The notes under the pieces are model-generated. The model had not been told where the DNA came from. It worked only from the letters and a program-made list of their open reading frames with translations, and searched no databases. Positions 1-43,388 of a stretch of 43,388 bases of DNA are shown one piece after another (within the stretch, counting starts at the first letter, position 1; the number at the start of each line of letters is the position of its first letter). The DNA is from Fimbriimonas sp. (GTDB taxonomy: Bacteria; Armatimonadota; Fimbriimonadia; Fimbriimonadales; Fimbriimonadaceae). The DNA lies in assembly GCA_031292555.1 (NCBI GenBank), contig JARLGV010000033.1, forward strand, positions 1 through 43,388, written 5' to 3'. A program made the translations under genes and the position numbers.

Positions 1-180
1 ACGGTACAGGTGGTCGTTGAGGCAGCCGCCGCGGGCAAGCGAGACATCCGCCTAACGACGGACGACTTCCGCCTTGCCGCGATTCAAACCTATCTGAATC
101 TCGGCTTCGAACCAGACATGTGGCACGAATCCCACCCTGGCCGGTGGGCAGCCATTCTGCAAGAATTGGGACATTCCTAG
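1..180 (+). CDS. GNAT-family N-acetyltransferase, C-terminal fragment
   Basis: An open frame enters from the left edge and stops with TAG at 178-180, giving the last 59 residues of a protein. It contains LTTDDFRLAAIQTYLNLGF followed by a WHESHPGRW segment. The pattern 'T.d.r..AI..Y..lGF.p' followed by H-P-x-R-W is typical of the last strands of GNAT acetyltransferases, where the YxxxGF helix packs near acetyl-CoA. The substrate cannot be told because the N-terminal part and the acetyl-CoA loop lie outside the window. Family assignment is by motif recognition; specific function unknown. Confidence 0.7.
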   Translation, partial: TVQVVVEAAAAGKRDIRLTTDDFRLAAIQTYLNLGFEPDMWHESHPGRWAAILQELGHS

Positions 181-293
181 CGGCACTCGTTTTGCGCCTT
201 GCCACTCATCTTCGGTGGCGTCAGGCGAACGCCGAGCACGCCATCGGCGTGAACCTCGTCGAATTCACGGCAAAAAATAAGACGTAAGATGCT

Positions 294-518
294 ATGGAAG
301 TGATGAAAACCTACCGCTTCAGGATTCCCGTGTTCCTGCATTTCGTGCCGTTCACGATAGTCGGATGCGTCTATTTCCTCGTGCTGGGCAATCCCGGTTG
401 GCGAGACGGGGTCTTCTCCCTTCCATCCATATGGATGTGCGGAGTGGCGGGGGGCTCTCTTCTTGTTCGGGCTATTCGCGTTCCTCGCGTAGTTGAACGA
501 AGGCGTTGTGTTGGATGA
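294..518 (+). pseudogene. N-terminal piece of a small membrane protein, probably split from the next ORF
   Basis: A 74-residue frame starts at an ATG and has one clear membrane segment (about residues 11-31, rich in V/F/L) and a second hydrophobic stretch (about 42-60). It then runs into charged, unlikely sequence (PRVVERRRCVG) and stops. The next ORF, in another frame, begins inside it at 493 with LNEGVVLDEDG, which looks like an internal beta-strand entry of a membrane-anchored PH-like protein rather than a natural N-terminus. Adding one base near 486-492 would join the two frames into one continuous protein. A run of six G around 440 is another possible slip site. Read as the front half of a broken or misread gene; a genuine overlapping pair is less likely. 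Confidence 0.45.
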
Positions 519-1194
519 AGACGGAATCGCCCACATAGGCATCCTTGGTTTGGTCACCAAGCGAATATCCTATCGGGATATTCATGCGATCGAACCAACG
601 GCCCCAACGTATGATTCCAAGGGCATTACCGGACTCACGATTCGGTCCGAGAAGAAGAAGATCAAGATCAAGGAGATGGTGTCGCACTACCGGTGCCTCC
701 GCACCGATCTCCGCGAGCGCGTGTTGCGCACGGGGTATGTAGCCCGAGAAACCGAGCCATCCAGAGTTGTGGGCCAGTTCGGTTTGGGCAATAGGTGGGC
801 CGTCGCGTTTAGCAGTCTATTGTGGGTACTTCTTCTCTGCTTCGGCGTTGATTCAAGTATCCGCACAAATCACGGGATCACGAACTTCGGAGCCTTCATC
901 GCGATCGTCTACTGGATCTCAATCTCAGTGTTTATGATCCAAGTGATCAATCTGCCCATGTTGCGTCACAGACTCATCGTCTATGAAGACCGAGTCGAGA
1001 GATACTTCCGATCCAGTGAGCCAACCGCTGTCGTCCGGTTCGACGAGGTCACCAGCTTCGAAAGACCACTTTACGCCCCGTTCTATTGGCTTTGTTCCGA
1101 CGACGATGCGATCGCGATTCCGTATCGATCCCCGGCAGTTACTTGCGTCGGAGCCCAATTGAAGCTATTTCAAGCGTCTTCCAGCGTGAACTAG
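493..1194 (+). CDS. Hypothetical membrane protein with PH-like segments (possibly frameshifted)
   Basis: The frame encodes 233 residues from a TTG with no visible ribosome binding site. The first ~75 residues (VVLDEDGIAHIG, then ISYRDIHAIE) have the alternating hydrophobic and acidic pattern of a bacterial PH-like domain. They are followed by two membrane helices (about residues 97-119 and 126-150). A second strand-rich segment follows (RLIVYEDRVERYF, then AVVRFDEVTSFE). No enzymatic motif is visible. Because of the poor start and the overlapping upstream frame, this is probably the C-terminal part of a longer protein beginning at 294. Function unknown. Confidence 0.55.
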   Translation: MNEGVVLDEDGIAHIGILGLVTKRISYRDIHAIEPTAPTYDSKGITGLTIRSEKKKIKIKEMVSHYRCLRTDLRERVLRTGYVARETEPSRVVGQFGLGNRWAVAFSSLLWVLLLCFGVDSSIRTNHGITNFGAFIAIVYWISISVFMIQVINLPMLRHRLIVYEDRVERYFRSSEPTAVVRFDEVTSFERPLYAPFYWLCSDDDAIAIPYRSPAVTCVGAQLKLFQASSSVN

Positions 1195-1300
1195 CCGGCG
1201 ATACACTTGGCTCCTCGCCTAGGCGAATTCGAACCGGAGCTAATCTAGTAGTGCCTCGACAGGGGTGAGCACGAATGCAGGCAGACGACGCCCTTCGCCA

Positions 1301-1334
1301 GACGAGTCCCGCTCCTTTCGGGGCGAGACTCGTC
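1301..1334. terminator. Long hairpin between convergent genes, likely bidirectional terminator
   Basis: A 15-nt arm (GACGAGTCCCGCTCC) faces its near-perfect complement across a TTTC loop, with one C-A mismatch and one G-U pair. It sits between the end of the + strand membrane gene and the end of the - strand metalloprotease. There is no strong U tract on either side, so terminator function is inferred from position and stem strength. Confidence 0.5.
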
Positions 1335-1358
1335 CATTTGCCTAATTGCCTACTGAAT

Positions 1359-3944
1359 CTATTGCGCGGTGAGCATGTCCAGCCAAGTGTCCTTCGGCCA
1401 GCAACCTTGCTCTCCGCCGGGGCGCCCCGGGAAGATGGTCGGTGCAGCGGCAGGTGGCGGCTGAGGATACTTGCCGTCTTCGATCAGACCGATGACGCGG
1501 CGACACTCGCGCATGTGGCGAGCAGTAGCCTCGTCAGCGGCATGACCGACCGTCTTGTCGATCCGTCGGGCCAAGTTGCGCAACGCTTCTCGCTCGATCG
1601 CGTTCAGGTCCGTCTTGGTGGCCGATGCTCCGTTGATACGGGAGTCGACCATCACCAGGTAACTCATCTGTAGATTACGCCGATAGACGTCGACGGCCGG
1701 ATGCTTCTGGTTCAATTCCTCGAAGACGCCCGACTGAAGGTCCGTTGCAAGATCGGCGACCGTGTAGGCGGACGATCCGAACTCGGCCTCGTAATCCAAA
1801 AGCCGCTGGATGCGGGCCTCTTGAAGAAGGGACGTCGCAAGCATAACCTGGCGGCCGGTAACCCGGCTAATGTCGCCGTCGGGGTAGATCTTGGACAGCA
1901 GCCATCGATTCGTCAACGAGGCTGGCGTGTGCATGCCCGCATCAAGCAGGAATCTAACGGCCGCTTGCTGCTCCGCCTTCGGAACCGGCTTGAAGACGGT
2001 GTCACCGTGCCCGATATGGTAGTTAGTCTCCACCACGCCGCCTACATATCGGAGGATTCGCGCGATCTCCGTGAAGCGCTGACCGTTCAGGGTCGTGTAG
2101 AGGTCACGAAGCGTGTCGTAGTTCTCGCCCTGAATAGCCGCCGCCGAATAGAGATACTTGGCCTCGCGATCGATGTTGAGCAGGCCCAACTCGCTGGAGC
2201 GTATGGCGTCCGAACCGATGCACTCGCTCTGAGTTTCGGGATCTTCGTTGTGCATGTAGTTGCCGAAACGATTTTCCGGATGGGTCACCTGCTGGGCTGC
2301 CCACTTATCGAGCGTCGGTTTCTCCTCATCGGGGTTGGCAGCGCCCGAGATTGGCGCGTAGCCCCACATGATCGCGAACTTATCGTATGGGCCGATGCGG
2401 CCGAGCAGGTCCGTTGTTTTCAACTTGTCGCCGGGTTGGGCTACATAGTTGAATCTCGAATAGCTCATGATCGAAGCGGCAACACCGTTATCGGACACGA
2501 ATCCGGGAGTGCGAAGCTGGTTCACGCTGAATGCGGCGCTGGCCTTGAAGTTGTGCTCAAGTCCGAGGGTGTGGCCGACTTCGTGCGACACGACATATTC
2601 CACGAGGGGACCCATGACCGTGTCAGACAGCGGCAGGTGGCGTGCACGCGGATCCATCACCGACGCCTGGGAGAAGTACCATTGTTGAACCAAGTTCAAA
2701 ACGTTGTGCCACACGATGACGTGAGCGGAGAGAGTTTCACCCGAGCGTGGGTCGGCAACGTGAGGGCCTTCGGCGTTCTCGACGGCGGAGGGCGCCCATC
2801 GGATGACGGAGTACCGGGCATCCTCAGGGTCCCAATTCGGATCTTCTTTCACGGACGGAGCGTTCTTGCAGACAATCGCGTTGGTAAAACCGGCCTTGCG
2901 GAACGCGATGTTCCAGTTCTCGATACCAGCCTTGATCCAGGGACGCCACTTGTCGGGCATCTCTCGGCTCAAGTAGAACACGATCGGCTTGACTGGATCC
3001 GATAGCGCGGCGCTCGGGTCCTTCTTCTCAAGCCGGAACCGGTCGATATAGGTAAGGGAAACGGCCCTTTCTTCGGGCCTGCCGAATACAGTAAAGCTCG
3101 TTCCGAAGAACCCGACTCGGTCGTCCCGGTAGCGCGGCTTCATCGGCTTCTCTGGAAGAAGATCGAGGCTGTAGTGAACGAGCGAGGTCCTTGCTTCAGG
3201 TGCCTGGAACGTAAGCATCGATCGCGTTTCGATGTTGGTTGGGAAGTCGCTGACCCGATCGATATAGGAGCGAGCAAGATCGACGCCCGATCCGCCGATG
3301 CGGCTCCCAACCGAGAACGGAGCCTGGTCGCTTGTAAACAGCTTGGTCACGTCGATGACCACAGACTTGTCGGTGCTCTCGGCCTGAATCGGAAAAGCGG
3401 CAATGATCGGCGCGATGTTCGTCATCTCAACGCCATAGGCGAGCCCGTCCTTCGCCTGAGCACGTACGTTGTAGCGCTGCTCCCGCATATAGATCGTGTT
3501 CTCGTGCCGTTCGAACGACACGACGTGCGTGCCTGCCGCCGTTCCCGGGTAGGCGGAACCATCGGGCACCTCGGCGATTTCCGTTTGCCAAAGAAACACG
3601 CGCTTCGGTTGTACTAGTGTTTGGGAATTCGGCGACGAGGAGTCATCGACAAAAAGGGTCGTCGGAATCTCCCAGAAAATCGAGTCTTTGATTCGGTGGA
3701 CCTTGAAGACGCCCACTTGGGTCTTGGCTTCTTTGGTGATTACATCGGCATACGGTTTGATAGTCGCCTGAGAAAGAGAACCACTGGGGCCCGGTGGGCC
3801 ACCCGGAGGGCCACCGGCCGGAGTTCCGGTACCGGGAGTCCTTCTTCGCTGTTGGCTTATATCCTGAGCGGATGACGGTACGGCAAGAGAGGCGCAGAAT
3901 ACAACGGCGAGCGCCAACGTTACGTGGGATCGAATAAAGTTCAT
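1359..3944 (-). CDS. Secreted zinc-dependent metalloprotease (DUF5117/DUF4953 family)
   Basis: The 861-residue protein has an N-terminal signal peptide (about residues 1-26, ending AVPSSAQD), then a Gly/Pro-rich linker (about 35-57). The catalytic zinc site is HEVGHTLGLEH at residues 454-464, the metzincin-like HExxHxxGxxH arrangement with Glu455 as general base. The surrounding text (YVVSHEVGHTLGLEHNFKAS and a later SIMSYSRFNY that resembles the Met-turn region) matches the large TonB-system-associated DUF5118/DUF5117/DUF4953 proteases known mainly from Bacteroidota and Acidobacteriota. It presumably degrades extracellular or periplasmic protein. It is monocistronic: its 5' end faces the dehydrogenase at 4042. 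The substrate is unknown. Confidence 0.88.
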   Translation of the reverse strand: MNFIRSHVTLALAVVFCASLAVPSSAQDISQQRRRTPGTGTPAGGPPGGPPGPSGSLSQATIKPYADVITKEAKTQVGVFKVHRIKDSIFWEIPTTLFVDDSSSPNSQTLVQPKRVFLWQTEIAEVPDGSAYPGTAAGTHVVSFERHENTIYMREQRYNVRAQAKDGLAYGVEMTNIAPIIAAFPIQAESTDKSVVIDVTKLFTSDQAPFSVGSRIGGSGVDLARSYIDRVSDFPTNIETRSMLTFQAPEARTSLVHYSLDLLPEKPMKPRYRDDRVGFFGTSFTVFGRPEERAVSLTYIDRFRLEKKDPSAALSDPVKPIVFYLSREMPDKWRPWIKAGIENWNIAFRKAGFTNAIVCKNAPSVKEDPNWDPEDARYSVIRWAPSAVENAEGPHVADPRSGETLSAHVIVWHNVLNLVQQWYFSQASVMDPRARHLPLSDTVMGPLVEYVVSHEVGHTLGLEHNFKASAAFSVNQLRTPGFVSDNGVAASIMSYSRFNYVAQPGDKLKTTDLLGRIGPYDKFAIMWGYAPISGAANPDEEKPTLDKWAAQQVTHPENRFGNYMHNEDPETQSECIGSDAIRSSELGLLNIDREAKYLYSAAAIQGENYDTLRDLYTTLNGQRFTEIARILRYVGGVVETNYHIGHGDTVFKPVPKAEQQAAVRFLLDAGMHTPASLTNRWLLSKIYPDGDISRVTGRQVMLATSLLQEARIQRLLDYEAEFGSSAYTVADLATDLQSGVFEELNQKHPAVDVYRRNLQMSYLVMVDSRINGASATKTDLNAIEREALRNLARRIDKTVGHAADEATARHMRECRRVIGLIEDGKYPQPPPAAAPTIFPGRPGGEQGCWPKDTWLDMLTAQ

Positions 3945-4041
3945 GGGAATCGTAATCCGAACCGAACTTACTTCACGGCCCGGTTGGTTTGGTCCTATCG
4001 TATGAGAATTCTAAGAATAGGCCAAACTCGCAAGGATTGCT

Positions 4042-5019
4042 ATGAACAAACCGCAGATCGTGCTCTACTTCCCGGTACCGCTAGATGTTTTGAGACTTCT
4101 GCAAGAACACTTCCACGTGACATCGTTCGACAGGGTTGATTCGTCCAATCGGGACGCCTTTCTTGAGGCAGTTTTTGAGGCGGACGGGTTGATTGGAATG
4201 GGATTGCCGGTGCCGACCGGCGACCTTCGGGGCGCACGACGACTCAAAGCAATCGCGACGATCTCGACGGGGTACGACGCCTTCGATGTGGCAGAACTCA
4301 CGTCGCAGCAGGTCATCTTGATGAACCTGTACGATCCGCTGACCGAGACCACAGCGGATCTGGCATTCTCGTTGATTCTCGCGACCGGTCGGCGCATCGC
4401 CGAACTAGACCATCGGGTTCGTGAAGGGCAGTGGACCCATGCGGTCACCCGGGGCTGGTTTGGTCTCGATATCCACGGCAAGACCCTCGGGATCGTCGGT
4501 ATGGGGAGGATAGGCGCGGCGATCGCAAGGCGCGGCGCCCTTGGTTTTGGCATGAGGGTTCTTTACACGGCGCGTTCGCCAAAGCCGGACGTCGATGCAG
4601 CTTATGGGGCATGCAAATGTGCCCTCGACGAACTGCTTGCAGTGTCCGACTTCGTATGCCTTGTCGTGCCGCTCACCGACGACACTCGGCATTTGATCGG
4701 GTCGCGCGAACTGAGCCTCATGAAACCATCGGCCATCCTCGTGAACATTGCTCGCGGTCCTGTCGTCGATGAAATGGCGCTAGTCGATGCCCTGAAGAGC
4801 GGCACGATTCATGGCGCGGGACTCGACGTCTACGAGGTTGAGCCACTGCCAGTGGACTCCGGCCTGCTTGAAATGAGGAATGTTGTTCTTGCCCCGCACA
4901 TCGGCTCGGCGACCGCCGAGACCCGCGACGCAATGGCGCGCTACGCCGCGCACAGTCTCGTCGGCTTCTTGACTCGTGGCGAGGTGCGCAACGTCGTCAA
5001 TCCCGAAGCGATGTCCTAG
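4042..5019 (+). CDS. D-2-hydroxyacid dehydrogenase (glyoxylate/hydroxypyruvate reductase type)
   Basis: The 325-residue protein has the usual length for NAD(P)H-dependent reductases of 2-oxoacids such as glyoxylate, hydroxypyruvate or phenylpyruvate. The dinucleotide motif GMGRIG is at 153-158. The catalytic set is complete: Arg238 in NIARGP, Glu267 in DVYEVEP and His286 in APHIGSA. AAGGA lies 5 nt before the ATG. The gene diverges from the metalloprotease. Its stop codon overlaps the stop of the opposite transporter gene through a shared CTAG. The end of the second Rossmann strand reads YTARSP, and a basic residue there is compatible with NADP preference, but this is only suggestive. Confidence 0.88.
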   Translation: MNKPQIVLYFPVPLDVLRLLQEHFHVTSFDRVDSSNRDAFLEAVFEADGLIGMGLPVPTGDLRGARRLKAIATISTGYDAFDVAELTSQQVILMNLYDPLTETTADLAFSLILATGRRIAELDHRVREGQWTHAVTRGWFGLDIHGKTLGIVGMGRIGAAIARRGALGFGMRVLYTARSPKPDVDAAYGACKCALDELLAVSDFVCLVVPLTDDTRHLIGSRELSLMKPSAILVNIARGPVVDEMALVDALKSGTIHGAGLDVYEVEPLPVDSGLLEMRNVVLAPHIGSATAETRDAMARYAAHSLVGFLTRGEVRNVVNPEAMS

Positions 5020-5525
5020 CGCCCGGCAAAGAACCCGATGGCTCCGCAGAGCCCGATTATGGCGACAACGGGAACTCGCGGCAGCCATCCCAAGCCAAAC
5101 GCTGCGGCAAGCAGCAGAATCTTGAGCGAGTCGATTCCCGATCCGCCAAGTATGGTGATCAAGACGGTGACGAAGGAACCGATCACCGCTAGCATCAATC
5201 CCCGGAGAAACCCCTCGACAGCCGGATGATGCTCAACTTTGCGATAGAGGCGATCCACACCGATCACCAGGCAAGGGGGGATGATGATGGCGATGAGAGC
5301 GGCGATCGAACCCCATGGGCCCAGCATCAGATAGCCAAGGCTGACGACCCACAACCCGTTTGGGCCGGGCGAAAGCTGGCCGACCGTGATCGCTTCGACG
5401 AACTTGCCGTCGGTGGCCCAGCCTCTGGGCACGAAGTCGTCATGGAGCGACGAAACGTTCCCCATTCCCCCTGTCGAGAGCAAGGCGGCCCGAAACATAA
5501 AGAAGAAAAGGCTCAGTGGGCTCAG
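5016..5525 (-). CDS. CHR (ChrA) family transporter, second half protein
   Basis: The 169-residue integral membrane protein has about five helices and carries the CHR hallmarks: an N-terminal helix ending in STGGMGN (equivalent to sFGG) and QLSPGPNG (equivalent to q.tPGP). CHR proteins export chromate or related oxyanions; short ones act as pairs. I start it at CTG 5525, which overlaps the upstream TGA as CTGA. GGAGG lies 9 nt before that CTG, and the resulting start (residues SPLSLFFFMFRAALL) gives the right length before the helix. Longer starts upstream (to 5696) translate the partner gene out of frame. An ATG at 5498 is the alternative. The substrate is not proven. Confidence 0.8.
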   Translation of the reverse strand: MSPLSLFFFMFRAALLSTGGMGNVSSLHDDFVPRGWATDGKFVEAITVGQLSPGPNGLWVVSLGYLMLGPWGSIAALIAIIIPPCLVIGVDRLYRKVEHHPAVEGFLRGLMLAVIGSFVTVLITILGGSGIDSLKILLLAAAFGLGWLPRVPVVAIIGLCGAIGFFAGR

Positions 5526-6133
5526 GTCGTGGACCCTCCAGGCGCAAATCGGGCTCGAAGGGCGCCTTCGAGGGCGCCGATGAAGCCGCCAAGGATTAAG
5601 ACGGTGGTGACGGGAACGACCTTCATCGCCAAGAGAGCCGCACTCCCGGCCAGAATTACGCTCACAAATAGGAACTGAGGCCATCCCATACGCCAACTCG
5701 ATTGGACCGGGCCCTTCGCCATCTGGAATGCGGTGAGCAGACCGAGGCCGACCGAAGCCGGCAAGATTCCTCGAAGGCAGGCCTGGACGGCCGGAAGAGA
5801 ACGAATTGAGACGTATCCCGCGGTCAGGGCGGCGGTCAGAAATGCACTTGGCAACAGCAGCCCAGTCAAGCAGACTATGACTCCGCGGGGCCCGGCGATC
5901 TGCCGTCCGACCAAGATCGTAAGGGCGATCAAGTTAATGCCTGGCGTCATCTGGCAGAGCGCCCAGTCTCGATTGAACTGCTCTTCGGTAATCCACCCGT
6001 GGATGTCGACTGAGTTGCGCCGGATCAACGTCATCGTCGTCGTGCCGCCCCCGAACGACTGGATGCCAATTCCGAACCAGATACGAAACAGGGCTACGGA
6101 CGGTATCGCTCGGCGTGGCGGTTCGATTCTCAT
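5522..6133 (-). CDS. CHR (ChrA) family transporter, first half protein
   Basis: The 203-residue membrane protein carries the first-half CHR motifs: IQSFGGGTTT at about 24-33 and LCQMTPGIN at about 58-66, followed by hydrophobic helices. Together with the next gene it forms the bipartite short-chain CHR transporter. In long-chain ChrA these halves are fused in one ~400-residue chain. The start ATG follows the beta-helix gene by 41 nt on the same strand, so all three may be co-transcribed. No chromate reductase or ChrB regulator is near, so the physiological anion is uncertain. Confidence 0.82.
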   Translation of the reverse strand: MRIEPPRRAIPSVALFRIWFGIGIQSFGGGTTTMTLIRRNSVDIHGWITEEQFNRDWALCQMTPGINLIALTILVGRQIAGPRGVIVCLTGLLLPSAFLTAALTAGYVSIRSLPAVQACLRGILPASVGLGLLTAFQMAKGPVQSSWRMGWPQFLFVSVILAGSAALLAMKVVPVTTVLILGGFIGALEGALRARFAPGGSTT

Positions 6134-6174
6134 CGGCGTCGCCAGATTCTACGGGTTTCCCATTGCTGGCGACA

Positions 6175-7638
6175 TCACCAACGCCACCAAGCCGACCCAT
6201 CATAACGAATTCTCAGGGACCCGAAATTGGCGTTCAGCCTGGCCGAGGATGCGCCGTCGATCTGAGCGCCGCTGCCGGAAATGGTGATCGGAGCATGTCC
6301 GGCATTTCCACCTTCATCCTTGAACAGGATCGTTTGGCCTGCAAGCAGTCCCGACGGTTTGGGTAATCGAACGGTTCCACCCATCGTACCGGTGAGTCCG
6401 ATCCAAGTAGTCGAACCGGGAGCGGCGACTATGAACCCGATCTCTCTTCCGGTAGTTGGAAGGGTCTCCGAATCGGAGCTAGCGGAGTCGGCGATGCCCA
6501 GGTTGGAGGAAGCGGTGAAGGTCGTGCCGGGTTCGGCGAAAATGCCTCCCTTGACATGATCCTCTTTGGGGCAGGTGTTGCCAACCACGAGATTGCCGGT
6601 TACACCGTCGTGAAGCCAGATTCCATAGGCGGACGAAACGGGGTCCGAGGCGCTGGCGTTGACGTCACCGCAGTAATTGCCGATAAGGCGCGTGTGGGCG
6701 GTCCCATATCCAACGTCGATATTGGAGAACTGCCCGACTCCGGAACGGGAGTTCAAATGGACCTGATTCCCGGCGATCGAGCAATTGTTGCAGTTCGTAA
6801 ACGCGGGGCCGGATCCCAGGACGATCCCTTGGCGGCCGTTATTTCGCACCATGTTATTGGCGATATTCAGACCCGTGCAGTATTGGGCCGAGATCCCGGC
6901 GGCGTGGTTTGAGAGGATGTTGGCGCCGTTGATCGACGTGTAGGACGAAACATGGAGGGCAATGCCGGCACCCGTGTTGAAGTCGTAGTGGCCACCGATG
7001 ATCTCGCAATCGCCGGGCGCGAAGACCCCGCCTGGGCCAGTGAAATCGAATCGAACGCCGTCTTGCCCGTTCAGAACGGAATAGCAATCGACGAAGTCGA
7101 TTTCGTCGGACGTTTGCACCGTGTTTACGTTCTCGAGGAGGATGCCGCTTCCGCTGCACGACGTCACGTAGATGTTGTCGCAACGGGTGAACTCGCAGTT
7201 GACCATCCGAATCCCGTTGAGAGGGCGCTTCTGATTCAGCTTGTTTCCGTCGAAGGCGAGGCCGCTGATGTTCGAGTAAGCCGCATTGGTAAGGGTGAGC
7301 AAGTCCTCCTTGGCGTCGTTCCCCTGGATGATGACGGCGCCGTCGGCTGCCCGGTCGTTAAGCCAACTACCGCCCGGCCCCAACCAGTGAACTTCGCCCG
7401 TCGCATGTAAGCTTCGCACGAGGTACTTGTGACCGCCCGGGAAGTAAAGCGAACCTCCGTTTTGGGTGGCGTCGATCGCCCGTTGCATCGCATCCGTGTC
7501 GTCGGTCGTGCCGTCGCCGACTGCTCCAAAATCCATCGGAGTCTTCAGACTGGCCGACGGGACGCTCCCTTGCCAGAACAGGCCACCGAGAAGGATGGCA
7601 GATCCCGTTACGGCCGCCAAGGAGATGCGTAGACTCAT
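6175..7638 (-). CDS. Secreted right-handed parallel beta-helix protein, pectate-lyase/GH28-like
   Basis: The 487-residue protein starts with a signal-type hydrophobic segment (about residues 6-24). Then comes FGAVGDGTTDDTDAMQRAID, the typical first-turn motif of pectate lyase superfamily and polygalacturonase-like beta-helices. Many short repeats rich in N, G and I follow (for example NNMVRNNGRQGIVLGSG), as expected for stacked helix coils. A distinct C-terminal part (about 400-487, ending RIRYDGSAWWRW) resembles caps seen on phage-tail and polysaccharide-binding proteins. No catalytic residues can be assigned by eye. It could be a lyase, an epimerase-like enzyme or a structural surface protein. 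Confidence 0.75.
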   Translation of the reverse strand: MSLRISLAAVTGSAILLGGLFWQGSVPSASLKTPMDFGAVGDGTTDDTDAMQRAIDATQNGGSLYFPGGHKYLVRSLHATGEVHWLGPGGSWLNDRAADGAVIIQGNDAKEDLLTLTNAAYSNISGLAFDGNKLNQKRPLNGIRMVNCEFTRCDNIYVTSCSGSGILLENVNTVQTSDEIDFVDCYSVLNGQDGVRFDFTGPGGVFAPGDCEIIGGHYDFNTGAGIALHVSSYTSINGANILSNHAAGISAQYCTGLNIANNMVRNNGRQGIVLGSGPAFTNCNNCSIAGNQVHLNSRSGVGQFSNIDVGYGTAHTRLIGNYCGDVNASASDPVSSAYGIWLHDGVTGNLVVGNTCPKEDHVKGGIFAEPGTTFTASSNLGIADSASSDSETLPTTGREIGFIVAAPGSTTWIGLTGTMGGTVRLPKPSGLLAGQTILFKDEGGNAGHAPITISGSGAQIDGASSARLNANFGSLRIRYDGSAWWRW

Positions 7639-7728
7639 GCATCACTAGAGACGGCCGACAAGGACCGGGCGGTGGGAGTGTATTCACCAAGTTCGATTTG
7701 GCACCCCCGTAGGGGTAACTTGGAGGGG

Positions 7729-9675
7729 ATGCTGCTTTCACTGGCGATCCTCTCCATGGCGGGAGCTTGGTCTCCATCCGCCATCGTCGTATCACCCTCC
7801 GGTTCCGATTCGAGCCCTGGGACGGAAGCCCATCCGATGGCTACGCTTTCGGCCGCGCGTGACCGAGCGCGCTTGACTCAGTGCCATACGATTGTCGTGA
7901 AGCAGGGACGTTATCGCCTTTCCGCCAGCGTCGATTTGGACCGTCGAGACTCGGGCCTCACGATTCAGGCGGCAAACGGCGCCCACCCTGTTTTACTGGG
8001 TGGCGTCGATATTTCGCTTGATGTCGTGAGTCCATGCCATGACGAAGCGATTCTCGATCGCATCATCGACGAATCGGCCCGATCGAAAGTGATGGAGGTC
8101 GATCTGGGCGCACTCGGCATCGAGAAGCCGGCGCCGATCACATCCAGGGGATTCGGACGTCCGCCGGGTCCGGCGCCGGCCGAGCTCTTTTTTGATGGAC
8201 ACCCGGGCACGCTCGCTCGTTGGCCCAACACCGGTTACGCCAAGACGGGGAAAGTATTGGAGCCCGGCAACGGTGAAAACGACCAAGACAAGCCTAAGCG
8301 GCAACCAGTCTTTTTAGCCGGCGAGCGGGCAAAACAGTGGGCCAAGGCGGAAGATCCTTGGATGTATGGTTATTGGTTCTTCGATTGGGCCGACGAGAGC
8401 TTACCGGTGGCCAAGATCGATGGCGAAACGGGAGCCATTACACTGGCTTCTCCTCACGTTTACGGGGTGGCGGCCGACAAGCCATTCTACGTCGAGAACC
8501 TGGTCGAGGAGCTCGATCAGGCGGGTGAATACGTCGTCGACCGTGGCCGGCAGAAGCTGTATTTCGTCGACCGGCCCGGAACGACTACGCACACTTTGTC
8601 TACTTTGGCTCAGCCGCTAATCGCGGTCTCGTCAGCCTCGAAAATCACGATCCGAGGCTTGACGTTTGGAGTCTCGCGAGGGGACGGCCTGTCGGTCAAG
8701 GATTGCGACTCGGTTCGTATCGAGGGATGCCGTTTCGACTCGCTAGGCGGTCGTGGCACCGAGATCACCGGATGCCATCGATGCGGCCTACAAAGTTGCG
8801 ACATTGCTCACACTGGTGAGGGCGGGGTCGTCCTTTACGGCGGCGATCGAGCAACTCTTGTCGCGGGGGAGAACTTCGTCGATAACTGCGACATCGGAGA
8901 CTACGAACGACGGTCACAAACCTATCGACCTGCCGTCTTGATCGGCGGTGTCGGCAACATCGTCTCTCACTGCCGTATGCACGATGCTCCTCATTCGGCG
9001 ATCATTTACGGTGGTAACAACCACGTCATCGAATTCAATGAGTTTGCCAAGACAATCTCGCTGACGGGAGACGGCGGCGTTGTCTACACCGGCCGGGACT
9101 GGACGGCGCGAGGAACGGCCATTCGCTACAACTGGTTTCACGACAATATCGGAGAGCGCAAGTGGGAGCCTGCCATCTACGTGGACGACCAAGGTTCCGG
9201 AATCAAGATGATCGGGAACCTGATCGAGCGATGCCACTGGGGTTTCTTAATTGGAGGTGGACGAGACAACGTGTTGGAACACAATGTGCTCGTCGACTGC
9301 GACCTAGCCTTCGATTGCGATGCGCGCGGCCTGGGATGGGCGGCTCGCTCGCGCCCGACGATGGAAACGAACCTCAAGGCGGTTCCGTACCAGTCGGCAA
9401 TTTGGCGGTCGAGCTATCCGACGCTTCCAAATATCCTCGCCGAAGACCCGATGTCGCCGACCGGGAATATCATCTCATACAATTTGCTGATTCGCGCCGG
9501 CAAGGTCGAGCAACAGATGGAGGGTCCATTCCGAAAGACCGTGCTGCTCAAGGGAAACCTCGAGACGAATTCGGAGGCGGCTATCTCCAAGTACCTTCCC
9601 GTTCCCAAATCGAAGATGGGGCTGAGGAAGGATCGTCTGAGAGCCCAGTTGCCGACGGAGGCTGGATCGAAATAG
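7729..9675 (+). CDS. Secreted right-handed parallel beta-helix repeat protein
   Basis: The frame is open from GTG 7672, but a signal peptide (MLLSLAILSMAGAWSPSA) begins at ATG 7729, with a GGAGG-like tract just ahead, so I start there (648 residues). After the signal comes VSPSGSDSSPGTEAHPMATL, the opening of DUF1565-type beta-helix proteins (V.p.GsD...Gt...P..tl..A). The middle contains repeated beta-helix coils (SKITIRGLTFGVSRGDGLSV, then CDSVRIEGCRFDSLGG). Such proteins bind or cleave polysaccharides. It is divergent from the other beta-helix gene, and the two may act on the same polymer. No active site is assigned. Confidence 0.78.
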   Translation: MLLSLAILSMAGAWSPSAIVVSPSGSDSSPGTEAHPMATLSAARDRARLTQCHTIVVKQGRYRLSASVDLDRRDSGLTIQAANGAHPVLLGGVDISLDVVSPCHDEAILDRIIDESARSKVMEVDLGALGIEKPAPITSRGFGRPPGPAPAELFFDGHPGTLARWPNTGYAKTGKVLEPGNGENDQDKPKRQPVFLAGERAKQWAKAEDPWMYGYWFFDWADESLPVAKIDGETGAITLASPHVYGVAADKPFYVENLVEELDQAGEYVVDRGRQKLYFVDRPGTTTHTLSTLAQPLIAVSSASKITIRGLTFGVSRGDGLSVKDCDSVRIEGCRFDSLGGRGTEITGCHRCGLQSCDIAHTGEGGVVLYGGDRATLVAGENFVDNCDIGDYERRSQTYRPAVLIGGVGNIVSHCRMHDAPHSAIIYGGNNHVIEFNEFAKTISLTGDGGVVYTGRDWTARGTAIRYNWFHDNIGERKWEPAIYVDDQGSGIKMIGNLIERCHWGFLIGGGRDNVLEHNVLVDCDLAFDCDARGLGWAARSRPTMETNLKAVPYQSAIWRSSYPTLPNILAEDPMSPTGNIISYNLLIRAGKVEQQMEGPFRKTVLLKGNLETNSEAAISKYLPVPKSKMGLRKDRLRAQLPTEAGSK

Positions 9676-9729
9676 GGTTCGTCCACCCGATGAACCCGAC
9701 TATCCGCGAGAACGTATCATAAGGTAGCA

Positions 9730-10467
9730 ATGGCCGAACGGCGATTTAGCGATCGGGATATGAATGCGATTATCCAGCGCGCGGCCGCGCTGCAATTGGA
9801 AGGGTCTGTCGACAAGTCGGCGGGCGTCACCCTCGATCAGATTCAGCAGGCCGCGTCCGAGTTGGGAATCTCAGCGGATATGGTCGCCCAAGCTGCCGAC
9901 GAAATCGGCACCGGGAACCAACCGGCAGGGCGGAGCGTGTTTGGCGGTCCGACTTCGGCGGAGTATTCGCGAACTGCCGATGGAATCGTCCCCGAAGGCG
10001 AACTGCCGGGGCTACTCAAGGAGATCCGACGATTGACTGGGCGAACCGGCTATCCCAAATCGATCGGGAATGCGTTTGAATGGCAGAGCAATCAGCCAGA
10101 CGGGCTTCTCGTCACGTTCACGCCACGGAACGGAAAGACCCTGATCGACGTCAGGGCCACGTTTGGTCAGTGGATCGGCGTCTGCATCGTGCTCCCCCTT
10201 ATGATCTCCCTTATGCTGGGATTCGCGGCTCTGGGCGAATTTGGACCGGAGTTTGGAGGAGCGGTTCTCGTCATTCTTCAGTTGGTCTGCTTTGCGGCCT
10301 GCCGGGAGTTATTTGGGCGCATCAGCCGGGCGAAAAGCAAGTCCGCCCAGGACCTCGCGGTCGCCCTTGAGAACTACGTGGAGCAGGAAGCCGAGGCCGT
10401 CGTCAAACAACAAGCCTCGGCGGAGCAAGCGTCCACCCCGAAAATCCACCAGACCCTAATCGGTTGA
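9730..10467 (+). CDS. Hypothetical protein, N-terminal helical domain and two membrane helices
   Basis: The 245-residue protein begins with a helical segment (FSDRDMNAIIQRAAALQ, then GVTLDQIQQAASELGIS) of a type seen at the N-terminus of many uncharacterised bacterial membrane proteins. A globular segment (about 80-145) follows, then two membrane helices (about 148-169 and 176-195), and a Glu/Ala/Lys-rich tail. A TATCAT hexamer and AAGG lie just upstream of the start. It ends five bases before the end of the opposite GH3 gene. Function unknown. Confidence 0.7.
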   Translation: MAERRFSDRDMNAIIQRAAALQLEGSVDKSAGVTLDQIQQAASELGISADMVAQAADEIGTGNQPAGRSVFGGPTSAEYSRTADGIVPEGELPGLLKEIRRLTGRTGYPKSIGNAFEWQSNQPDGLLVTFTPRNGKTLIDVRATFGQWIGVCIVLPLMISLMLGFAALGEFGPEFGGAVLVILQLVCFAACRELFGRISRAKSKSAQDLAVALENYVEQEAEAVVKQQASAEQASTPKIHQTLIG

Positions 10468-10472
10468 CCCGC

Positions 10473-13064
10473 CTACTTCTCGCTGAATGAGCCGCTGAGC
10501 CGGATATCGTCGGACGACGCGCCGATCATCACGTCGAATCGTCCCTTCTCGATGACTCGCTTCATCTTCTCGTTCCAGATCGCCAACTGATCCGGCTTGA
10601 GGGTGAAGGTCACCGACTTCTTTTCGCCAGGCCCTAAAGTGATTCGGGCGAAGTCCTGTAGCGACTTGATTGGCCGCACGATCGATGACACTGCCTGGTG
10701 CAGATAGAGTTGGGGAACTTCGTCGCCTGCCACCTTACCAGTGTTCTCGACATCGAAACTGACGGTGACCGTCTGCTTCGAGTCAGGCTTGGCCGGGGAG
10801 ATATTGAGGTTCGAATAGGCGAACGTCGTATAGCTGAGTCCGAAGCCGAACGGGAACTGGGGGCGTCCGGACAGGTCGACGTAATCATATCCGCGGCCGG
10901 AGGGTTCCAGGTTGTAGTAGGTCGGGCACTGTCCAACGCTGAGGGGAAACGTCATGGGAAGTTTTCCGCCTGGGTTCACGTCACCGAACAGGACGTCGGC
11001 GATCGCAGTGCCGCCCTCTTGGCCTGGGTACCAGGCATCCAGAATTGCGGGAACTTGGGCGATCCAGTGCTGCATCGTCACCGGCGAACCGGCAATGAGG
11101 ACAACGACCACCGGCTTGCCGGTGGCGGCTACCGCCTTGATCAGTTCTTCCTGGTTGCCGGGCAGATCGAGATACGCGCGATCCTGCCCCTCTCCCTCAA
11201 TGATTCCGGCCACGACGATCGCAACATCCGATCGCTTTGCGAGTTCTACCGCTTCGGCGATCTCCGGATTCGCTACGCCGACCATTCCCCAGCCAAGTTG
11301 GAGCACTGCATCGCCCGCTTCCTGGAAGTACTCGATCTTGAAATCGACCGGCTGTCCAGCCTCGACGTGAATCTTCGCTTCATCCATCTTGGCGGCATGG
11401 ACGTTCCAATCGTCGATCACCTTGACTCCGTTGATCCACATACGCGCGCCGTCGTCGCTGGTGAGTGAAATCGTGTAGTCGCCGCTCGTCTCGGCGACCA
11501 GCTTTCCGGTCCATCGAGCGGAGAAGTGAGTGTTCGCGATCGATTTGTCGGGAGATTGGGTGCCCCAATTGAAATCGATCTGGGCATCTTGTCGGACAAT
11601 AGCTGGCTCGCCGGACAGATCCTGATTGGCGAAGTACTCGCCCTTCAGATCCCGAAAAGCGCGCGCGGAAACGGCAGGCATCCCCTTCGATCCCCCGAAA
11701 TCGCTCCCCTTTGCCCACTCGACCGATACGCCGGGACCAACCTTTGCTTTGATCCCGTCAAGGACCGACACCGTCGGAATGTTAAATCCGCTATATCCGC
11801 CAAGCGGGATTTGGTCCTTGGCGTTGGGGCCCAATACAGCGATCGACTTGAGCGTTTTGCTGAGAGGAAGTGTTTGGTTGTCGTTCTTGAGAAGGGTCAT
11901 CGCCTCGCGAGCGGCGTCCAGAGCGACCTTTCGATGAGCTTCCGATTGAACGATCTGCTCGACGTGCTCGGGATCGGCAAACGGCGCGTCGAACATACCG
12001 GTTTTGAATTTGATCCGCAGCACGCGTCGCACCGATTCGTCTACCGTCTTCTGGCTGATGAGGCCATGCTTGACCGCGTCGTCCAGACCCTTGCCCCAAA
12101 TGTAAACGCCGGGCCACTCGGAGTCCATTCCCGCGTTCAACGCAGCGGCGGCTGTCTCCTCGGGCGTGCCGGCATTGTGGTGCTGGTCCATTATCCCGCT
12201 GGTGGCGCCGTAGTCCGAGGCGACCCACCCTTTGAATCCGTACTCGTTTCTGAGTACGTCTGTCAGCAACCAGTGGTTTGCAGAGCATGCCCTACCGTTG
12301 AGCGAGTTGTACGCAGACATGATCGTACTCGCGCCGGCCTCTTTGACAACCGCCTCGAACGGGGGCAGGTAAACCTCACGCAGCAGACGCTCGGTGATGT
12401 TGATGGAGTGGCTGTCCCTTCCGCCGTCTCCCGAGTTGTCGACATAGTGCTTTGGAGTCGTCGCCACGCCATGGGATTCGAATGCCTTGACGAACGCGAC
12501 CCCCATTCGCGAACTCAGGAGAGGGTCCTCACCGTATGTCTCCTCGACACGACCCCATCGGGCATCCCGAATGACGTTGATGACCGGCGAAAGCACGTGG
12601 CGAACGCCGCGTGCCCGAGCCTCCTCGGCGATCGCGGTGGCGCCCCGGCTGACAATACTCGGGTCCCAGGTCGCTGCCATTCCGATCGATTGGGGGAAGC
12701 TTGTGGTTCCGTTGGCGATCAGTCCGTGCAGCGCTTCGTCGTGAATAACGATCGGGATGCCCAGCCGGCTCTTGAGCGACCGGCTATACACTTCGTTGGC
12801 GCGTTTGGCCGCTTCGAGGCTGGTCAAAGGTCGGAGAATATCGAGCGTCTCACCGAATCCTACGGTGTCGATTGCCTTGTCCCAGAGTTCGCCGTCGCAA
12901 CGGAGCTGGTTAAGCTTCTCCTGAAGCGTCATCCGCTTCAGAAGATCTTCGACGCGCGCCTCGATCGGCTGATGCGCGTCTTTGTAGATCGGACCGCTTG
13001 CTTGGACGGAAGCAAATAGGACGAGGGGCGAAAGGGATAGCGCGATGCGCGAAGCTACGTTCAT
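10473..13064 (-). CDS. Secreted glycoside hydrolase family 3 beta-glucosidase with PA14 domain
   Basis: The 863-residue protein has an N-terminal signal peptide (about 1-22). The GH3 TIM-barrel domain carries GRVEETYGEDP (171-181) and the Lys205-His206 substrate-binding pair. The nucleophile is Asp284 in VASDYGA, where Tyr replaces the more common Trp after the Asp. The second GH3 alpha/beta sandwich is interrupted by a PA14 carbohydrate-binding domain (about 470-595, with LKGEYFAN and SDDGARMWINGVKVIDDW). A fibronectin-III-like domain closes the protein (about 790-860). This layout is known from beta-glucosidases and beta-xylosidases that trim oligosaccharides. The exact sugar cannot be called. 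Confidence 0.92.
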   Translation of the reverse strand: MNVASRIALSLSPLVLFASVQASGPIYKDAHQPIEARVEDLLKRMTLQEKLNQLRCDGELWDKAIDTVGFGETLDILRPLTSLEAAKRANEVYSRSLKSRLGIPIVIHDEALHGLIANGTTSFPQSIGMAATWDPSIVSRGATAIAEEARARGVRHVLSPVINVIRDARWGRVEETYGEDPLLSSRMGVAFVKAFESHGVATTPKHYVDNSGDGGRDSHSINITERLLREVYLPPFEAVVKEAGASTIMSAYNSLNGRACSANHWLLTDVLRNEYGFKGWVASDYGATSGIMDQHHNAGTPEETAAAALNAGMDSEWPGVYIWGKGLDDAVKHGLISQKTVDESVRRVLRIKFKTGMFDAPFADPEHVEQIVQSEAHRKVALDAAREAMTLLKNDNQTLPLSKTLKSIAVLGPNAKDQIPLGGYSGFNIPTVSVLDGIKAKVGPGVSVEWAKGSDFGGSKGMPAVSARAFRDLKGEYFANQDLSGEPAIVRQDAQIDFNWGTQSPDKSIANTHFSARWTGKLVAETSGDYTISLTSDDGARMWINGVKVIDDWNVHAAKMDEAKIHVEAGQPVDFKIEYFQEAGDAVLQLGWGMVGVANPEIAEAVELAKRSDVAIVVAGIIEGEGQDRAYLDLPGNQEELIKAVAATGKPVVVVLIAGSPVTMQHWIAQVPAILDAWYPGQEGGTAIADVLFGDVNPGGKLPMTFPLSVGQCPTYYNLEPSGRGYDYVDLSGRPQFPFGFGLSYTTFAYSNLNISPAKPDSKQTVTVSFDVENTGKVAGDEVPQLYLHQAVSSIVRPIKSLQDFARITLGPGEKKSVTFTLKPDQLAIWNEKMKRVIEKGRFDVMIGASSDDIRLSGSFSEK

Positions 13065-13128
13065 AACGTGACCTGAGTTAGTCGAATCCTACCCAACCCC
13101 TCGAGTCGCACGGTCTGGAAAGCGGCTT

Positions 13129-13719
13129 TTACTTCCGTAACTCGACGACGACCTTGTCGGCAAGGCCAAGAAGGTCTCTTTCGGTCGCTCTCGCCGCAAG
13201 CCCGTAGTAACCAACCCTGCGATCCCTCCAGACAACTACCGAGACTGCATCGCCGGATGTAAAGTAGTAGAGGCCATTCTTGTTCTGGAAGCGCTTCATC
13301 TCGTTGAACAACTTGGATGGCGCGAGGAACCGGTAGATCAGAACGGTCGATTTGCCGTATTGGCAGAGAACGACGGCCGATTTATTGCCGCCGAACGTCG
13401 AAGTCGAATACTTTGCCGGTTTGATGCCGAGTTGGCGAAGGTCGGGAACGAGGACCGGGAACTTCAATTCCCGGGAGAGAGACGGAATGTCCCAGCCATG
13501 CTTGATCCCCTTGTCAAGCACGGAGGTCGCCGGCCAGATCATTGCGGTGTTCGGCGAGAACTCCTTTCGCCCCACCATGAGCACCCAAACGAGGATCATG
13601 ATGATCAACGTGAAGATTAGGGCTCCCATCCGGTACCAGAGCATCTCGCGATCGCTCATCTGATTCGCTTCGAGAATCGCTTCGTGGATCGCGTCGTCTT
13701 CGGAGTGGTGGGAATTCAT
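13129..13719 (-). CDS. Hypothetical single-pass membrane protein
   Basis: The 196-residue protein has a short acidic N-terminus, one membrane helix (about residues 31-50, FTLIIMILVWVLMVG) and an outside domain with several beta-strand-like stretches (SAVVLCQYGKSTVLIYRFL, DAVSVVVWRDRRVGYYGLA). The topology resembles the membrane and outer part of anti-sigma factors, but no zinc-finger motif (HxxxCxxC) precedes the helix and no sigma gene is adjacent. It lies 64 nt upstream of the GH3 gene on the same strand. Function unknown. Confidence 0.65.
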   Translation of the reverse strand: MNSHHSEDDAIHEAILEANQMSDREMLWYRMGALIFTLIIMILVWVLMVGRKEFSPNTAMIWPATSVLDKGIKHGWDIPSLSRELKFPVLVPDLRQLGIKPAKYSTSTFGGNKSAVVLCQYGKSTVLIYRFLAPSKLFNEMKRFQNKNGLYYFTSGDAVSVVVWRDRRVGYYGLAARATERDLLGLADKVVVELRK

Positions 13720-13869
13720 TTGCGTCGGAATCCGTATCGGTAGATGAGCGTATGCCGATCAAACCGACCAAAATTCTAGCCCGAGCCGTCGACTGGAATC
13801 GACAATTTCACTAGTGCATCACCTTTTTTCTGCCGTACGGGCGGATAATTTGAGACGATCAACGGCAAC

Positions 13870-15060
13870 ATGAAACGCACCGTCATCCTCTGGACGATTT
13901 TGGCGGCAATCTGCGCTTCGGCCCACGTTACGAGCGCGCGACCGATGGTGCAAAAGCCGCAATCCGAAATGGACTTTGAGATAGTTGGAGGCCGCATCTA
14001 CCTTCAAGCGTCGATAAATGGCCATCCGATTCGTGCGGTTCTTGATAGCGGCGCGGGAACGACGGTTATCGACTTAGATTTGGCGGCCCAGCTTGGGCTT
14101 CCTACCGCCGGCAGTTTGGCGGTCCAAGGAGGCGGTAACGCGACCGTGGGCGGCAAGTTCTTGACAAAGGCAAACATCGAGTTCGGCGGCTTCTCGGAGC
14201 CGATCCCGATCGCCATCCCAATTCACTCCCTTGACGGGATGGAGGGCCGTCCCATCCAAGCGATAATCGGCTACAACTTTTTCAAGGATCACGTCCTCGA
14301 GATCGATTACGGAAAGCGCCGGCTCCGATTGTTTGCGACGGAAGCCGGGTTCAAACCGGTGGGGACGACCCTTCCAGCGAGGATTGAAGGCGGGCTTTGC
14401 CGGGTCTCGGCAACGATGAAGGTCGGGACCGAGAGTTTTCCGCTTGAAACTGTCATCGACACGGGGGCATCTGGATCCGCTTTGACGACACGTTTCGTCG
14501 AAGCGCATTCGCTGCAGGTCGATTCGACTCCCGTCTTTCAGATTGGGGCCGGAGTGGGCGGCGTGGCAAAGGGACGGCTCTTTCGGCCTGACGCCTTCGT
14601 GGTTGCGGATCACACGTTAGCTCGGCCAATCGTCGCGATGACCGAGTCGGGTGGAGGAGTGGTCGGTAACCGCTCGACATTCGACTTCCTGCTCGGAGCT
14701 GAAATCCTGCAACGGTTCGTCGTGACGTTCGATTACGCGCACAAGTCAGTCTCCCTCCTGCCGCAATCCGACGCCGACAAGCCGTTCGAGGCGGATAAAA
14801 CCGGATTGCAGATTCTGTCAGAGGGGCCCAATCTGAACCAGTTTCGCGTGATTGGCGTACTTCCTGGATCGACGGCCGAGTTAGCCGGAGTGAAGGTTGG
14901 CGACGTGATCGAGGCTGTCGACGGCGTCCCAGCCAACAAGAGCGCGCTACACGAATTGCGTGAAAAGTTCAAATCACGGGATGCGAAGCAATGGAAACTC
15001 GGCATCCGCCGTGACGGGAAGCGCTTCGACGTAATTGTCCAGTCCAAATCGGTGATCTAG
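13870..15060 (+). CDS. Secreted retropepsin-like aspartic protease with C-terminal PDZ domain
   Basis: The 396-residue protein has a signal peptide (about 1-23). Two aspartyl-protease half motifs follow in the same chain: VLDSGAGTTVI (Asp59) and VIDTGASGSAL (Asp197), each a D-[ST]-G followed by hydrophobic residues. A PDZ domain closes the protein (about 305-390: IGVLPGSTAELAGVKVGDVI). The fused pseudo-dimer plus PDZ is a known bacterial arrangement in the clan of retropepsin-like proteases. The likely role is proteolysis in the periplasm or outside the cell. A GATAAT hexamer is found at 13844-13849, but no ribosome binding site is obvious. Confidence 0.85.
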   Translation: MKRTVILWTILAAICASAHVTSARPMVQKPQSEMDFEIVGGRIYLQASINGHPIRAVLDSGAGTTVIDLDLAAQLGLPTAGSLAVQGGGNATVGGKFLTKANIEFGGFSEPIPIAIPIHSLDGMEGRPIQAIIGYNFFKDHVLEIDYGKRRLRLFATEAGFKPVGTTLPARIEGGLCRVSATMKVGTESFPLETVIDTGASGSALTTRFVEAHSLQVDSTPVFQIGAGVGGVAKGRLFRPDAFVVADHTLARPIVAMTESGGGVVGNRSTFDFLLGAEILQRFVVTFDYAHKSVSLLPQSDADKPFEADKTGLQILSEGPNLNQFRVIGVLPGSTAELAGVKVGDVIEAVDGVPANKSALHELREKFKSRDAKQWKLGIRRDGKRFDVIVQSKSVI

Positions 15061-15080
15061 CAAGGTCGCTAGAAGAAGGG

Positions 15081-15168
15081 TGGCGGAGAGGGTGAGATTC
15101 GAACTCACGGAGACTTGCGCCTCACCGCATTTCGAGTGCGGCGCACTAGACCACTATGCGACCTCTCC
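15081..15168 (-). tRNA. tRNA-Ser(CGA): tRNA-Ser (anticodon CGA), CCA encoded
   Basis: The minus strand folds as a class II tRNA. The acceptor stem is GGAGAGG with CCTCTCC, followed by discriminator G and an encoded CCA (15081-15083). The anticodon stem is CCGCA/TGCGG around loop CTCGAAA, giving anticodon CGA (reads UCG). A long variable arm is typical of serine tRNAs. The T arm is GTGAG-TTCGAAT-CTCAC. It lies 33 nt downstream of the thioredoxin-fold gene on the same strand. Confidence 0.95.
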
Positions 15169-15173
15169 GGGGC

Positions 15174-15204
15174 ATATTATGCCGCAAAGAGCGCGCATCT
15201 GTCA
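15174..15204 (-). promoter_or_regulatory. Candidate promoter of tRNA-Ser
   Basis: On the minus strand TAATAT (15179-15174) lies five bases before the mature tRNA 5' end. A TGACAG hexamer is found 19 nt further upstream (15204-15199), overlapping the stop codon of the preceding gene. Spacing is slightly long, so the -35 assignment is weak. Confidence 0.35.
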
Positions 15205-17271
15205 CCCTGTGGGGAACCGGACGACGGTAGAGGGCATCTGGGCCGCCGCCTCCTCGATAGTGAACGGGCCGCTGATCTCCTTTCCAACCAAATATATGCC
15301 CGGTTCTCGGCCTTGAAGGTCTTTCCTGATTTCGCCGACGGCAGGGGCCACAAAGTGGATGGGAACCCTCCGTGCGAGAACGTCCGCCATATCCTTTGCT
15401 CGGGGACCAACCGCGATTGCATAGAGCGGGTCGATGGACTCGGCAGCGGCACAGTAATAGGCGGCAGAAGACGGCCCACCCCATCCGGCAAGATTCGCGA
15501 ATTGATCCACCGATCGTTCGGCCAAACTCAGCAATGATCGCGCAAGAGCCGGATCGCTTACCAACCGGCCGTAGCACGTGAGCAAGCGAATGGCCTGCGC
15601 TGAGCACGACTCGCAAAGGTCGTCGGAGATCTGCGGCATGCAAAAATTGTCGATTCCACCGACGTCTCTCGGCGACGACACCAGATTAAATGAACCTGGC
15701 TGGGACCCGTGGAAGAGCTGAATGGCCTTTTCGAGAAACTTGAGTCCGTCTTGGAAGGCAAGCGGATCTCCGTTAGCCAGGAACTCCTGCAGTTTGAGGT
15801 CGGCATAGGCAAGGTAGTCGCCTAGATAGCCTCGCCGATGCGAGAAATCGTCAACTCGGTGGATCAGTACGCTGCCTGACCGGAACGATTCGATGGCGCC
15901 AATAACATGGGTCAAGCTTTTCAATCGAATGGTATCGCCCCACATGCGGGCTGCATGAAGCATACAGGCAACCGCGTGGGCATTTACGTCAAGGTATCCG
16001 GCGTCGCTGTATCTAGGGCGGAGCGCCACATCGGCATCGAGAGCGGTCAATATTCGGCGATACCGGGCATCTGGTTCTGTCAGCGTGGTTCGCGAATGGA
16101 CGAAGGGCACCATCTGAGGGTTGTGAAACGGATCTAGACCCAATCGATCGGATGCCCAATCTTGATCTTGAGGAGCCAGGCGTTCGCGCACCTTCCATGA
16201 TGGGATACTCAACCTTGGGCTACGGCGTTGGAGATTCTCGTCGTCATCCTGATATCCCGGAATCAGCCGATTCTGGTCTGCTTCCGAGACGAGCCAATCG
16301 AACGTGGATTGGGCAAGTTTGACGTAAAAGCCATCGCCCTCAACCTGGCCCTGAATGGCGAGGGCTTGCATCATTTCCGCATTGAGGCACGAGCCCTTCT
16401 CGAATTCGATCCCTCGGACGTTGGCCGAGTCGCTCAGGCGGAAGAAGCCTCCATCCTCTAGGTCGACGAACGGAGAGAACAGGAGCGGATCCAAGGTCGA
16501 ATGGAAAGCGTCGCTGTCCCCCATCTGCGAAAGGAACCGCCACACGTTCGGATAGAGCGCCTGAACCTCGCTTTGTGGGAAACCGCCGTTAACTCTGTCG
16601 GCCTGCTCCTCGATGAGCACCTTGAACGAAGCGAAGTTGGGCCGATCGCTTGCAGTCTGACTATTCATGAGCTTGATGTCGGCTTGCTGTAGATCGTGGA
16701 TGTTCTTTGCGCGCGGCCCTTGGGACTCAAGATCGCGAAACAGGCGACGGGCATGTACGAATCCGGCGTAGAGTTCCGGCTTGTCGATCTGACGGGCTTC
16801 AGCCAGGCTCCCGACCTCACTGATGATGCGACCATCCGCATCCAGAATCCATGCTTGGAAACCGGGAAATATCCCCCTCTGCACACGTGTGATCGGCAAC
16901 AGGGCATTGAGCCATTCGGGGTGCTCGTAACCGTCGATTCGGATACAAGTGAAGTTCTGGGAGACGAACCGGGCGGTATCCGGGTCTCCGAAGATAGCGT
17001 TATCCAGATTGTTGGCCAGACGGCCGCCATCGACTCCGACGACCAAGAGGATTGGCTTACCGGTCTTTCGCGCCGCTTCAAATGCGTGGGCTTCGATAAC
17101 CTGCCAATTCACCGCGAAATGGCCGGCCGATCGGAGAAAGGGATATTTGGATCCTTCAAGCCGATTGGCGGCAGGCGGGGGCAGGAGGCCGACGAGAAGT
17201 TGCCGGGCGCAGGCCAATATGGCCAATACGACCAGCACCGATGTGACGACTACATAGCTCGGTTTGTACAT
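15202..17271 (-). CDS. Membrane-anchored thioredoxin-fold / six-hairpin protein (YyaL/DUF255-like) lacking CxxC
   Basis: The 689-residue protein starts with a membrane anchor (about residues 7-30). A segment that aligns by eye with DUF255 thioredoxin-like domains follows (NWQVIEAHAFEAARKTGKPI, then ARFVSQNFTCIRIDGYEHPEW). The family normally reads KPI..sIGys.CHWCHVM; here the stretch after KPILLVVG is VDGGRLANNL, so both redox cysteines are gone. The rest (about 190-680) is helix-rich with the look of the alpha/alpha toroid found in this family. It may be a structural or binding derivative. It diverges from gatC; the tRNA-Ser follows it. Confidence 0.7.
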   Translation of the reverse strand: MYKPSYVVVTSVLVVLAILACARQLLVGLLPPPAANRLEGSKYPFLRSAGHFAVNWQVIEAHAFEAARKTGKPILLVVGVDGGRLANNLDNAIFGDPDTARFVSQNFTCIRIDGYEHPEWLNALLPITRVQRGIFPGFQAWILDADGRIISEVGSLAEARQIDKPELYAGFVHARRLFRDLESQGPRAKNIHDLQQADIKLMNSQTASDRPNFASFKVLIEEQADRVNGGFPQSEVQALYPNVWRFLSQMGDSDAFHSTLDPLLFSPFVDLEDGGFFRLSDSANVRGIEFEKGSCLNAEMMQALAIQGQVEGDGFYVKLAQSTFDWLVSEADQNRLIPGYQDDDENLQRRSPRLSIPSWKVRERLAPQDQDWASDRLGLDPFHNPQMVPFVHSRTTLTEPDARYRRILTALDADVALRPRYSDAGYLDVNAHAVACMLHAARMWGDTIRLKSLTHVIGAIESFRSGSVLIHRVDDFSHRRGYLGDYLAYADLKLQEFLANGDPLAFQDGLKFLEKAIQLFHGSQPGSFNLVSSPRDVGGIDNFCMPQISDDLCESCSAQAIRLLTCYGRLVSDPALARSLLSLAERSVDQFANLAGWGGPSSAAYYCAAAESIDPLYAIAVGPRAKDMADVLARRVPIHFVAPAVGEIRKDLQGREPGIYLVGKEISGPFTIEEAAAQMPSTVVRFPTG

Positions 17272-17304
17272 CTCGGCCTTTGGCTGGAATTATGATCGCT
17301 GTGC

Positions 17305-17310
17305 TACACT
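17305..17310 (+). promoter_or_regulatory. Candidate -10 element of gatC, leaderless spacing
   Basis: TACACT lies exactly six bases before the gatC ATG and is preceded by TGC (an extended -10 signature). There is no Shine-Dalgarno sequence in the intervening TTCCCC, so transcription would start at the A of ATG. Confidence 0.5.
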
Positions 17311-17316
17311 TTCCCC

Positions 17317-17607
17317 ATGTCGATCTCGCTCGATGAGGTTCGGCACGTCGCGCGGTTGGCGCGTCTGGCTCTTGACGAGACCGAGATCCTCTCCCTGCAA
17401 GGTGAACTGAACGCCCTTCTTGGACATTTTGAGGATATTCAAGTCATCGAAGGGTCAGGCATCGAACCAAAGTCGCACGCCGTGGCCATTCAAAACGTCT
17501 GGTCCGAGGATGTCCCCGGGCGGACGATGCCCCGTAATCAGACGCTGCTTAACGCCCCGCTTTCGCGAGCCGGCTTATTTGTCGTGCCGATGATCATCGA
17601 GGATTGA
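17317..17607 (+). CDS. gatC: Asp-tRNA(Asn)/Glu-tRNA(Gln) amidotransferase subunit C
   Basis: The 96-residue protein is the usual length for GatC. It has the conserved start (SLDEVRHVARLARLALDE), the ELNALLGHFEDI helix and a tail with VWSEDVPG that wraps between the GatA and GatB subunits. The complex amidates misacylated Glu-tRNA(Gln) or Asp-tRNA(Asn). gatA follows after 7 nt; gatB is not in this window, so it must be encoded elsewhere. Confidence 0.95.
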   Translation: MSISLDEVRHVARLARLALDETEILSLQGELNALLGHFEDIQVIEGSGIEPKSHAVAIQNVWSEDVPGRTMPRNQTLLNAPLSRAGLFVVPMIIED

Positions 17608-17614
17608 CCCTGTC

Positions 17615-19066
17615 TTGTTGACCGAGTTTAGCGCGGCCGAACTATCGCGAAAGATCGCCTCCAAGGAAGTTTCCTGCCGGGAGGTCGTCGATGCGTTTCT
17701 TGATCGTATCGCTCGAGACGATTCTCGCCTCGGGTGCTTTCTTACGGTCGATCCTGAGAAGGCCAGAGAGAGCGCTAGAGCCGCTCAGGCGATGGTTGAC
17801 ACCGGTTCAGGCGGTCCCTTGACGGGTGTGCCCGTCGCACTGAAAGACAACATTTCTACTGAAGGCATCGAGACGACGTGCGCCTCGAAAATTCTGAAAG
17901 GCTACATTCCTCCGTTTGATGCCACCGTCGTGACGCGCCTGAAGCTGGCCGGTGCGACACTCCTCGGCAAAACGAATCTGGACGAGTTCGCGATGGGGAC
18001 GTCCACCGAGAATTCGGCATTTCAATTGACTCGGAATCCATGGGACCTGGATCGGTCTCCGGGAGGAAGCTCCGGCGGATCGGCGGCATCGGTTGCTGGT
18101 CGACTCGCGCCACTCGCGCTTGGCTCAGACACCGGTGGTTCAATTCGGCAGCCGGCGGCTCTATGCGGCGTTGTGGGATACAAGCCGACATACGGCCGTT
18201 GCTCTCGCTATGGCCTCATCGCATTTGGCTCCAGCCTCGATCAGATCGGACCTTTCGCCCGATCGGTGGAGGACGCGGCTCTGATAACGGAGGCGATCAC
18301 TGGGCACGATGCGATGGACGGAACTTCGCTGCCCTTGCCATCGATTTCGTCGGCCCGTCTCAAGGAAGGATCTCTCAAGGGCCTTAAGGCGGCGCTCCCA
18401 AAGGAGTTGTTTGCCGAATCCATGAATCCTGGAGTGCTGTCAACCGTCTACGCGGCAATTGAAAGCTTGAAACGTGAGGGTGTGAGGTTCACCGAAATCT
18501 CAATGCCTTCCATCGCGCTCGGGGTGACGACCTACTACATCATCGCTCCTGCCGAAGCCAGCAGCAATCTGGCGCGATTCGACGGCGTCCGGTACGGAGT
18601 TCGCGTGGACGGTCAGGGGCATATCGGACTGGTTGAGCGAACGCGGGCGGAAGGATTTGGCCACGAGGTCAAATCACGAATCATGATCGGCACGTACGCT
18701 CTATCCGCCGGCTATTACGACGCATACTACTTGCGCGCGTTACGAATTCGCTCGATCATGCAGCACGAGTTCGAGGAGACGTTCAAGGATTTCGATTTCG
18801 TTTTATCTCCGACCAGTCCGGTTCCCGCATTCCGGCTCGGAGAATTGAGGATGGATCCAATGGCGATGAAGCTCCTCGATTTCTGTACGATTCCGGCTAA
18901 TCTGGGGGGCATGCCAGGCATATCCCTTAATTGCGGATTCACGGAGGGGCTGCCGGTTGGTCTCCAACTGATGGGTGCGCCCTCTGAAGATGAAAAATTG
19001 CTCCAGATCGCCTATAGTGTTGAGCAGGCGCTACCGACTGCCACGAATTGGCCGTCTATCGCGTAG
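17615..19066 (+). CDS. gatA: Asp-tRNA(Asn)/Glu-tRNA(Gln) amidotransferase subunit A
   Basis: The 483-residue amidase-signature enzyme releases ammonia from glutamine for transfer to tRNA. The Ser-cisSer-Lys triad is complete: Lys77 in VALKDN, cis-Ser152 in SPGGSSGGS and nucleophile Ser176 in SDTGGSIRQP. The start is TTG at 17615, with a second TTG directly after it; either leaves the N-terminus at the normal place. It is translated 7 nt after gatC, and the following membrane-protein gene begins 6 nt after its stop, so the three look like one operon. Confidence 0.95.
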   Translation: MLTEFSAAELSRKIASKEVSCREVVDAFLDRIARDDSRLGCFLTVDPEKARESARAAQAMVDTGSGGPLTGVPVALKDNISTEGIETTCASKILKGYIPPFDATVVTRLKLAGATLLGKTNLDEFAMGTSTENSAFQLTRNPWDLDRSPGGSSGGSAASVAGRLAPLALGSDTGGSIRQPAALCGVVGYKPTYGRCSRYGLIAFGSSLDQIGPFARSVEDAALITEAITGHDAMDGTSLPLPSISSARLKEGSLKGLKAALPKELFAESMNPGVLSTVYAAIESLKREGVRFTEISMPSIALGVTTYYIIAPAEASSNLARFDGVRYGVRVDGQGHIGLVERTRAEGFGHEVKSRIMIGTYALSAGYYDAYYLRALRIRSIMQHEFEETFKDFDFVLSPTSPVPAFRLGELRMDPMAMKLLDFCTIPANLGGMPGISLNCGFTEGLPVGLQLMGAPSEDEKLLQIAYSVEQALPTATNWPSIA

Positions 19067-19072
19067 GGACAC

Positions 19073-19879
19073 ATGATGGACGACATCCGCCGACAAGACC
19101 TGCGGCTGTTTGCAAAGGAAGCTTTATCTCCATGGCGGCTGATCTGCACTTTAGCCGTGGTGATTGTCCTGCTAGGCAACATGTCGTCGTTCGGCCCGAT
19201 TGTCTTGCCGTTGGCGGTTGTGACGGTCTTCGTGTCCGGCATATGGGCATGGATGGAGTCAGACAAGAAGCGATTCTTGAACAAGCGCTTCAAATCTCTC
19301 TGGTTGGGTTGCCAGGATCGGCTCGCCCGTTTCGAAGAGGTCCAGAAGCGGATGCGCAAGGACCAGATTGCCCATCTGTCGGAAATGCCGAACACGATCA
19401 GGGCAGTGTCCAAAGCGCTCTATATCGCATTGCGGCGCGCGGATATCATTTCTCACGAAGTTGCTCTTTCGGAAAAGGGCTTGTATTCCGAACCGCCCTC
19501 GTGGAAATCGCCTTCGAGAGACGCTCAGTCTCAAGAGCTGTATCGCATTGCTGACAAGAACATCGCTGAGTACCGTGCCCAGTTTGCCGGCGTAATGGCA
19601 GGCGTGCAGCGAACGGAAGCGCAGAGCGCAGTTTTTATGACGACCCTGGATACGCTTCGTATGAAGATGATTGGCTATCGGCTCGTCGGCCGAAGTCCTG
19701 AAATGTCGTCGCACGATTTCCTCGAAGCGCTTGCGGAAGCGCGTGCCCAACTTCAATCGATCGATACCGCGCTTGACGAACTCGATCTGGGCCACTATCC
19801 CAAGACGATTGCGGTCGTGCCGCCGCCGATTCCCGAAGATGTCGCTCAACAACTCAAGAACCGCGGCATCGGGGGATGA
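19073..19879 (+). CDS. Hypothetical membrane protein with coiled-coil segments
   Basis: The 268-residue protein has two adjacent membrane helices near the N-terminus (about 21-39 and 43-61). A long helical, charged region follows (for example LARFEEVQKRMRKDQ and FLEALAEARAQLQSIDTALDEL) that could form coiled coil. It ends in a proline-rich stretch (VVPPPIPEDVAQQL). The start is a double ATG (19073 or 19076) immediately after gatA. Linkage to gatC-gatA is probably only transcriptional. Family not recognised. Confidence 0.7.
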   Translation: MMDDIRRQDLRLFAKEALSPWRLICTLAVVIVLLGNMSSFGPIVLPLAVVTVFVSGIWAWMESDKKRFLNKRFKSLWLGCQDRLARFEEVQKRMRKDQIAHLSEMPNTIRAVSKALYIALRRADIISHEVALSEKGLYSEPPSWKSPSRDAQSQELYRIADKNIAEYRAQFAGVMAGVQRTEAQSAVFMTTLDTLRMKMIGYRLVGRSPEMSSHDFLEALAEARAQLQSIDTALDELDLGHYPKTIAVVPPPIPEDVAQQLKNRGIGG

Positions 19880-20122
19880 AGAAGCCAGGAATCGGTCCCG
19901 TATTGCTTCGAACTCGGTCAAATGCGGCAAGCCCGACTTTCTACTGTCGAGCGCTTGTGTTCTTCGATCTAGGTCGTTGGGGTTCGGGCCAAAATGCTCT
20001 CGACATAACTAACTATTGAATGGCACTTACGGAGGAACTGAGCACGACGTCTGCCTATGTTTTTCGGGGAAATGGCCTCAACCTGGCTTCGGGGAGGTCA
20101 AAGAAACGGTAGCATCGGTTCG

Positions 20123-21229
20123 ATGAGCAAGGGACCGATTCGAATCGGAATTATTGGTTGCGGGCAGATCGCCCAGCACCACATGGCCACGTACGCCAAG
20201 ATCGCGGATGCGAAGATGGTCGGATTCGCTGACATCAGTGAGCAGGCGGTTCAGAGTTCGGCGAAGGAGTATGGCGTCGAATTCGCGACGACGAACTTCA
20301 GAGAGCTTCTTGCACGCGAAGACATCGACGCGATTGATGTCTGTCTGCATAACAACTTCCACATGCCAGCGACGGTTGCGGCTCTGGAGGCAGGCAAGCA
20401 TGTTTACTGCGAGAAGCCGATGGCCGGCTCCTATGCCGATGCGGTGACGATGCTCAAAAAGGCGGAGGAGGTTGGGAAACTGCTGCACATTCAGCTTGCG
20501 ACCCTGTACTCCAACGAAACGAGGGCCGCAAAGGAGTTGATCGATGAAGGTCGGCTCGGAGACGTCTACCATGCCCGCTCAACCGGATTCCGACGCCGCG
20601 GAAGGCCCTACGTCGACGGCTACGGCGCACCTAGTTTTGTTCAGAAGCGCCACTCCGCGGGCGGAGCGCTGTATGACATGGGCGTCTATCACATTGCGCA
20701 GATCCTTTTCCTACTGAACAACCCGGAGGTCCAGAGAATAACCGGCAAGACCTACCAGAAGGTCGCGATCGATCCCAAGCGGCTGGAAACGTCCGGATAT
20801 GATGTCGAAGAACTCGGTATGGGCTTTGTCCGCTTCGCCGGTGACGTAACGATGGACATCATGGAGGCTTGGGCGATCCACCTGGATTCATTCGAGGGTT
20901 CGTACCTGGTCGGGTCCAACGGCGGCGTTAGGCTGTACCCATTTGGCTTCTTCCACGGCGACGGCAATCTTGATTTGAATGCGACCGTCGATCTTGGTTC
21001 GGCACGGTCCCGTTGGAACAGCATCGTCGGCGACGGCCAGGTTTATGGCGAATCTCAGCGGCACTGGGTCGCGGCTCTGCGCGATGAAGTTCCACTGCTA
21101 CCAACCGCCGAGATCGCGCTGAACACGATGCTTATCTCGGAGGGCATCTACATGTCGCAAAAGCTGAATCGAGAGGTCACCTCCGAAGAGGTCAAAGCCG
21201 CGTCGGTCAGCACCGCTGTCACTATGTAA
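20123..21229 (+). CDS. Gfo/Idh/MocA family oxidoreductase
   Basis: I start at ATG 20123, where the Rossmann fold begins immediately (IRIGIIGCGQIAQHH). The frame is open upstream to 20057, but the extra residues are not protein-like. The 368-residue length is typical. The catalytic/binding Lys98 is in CEKPM (EKP motif), and the C-terminal Gfo domain contains GGALYDMGVYHIAQ. Family members oxidise or reduce sugars, inositols or related polyols with NAD(P). The substrate is unknown, and no sugar transporter is adjacent. Confidence 0.88.
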   Translation: MSKGPIRIGIIGCGQIAQHHMATYAKIADAKMVGFADISEQAVQSSAKEYGVEFATTNFRELLAREDIDAIDVCLHNNFHMPATVAALEAGKHVYCEKPMAGSYADAVTMLKKAEEVGKLLHIQLATLYSNETRAAKELIDEGRLGDVYHARSTGFRRRGRPYVDGYGAPSFVQKRHSAGGALYDMGVYHIAQILFLLNNPEVQRITGKTYQKVAIDPKRLETSGYDVEELGMGFVRFAGDVTMDIMEAWAIHLDSFEGSYLVGSNGGVRLYPFGFFHGDGNLDLNATVDLGSARSRWNSIVGDGQVYGESQRHWVAALRDEVPLLPTAEIALNTMLISEGIYMSQKLNREVTSEEVKAASVSTAVTM

Positions 21230-21235
21230 TTCGTC

Positions 21236-21253
21236 GGGGGCCGGATGGCCCCT
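21236..21253 (+). terminator. Weak hairpin after the oxidoreductase gene
   Basis: GGGGGCC and GGCCCCT pair across a GGAT loop shortly after the stop codon at 21229. No U tract follows, so this is a possible terminator only. Confidence 0.35.
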
Positions 21254-21360
21254 GAGGCACTCCTGTTCTGCTCGCTGACGAATCGTGAGCCCATCATGGC
21301 GTCGCCCGGCGCCTTGACTGGCAAGGGAAGCGATCAGGCAAGTGGGTTTGACCCAACGAG

Positions 21361-21905
21361 TTACGTCTCGGAGATCGGCTCGTGTGTGCCGTGCCGCACT
21401 TGGAATGCGACGACGGCTCCCGCGACATGCACGTTCAGCGAGCGCCCCTTGCCCGCCATCGGGATGCAGACGGCGGCGTCGCAATGCTTCATCACGTCCC
21501 ATAGACGCCTTTCCCCTCGTTACCGAGCACGAGGCAGACCCTCGAGGGATAGCTGAACTCCATATAGTGCTGGGCTCCGTCGGCGAGTTCAACGGCGATT
21601 AGAGAATAGCCTTCGTCCTTGAGCGCGACTGCAGCCTCCTCATTGCGGCCTAGCTCCCGCCATTGGACACGCCGATGGTGTCCCAGTGACGTCACTCCGA
21701 TCTGTGGGTTGGGGGGGGCCGGTGTTCTTCCGGAGAAGACCATCTCGTGAGCGCCACAGGCGTCGGCGACGCGAAACATGCCGCCGACGTTATAGGCGTC
21801 TTCCCAGTCCTGCAGTAGGAATGCCAACTGCACGTCGGAATTTCGCGACTCCGACATCTCGCGATTCAGTTTACGGACGCCCGTTTTGCTAAGGATGGTC
21901 TTCAT
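21361..21905 (-). pseudogene. SpoU/TrmH-family RNA 2'-O-methyltransferase, frameshifted by one missing base
   Basis: The first frame (21905 to 21492) encodes a SpoU-type start with motif 1 (WEDAYNVGGMFRVADACGA) and motif 2 (VCLVLGNEGKGVYG), then stops early. Read one base later, the sequence continues perfectly as motif 3 (CIPMAGKGRSLNVHVAGAVV) and ends at a stop at 21361. The break is at three C on the + strand at 21498-21500 (GGG on the coding strand); one more G would restore an unbroken ~181-residue enzyme. Family members methylate ribose in tRNA or rRNA using SAM and a trefoil knot. Intact sequence on both sides suggests a very recent mutation or a sequencing error. It lies 9 nt downstream of the esterase gene, so the two are probably one operon. 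Confidence 0.85.
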
Positions 21906-21914
21906 GAGACGCGG

Positions 21915-22667
21915 CTAGAAACCCAGATTCATCCGGTGGAAGGCGATCGCCTCCTGCACATGGACATCCCAGTACCCCCACTCATGGCTCCCGGGAAACT
22001 CTTCGTATTCGTGCTCATACCCGATCGAGTCGAGGAAGGCGTGGAATCTTCGGTTGTCCTCCAACAAGAAGTCCTCGGTACCACAATCAATTCTGAGAGA
22101 CGGACGCTTGACTGGAACGAGCTTTTGGGCCGCGACGGTCAGATCGTTCGGACCACCGCGGGGAGTGTCTCCGACGATACGCCGGAATTCCTCGGCCAAT
22201 TCGATACGTGGTCCGGGGCCATCCGTTTGGGGATCCCAGTGGCCAAACAGGACCGCCCCCGAGTGGGAATGCCCAGACTTGAACCGATCTGGATACTTCA
22301 ATGCCAGCTTTACGGCGCCGTATCCACCCATAGATAGCCCGGTCGCGCACCAGGGCAGTTTGGTGGGGAAGTAGTTTTCGACGATGGCGGGGAGTTCCTC
22401 CGCGATCGCCGTCTCGTAGGCGAACCCCTCCTCGGCGTCACAGTAGAAGCCCCGTCCACCGTTCGGCATCACAACAATGAGCGGCAGCCCATCCACATAC
22501 CGTTCGATGCTCGTGCGCCGACTCCAGATCGTATGGTCGTCCGACAGTCCGTGCAACAGTAACATCACGTGAAATGGGCCTTTGATATCGGGATTGGGGA
22601 GGATAATGTTCGCTGCCGTGGCAAACTGCAAAGCGTTAGAGAAATATCGAAGCTCGAAGCTAGGCAT
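21915..22667 (-). CDS. Alpha/beta-hydrolase esterase (esterase D / feruloyl-esterase-like)
   Basis: The 250-residue protein belongs to the putative-esterase family that includes S-formylglutathione hydrolase and xylanase-associated feruloyl esterases. The nucleophile is Ser112 in TGLSMGGYGAV, the acid is probably Asp199 in CGTEDFLLEDN, and His228 is in GSHEWGYWD. HG at 39-40 supplies the oxyanion region. No signal peptide is visible, so it is probably cytoplasmic. It is the first gene of a likely two-gene operon with the SpoU methyltransferase. Substrate unknown. Confidence 0.85.
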   Translation of the reverse strand: MPSFELRYFSNALQFATAANIILPNPDIKGPFHVMLLLHGLSDDHTIWSRRTSIERYVDGLPLIVVMPNGGRGFYCDAEEGFAYETAIAEELPAIVENYFPTKLPWCATGLSMGGYGAVKLALKYPDRFKSGHSHSGAVLFGHWDPQTDGPGPRIELAEEFRRIVGDTPRGGPNDLTVAAQKLVPVKRPSLRIDCGTEDFLLEDNRRFHAFLDSIGYEHEYEEFPGSHEWGYWDVHVQEAIAFHRMNLGF

Positions 22668-22675
22668 TTGACTCT

Positions 22676-22698
22676 ATTTTAGGCACAGTGAGATGCCT
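22676..22698 (-). promoter_or_regulatory. Candidate -10 and inverted repeat before the esterase
   Basis: TAAAAT on the minus strand (22681-22676) lies eight bases before the esterase ATG, without a Shine-Dalgarno sequence between. Just upstream is a short inverted repeat, AGGCA and TGCCT separated by eight bases (22681-22698), where an operator would sit. Weak evidence. Confidence 0.35.
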
Positions 22699-22821
22699 GA
22701 AGTGCAGGCGATTCGTCTGGAAGGGTTAATCGCGGTGCGAGCTTCATTTGTTCCGCTAGCGCCGAGGCATCACGTTTGACGTTTTCGGGACGTTAAACTA
22801 ATCGGGCGCTTTTGCCATCGT

Positions 22822-24648
22822 ATGAAGTACCACGTCAGTCGCATCTTTTTCGCCGTTTCCCTTGGGTTCGTCTGCCTTGGCGTATGGTCTTGCACCGGTA
22901 AGGCGAAATCGGCAGCCGGCGGTCATCCCGGTGACAACGAACAGACAGTCAAGGACGCGGTTGCCGGCCCCTACACCGAGATCTCGATGCTCTGCCAAGG
23001 GCAGCGGGTACCGATCCTCATGTACCACGACGTTGTAAAGGAGGACAAGGACGTCTACTTCGATGTCACGAAGCAGGAGTTCCAAGACCAGATGGAGTGG
23101 ATCGCCAAAGAGCAGATCACTCCGATCTCTCTGGATAAGCTTTACCGGCACCTAACAACGGGCGAAGCAGTACCTGATCGATCGATCGTTATTACGTTTG
23201 ATGACAACTACCAGGGCTTCCATGATTACGCCTTGCCGATCCTGGAGTCGTTCAAGTTTCCGTCTGCTATGTTCGTCCACACGAAATATGTGGGAGACAA
23301 GCACGGAAAGCACCCGAAGATGGACTGGGCAACCCTGAAGGAGCTTGTTAAGGACCCGCTTGTCACGATAGGGAGCCACACGGTCACCCACCCGGCGGAC
23401 ATCACTCAAATCGGACCGGACGAACAGACCCGAGAGTTGAAAGACTCCAAGGCGACTCTGGAGAAGGAACTCGGCAAGTCAATGGACTACCTGGCCTATC
23501 CAGACGGGAAGAACGACAAGGTCGTCCAGGCCAAGGCGACCGAGTGCGGCTACAAGATGGCATTCAGCATGGACAATGAGCCGGCGGAAGAGTCGCCAAG
23601 CATCATGTGTGTGGGCCGCTACATTCAGTCTCGCATTGAAAAGGCATGGGAGGACAGGGAAGTGGCGTTACGGGGCGGCGCTCTCGGTATCTTCCGCAGC
23701 AAGATCACCGACGCTCCGGTTGTTTTCGTCGACGGCACGTTTCATGGCACGAAATTGGCCCTGGTGGAAGGAGGGATTCCGGAGTCGATGATGTCCTCCA
23801 CTCGGGAAGGCGTACTGGACTTCATTCACCGCTCGCCCGGGACGGTCGCCGGCATAAACGGAGGGTTCTTTGCGATGGCAGCAATTGCGAGCACGGACAA
23901 TCAGATGGTAGGTCCGTGCAAGACCCACGATTTCGGCACGTTCTATCCGGACAAGTTTCCTCAGATATGGGACAAACTTCGGAATCGGCCATTGGTGGTG
24001 TGGGGGCCGAAGGAGTTCGCTATCGTGGCGTTTGAACCTGAGACCGAAAACACGGACGACGCGTTCAAAAACTTCATGCCCGACTATACGGACACGTTCC
24101 TTGCTGGAGTCTGGCTGGTTCACAACGGCATTCCGCAGACCAAGGAGGACATGAACCTTTTTGGCTCAAAGGACATCCAAGACCCGCGCCGGCGCGCCTT
24201 TATCGGCATGGATCAGGATGGTCATATCGTGCTGGGAGCATCGACCGAGTCGGCTACCTCGAAAATGGTTGCAGAGGCCGCCGCAGCCGCTGGGGTTCGA
24301 GAGGCAGTCCTTCTTGACTCCGGATTTTCGACATCTTTGGTATACGGCGAGGACGTCAAAGCCTCAGGGCATAGCACCAACTTGATCCCGTCGCGGCCGG
24401 TACCTCACGCGATTCTCCTCAGGGGAACGCTCGATCCGCGCACGTCCGCTCAGGCCGTGTCCACGTTCACCCCCAAACCGGATGAACCGGAACCAAAGGC
24501 GAAGCACCGTCGCCGACGGCACAAGGAGCCGAACGACGAGACGCCAGAGGATCAGAGCGCCATTGCCAACCCCGACACGGGAACATCTAGCGACGACTCG
24601 AAGGGAAATCCGCCGGATCCCAGCGACGACCACCGCTCGAAGGCGTGA
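22822..24648 (+). CDS. Fusion of NodB polysaccharide deacetylase and NAGPA phosphodiester glycosidase, probable lipoprotein
   Basis: The 608-residue protein has a hydrophobic N-terminus ending at a possible lipobox cysteine (Cys24, VWSC). The NodB domain (about 60-285) has motif 1 TFDD (125-128) and motif 2 HTVTH (186-190), whose Asp and two His bind the metal. It removes acetyl groups from polymers such as chitin-like or PNAG-like glycans. The second domain (about 295-536) is of the NAGPA/DUF2233 type, with AGINGGFF (343-350), RRAFIGMDQDG (457-467) and LLDSGFSTSL (497-506); these cleave sugar phosphodiesters. A Lys/Arg/Pro-rich tail ends the chain. AraC and PhyH genes follow closely. Confidence 0.88.
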   Translation: MKYHVSRIFFAVSLGFVCLGVWSCTGKAKSAAGGHPGDNEQTVKDAVAGPYTEISMLCQGQRVPILMYHDVVKEDKDVYFDVTKQEFQDQMEWIAKEQITPISLDKLYRHLTTGEAVPDRSIVITFDDNYQGFHDYALPILESFKFPSAMFVHTKYVGDKHGKHPKMDWATLKELVKDPLVTIGSHTVTHPADITQIGPDEQTRELKDSKATLEKELGKSMDYLAYPDGKNDKVVQAKATECGYKMAFSMDNEPAEESPSIMCVGRYIQSRIEKAWEDREVALRGGALGIFRSKITDAPVVFVDGTFHGTKLALVEGGIPESMMSSTREGVLDFIHRSPGTVAGINGGFFAMAAIASTDNQMVGPCKTHDFGTFYPDKFPQIWDKLRNRPLVVWGPKEFAIVAFEPETENTDDAFKNFMPDYTDTFLAGVWLVHNGIPQTKEDMNLFGSKDIQDPRRRAFIGMDQDGHIVLGASTESATSKMVAEAAAAAGVREAVLLDSGFSTSLVYGEDVKASGHSTNLIPSRPVPHAILLRGTLDPRTSAQAVSTFTPKPDEPEPKAKHRRRRHKEPNDETPEDQSAIANPDTGTSSDDSKGNPPDPSDDHRSKA

Positions 24649-24651
24649 GAT

Positions 24652-25557
24652 ATGGATTGGATCGGAAGGCTAAACAGTTGTCTGAATCGCCTGAACATTG
24701 GGGGAGGGCGTCTCGAACTGCTGCATTGGGCTTACGATGAGCACCTGCCTGACAACTGGCCCCATCGACATACTTACTTCGAGATATGTTTAGTAGGCAG
24801 GCACGGAATTGGCGTGTTCTACGAACCGGGAGGCGAGCACATCGTCACACCGGGCACTGTCTTCGTCGCCCGGCCAGGCGTCGTCCATAACATATCGAAC
24901 AAGGCGCTGCCACGAATGGAGCTATATTGGCTCGCCGTCGGCTGGAGCGCGGATGAGAGGACGCCGAAATCAGATGGCGAACGGGCGATGAGGGCCTTTG
25001 TGGATTCCGACATGTGTGTGGCATACGGACACCAGAACCTCCTCGCCCTGTGGGAGGCGCTTCGCCAAACCGCATCCGGCACCTGGGCGATCGGTTCGGT
25101 AGAACAAACGGCAGCGCTTGTCAAGGCGTTGGTTCTCGGAGTGGCCCAATCACTAAGCCCGCATGAGCGCGCCGAGATTCCGGATGACCCGACACGCCCA
25201 GGACGTCAGGCCGCCACTCTAGCGATACGTTACATCGCGGACAACATGAATCGCCCGTTAACGCTGAAGGAGATTGCCACTCACGCAAATGTGTCGACAC
25301 GCCAACTCACCCGGTTGTTCGGTACCTTCACCGGAACCTCGCCTGCTCAGTACATCCGAGTTCTTAGGCTGGATCGTGCAAGCGCGCTACTGACTCGATC
25401 CGAACTGCCGATCAAGGAACTTTCCCACCAGGTTGGGTTCTCAGACGTCCAGTATTTCACTAGGTGCTTCACTGCGCATTTCGGCGTGCCTCCGGCCGCG
25501 TATCGGCAAGGTGCGCGAAGTGGCCGAATTATCCAAAGGCCGGGCATGCTGGTGTAA
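24652..25557 (+). CDS. AraC-family transcriptional regulator
   Basis: The 301-residue protein has an N-terminal cupin-like sensor (HRHTYFEICLV and GTVFVARPGVVHNI) and a C-terminal double helix-turn-helix (about 200-290: LTLKEIATHANVSTRQLTRL, then LPIKELSHQVGFSDVQYFTR, and the closing FGVPPAAYR). Cupin sensors of this type bind small sugars or related molecules. The ATG is only 3 nt after the deacetylase fusion stop, with GAAGG 8 nt upstream, so the two are translated from one transcript. The PhyH gene 46 nt downstream is probably also in the unit and may be a regulated target. Confidence 0.9.
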   Translation: MDWIGRLNSCLNRLNIGGGRLELLHWAYDEHLPDNWPHRHTYFEICLVGRHGIGVFYEPGGEHIVTPGTVFVARPGVVHNISNKALPRMELYWLAVGWSADERTPKSDGERAMRAFVDSDMCVAYGHQNLLALWEALRQTASGTWAIGSVEQTAALVKALVLGVAQSLSPHERAEIPDDPTRPGRQAATLAIRYIADNMNRPLTLKEIATHANVSTRQLTRLFGTFTGTSPAQYIRVLRLDRASALLTRSELPIKELSHQVGFSDVQYFTRCFTAHFGVPPAAYRQGARSGRIIQRPGMLV

Positions 25558-25603
25558 TTGCTGGATCGGCGATGTGCTCTACCATAGTGGTCGACATATC
25601 GCC

Positions 25604-26371
25604 ATGATCAACCAAACCTACGTCGACCAGTATCGGGAGCAAGGCTACGCGCTCGTTCCCGGCATCATCACCCCTGACGAGGCGGCAGCCTTACGGAAGG
25701 ACATGCACGACCTCGCCGATCGCTTGTCTAAAGACCGGGATATCGATGCCACTTGGGGGAGCGCCCGGGCGGCCGTCGCCGAGGCCGCCAAGACAAAGAT
25801 CCTGCATTGCCACAACGTCCAGTTCTACTCCGCGCTTGCCGCACGACTAATCGTCGATCCTCGAATCACCGACTATGCGGCCGCGATGATCGGGACGGAA
25901 AACGTGCAACTCCATCACACGAAGATGTTCATCAAGCCCCCGGAAAAAGGATCGCCGTTTCCGATGCATCAGGACGCGCCATTCTTCCCGCACGACAGGC
26001 ATACGATGATGGCGGCGATCGTCCATTTCGATGACGCTCCGATCGAGAAGGGCTGCGTGCGCGTGGTGCCAGGTAGTCACAAGTTGGGTCTCCTCGAACA
26101 TGAGGGGGACGGAGCATGGCATCTCCCATTTGACAAGTACCCGATCGAGTCGGCGGTGCCGGCTCCGGCGAAAGCTGGAGACGTTCTGTTCTTTAGCTAC
26201 CTGACGATCCACGGAAGCGGCATCAATGTCAGCAACGAGGCGAGGACCACCGTGCTTATCCAAATGCGCGATCCTTCCGATCCGCCGACCGTCGACACTC
26301 ACCGATCGAGGGGGCAGGGGATGATGCTTCGAGGGATCGATCCGAACCCGATTCCCCAATTCGAGGGATAG
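25604..26371 (+). CDS. Phytanoyl-CoA dioxygenase (PhyH) family oxygenase
   Basis: I start at ATG 25604, giving 255 residues; the open frame further upstream overlaps the AraC gene and is not protein-like. The Fe(II) facial triad is His122-x-Asp124 (MHQDAPFF) and His203 (TIHGSG). Arg214 (NEARTTVLI) is placed to bind 2-oxoglutarate. Early residues (YREQGYALVPGIITPDEAAAL) are typical of the family. PhyH-type proteins hydroxylate varied small molecules, so the substrate is open. Pairing with an AraC cupin regulator is common in carbohydrate-using bacteria. Confidence 0.9.
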   Translation: MINQTYVDQYREQGYALVPGIITPDEAAALRKDMHDLADRLSKDRDIDATWGSARAAVAEAAKTKILHCHNVQFYSALAARLIVDPRITDYAAAMIGTENVQLHHTKMFIKPPEKGSPFPMHQDAPFFPHDRHTMMAAIVHFDDAPIEKGCVRVVPGSHKLGLLEHEGDGAWHLPFDKYPIESAVPAPAKAGDVLFFSYLTIHGSGINVSNEARTTVLIQMRDPSDPPTVDTHRSRGQGMMLRGIDPNPIPQFEG

Positions 26372-26522
26372 CAACGAACAAGGTGTTGAAGAGACAGGGA
26401 AGGACCGGTATGGATACTATTTACCGGTTCGGTACTTGCATCTACAATGCATCACTACTTGGTAATTTGCTCCAATGAACCTGAAAGTAGGTGGTCTGCC
26501 AGCCAAATGGATGGCCATGGAC

Positions 26523-26551
26523 TTGTTCTTTTTCCGATCTCGTGATACGAT
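26523..26551 (+). promoter_or_regulatory. Candidate sigma-70 promoter of the small lipoprotein gene
   Basis: TTGTTC (26523-26528) and TACGAT (26546-26551) are spaced by exactly 17 bases, with TGA ahead of the -10. The -10 is only nine bases before the ATG, so the transcript leader would be at most a few bases. Confidence 0.5.
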
Positions 26552-26560
26552 ATCGGCAGT

Positions 26561-26845
26561 ATGAAACGAGTTTTCCAACTGATCGCATTGGCTACAATCT
26601 CTTTCGCAGCAGTTGCGTGTTCTGGAGGCTCCGATGCCCAGACGCCCGCTATAGTTAAGATCGGCGTTGACGATGCGTCGAAGCTACGGCATAAGCCGAA
26701 CCCCGCCGAAGGGGTCAAAACGGATGTCAAGCCAGGTGCAGACGCGACGAAGCCGGGTGCAGATGCAGCCAAACCGGGCGGTGCCAAGCCTGCCGACGCG
26801 GCAAAACCTGGCGACGCAGCCAAGCCCGCGGAAACCAAGAAATAG
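26561..26845 (+). CDS. Small repeat-rich lipoprotein
   Basis: The 94-residue protein has a signal peptide ending in the lipobox AVAC with the lipidated Cys20, then SGGSDAQ. The mature part is low complexity from residue 57, built from KPGADA/KPADAA-like units. It would be anchored to a membrane with an extended, Lys- and Pro-rich tail, possibly a wall or envelope spacer. A good terminator follows. Function unknown. Confidence 0.7.
   Translation: MKRVFQLIALATISFAAVACSGGSDAQTPAIVKIGVDDASKLRHKPNPAEGVKTDVKPGADATKPGADAAKPGGAKPADAAKPGDAAKPAETKK
26729..26830 (+). repeat. In-gene KPGADA-type tandem repeat
   Basis: The lipoprotein tail contains about five degenerate copies of a 6-8 residue unit (KPGADATK, KPGADAAK, KPGGA, KPADAA, KPGDAAK). 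At the DNA level the copies are diverged (for example CCAGGTGCAGAC versus CCGGGTGCAGAT), so they are not recent perfect duplications. Confidence 0.7.
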
Positions 26846-26889
26846 GTTCGTTTTGAGTTCGGGCTTCGTTGAATGCCCAAGACTCGTAT

Positions 26890-26922
26890 GGGCGGCGCTT
26901 AACTTGCGCCGCCCTCTCTTTT
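26890..26922 (+). terminator. Rho-independent terminator after the lipoprotein gene
   Basis: GGGCGGCGC pairs perfectly with GCGCCGCCC across loop TTAACTT (26890-26914), followed by TCTCTTTT. This is a textbook intrinsic terminator on the + strand; the next gene converges from the right. Confidence 0.85.
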
Positions 26923-26939
26923 GTCAGCCGCCTGCTACG

Positions 26940-29300
26940 TTACCGATTATTCCAAGCCGTCTGGCCGGGATCGATCTGCCAGTCGTTGCCAAAGAACCCA
27001 CAGCCTCGGATTCCGTCGTCCCCCTTCTTCAAGATGTCGGCGCTAACGATCGTCCAGTCAGGATACGAAACTCCACTTCCCAGGATGCCGAGGCGGTCGG
27101 TAGTTCTCAAACCCACGACACTCGTGCCGGTAATGGCGCCCACCATATACCAGTGGCTCTGGACCTTGTGCGGGTAGATCAAAAGGCCGCCAAGATCAAG
27201 GCCGGCAATTACCTTGTCTCCGACCTTCACGGAGTTTCGTGCGAACTTTACTGGGCAGTCGCTCAACAGCGCTCGGTAGGCGGAGTTGTTATCGAGGTTT
27301 CCGTAAACGACTACGTTGCGTGCCCAACTCGGGCGGTACTCGCGATCGGTGACGATATCGACGGAGCCGTTCCCGCGGTATTGAAGCGTTTCCGCGTCGT
27401 ATCGCGCTTTGCAAAGGGACCAGTAGTTCTCTTCCGGCGTGCCATGAGTGGCGACGACGAATACGAACCGGTTCTGGAACACGCTCTTGAACGGTCCACT
27501 GTTACCGGGGGACTTGTCGGTGTCGGGCAGGGCACCCCGTTTCCATTCACCGTTAGCAAGGATGAGCTGAGTGCCTGAATCGATCCGGCCGAGAGACTGT
27601 CCATCTAGCGTCAGAGAATCGAGTGACCGGTCGATGCGCAGTGCGGCGACGTTCTTGGTAGTGCCGGCATTGACGTTAATCTTGACGTTCGAGGGGATCA
27701 TGGCCTGAATCTGTTCGAGCACGGTCACCCACTGGTCGTGACTTGAGATAGAAGGGCAAGGTGTCGTGAAGTCGATCGAGTCTCGGCGAATGAGGTGGGA
27801 CGCCTTGATCTGGTCGAAGATGCCGGGCCAATCGACGCAAGCCGCACCCATGTTCGGCAATCCCCACCAATGTCCCGCACCTGGCTGTTCGTGATACTGG
27901 AAGTCGGCGTGGATGTCAGTCAGCGCCTTCTTCATGGTGCGGGCCTCTTCGACCGGCACATTGTCGTCGGCGTCTCCATGGAGAATGAACACTTTTTCTT
28001 CAAGGGTGTTCGTGACCCGCGCCAGCGTATCTCCGCCCGCCATCGACCTGAGAAGAATCGATTGCACAGGCGTAGGGTCGTGCGGCTTGTACCCCTCGGC
28101 ATAGGTCCACCAGGAGATCCAACCGGCGCTTGGAGCGATGCTGGCGAACAGGTCCGGATACAGGGTGCCGATGCTCCACGTGCCGTGGCCCCCCATCGAG
28201 TGGCCTGTTAAGTGGATACTGGCGGGGTCGTGAGGATAGCGGTGCTTGGCCAGGTCGAGAACCTCAAGTGCATCCAAACGACCAATGTCCTCCCAGTCGA
28301 ATCCGTACGGTCGACGGTTGGTCGGTGACACCAGCGTGCACCAGTCCTTGGAGGCATAGGCCGATGCCTGACCGATAGCCTCGACGCTAGCGCCATGCAG
28401 GCTCAGCACGAGGGCGTTGTTTCTTGCCGGCTTCTGGGCAGGGTTCACCGCGTAGTATTGGACGCTGCCGTCGATCTTGCTGAGGAAGGTCACCTTATAT
28501 GGCTTGTTGGTCGGCTTAACGCTCAACGTGATCGTCGCTCTATCGCTTGTCTTGCCGTCCGTTACCTCGATGTCGAACTTCTGTTCCTTGCCGAGTTCCC
28601 CGTCTGGCACCTGCAACTTGACTGGAATCTTTCGAATGCTCAACCCAGGAACGTCCGCTTCGCCCTCTTGAGTCGCCCCGGCGGAGTTTCTGGTGAGGAA
28701 CTTGAATCGATGGTCCTTCACCGTGTTGTTGAGCAAAACAACACCGGCGAGTAGTTGCTTCGACCCGCCAATCAGGATGTCGGGCGAAGTCAAATCTCCT
28801 GTCTCGATTTGAACGGGGCCCCGGGGCTCGGACAGCGACGCCTTTACCTGACCTCGCTGGACGCAGAACAGGAGGGTGTTCGCACCCTTCGTTAGAGGGA
28901 CGGGCAGCTTCAGGTAGCCATAGGAGTACGGATCGCCTGCACGCGGCACGCCGTTCACATAGGTGACGCTTGGGCCGGCGCATTCCAGCACCATGACCTT
29001 GTCTTCGGGAACGTCGACGGTGGCCGCCAAATAGCCACTTCCCAGGTCAGCAAACGTGCCGTCCTTGTTGGCATGCACCTTGTGCCATGTCGCCTCCTTT
29101 CCGCTCGGTGTGGGACGAGTGTCTCCTTCGGCAGGCATCGTCCATTCGCCATGAACGATCAAGTCCTGGACGGAATCGAAGCCGACGGGGAGTCGTCCAC
29201 TACGAAACACGCCTCGAATGGCAAGACCATCGGTGATTCGGATGGGCTCGGCGGTTTGAACCACGGTAAGCGAGAGAAAGGCGGATGCGAGAAGGATCAC
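26940..29300 (-). CDS. Secreted alpha/beta-hydrolase serine peptidase (prolyl-oligopeptidase-type)
   Basis: The 786-residue protein begins at GTG with a signal peptide (about 1-17). An N-terminal beta-rich region (about 20-265) precedes the hydrolase domain. The catalytic set is Ser368 in TGHSMGGHGTW, Asp445 or nearby in HGDADDNVPVEE and His477 in GAGHWWG. These agree with the prolyl-oligopeptidase/esterase fold, although the S9 peptidase context is less exact than in the DPP-IV gene nearby. A further ~280 residues of unclear domain follow. Likely exported peptidase or carbohydrate esterase. Confidence 0.78.
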   Translation of the reverse strand: MILLASAFLSLTVVQTAEPIRITDGLAIRGVFRSGRLPVGFDSVQDLIVHGEWTMPAEGDTRPTPSGKEATWHKVHANKDGTFADLGSGYLAATVDVPEDKVMVLECAGPSVTYVNGVPRAGDPYSYGYLKLPVPLTKGANTLLFCVQRGQVKASLSEPRGPVQIETGDLTSPDILIGGSKQLLAGVVLLNNTVKDHRFKFLTRNSAGATQEGEADVPGLSIRKIPVKLQVPDGELGKEQKFDIEVTDGKTSDRATITLSVKPTNKPYKVTFLSKIDGSVQYYAVNPAQKPARNNALVLSLHGASVEAIGQASAYASKDWCTLVSPTNRRPYGFDWEDIGRLDALEVLDLAKHRYPHDPASIHLTGHSMGGHGTWSIGTLYPDLFASIAPSAGWISWWTYAEGYKPHDPTPVQSILLRSMAGGDTLARVTNTLEEKVFILHGDADDNVPVEEARTMKKALTDIHADFQYHEQPGAGHWWGLPNMGAACVDWPGIFDQIKASHLIRRDSIDFTTPCPSISSHDQWVTVLEQIQAMIPSNVKINVNAGTTKNVAALRIDRSLDSLTLDGQSLGRIDSGTQLILANGEWKRGALPDTDKSPGNSGPFKSVFQNRFVFVVATHGTPEENYWSLCKARYDAETLQYRGNGSVDIVTDREYRPSWARNVVVYGNLDNNSAYRALLSDCPVKFARNSVKVGDKVIAGLDLGGLLIYPHKVQSHWYMVGAITGTSVVGLRTTDRLGILGSGVSYPDWTIVSADILKKGDDGIRGCGFFGNDWQIDPGQTAWNNR

Positions 29301-29375
29301 GGTTCCCCTAGGTTATCATGTGCGAGCCCTGAAAGAGGTGCGGCGCCCAGTTGGGCGTGGTCCTAGAAAACCGGG

Positions 29376-29413
29376 CCCTCCCTTGTTTCCCAGGAGAGCG
29401 AGACTAAGGAGGG
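29376..29413 (+). promoter_or_regulatory. Strong ribosome binding site with a possible pairing partner
   Basis: AAGGAGGG (29406-29413) sits 7 nt before the ATG at 29421, the strongest Shine-Dalgarno sequence in the window. CCCTCCC (29376-29382) upstream could pair with GGAGGG and hide it. No ligand-binding structure is recognised. Confidence 0.45.
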
Positions 29414-29420
29414 TGAAAAT

Positions 29421-30356
29421 ATGGTCCGTTCAAGAACGAAAGCCGTCTTAGGTATCTTCGGTGTCATCGTCGCCACGACTATCGCCGGCTTCTGGAGTGT
29501 ATGGGGGACGATCGAGAACTTCCACGAAGGTTGGTATACACACAGCCTCTGGAGCAACCTGCTCCTGGCTGCGGTTCAATACGTCGGCTGGCCCCTCGGA
29601 TTTGCATTTCTGTCATGCATCGCAATTTGGAGGCCTGCAATCGGGTCCGCCTTGTTTGCCCTTATCGGCGTTGGTCTGAACGCGTTTCTCTTTGGCTTCC
29701 GAAACGGCCCAGGGATCGTGCTAATACTAGTTCCGTGCCTGATGCTCGCCGTCCTCTTCGGTGTGGGTCGGACGCCCAAGCCGCGTGTAGCGGCGGAGAT
29801 TCTGCTCGGTGTGCCCATGGTAATCATGGTCGTGATCGGAACGCCGTTACTGTGGAAAGTCTCTCACCGGCTGACGGCGATCTCTTCAGGAGCGCTCACT
29901 TGGAAGGCCCCTTCGGAAACGATGGTCTGGGCGCCGCCTGGTCCGGGGTGGACCACTTCGGGCTCAAGCTTTGCCGAAGCTGAGAGCATCTGCGATCGGT
30001 TAGCCGCCGACGGGAAGTCCATCGTCGCGAAGCCAACCTACCTGTGGCGACTTCCAACCGCCGAGGAGGCGATCCATGCACTCAATCGTGGAGGAGTTCC
30101 GGCAGGATGTCGGCTCGGACGGACGCCAGGATTCCAGCCATGCTTCAACGAACCGGACAAGGAGGCTCCGCTCTGGAATCCGTACTGCCCGATCATCTAC
30201 TGGTGGACCGCGTCACACGATCAAAGCGGCAAGGTCCTGCGCGTCGCCTACAACGGCTACGTCTTGCCGGTCGACCCGTGTGCGAACGGGTACACCGGCT
30301 TCCGCGCCGTCCGGGTCGACACCTATCCGGAGGCTGCCCGTTCTTTGTTTCGCTGA
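29421..30356 (+). CDS. Membrane protein with C-terminal DUF1566-like domain
   Basis: The 311-residue protein has about five membrane helices (roughly 8-28, 43-70, 74-93, 98-116, 123-145). An exported domain follows, with WRLPTAEEA (209-217), WWTAS (261-265) and GFRAVR (293-298), the pattern of the DUF1566/Lcl C-terminal fold, a relative of C-type-lectin or formylglycine-enzyme-like domains. Here that domain is attached to a multi-helix anchor instead of the usual signal peptide. The last 34 bases overlap the 3' end of the opposite DPP-IV gene. Function unknown. Confidence 0.72.
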   Translation: MVRSRTKAVLGIFGVIVATTIAGFWSVWGTIENFHEGWYTHSLWSNLLLAAVQYVGWPLGFAFLSCIAIWRPAIGSALFALIGVGLNAFLFGFRNGPGIVLILVPCLMLAVLFGVGRTPKPRVAAEILLGVPMVIMVVIGTPLLWKVSHRLTAISSGALTWKAPSETMVWAPPGPGWTTSGSSFAEAESICDRLAADGKSIVAKPTYLWRLPTAEEAIHALNRGGVPAGCRLGRTPGFQPCFNEPDKEAPLWNPYCPIIYWWTASHDQSGKVLRVAYNGYVLPVDPCANGYTGFRAVRVDTYPEAARSLFR

Positions 30357-32470
30357 TCGAATGTCGACTTCAAGTTGTCTTTGCCTGGCTTTTCAAGAAT
30401 GAGGTGGGTGATGAAATACTCCCACATCCGATCAGCCGGCATCTGGGTGTGTCCACGGTCTGGACCCACTTGGAGATCGTAATGCCGCTGCGTGCCCAGT
30501 GCCTGGATGAACTGAAGTGTGTTGCTCGGATGGACATTGTTGTCAGCGGTCCCGTAATAGAGCAACAGGTGCCCTTTGAGATTCTTTACATAGGTCGAAG
30601 CGCGCCCCGCGTCATACCCAGACTTGTTCTCGCCTTCGTCCGGCAAACCGTTCGTTCGCTCCGTGTAGATCGAATCGTAGTTCAGCCAATCCGTGACGCT
30701 TGAACTGGAGCATGAGACGCTAAAGACGTTCGGATATCTCAGCAGGCACATCAAGGAGGCGTAGCCCCCGTAGGACGTCCCGAAGATGCCGATACGGCCG
30801 TTCACGTAAGGCAGTTTCCTAAGCGAGCTTGCGCCGGCGGCTTGGTCGTCGATCTCGACGATGCCCATCTTCCCATACATAGCGTCTCGGAACGCCTTTC
30901 CGCGTCCGCTGGTCCCCCGTCCGTCGAAGGATGCTACGAGGAATCCCAACTCGGTGATCGCGTTCGGCGTCTGGAACGTCTCCGGTCCCCCGCCGGACTC
31001 AGGTCCGCCGTACACGCCTACTACCACCGGATACTTCCGATGCGGGCTGAAATCGGAAGGGAATTGAAGTGTTCCGTAGCAGGTCGTCTTGCCGTCGGCG
31101 GCAAGAAAAGTAATGCGCTCGGTCTTACGTAGCTTGAGCTTGTCGAACTTGGTGAGGTCGCTCTTTGCGAGTTCGGTCACCTGATTGCCGGCATTATCGT
31201 AGAGGAAAGTAGCCGGAGGGACGCTGATCGTCTGTTGGACGTCTACGAAGTGTTTGCCGTCTGGAGCCAAGGTGACAGTGTGGCTCACAGCCGGATCGGT
31301 CAGACGCTCGTTCCCAGTGCCGTCGAGATGAACGCGATTGAGCTGCTGGAGGTATGGCCCGTTACCGCTACGGCAATAATAGTAGACCCAGTCGTTCTTC
31401 TCGTCGACGGAGACGATCGACTGCATGTCGTACTCGTTCTGAGTGATGGGATTCAGTAGCTTGCCATCAATGTCGTAAAGATAGAGGTTCTTGAAGCCGT
31501 TTCGCTCGGAGCCCCACAGAAAGCGCTTCTTGTCTTCCAGAAACTGCACGATCGGATGGTTCTCGGCCCAACTTTGCGGTTGGCTTTCCTCCACGATCGT
31601 CCGGCACTTTCCGGAATCCGGATCGGCGGCGCAAAACTGAGTCGTCTTCTGCTTTCGATCGGCCCGGTTGAAGAAAAGCTCCTTACCGTCGGGGGACCAC
31701 CGCACGTCGTAGACGTATTCGCCCAGCGAGGCATTGGCGAATCTCGTTTCGACGGTGATGGTTTGCTTGGTGGCCAGATCGAAGACGAGCAGCGAAACGA
31801 TCGGATTTGGCGCGCCCGCTTTGGGATATGCCTCGGTGTCGAGCACGTCTTGAACCTTGGTTTGGTCCAACTGAAGGAAGTAGTCCTTCACTTGGCTTTC
31901 GTCGAATCGATAGAAGGCCAGCTTTGTCGCATCCGGCGACCACCACATCGCTTCTCGTACTCCCAGTTCTTCCCCGTAGACCCAACTTGCTACGCCGTAT
32001 TTGATGCGCGATGCGACGCTTCCTTCGGTTGTGACCGCGAATTCCTTCTTACCGGCGGCATCGCTGATGAACACGTTGCGTTCTCGCGTGGTCGCCTTGA
32101 GCTTGCCGTCGTCGCTGATCGCCAACGAGAATTGCCGCCCTCGATCCGGGTTTGTGCGCCCTGCCCTTTGTCCCCCTCGCCGTCCTCGTTCGGGCTCCGC
32201 GGGGAGGCTCGCATCGGTTTCGACCGCCTTGCCAGTCGCAATCTCGAATTTCCAGTTCTTGCCTTCGTGGCTGTATGTAAAGGACTGACTGTCTTCAGCC
32301 CAATGGGCGGTCAGCGAGCCGCGGACGACGGACCCGGCGATCTCCTTGCTGAACTTCTCGTAGCGATCGTAGCGAGGCATGGTTTGGAGTGTGTCTTGAG
32401 CGAGCGCCGAGATGCTAGTGCATGCGGCAATAAGAGCGGGACCGACGAATCTGGACCATCGGGCGGACAT
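30323..32470 (-). CDS. Dipeptidyl peptidase IV (S9B) family protease
   Basis: The 715-residue protein has a signal peptide (about 1-24). An N-terminal beta-propeller half follows (DPPIV_N, including MWWSPDATKLAFYRFDES and RWSPDGKELFFNRAD). The catalytic hydrolase half has Ser566 in FGTSYGGYASL, Asp643 in GTADNNVHPSN and His674 in GPDRGHTQ. The glutamate motif GEELGV, which binds the free amino terminus in DPP-IV enzymes, is seen. It should remove N-terminal dipeptides from exported peptides. It follows tyrS by 38 nt and its end overlaps the opposite membrane gene. Confidence 0.92.
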   Translation of the reverse strand: MSARWSRFVGPALIAACTSISALAQDTLQTMPRYDRYEKFSKEIAGSVVRGSLTAHWAEDSQSFTYSHEGKNWKFEIATGKAVETDASLPAEPERGRRGGQRAGRTNPDRGRQFSLAISDDGKLKATTRERNVFISDAAGKKEFAVTTEGSVASRIKYGVASWVYGEELGVREAMWWSPDATKLAFYRFDESQVKDYFLQLDQTKVQDVLDTEAYPKAGAPNPIVSLLVFDLATKQTITVETRFANASLGEYVYDVRWSPDGKELFFNRADRKQKTTQFCAADPDSGKCRTIVEESQPQSWAENHPIVQFLEDKKRFLWGSERNGFKNLYLYDIDGKLLNPITQNEYDMQSIVSVDEKNDWVYYYCRSGNGPYLQQLNRVHLDGTGNERLTDPAVSHTVTLAPDGKHFVDVQQTISVPPATFLYDNAGNQVTELAKSDLTKFDKLKLRKTERITFLAADGKTTCYGTLQFPSDFSPHRKYPVVVGVYGGPESGGGPETFQTPNAITELGFLVASFDGRGTSGRGKAFRDAMYGKMGIVEIDDQAAGASSLRKLPYVNGRIGIFGTSYGGYASLMCLLRYPNVFSVSCSSSSVTDWLNYDSIYTERTNGLPDEGENKSGYDAGRASTYVKNLKGHLLLYYGTADNNVHPSNTLQFIQALGTQRHYDLQVGPDRGHTQMPADRMWEYFITHLILEKPGKDNLKSTFDQRNKERAASG

Positions 32471-32476
32471 TGATGC

Positions 32477-32503
32477 ATATTACGTGTCCTTCAATGGGAC
32501 ACG
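32477..32503 (-). promoter_or_regulatory. Leaderless-type -10 and inverted repeat before the DPP-IV gene
   Basis: TAATAT (32482-32477 on the minus strand) stands exactly six bases before the ATG. Directly upstream is a perfect inverted repeat CGTGTCC and GGACACG separated by seven bases (32483-32503). It could be an operator or a small terminator for tyrS. Confidence 0.4.
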
Positions 32504-32508
32504 CAAGC

Positions 32509-33708
32509 CTAAGCCGTGAGCTTTCGAAACTGGTGCTTTCCGACACGGAGCGTCTTGCCCGTCAACTCGGCAACACTCAGCCTGAGTTTCGGATCGGTGA
32601 CTCTTTCGGTGTCGAGGGACACTGCTCCCGCCTCGATGTGACGCCGGGCATCGCTGTTGCTCTTCGCCAGGCCGAGCCCACTGATGAGGGCGGCGATTGA
32701 GACCAGGCCATCCTCTATAGCAGCACTTGGAATCGAGACTTCTTCGGCTTCAACAGGCTGCTGGCGCTTGCTGAACGTGTTGACGAAGTATTCATCCGCT
32801 TCTTGGGCGGCTTCCGGCCCGTGGTAAATCGAGACGATCTCCTTCGCCAGACGGCGTTTGGAGTCTCGAGGGTTGGCCGTGTCCTTGAGAAGCCGCTTGA
32901 CCTCAACCATCGGAACATCCGTGGCTAGCTCGAAGTAGTTCTCAATGATGTCGTCCGGAATTGACATCGTCTTGCCGAACATGTCATTCGGGCTGTCTAT
33001 CACCGAAATGTAATTGCCGAGAGACTGGGACATCTTCTCTCTGCCGTCGGTACCCACTAGCAATGGGCAGAGCACGACGACTTGGGGCTCCAAGCCGTAT
33101 TGCTCCATCAAAGTTCGGCCAACCAAATTGTTGAACTTTTGGTCGTTTCCACCAATCTCGACGTCGGCCACGATTTCAACGGAATCCATGCCTTGGCACA
33201 GCGGATACATAATCTCGTGCATGGCGATCGGCCGATGCTCCTCCATTCGCTTCGTGAAGTCGTCCCGCTCCAGAATTCGTGCGACAGTGTAGCGAGAACA
33301 AAGCCGAATGACGTCTTCGAACGTCATCTTCCCAAGCCAGTCCTTGTTGAAGTAAATGACTGTCTTCTCGCGGTCGAGGATGGCGCCGACCTGATCCATT
33401 ACGGCGTCGACGTTCGCCTGAACCTCGTCCCTGGTCAGTTGCGGACGGGTTTTGTTCTTGCCGCTCGGATCGCCGATCTGAGCAGTAAAGTCGCCGATAA
33501 TCAGGCATGCGGTATGTCCCAGCCGCTGGAAGTCGCGGAGCTTCCGGAGAACCACGGCCCAGCCAAGCGTGACGTGCTTGGCGGTCGGATCGACTCCTAG
33601 CTTGACGCGCAAGGGAGTGCCTCGCTCCAATTTCTTCCGGAGGTCGGCTTCGCTGATGATTTCGGTCGTGCCGCGGCGCAATATCGCCAGTTGTTCGTCA
33701 ATGGTCAT
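32509..33708 (-). CDS. tyrS: Tyrosyl-tRNA synthetase
   Basis: The 399-residue class I enzyme attaches tyrosine to tRNA(Tyr). The Rossmann core begins VKLGVDPTAKHVTLGWAVVL, where the HIGH motif appears as HVTLG, as in the TyrZ-like bacterial subgroup. The second signature is KMSQS (usually KMSKS). A C-terminal S4 RNA-binding domain is present (about 335-399, with SNSDARRHIEAGAVSLD). It is transcribed toward the DPP-IV gene, only 38 nt away. There is no sign of a T-box leader. Confidence 0.95.
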   Translation of the reverse strand: MTIDEQLAILRRGTTEIISEADLRKKLERGTPLRVKLGVDPTAKHVTLGWAVVLRKLRDFQRLGHTACLIIGDFTAQIGDPSGKNKTRPQLTRDEVQANVDAVMDQVGAILDREKTVIYFNKDWLGKMTFEDVIRLCSRYTVARILERDDFTKRMEEHRPIAMHEIMYPLCQGMDSVEIVADVEIGGNDQKFNNLVGRTLMEQYGLEPQVVVLCPLLVGTDGREKMSQSLGNYISVIDSPNDMFGKTMSIPDDIIENYFELATDVPMVEVKRLLKDTANPRDSKRRLAKEIVSIYHGPEAAQEADEYFVNTFSKRQQPVEAEEVSIPSAAIEDGLVSIAALISGLGLAKSNSDARRHIEAGAVSLDTERVTDPKLRLSVAELTGKTLRVGKHQFRKLTA

Positions 33709-33739
33709 TCGGAGCGATCAGTTTACCGGTCCTTGCCGG

Positions 33740-35149
33740 CTACATCATCTGAAACTCCGGAGAGGCAAACAGGAGGCGACACACTGCAGCCGCTGTTCTG
33801 CCGGCGTTTTCCGGCGTCAATTCGCCGTCGGATGCCTTCTCGGCCGTCTTGACTAGTACGGCGACCTTTTCACGATTGAGCGAGGCATCGAACGCGGACA
33901 ATATTGTGGCAGTCACTCCTCTTGGAGTCGTATCGCGGGATAGCAGGGCAAATGCGGGAATGCGGAATCGGAGCTTCGTCGATTGAGACTGGCCGAAGAG
34001 TTGGTCGGCCCACGCCATCCGTTCAACCATGGTTGCGGAACTGATCCAAGCGGGGCCGAATTTCCATCCGGAGACATCGGGCGGATAGAGGAGCCACATA
34101 CCCATGGCTTTCATGGCAGCTGCTGCTGCACCGGCGGGGGCTGCCCGCCCGGCGGGCAGGACGCCGAGGGCAGACGATCGAAAGGCATCGCCGACAAGTT
34201 CGCCAACGCCCAGTTGCCTTAGGGTCGTGATGCATACGTCGGCTGGGTTCTTGAACACGGAGCGTTCTGCCTTGTGCGAAAAAAACTCGGGCGCGGTCAT
34301 CATTTCGCGAAGGAGCACCTTGATCTCCATACCCGATTGGTGGAATTTCGACGCGAGACGCTGGATGAGCTTCGGCTCCGGGTTCAAATATCCGAACCAC
34401 GACCACATCTTCCAGGCAATGAACTCTGCAGTTCTTGGTTGATCGCAGAGGATGTTCAAGACATCGTCGCCATTGAAATTGCCGGAGCTCCCTAAGAACG
34501 TCTTGCTGCCTTCATCGTGACGTCCCGGTCGATCCACAAATGAGGCGGTGACAGCCTTAGTGGCTGGGTCGGTGGTTCGACGAATGGACCAACCGGTAAA
34601 CGCGCGGGCTCCTTCCTGAATGTCCTTCTCTGAGTAATGTCCGATGCCGAGAGTGAACAGCTCCATCACCTCACGCGCGAAGTTCTCGTTCGCATGGCCC
34701 TTGACGTTCTGCTGGCTGTCGAGCCAGAGAATCATAGCGGGATCCTTGCTGACTTCGGAGAGAAGGTTCCGGAAATTGCCGATAGCGTTGCGACGAAAGA
34801 TCTCGTTCTGCCCGTACATGAGCATCGGCGCAGTGACTTTACTGGCACTCGTTGCGAAGTGGTTGTGCCAAAAGAGCGTCATCTTTTCCTGGAGAGGGCG
34901 TCGCGTCATCATCATGCGGAGCGCCCACCACGTCGAAACACCTTGCATTGGTACTCGATTCTGTTTAGGGTTCTTGAACGTTTCGACGGGTACAGGAAAC
35001 GCTTCGTCAATCTGGTCATAGTTCAACAACATTTCGATGGCGCCGTTGAACCCAGATTTGAGATAGAAATCCAATTCGGCCTCACTCGCACCGAGACCGA
35101 ATCGGCGCAAGAGATGGGCGCATTTCTGCCGGTCGTTTACAAAAGGCAT
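33740..35149 (-). CDS. DUF1800 family protein
   Basis: The 469-residue protein has the DUF1800 hallmarks: an opening HLLRRFGLGAS, then LFWHNHFATSASKV, NFAREVMELFTLGIG and EGARAFTGWS. These proteins are of unknown function; they usually have a signal sequence and lie next to a DUF1501 gene. Here no DUF1501 gene lies within the window, and the N-terminus (MPFVNDRQKCAHLLRR) shows no signal peptide. Its promoter should lie in 35150-35256. Confidence 0.88.
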   Translation of the reverse strand: MPFVNDRQKCAHLLRRFGLGASEAELDFYLKSGFNGAIEMLLNYDQIDEAFPVPVETFKNPKQNRVPMQGVSTWWALRMMMTRRPLQEKMTLFWHNHFATSASKVTAPMLMYGQNEIFRRNAIGNFRNLLSEVSKDPAMILWLDSQQNVKGHANENFAREVMELFTLGIGHYSEKDIQEGARAFTGWSIRRTTDPATKAVTASFVDRPGRHDEGSKTFLGSSGNFNGDDVLNILCDQPRTAEFIAWKMWSWFGYLNPEPKLIQRLASKFHQSGMEIKVLLREMMTAPEFFSHKAERSVFKNPADVCITTLRQLGVGELVGDAFRSSALGVLPAGRAAPAGAAAAAMKAMGMWLLYPPDVSGWKFGPAWISSATMVERMAWADQLFGQSQSTKLRFRIPAFALLSRDTTPRGVTATILSAFDASLNREKVAVLVKTAEKASDGELTPENAGRTAAAVCRLLFASPEFQMM

Positions 35150-35208
35150 GCACGCCAGGACGGAAAACGCCGCCAGGGGTTCAGTATTCGGTGCCCGTCA
35201 TCCAATCG

Positions 35209-35229
35209 AATCCCATGCAAAATGGGATT
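35209..35229 (-). other. Small inverted repeat upstream of DUF1800
   Basis: AATCCCAT and ATGGGATT pair across GCAAA. It lies between the terminator of the preceding gene and the DUF1800 start, in the region where the promoter or leader must be. Role unknown. Confidence 0.3.
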
Positions 35230-35256
35230 TAAGACCGGTTTTAGAATCTAGGGATG

Positions 35257-35306
35257 TAAAAAAACAAAAAAATGCGGCATTCAGGCCGAAGCCTTAATGC
35301 CGCATT
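35257..35306 (-). terminator. Strong Rho-independent terminator of the 64-residue gene
   Basis: On the minus strand an 11-bp perfect stem (AATGCGGCATT with AATGCCGCATT, 35271-35306) contains an inner AGGC-TTCG-GCCT hairpin. It is followed by TTTTTTGTTTTTTT. A UUCG tetraloop and long U tract make it a clear intrinsic terminator. Confidence 0.9.
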
Positions 35307-35324
35307 CCGGCGACAGTCACCGGG

Positions 35325-35519
35325 TTAGGCTTCTTTCGCGCTAGACGAGTTGTAAGTCGCTTCATTAACGAATTTGAAGAGTTTGCTGCCCTCATACGTC
35401 GCCGTGAGCGCATATCGAACCTGTTCGCCCGACTTTGTCTTACGAATCATCTTGAGCTTTTGAACGTCCGCATCTGGAATTTCTACGTGCGATCGGGTCT
35501 TTAAATTATAAAACTGCAT
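35325..35519 (-). CDS. Small conserved-looking cytoplasmic protein, 64 residues
   Basis: The product has no signal or membrane segment. It is mixed charge with beta-strand-like stretches (MQFYNLKTRSHVEIP, RYALTATYEGSKLFKFV) and a Ser/Ala tail. AGGAGGG lies 4-5 nt before the ATG, and a strong terminator follows, so this is a well-defined single gene. It is divergent from the Fur-family gene across an AT-rich 241-nt region. I do not recognise the family. Confidence 0.75.
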   Translation of the reverse strand: MQFYNLKTRSHVEIPDADVQKLKMIRKTKSGEQVRYALTATYEGSKLFKFVNEATYNSSSAKEA

Positions 35520-35586
35520 TATCCCTCCTCAGTGGGTCGCCCAGCGGCATTCCCGAACTGTTCGCGGTCAATCATATCATAATATT

Positions 35587-35611
35587 AGGTTCAACGGAAC
35601 CTGGTTTTTTT
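35587..35611 (+). terminator. Orphan terminator-like hairpin with T7
   Basis: AGGTTC and GAACCT pair across AACG, then GG and seven T on the + strand. No + strand gene precedes it; the upstream sequence is antisense to the 64-residue gene. It may end an unseen small or antisense RNA, or be an accidental structure in the promoter region. Confidence 0.35.
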
Positions 35612-35695
35612 GAAAATTGGGCCGATCATCTGTTCAAGGTAAGCTTTAGCAACCTCTTGCGTCCAGAGGAGTCAGAATTCTAAAGACGTTCGATA

Positions 35696-35754
35696 ACTTT
35701 GACAAACAGTAAGCAAAGTGAAGTGAACTGCCTTTTTCAAACGTCGTACATAAT
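35696..35754 (+). promoter_or_regulatory. Candidate operator and -10 of the Fur-family gene
   Basis: ACTTTG and CAAAGT form an inverted repeat with a 12-base spacer (35696-35719). CATAAT (35749-35754) lies exactly six bases before the ATG at 35761. Fur proteins often repress their own gene from such repeats, but the repeat does not match a known Fur, Zur or PerR box. Confidence 0.3.
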
Positions 35755-35760
35755 ATCACC

Positions 35761-36249
35761 ATGAAAGAAAGAAGATCTCGAGACCATGTTGTTCAAACAC
35801 CAACTGCTCTGACCGAAGCAAAGGTCTATGAAGAGCACTCATTGAAAGAGCTTCGAAACGCCGGATACCGCATCACGATGCCCCGAGTCCAGGTCATTCG
35901 AGCTCTCGCCGACACCTCAAAGGCCCTGAGCGCCTACGCGATTCACGAGAAGATCATCTCCGGCGGCGGAAAGATCGACGTCGTGAGCGTCTACAGAATC
36001 CTTGCCACCCTGCAAGAGGTTGGCCTTATCCACCACATCGGCGTAGTTGACGGGTATTTCCCCTGTCGGATGGCCGAATGCGCCGGAAGAAGATCCGAGG
36101 TAATGGTCTGTGAGCAGACCGGCGACGTGATGGAACTCAAGCTCCCGAGTGCGATCGTCGAGGCGATCGAGAAGCAAGCGGTCGAGCACGGTTTCGAAGC
36201 GTCGACGATCAAGGTTGAGATCACCGGAACGATCGTCAGCAAGCGCTAA
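35761..36249 (+). CDS. Fur-family metal-dependent transcriptional regulator
   Basis: The 162-residue protein has an N-terminal winged helix (about 28-90: AGYRITMPRVQVIRALADTS, then VVSVYRILATLQEVGLIHH) as in Fur/Zur/PerR. The C-terminal dimer and metal region is unusual. The common HHDH..C..CG segment is replaced by C102-RMAE-C107-AGRRSEVMVC117-EQTGDVMEL, so the second cysteine of CxxC and the HxH pair are missing. His91 and His92 remain. It probably senses a metal or redox state with a changed site. A very strong hairpin follows. Confidence 0.85.
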   Translation: MKERRSRDHVVQTPTALTEAKVYEEHSLKELRNAGYRITMPRVQVIRALADTSKALSAYAIHEKIISGGGKIDVVSVYRILATLQEVGLIHHIGVVDGYFPCRMAECAGRRSEVMVCEQTGDVMELKLPSAIVEAIEKQAVEHGFEASTIKVEITGTIVSKR

Positions 36250-36267
36250 GCACACTTCAATCAGACG

Positions 36268-36311
36268 CACAGTAAGAGCCCGGTGGGAAATCCCACCGGG
36301 CTCTTACTGTG
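36268..36311. terminator. 21-bp perfect hairpin between the Fur-family gene and htrA
   Basis: Arms of 21 bases (beginning CACAGTAAGAGCCCGG) pair without mismatch across a two-base AA turn. It sits between two converging genes and should terminate both. The U tract is short. Confidence 0.75.
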
Positions 36312-36363
36312 TATTCGATTGGCGCTTCGACCGAAAGGACGAAGCGCCGGGTGAGATGAGTCG

Positions 36364-37953
36364 CTAGAACGTAACGTCCAGTTCGGACTGGATCGTCGAG
36401 TTCTTACCGAATCGCGCGAACTTGATTCGCTTAGATTCGCCTGGCTTGACGCCGGACATGGCGGAAATCAGATCGTCCGCCGAGTTGATTTGCTTGTTGC
36501 CAAGCATTTCGATGACGTCGCCCGGTTGAAGGCCGACGCTCTCAGCAACCGAACCTGTGTTCACCTGTCCGACCACGGCGCCGTGAACGTCGCTTGGGAT
36601 CGAGAACTGCTGGCGAACGTCGTCGGTCAGGTTATTGACCGTCACTCCGAGGTGGGCCTTACCGTCCGGGTTGGCGGGCGTCGAAGGCTGCGTTCGGGCG
36701 TGAGGATTCGTGAAGCCGGGGAAGTCCTTAAAGAAGTCGGGCGCCTCATCGAGGCCCTTGGGGAACCGGAACTGGAACGGTTGGGGAGACATCTGGCCTC
36801 CCATCGGCTGCTGCTCGGCCTCAGCCTTGTGCTCTTGAAGCTTGACGTTGTACGTCTTGTGGACGCCGTTTCGAATGACCTCTACGGCAACGCTTGTGCC
36901 AGGAGCATACTCAAGCATCGCATTGCGAAGATCGAGTTGCGTGTTGATGGATGTATGACCGACGCGTACAACCACGTCGTCCTTCTTGATTCCTGCCATG
37001 CCGGCAGGCTGGTTCTCCGGAGCGTCGGCGACGAGAGCGCCACCCGTAACGTGCCGTTGCTGCTTCTGGTATTCGGTCAGGTTCTCAGGAATAAGACCGA
37101 TCTGAGATCGAACGACTTTACCGTTCTCGATGAGTTTGTCGACGATCAAGCGAACCTGGTTGCTCGGGATTGCGAAGCCAATCCCAGCGCTGGTTCCCGA
37201 CGGGCTATAGATAGCGGTATTCAAGCCAATAACCTGTCCGTCGATGTTGGTGAGCGGGCCACCGGAGTTACCCATGTTGATCGCGGTGTCGGTCTGGATC
37301 ATGTCCGGGTAGTACCGGTTCTCGATCACCGTCTTGTCGCGACCAAGTGCACTGACGTGTCCGAACGTCACCGATTGCTCCAACCCGAATGGCGCGCCGA
37401 TCGCCATCGCCATTTGCCCGGGCTTGAGCTTGCTGCTATCGGCAAAAGCGAGGGTTGGGAGGTTTTTGGCGTCGATCTTTACGATCGCGATATCGCTGTC
37501 GTGGGCCCTGGTGACCTTTCCGTCAAACTCGCGACCGTCCTTGAGGATGACTTTGACTTTCTCAAAGCCCCCCACGACGTGATCGTTTGTGACGATGTAT
37601 CCATCGGGGCGCAGAATGAACCCCGAACCTTCGCCTCCGGAAACCGGCATCCGCTCTCCGTTAGGTCCGACCTGGCGACCGCTAGTCGACTGGATGTCGA
37701 CGACGGCCGGACTCACGAACTCGGCGAGGTTTGTATAGAAGGCATCGAGGTTGCGGACTTCGGAAACGCTCTCGCGACTAGGTGCGCTGATGGTTCTTGC
37801 CTGGAACGACGGCAGGTGATTGTCCGATGCGAGCGCTTTGCTGAAAGGCATGAAGCCCTTACCGTAGATTCCGGCCATAAAAACGGCGCCGAGGACAAAT
37901 CCCGCGCCCAGCGTCACATAGACGCTTTTCGGTGTGTGTGGATTTTGATTCAT
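36364..37953 (-). CDS. htrA: HtrA/DegP-family periplasmic serine protease with two PDZ domains
   Basis: The 529-residue protein has an N-terminal membrane anchor or signal (about 9-30). The trypsin-like domain has His125 in VTNDHVVGG, Asp154 in HDSDIAIVKI and Ser230 in GNSGGPL. Two PDZ domains follow (about 275-380 and 430-525; the latter with GSVAESVGLQPGDVIEML). HtrA degrades misfolded envelope proteins and is a classic target of sigma-E-type factors. The sigma and anti-sigma genes lie directly upstream on the same strand, separated by 379 nt. AAGGAG is 14 nt before the ATG, rather far. Confidence 0.93.
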   Translation of the reverse strand: MNQNPHTPKSVYVTLGAGFVLGAVFMAGIYGKGFMPFSKALASDNHLPSFQARTISAPSRESVSEVRNLDAFYTNLAEFVSPAVVDIQSTSGRQVGPNGERMPVSGGEGSGFILRPDGYIVTNDHVVGGFEKVKVILKDGREFDGKVTRAHDSDIAIVKIDAKNLPTLAFADSSKLKPGQMAMAIGAPFGLEQSVTFGHVSALGRDKTVIENRYYPDMIQTDTAINMGNSGGPLTNIDGQVIGLNTAIYSPSGTSAGIGFAIPSNQVRLIVDKLIENGKVVRSQIGLIPENLTEYQKQQRHVTGGALVADAPENQPAGMAGIKKDDVVVRVGHTSINTQLDLRNAMLEYAPGTSVAVEVIRNGVHKTYNVKLQEHKAEAEQQPMGGQMSPQPFQFRFPKGLDEAPDFFKDFPGFTNPHARTQPSTPANPDGKAHLGVTVNNLTDDVRQQFSIPSDVHGAVVGQVNTGSVAESVGLQPGDVIEMLGNKQINSADDLISAMSGVKPGESKRIKFARFGKNSTIQSELDVTF

Positions 37954-38332
37954 CTCTGGTTTTTGATCTCCTTGTTACACTGGCCTTCCGATGAGATCCC
38001 GGCTCGCCGGTTGAAGTCACCCTCCGACTCGACGATCGCCCCGTGGGGCCCAATACCGGACTCTCGAAGTCCAATCTAAATGTGCTAACGCCGATAACCC
38101 GGGGTTCGGTTCCGAGGTCCTGTCGTCATGTACATTACTACGACTTTCCCTCAGTTTGATTCCTGGTTCTCGGCGTATCCTGAGTGCCATATCGATTGCT
38201 GTATAGATTCTAAAGGTTTCGACGACAAGCACGACGGTCAATGGGCTGAAGATCCGGCAAGATCACCGTGGATTTTCCGCTGATTCGGCACTGACATCGC
38301 CTGCCATCCCGATACGATCTGTCGAGCCGTCG
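37954..38332. other. 379-nt intergenic region without a convincing gene
   Basis: It lies between htrA and the anti-sigma gene. A minus-strand frame of 74 codons (38017-38241) is open, but its product is charged, lacks a clear start signal and resembles no family, so I do not call it. The region should contain the htrA promoter. No clear -10/-35 pair or terminator is seen. Confidence 0.5.
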
Positions 38333-38791
38333 CTATCTCGGGCCGAAATTCGCCACGGAGATGACGGGGCCAACCGGTTCGGTGGTCAAGACCTCGGCAT
38401 TCGCATTGCTTGCCACTCCGAGCCCAGATTGACCGCCATTGCTATTCGGCGCGTTCAAATGCCGGCCGATTCCGTAATTGACGATCAGCAACGTTGCGAG
38501 CATCGAGCACGCAGTAACGCTGGCAAACATTAGGGCGGACACTCGGAGGGTCTTGCGAGGCTCTTCGTGGCGAAGCTTCATCATGTTCGCCGTCAGCCGA
38601 TCGGATAAACCCTCTGGCGGCTCCGGGCAAGAGACTCCGCCGAGAAGGCATTTGAGCGCCCGAAGGCTGTCCGCTTCGGCTCGGCAGTCTCTGCACGTCG
38701 AAATGTGTGCTCGAATTTGAAGTAGCTCGTCCCCGCCGAGTTCGCGATCGAGATACGCCGATAGGCGATTCTGAACGGATTTACAGTTCAT
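38333..38791 (-). CDS. Zinc-finger anti-sigma factor (ZAS family)
   Basis: The 152-residue protein has the ZAS domain at the N-terminus with His29-x3-Cys33-x2-Cys36 (HISTCRDC) and Cys3, a zinc site that holds ECF sigma factors. A single membrane helix follows (about 85-107) and then a Ser/Asn-rich outer tail. Its start overlaps the sigma gene end by 11 nt, so translation is coupled. It should bind the sigma factor at 38781 at the membrane until an envelope signal releases it. Confidence 0.85.
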   Translation of the reverse strand: MNCKSVQNRLSAYLDRELGGDELLQIRAHISTCRDCRAEADSLRALKCLLGGVSCPEPPEGLSDRLTANMMKLRHEEPRKTLRVSALMFASVTACSMLATLLIVNYGIGRHLNAPNSNGGQSGLGVASNANAEVLTTEPVGPVISVANFGPR

Positions 38792-39377
38792 CGCAGAAAC
38801 TCCGATAGGTTTGGGGTGCGTGTTTGAGAAGGTGGCGCCGAATCTGCTTTCTGCCTCGGTGAATACGGGAACGGACTGTGCCTACCGAGGTTTTCATGAT
38901 TTCTGCGACCTCTTCATATGCTAGTCCTTCTACGTCCGCAAGCAGCACCGCTGTTCGGAACTCGGGTGTCATCGATAATAATGCCTTCTGAACCGGCTCG
39001 TCAAGGGCGTTGACCAGCATCTGTCGGTCGGGAGAGGCATCTAGGTCGGGCAAGTCCCAGGTCGTCGAGCCGTCGTTGCCGGCTGCCTCCAAGCTGGTCG
39101 TCCGCAACCGGCCCCGTCGACGAATCGAGTCGATGTGGGCGTTTGTCATGATTCGATAGAGCCAACTGGTAAAAGGAAGCGACTCATCGTACCGATGGAA
39201 GAAGCGGTAGGCGCGAACGAACGATTCCTGGACGAGATCCTCCGCCTCGGCCGCGTTGCCGGTAAGGCGGTATGCCAAACCGTAGGCCGGTTTGTAGGAG
39301 TCTCGTATTAACCCTTCAAACAGTTCCAATCGGTCGCCGACCGTCGTGGTTCTTTCTTGTACGCCGGAGAAGATCAT
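38781..39377 (-). CDS. ECF sigma factor (RpoE-like)
   Basis: I start at ATG 39377 (198 residues), the normal ECF length; the open frame extends further but runs into the opposite gene's territory. Region 2 is AEDLVQESFVRAYRFFHRYD with FTSWLYRIMTNAHIDSIRRR. Region 4 is MTPEFRTAVLLADVEGLAYE with VGTVRSRIHRGRKQI. It directs RNA polymerase to a small set of promoters. Its gene overlaps that of its anti-sigma factor and precedes htrA. Confidence 0.92.
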   Translation of the reverse strand: MIFSGVQERTTTVGDRLELFEGLIRDSYKPAYGLAYRLTGNAAEAEDLVQESFVRAYRFFHRYDESLPFTSWLYRIMTNAHIDSIRRRGRLRTTSLEAAGNDGSTTWDLPDLDASPDRQMLVNALDEPVQKALLSMTPEFRTAVLLADVEGLAYEEVAEIMKTSVGTVRSRIHRGRKQIRRHLLKHAPQTYRSFCDEL

Positions 39378-39405
39378 TGTTGGAAACCTGGACTCACCGA
39401 ATATG

Positions 39406-39433
39406 TACGGTTGACTTCCATTGCCGCGTTCCC
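39406..39433 (-). promoter_or_regulatory. Possible ECF-type promoter before the sigma gene
   Basis: On the minus strand GGGAAC (39433-39428) and CGTA (39409-39406) are 18 nt apart, resembling the GGAAC...CGTN form used by ECF sigma factors for self-activation. The match is short and could be chance. Confidence 0.25.
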
Positions 39434-39550
39434 GTCTGCCGACTATATTGTTGACAGACAGTCCATGAGTGGCGCAGATTGGCAATTTCTGACGCATTTC
39501 GGTTCGCCAATCCAAAAGCAAGCAGATTTTTGGACAATTGCCGGCTGACC

Positions 39551-40387
39551 ATGCGATATCTGGCTGGGTATTGTGGGCGACTTCCGTCGGCATTAAGGTA
39601 TTACCGTTGCGTGAGCCTCCAGCGAGGACGGATAGTGTCGGTCGGAGATCGAGTCCGGCAGGGTTCGATGCAGCCGATCTACGCCGAGATCGAACTGCCG
39701 GGGGGAGTGCGCACATCGACAATCTGTAAGTTTCCCACCCGTTCCAATCGAGCACCGATCGAGCAAGTCATCAACGAGTGGATCGTCACTGTGGCTGGAC
39801 GGCTGGTGGGACTTCAAGTTCCTCCCTGCTACATCGTGGAGGCATCGCCCCACGTAATGCTTCACCTAGTCGAACGCCACGGCGTAACGCTTGCATGTAA
39901 CTTCGGGTTCGCAGCCGAGGTTTGCCCAATCGACGCATTGATCTACCCGAGTTCGCTGGATGCGATGGATCCGGAAGACCTGACTCGGCTGTTCTGTTTC
40001 GACATGCTGTTTCTCAACGCGGACCGCACGCCGAACAATCCAAATTGCGGCCAGTCCAATCGTCGTTTGTTTGCTTACGATTTTGGAAGCGCTCTCGTGT
40101 CGCCGGGCACTGCTCCGAATAGCTTTGAACGACTCTTCTTCGGGCCGAACATGGCAGATCGAGCCGCGGCTCACCTGTGCAGAAGTCACGTCGGACCTTC
40201 CGTCATGGCGCAAAAAGTGCTTCAGGACTTGATCGCGGCGGTAAGTAAGAACCGATGGTACGCTGGCATGAACTTGAAGTTTCTGCCCGTGGCCCTACAG
40301 GAGCAAATGAGGCTTGCGGTGCAATACTTCGACTACGTCGTTCAGGAGCGCGACCTGCTCTGCCGCCAAATCGTTAGTACGTTGTAA
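39551..40387 (+). CDS. HipA-like Ser/Thr kinase
   Basis: I start at ATG 39551 (278 residues), because earlier codons of the frame overlap the sigma-gene leader. The protein aligns by eye with HipA-like kinases. Lys60 (TICKF) and Glu76 (INEW) are the likely ATP pair. The catalytic segment FLNADRTPNNPN has Asp158 and Asn162/163 (HipA form N-x-D-R/x-H-x-x-N). The magnesium segment YDFGSAL has Asp177. All expected catalytic residues appear present. In this family the kinase is typically followed by a DUF3037 gene, as here after 15 nt. Phosphorylation target unknown. Contexts of this pair include candidate toxin-antitoxin or signalling units. Confidence 0.82.
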   Translation: MRYLAGYCGRLPSALRYYRCVSLQRGRIVSVGDRVRQGSMQPIYAEIELPGGVRTSTICKFPTRSNRAPIEQVINEWIVTVAGRLVGLQVPPCYIVEASPHVMLHLVERHGVTLACNFGFAAEVCPIDALIYPSSLDAMDPEDLTRLFCFDMLFLNADRTPNNPNCGQSNRRLFAYDFGSALVSPGTAPNSFERLFFGPNMADRAAAHLCRSHVGPSVMAQKVLQDLIAAVSKNRWYAGMNLKFLPVALQEQMRLAVQYFDYVVQERDLLCRQIVSTL

Positions 40388-40402
40388 AGAGATGAGACAA
40401 GG

Positions 40403-42202
40403 ATGAGCGTCTTCGTTTTCTATGCGGTTCGATTCAGCCCTGCTCCAGAACTTGGAGAGTGGCTGAACGTGGCCGTCGTAGGCGAGGGCATCACCGAGCG
40501 TAGGGCTGGTCTGATCGTCACGCAATCTCTGGATCGAGTTGCTTCAGCCTTCGGCGAGGAAGCGGTGGAACGCGTAAACGCGATCTGCCGCGACTTGGAA
40601 GACCGGGTCGTGGCCATCACGTTGGCTCACAAACGGGGCGAGGAAGCACCGACAATTCCATCGTCGGTGAAGGACATGGCTCTTTCAGTCGTCTTCTCCG
40701 AACAGATTGTCGTGTTCGAGGGTGCCTTCGAGGAAGCACTGAGGAATATCGCAAAGAAGTATCTTCCGCCTCAGCAAGAACCCCTCACGGAGGCAAACAG
40801 GATTCAGCAAGCAGCGGGTAACCGACCGGTTTCAGTCGGCGACGCCGACAAAGATTTCTTTAGGATTGCCGGCTCCCTACAGGAGAAGCTGACAAACCTG
40901 TCTCGAATCACGGTTCCTCCCGTTGTCGCGAAGTCAATCGAGCAAGGCAAGAAGGCACTTGAGGGAATAGTCCAACCTCCTACGACGCCGACCGTATTGG
41001 TTGTCGGCCGTATCGGGCATCTCACGTCGGCCCTCATTCCGGAACTTCTGGACGGTGGGCATCATGTACGCCATTTCGATCCCTACACCGAGCGAGTTAT
41101 GCCCGGAGAGGACATCAGCGGGACGCGATCTACGAGAACATCGATTGCCGAGGTCGCGGCTCAAGCGGGAGTGACCGCCCTAACTGCATCGAAAGTCCTG
41201 CTCGGCGAACTTGGCGGCTCCAGGGTTTCCGATTCAACAATCGAACGGATCAAGGATGCGGCACGTCGACTGGGCTACAGCACCGGTTTGAAGGACGCGG
41301 ATCATGATGTGGCGTCAATGCTAAATGGGGTCGACGTCGTTGTCTGCGTCGCGGATTCTGCCCCGGATATTGCCGACGCTCAGGGCCACCCGGCGCGTCT
41401 CAAACGATTTGCCGAGGAAGCGAAGTCACATGGAGTCCGGCGGTTTGTAATCGCGAGTTCGTGTCATGTGTATGGTAAAGGCTCTGACACGTTCCACGAG
41501 GAATCGCCCCTTAACCCGGCCACTTCAACCGGGAAGCGCAGCGCCGAGATAGAGCATCACCTGAACAGCCTATCAGACGATTCGTTCGCCGTCACTGTGC
41601 TGCGATTCGGAGACTTATATGGCTATCGAAATGAGAGCACTTGGTTCGGCGACCTTGAGCAGATGTCGACGACGAACCCGCACGATATGTCGGTGAACGT
41701 GCTCGCCGCCAAGGCTGCTCTTGAAGGAAAGCTCTCGGTCGTCGATTCACAGCGAAGGCCGTTCGTGCATGTCGACGACGCGGTGGGTTCGATACTGGCG
41801 GTGCTCTCCCGATCGGCTGACGAGACAAATGGTCAAATCTACAATGTTGGATCGGATGACCAAATTCGCACAATCGGCGAGGTTGCCCAACTGATTCGCC
41901 AGTTCATGCCCGAAGCAGGAATTCACGTAGTAGAGGGGGACATCGAAGACGCTCCCTGTGAGGTTAGCTTTGAGAAAGTGAGCGTTCAGTTGGGTTATGT
42001 ACCTCAGAAATCTCTCGAAGACGGAATTGCTCAGGTCCTGGCCGTTTTGGAAGCAACTGGTTTGGCGGAACGTCTGCGCGCCGAGCTGCAAGTGAGTCCG
42101 GGCACGCGCATCGGCATCGATTTTCAGACATTGGAGTCGGTTACGGTCGAGTCGGAGCCCCCGACGAGCAAGGTTCGACGGGATGTGAAGCAAGAGGATT
42201 GA
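40403..42202 (+). CDS. DUF3037 fused to an NAD-binding extended-SDR fold with an inserted LacI-type HTH
   Basis: The protein is 599 residues. Residues 1-115 match DUF3037 (FYAVRFSPAPELGEWLNVAV). After a linker, 197-226 begin a Rossmann fold with G202-x-x-G205 and an acidic end of beta-2 (Asp226), suggesting NAD. Residues 246-292 are a complete LacI-family DNA-binding headpiece. IAEVAAQAGVTALTASKVL (248-266) matches the PROSITE LacI HTH pattern, and the hinge-side helix is VSDSTIERIKDAARRLGY. The epimerase fold then resumes (NGVDVVVCVADSA, FVIASSCHVYG at 348-358, FVHVDDAVGS, IYNVGSD). The SDR catalytic YxxxK is T374-x3-K378, so the tyrosine is absent and catalysis is unlikely. Probably a sensor-regulator partner of the kinase. 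Confidence 0.85.
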   Translation: MSVFVFYAVRFSPAPELGEWLNVAVVGEGITERRAGLIVTQSLDRVASAFGEEAVERVNAICRDLEDRVVAITLAHKRGEEAPTIPSSVKDMALSVVFSEQIVVFEGAFEEALRNIAKKYLPPQQEPLTEANRIQQAAGNRPVSVGDADKDFFRIAGSLQEKLTNLSRITVPPVVAKSIEQGKKALEGIVQPPTTPTVLVVGRIGHLTSALIPELLDGGHHVRHFDPYTERVMPGEDISGTRSTRTSIAEVAAQAGVTALTASKVLLGELGGSRVSDSTIERIKDAARRLGYSTGLKDADHDVASMLNGVDVVVCVADSAPDIADAQGHPARLKRFAEEAKSHGVRRFVIASSCHVYGKGSDTFHEESPLNPATSTGKRSAEIEHHLNSLSDDSFAVTVLRFGDLYGYRNESTWFGDLEQMSTTNPHDMSVNVLAAKAALEGKLSVVDSQRRPFVHVDDAVGSILAVLSRSADETNGQIYNVGSDDQIRTIGEVAQLIRQFMPEAGIHVVEGDIEDAPCEVSFEKVSVQLGYVPQKSLEDGIAQVLAVLEATGLAERLRAELQVSPGTRIGIDFQTLESVTVESEPPTSKVRRDVKQED

Positions 42203-42229
42203 TTGGATGTTGGCGCCAGGTTATGTACC

Positions 42230-42250
42230 AGGAGGCGTCAAATGCGGTAG
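42230..42250 (+). promoter_or_regulatory. Strong ribosome site with a two-codon ORF before the secreted gene
   Basis: AGGAGG (42230-42235) is followed, six bases later, by ATG CGG TAG (42242-42250). The real start codon of the next gene (42260) lies ten bases after that stop and has no ribosome site of its own. Ribosomes could reinitiate from the mini-ORF to the gene. Confidence 0.5.
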
Positions 42251-42259
42251 AACCCCTGC

Positions 42260-43388
42260 ATGCAAGCGTTGGTACGCCACCTCCTATCGGTCCTCCTCCT
42301 CGTGGTTGCGGCTGCGGCTTTCGGTCGCCAAGATGGCCTTCAAATGGTTCGCGGCAAAGAGGTCGTCACCGTGCACGGCGTCTTCAACGCACACTACATT
42401 GGCAAGCGGACCCGGGAAGGCAAGGAATCGAGTCAAGTCGTCGTTTCGCTTACGCGTTCGGAATTGCGCGGTTACGATCTTTCGGATCCGAAGGATGCCG
42501 GCAATTGGTGGCTTTTGAAGGGAGCTCAGAACAACCAGGGCACGTTGAGCCCCTATCCCAAAGCACTGCCAAACCACCCTGCAAAGGTCTCGACAACGAA
42601 GACGGTGGATGTTTACACCCTTGACGTCGACCCTCAAGCCCTTGGGCTGGTTGACGGCGATAGCCTGCTTGTTTTCATCGCGGCACGGCGCAGCGGAGCG
42701 CTTGATAACGAGGCTGTAGTTCTCAACGAAATGGGACTGAATATGGTGGTGACCCGGCCGGCAGAGACCGACTCGATCACCGTCGGAGGTCTATCTGTCG
42801 CGCCGAACGCCCAGCTAGAGAACGGCTCGACTGCTTTCGTTGTTCATGCCACTCTTACCTACGATCAGCCGGACGTGCGTGCCCAACTTGGATGGGCAAG
42901 GCTTCACTTTATCTCGACCAACGTTCTTTCCACTCAAACCGAAGACGAGAACGCTTACTTCTCGGGGATGCTTCTGGCGGAGAAGATCAAGCAGCTTGAG
43001 CAACTTCTGCCCAGTTTTCCGTTGTCCCCGTTCGTTCGGATGGACACGAGCGAGTCGTTTCACAACCAGTCCGCCAATTTCGGGGTGATAGGCAAGGTTC
43101 GATTGCGTGGTACTCGTTTTGGAATGGGCGACACGTTCGACTCGGTGAAGGACGCGATGCTGTACTTCGTGCCGATCCAGTTTCAGGATCGATATCACCG
43201 GACCGGCTATATCGCGCCGTGGGATACTCGGGCAAACATCCTCGTCAGTTCAGCCAATATCCTGTGGGAGCCAATCTTCCTCGGTTCTTCGAAGGATGTG
43301 CCGGACATCAACTCGGACTACTCCCTTCACTTAGGCGGGAACTTGTGGTACTTCCCCGACCGCGGATCGGCCCCGGGCGTGGAGACGA
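42260..43388 (+). CDS. Secreted protein of unknown function, C-terminally cut by the window edge
   Basis: The frame runs open from ATG 42260 to the end, 376 codons without a stop. An in-frame TAG at 42248-42250 fixes this as the first usable ATG. Residues 1-22 form a signal peptide (LLSVLLLVVAAAAFG). The mature part is beta-rich and has no motif I recognise (for example VVTVHGVFNAHYIGK, then ATLTYDQPDVRAQLGW and NLWYFPDRG). It begins 57 nt after the chimera gene and may share its transcript. Confidence 0.65.
   Translation, partial: MQALVRHLLSVLLLVVAAAAFGRQDGLQMVRGKEVVTVHGVFNAHYIGKRTREGKESSQVVVSLTRSELRGYDLSDPKDAGNWWLLKGAQNNQGTLSPYPKALPNHPAKVSTTKTVDVYTLDVDPQALGLVDGDSLLVFIAARRSGALDNEAVVLNEMGLNMVVTRPAETDSITVGGLSVAPNAQLENGSTAFVVHATLTYDQPDVRAQLGWARLHFISTNVLSTQTEDENAYFSGMLLAEKIKQLEQLLPSFPLSPFVRMDTSESFHNQSANFGVIGKVRLRGTRFGMGDTFDSVKDAMLYFVPIQFQDRYHRTGYIAPWDTRANILVSSANILWEPIFLGSSKDVPDINSDYSLHLGGNLWYFPDRGSAPGVET

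Follow-up and report, generated by a model that had tools for sequence, protein, structure and literature searches.

The question raised by the gene pair at 39551-42202 of the window (the whole stretch of DNA analysed, 43,388 nucleotides of Fimbriimonas sp., which is an entire contig of a 6.46-Mb genome in 140 contigs) is whether a HipA-like kinase, encoded next to an unusually long partner protein, belongs to a new kind of system or to a known one in modified form. An earlier note on this DNA had proposed a possible new kinase signalling or toxin-antitoxin module. Toxin-antitoxin-like logic is indeed the best reading, since the same gene pair behaves in that way experimentally elsewhere, but the pair is better described as a variant of HipAD/PDC-M66 than as a new kind of module. 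More precisely, we consider it fairly probable that the locus is a HipAD-type (i.e. PADLOC PDC-M66-like) toxin-antitoxin or defence cassette in which the C-terminal module of the antitoxin has been swapped, the resulting protein being likely autoregulatory and perhaps ligand-responsive.

The kinase gene

The first gene of the pair (39551..40387, forward strand) encodes a HipA_2-type kinase, the putative toxin. The Pfam HipA_2 profile matches it above the Pfam cut-off (E = 2.1e-11); the PADLOC profile PDC-M66A matches as well (E 8.8e-10), and profile-profile comparison aligns the protein with HipAD-type kinases (98.9%, E 1.9e-17). A sequence search of the PDB with the kinase gave no match and the comparison was therefore made at the level of the fold. 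The AlphaFold model (pLDDT 80.9, pTM 0.82) has the HipA-like kinase CtkA as its top PDB match in Foldseek, a fold-level likeness with a TM of about 0.5.

There are two candidate start codons, ATG 39551 and GTG 39611. The identity of the kinase to its closest relative, found in the same-genus genome G244, begins around residue 21, i.e. near 39611, which makes the GTG the likelier start. A ten-sequence alignment indicates that the family conserves Asp138 and Asp157, and almost invariantly Asn145, in GTG-start numbering; counted from the ATG, as was done earlier, these are Asp158, Asp177 and Asn165. Lys60, Glu76, Asp158 and Asp177 lie where the earlier note had put them, but the catalytic-loop asparagine had been misplaced at 162/163: the family-conserved residue is Asn165, the second N of NPNC. 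Together with the G244 kinase, the kinase of the window forms a deep branch of its own. The described arrangement of two same-strand open reading frames with a 15-nt gap is correct, the kinase gene ending at 40387 and that of the partner occupying 40403-42202.

A divergent DUF3037 domain in the partner

The partner (40403..42202, forward strand) is a putative antitoxin/regulator of 599 aa, composed of a DUF3037-like domain, a linker and an SDR fold with an embedded LacI-type helix-turn-helix (HTH). The assignment of the first ~115 residues to DUF3037 stands by tailored profiles, whereas the general ones are silent: Pfam DUF3037 (PF11236) has no match in the partner, nor in a genome-wide profile search, and PADLOC PDC-M66B does not match the partner even at E 10. 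A phylum profile built from 14 Armatimonadota DUF3037 N-termini gives 29.7 bits for partner residues 3-122 and 23.1 bits for the partner from G244, where the best decoy among 1,618 reversed ORFs reaches 7.8 bits, and an alignment containing HipD matches the N-terminus of the partner in hhalign (95%, E 2.7e-8). On the strength of the profile score, the decoys and the HMM-HMM match taken together, we conclude that the sequence of the partner carries a real but divergent DUF3037 domain, covering residues about 1-124 (40403..40774, forward strand).

A profile of full-length DUF3037 proteins (43 sequences) aligns only to partner residues 4-99, from which it follows that the canonical C-terminal half of DUF3037 partners, residues about 135-275 in HipD/PDC-M66B, is missing from the window protein. 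What follows the domain is a helical linker of residues about 125-191 (40775..40975, forward strand), with helices at 145-166 and 173-190 in the AlphaFold2 (AF2) model; it is partly common to the unfused partner of G244, the blast homology with which reaches residue ~174. The AF2 model is not interpretable in its DUF3037 part, where the pLDDT is mostly below 60, and thus says nothing on kinase binding.

An SDR fold with an inserted helix-turn-helix

The remainder of the partner is an SDR/epimerase-fold domain of residues about 196-553 (40988..42061, forward strand), which holds within it a LacI-type HTH of residues about 246-293 (41138..41281, forward strand). The proposed profile check found both Epimerase (E = 5.2e-17) and LacI (E = 8.7e-9, above cut-off) in this protein, leaving DUF3037 as the Pfam family that failed to match. 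The Rossmann fold and the LacI domain announced in the earlier note are thus both present, but the HTH sits inside the Rossmann fold and is not a separate module. In the AF2 model, in which the pLDDT is mostly 80-96 for the SDR part and 63-76 for the three HTH helices, these helices (248-255, 259-266 and 277-289) come after beta-2 and before the following SDR helix, i.e. in the place of the beta-3 stretch that ends in DFRQ in other SDRs. It is this SDR helix that follows the HTH, and no LacI-type hinge helix is evident there. Foldseek matches the SDR model to sugar-nucleotide SDRs, for instance Cj1427 (6vo6, E 6e-17), and among the strong SDR hits in 201 genomes of the phylum there was no other with a LacI insertion. 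An HTH inserted in a catalytically dead Rossmann enzyme would be an unusual design for a regulator.

That the domain is dead is predicted from an alignment with 19 SDRs of the phylum. The partner has GRIGHLT as compared to the NAD motif GGAGYVG of intact SDRs, and TGKRS as compared to the catalytic YARSK, the tyrosine being replaced by Thr376 and the lysine by Ser380. The first two glycines of the NAD motif and the Asp after beta-2 are kept, but the third glycine of the motif is not, nor are the beta-3 region and the Tyr/Lys pair. In addition, the GDPAC loop is shortened and there is a 13-aa insert near residue 409. The features of an active SDR (the GxxGxxG NAD motif and the catalytic YxxxK) are therefore absent, and the term 'NAD-type', as used for this domain before, describes no more than the fold.

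The related SDR family, with proteins of ~540 aa and an N-terminal membrane region, occurs in many Armatimonadota genomes, and the genome of the window also holds an intact 564-aa paralog (C23:27409). A LacI regulator from that genome shares 49% identity with the HTH over a stretch of 49 aa. Both parts could, judging from these similarities, derive from the host's own gene stock. By sequence relationship, the canonical half of the partner is replaced by a domain related to the SDR epimerase of polysaccharide biosynthesis of the phylum.

Distribution of the gene pair and of the fusion

A survey of genomes for the same arrangement had been suggested, and its outcome is twofold: the HipA_2-DUF3037 pair recurs, but in the collections covered the fused partner does not. 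DUF3037 passes in 16 of 291 genomes of the phylum, with partner ORFs of mostly about 265-325 aa and a few shorter ones. The IMG/VR collection has 59 DUF3037 loci, a kinase-like ORF adjoining in 58 of them; the protein measures 262-290 aa in 55 loci, is short in two (128 and 150 aa) and runs off the contig in the other two. Full-length DUF3037 partners (55 viral ones and about a dozen from the phylum) are thus otherwise about 260-325 aa long, against 599 in the window. Within the phylum genomes, a set of 85k genomes and IMG/VR, the fusion of DUF3037 with SDR/LacI was seen in the window genome alone. Unannotated DUF3037 matches were also noted in a Klebsiella phage record (OK490416) and, weakly, in the plasmid collection under NZ_CP119140.1 (Neisseria gonorrhoeae, 2.17-Mb), an entry whose size suggests that a chromosome was listed there as a plasmid.

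Among the 85k genomes, G244 alone held a close relative of the DUF3037-like domain of the window, and none was present in IMG/VR or the plasmid collection. The G244 kinase (contig CAILEM010000131) is 61% identical to that of the window, and its partner is an unfused protein of 265 aa of which the N-terminus is 65% identical and which has neither SDR nor HTH; no SDR remnants were found in this partner or in the DNA downstream of it. Directly upstream of the kinase, G244 has a DUF6717 gene (E 4.1e-14; L016:11123-12307) for which there is no equivalent in the window.

Upstream region, flanking genes and alternative readings

The presumed promoter lies in the intergenic region upstream of the kinase (39387..39610). 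It contains a promoter-like TTGCCG-17-TATATT at 39421-39449, which is not above chance, and a 7-nt inverted repeat at 39511-39534, of a kind that occurs in 12% of shuffles. As no significant operator-like palindrome was found in this region, binding of the partner to its own promoter is proposed here conditionally.

The lack of a recognizable operator bears on the alternative in which the locus is a toxin-antitoxin pair as well, but one in which DUF3037 works alone, with the SDR/HTH half as neutral passenger or structural tail. It would agree with this that the partner of G244, if functional, does its work without SDR or HTH, that the fusion occurs in one genome, and that the ligand motifs of the SDR are degraded. 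However, the about 410 codons concerned have stayed open and can be aligned with SDRs without a frameshift, at an even GC3, and the LacI core pattern is preserved in the HTH, which also passes the Pfam cut-off. Moreover, C-terminal regulatory or DNA-binding parts are found in other DUF3037 proteins too (PMC12548924, PMC13092281). We therefore hold a passenger to be unlikely, although it is the strongest competitor of the swapped, probably autoregulatory antitoxin.

On the left, the module is flanked by a gene for an ECF sigma factor (38781..39386, reverse strand; Sigma70_r2/r4) and one for a zf-HC2 anti-sigma (38333-38791), and on the right by an uncharacterised gene (42260..43388, forward strand) that has no Pfam match, has a counterpart of 55% identity in the same-genus genome G214 and runs off the contig. 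The right end of the contig (43248-43388) overlaps another contig of the same genome, C84, by 141 bases, and the gene accordingly continues there. The left side as a whole (35761-39386) has the appearance of a stress-gene neighbourhood, with a Fur-like regulator and an HtrA/DegP-like protease, both recognized by eye, besides the anti-sigma and the sigma factor; the block is syntenic in G214, without the module. In that genome about 190 bp separate the sigma-factor gene from its neighbour, the right-flank gene, and in G244 the module is located at another site, beside a block that lies at 15-21 kb in the window. The cassette is accessory by this comparison and its neighbours are probably incidental. 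Neither a mobile-element signature was identified at the module nor were further defence genes recognized next to it.

The flanks are of consequence for a reading in which the pair is not a toxin but a dedicated signalling pair, the kinase phosphorylating a host protein in the control of envelope stress or exopolysaccharide and the SDR domain reading the NDP-sugar status. The sigma/anti-sigma pair beside an HtrA-like gene would fit such a role, as would the SDR being closest to a polysaccharide epimerase family of the phylum; nevertheless, given that the flanks occur without the module in G214, that the module of G244 is situated elsewhere, and that the tested members of the gene pair are toxic or defensive, we regard it as quite improbable. 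Most improbable of all is an assembly or gene-fusion artefact, i.e. a metagenome contig in which an unrelated SDR gene was joined to a HipAD partner. In its favour, the fusion comes from a single genome in 140 contigs and no second copy of it was found. Against it, the reading frame is maintained at every junction (from linker to SDR, from SDR into the HTH and out again), over which GC and GC3 stay even, and the SDR, whose active site is lost, does not exceed 39% identity to any sequence searched and hence is not a copy of an intact gene of the window genome.

Proposed mode of action

Under the favoured reading of a HipAD-type cassette with a swapped antitoxin module, the roles of the kinase as toxin, of DUF3037 as neutraliser and of the pair in defence would be as in its relatives. 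Residues 1-124 of the partner would hold the kinase in check. HipB binds and represses the hipBA promoter, and by the same logic the HTH of the partner may bind and repress the promoter of its own operon, a putative autorepression. The dead SDR might either provide the HTH with a dimerising scaffold or sense a nucleotide or NDP-sugar. A trigger, either phage infection or an altered metabolite state, would then disturb the partner, upon which the freed kinase would cause growth arrest. The composition of the fused half suggests that the antidote may have gained promoter control of its own, perhaps along with a sensor for metabolites.

That the dead SDR senses a ligand or phage is possible, but is the weakest step of this mechanism, and the ligand-responsive reading is weakened by the loss of the active-site residues and of part of the NAD motif. 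Its specific form, in which the antitoxin senses a metabolite because the dead epimerase still binds an NDP-sugar or dinucleotide and thereby moves the built-in HTH, is in our view rather doubtful. If true, a single protein would link metabolite state, promoter control and release of the kinase.

Comparison with known systems

Classical HipBA resembles the locus in the HipA-like kinase fold and in a partner that possibly combines neutralisation with promoter binding, but the window has a DUF3037 partner downstream and no HipB-type HTH gene. Membership of this class was rejected, HipA_C scoring the kinase below cut-off (E = 0.085) and there being no match to a HipA N-terminal domain or a HipB-type HTH. 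LacI-family regulators share the core pattern of the HTH, yet have it at the N-terminus, followed by a hinge helix and a periplasmic-binding-protein-like sensor, whereas the HTH of the window is internal and without an evident hinge or sensor. The Armatimonadota polysaccharide SDR epimerase C23:27409 has the same fold and is 39% identical in the second half of the SDR, but keeps GGAGYVG, YARSK and the N-terminal membrane region, all of which the window domain has lost while gaining the HTH.

The pairing of a HipA-like kinase with DUF3037 had been called functionally undescribed, a statement that is outdated, as the pair has been tested in two studies (PMC12548924, PMC13092281). In Retron-Sda1, deletion of the kinase abolishes defence against Bas51, deletion of the DUF3037 gene is toxic, and the C-terminus of the DUF3037 protein resembles a retron DNA-binding protein (PMC12548924). 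The window pair is alike in combining a kinase with a DUF3037 protein of which the C-terminus resembles a DNA-binding protein, and differs in that this part is of the SDR/LacI and not of the retron type, and in that no retron reverse transcriptase came to notice around the module. DS-6, renamed HipAD, has a partner consisting of DUF3037 and DUF1829 with AlphaFold3-predicted contacts to both kinase and DNA, and requires one kinase residue for defence (PMC13092281); HipAD itself, i.e. a HipA kinase with HipD (DUF3037), is attributed in that study to Brenes and Laub 2025. The description of the system is recent, and the literature consulted does not settle by what means the partner senses phage. 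Phage PhiR5_1 (PV340545) carries an annotated HipA toxin/HipD antitoxin pair with the kinase gene first (L068:2246-3819), in an immunity region of lambda-like type that has cI on one side of the pair and kil-gam-bet on the other.

With HipAD/DS-6 the window has in common a HipA_2 kinase gene followed directly, on the same strand, by a DUF3037 gene, with a homologous kinase and, as detected by tailored profiles only, a DUF3037 domain; but both kinase and DUF3037 are very divergent, and the partner of 599 aa, as opposed to about 275 aa, has SDR and LacI HTH in place of the C-terminal half. In terms of PADLOC PDC-M66, the kinase matches PDC-M66A while the partner has no match to PDC-M66B, a profile that covers HipD and the DUF3037 proteins of the phylum over nearly their whole length. 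Plain PDC-M66 membership was rejected on account of the absent canonical C-terminal half, and the locus is classified as a variant instead. The combinations of DUF3037 with DUF1829, with a retron DNA-binding part and with SDR/LacI, taken together, suggest proteins in which the part facing the kinase, DUF3037, stays constant while the regulatory part at the C-terminus can be exchanged. The HipA_2 + DUF3037 module type is already known and recently tested, and what is unusual here is the exchanged C-terminal half.
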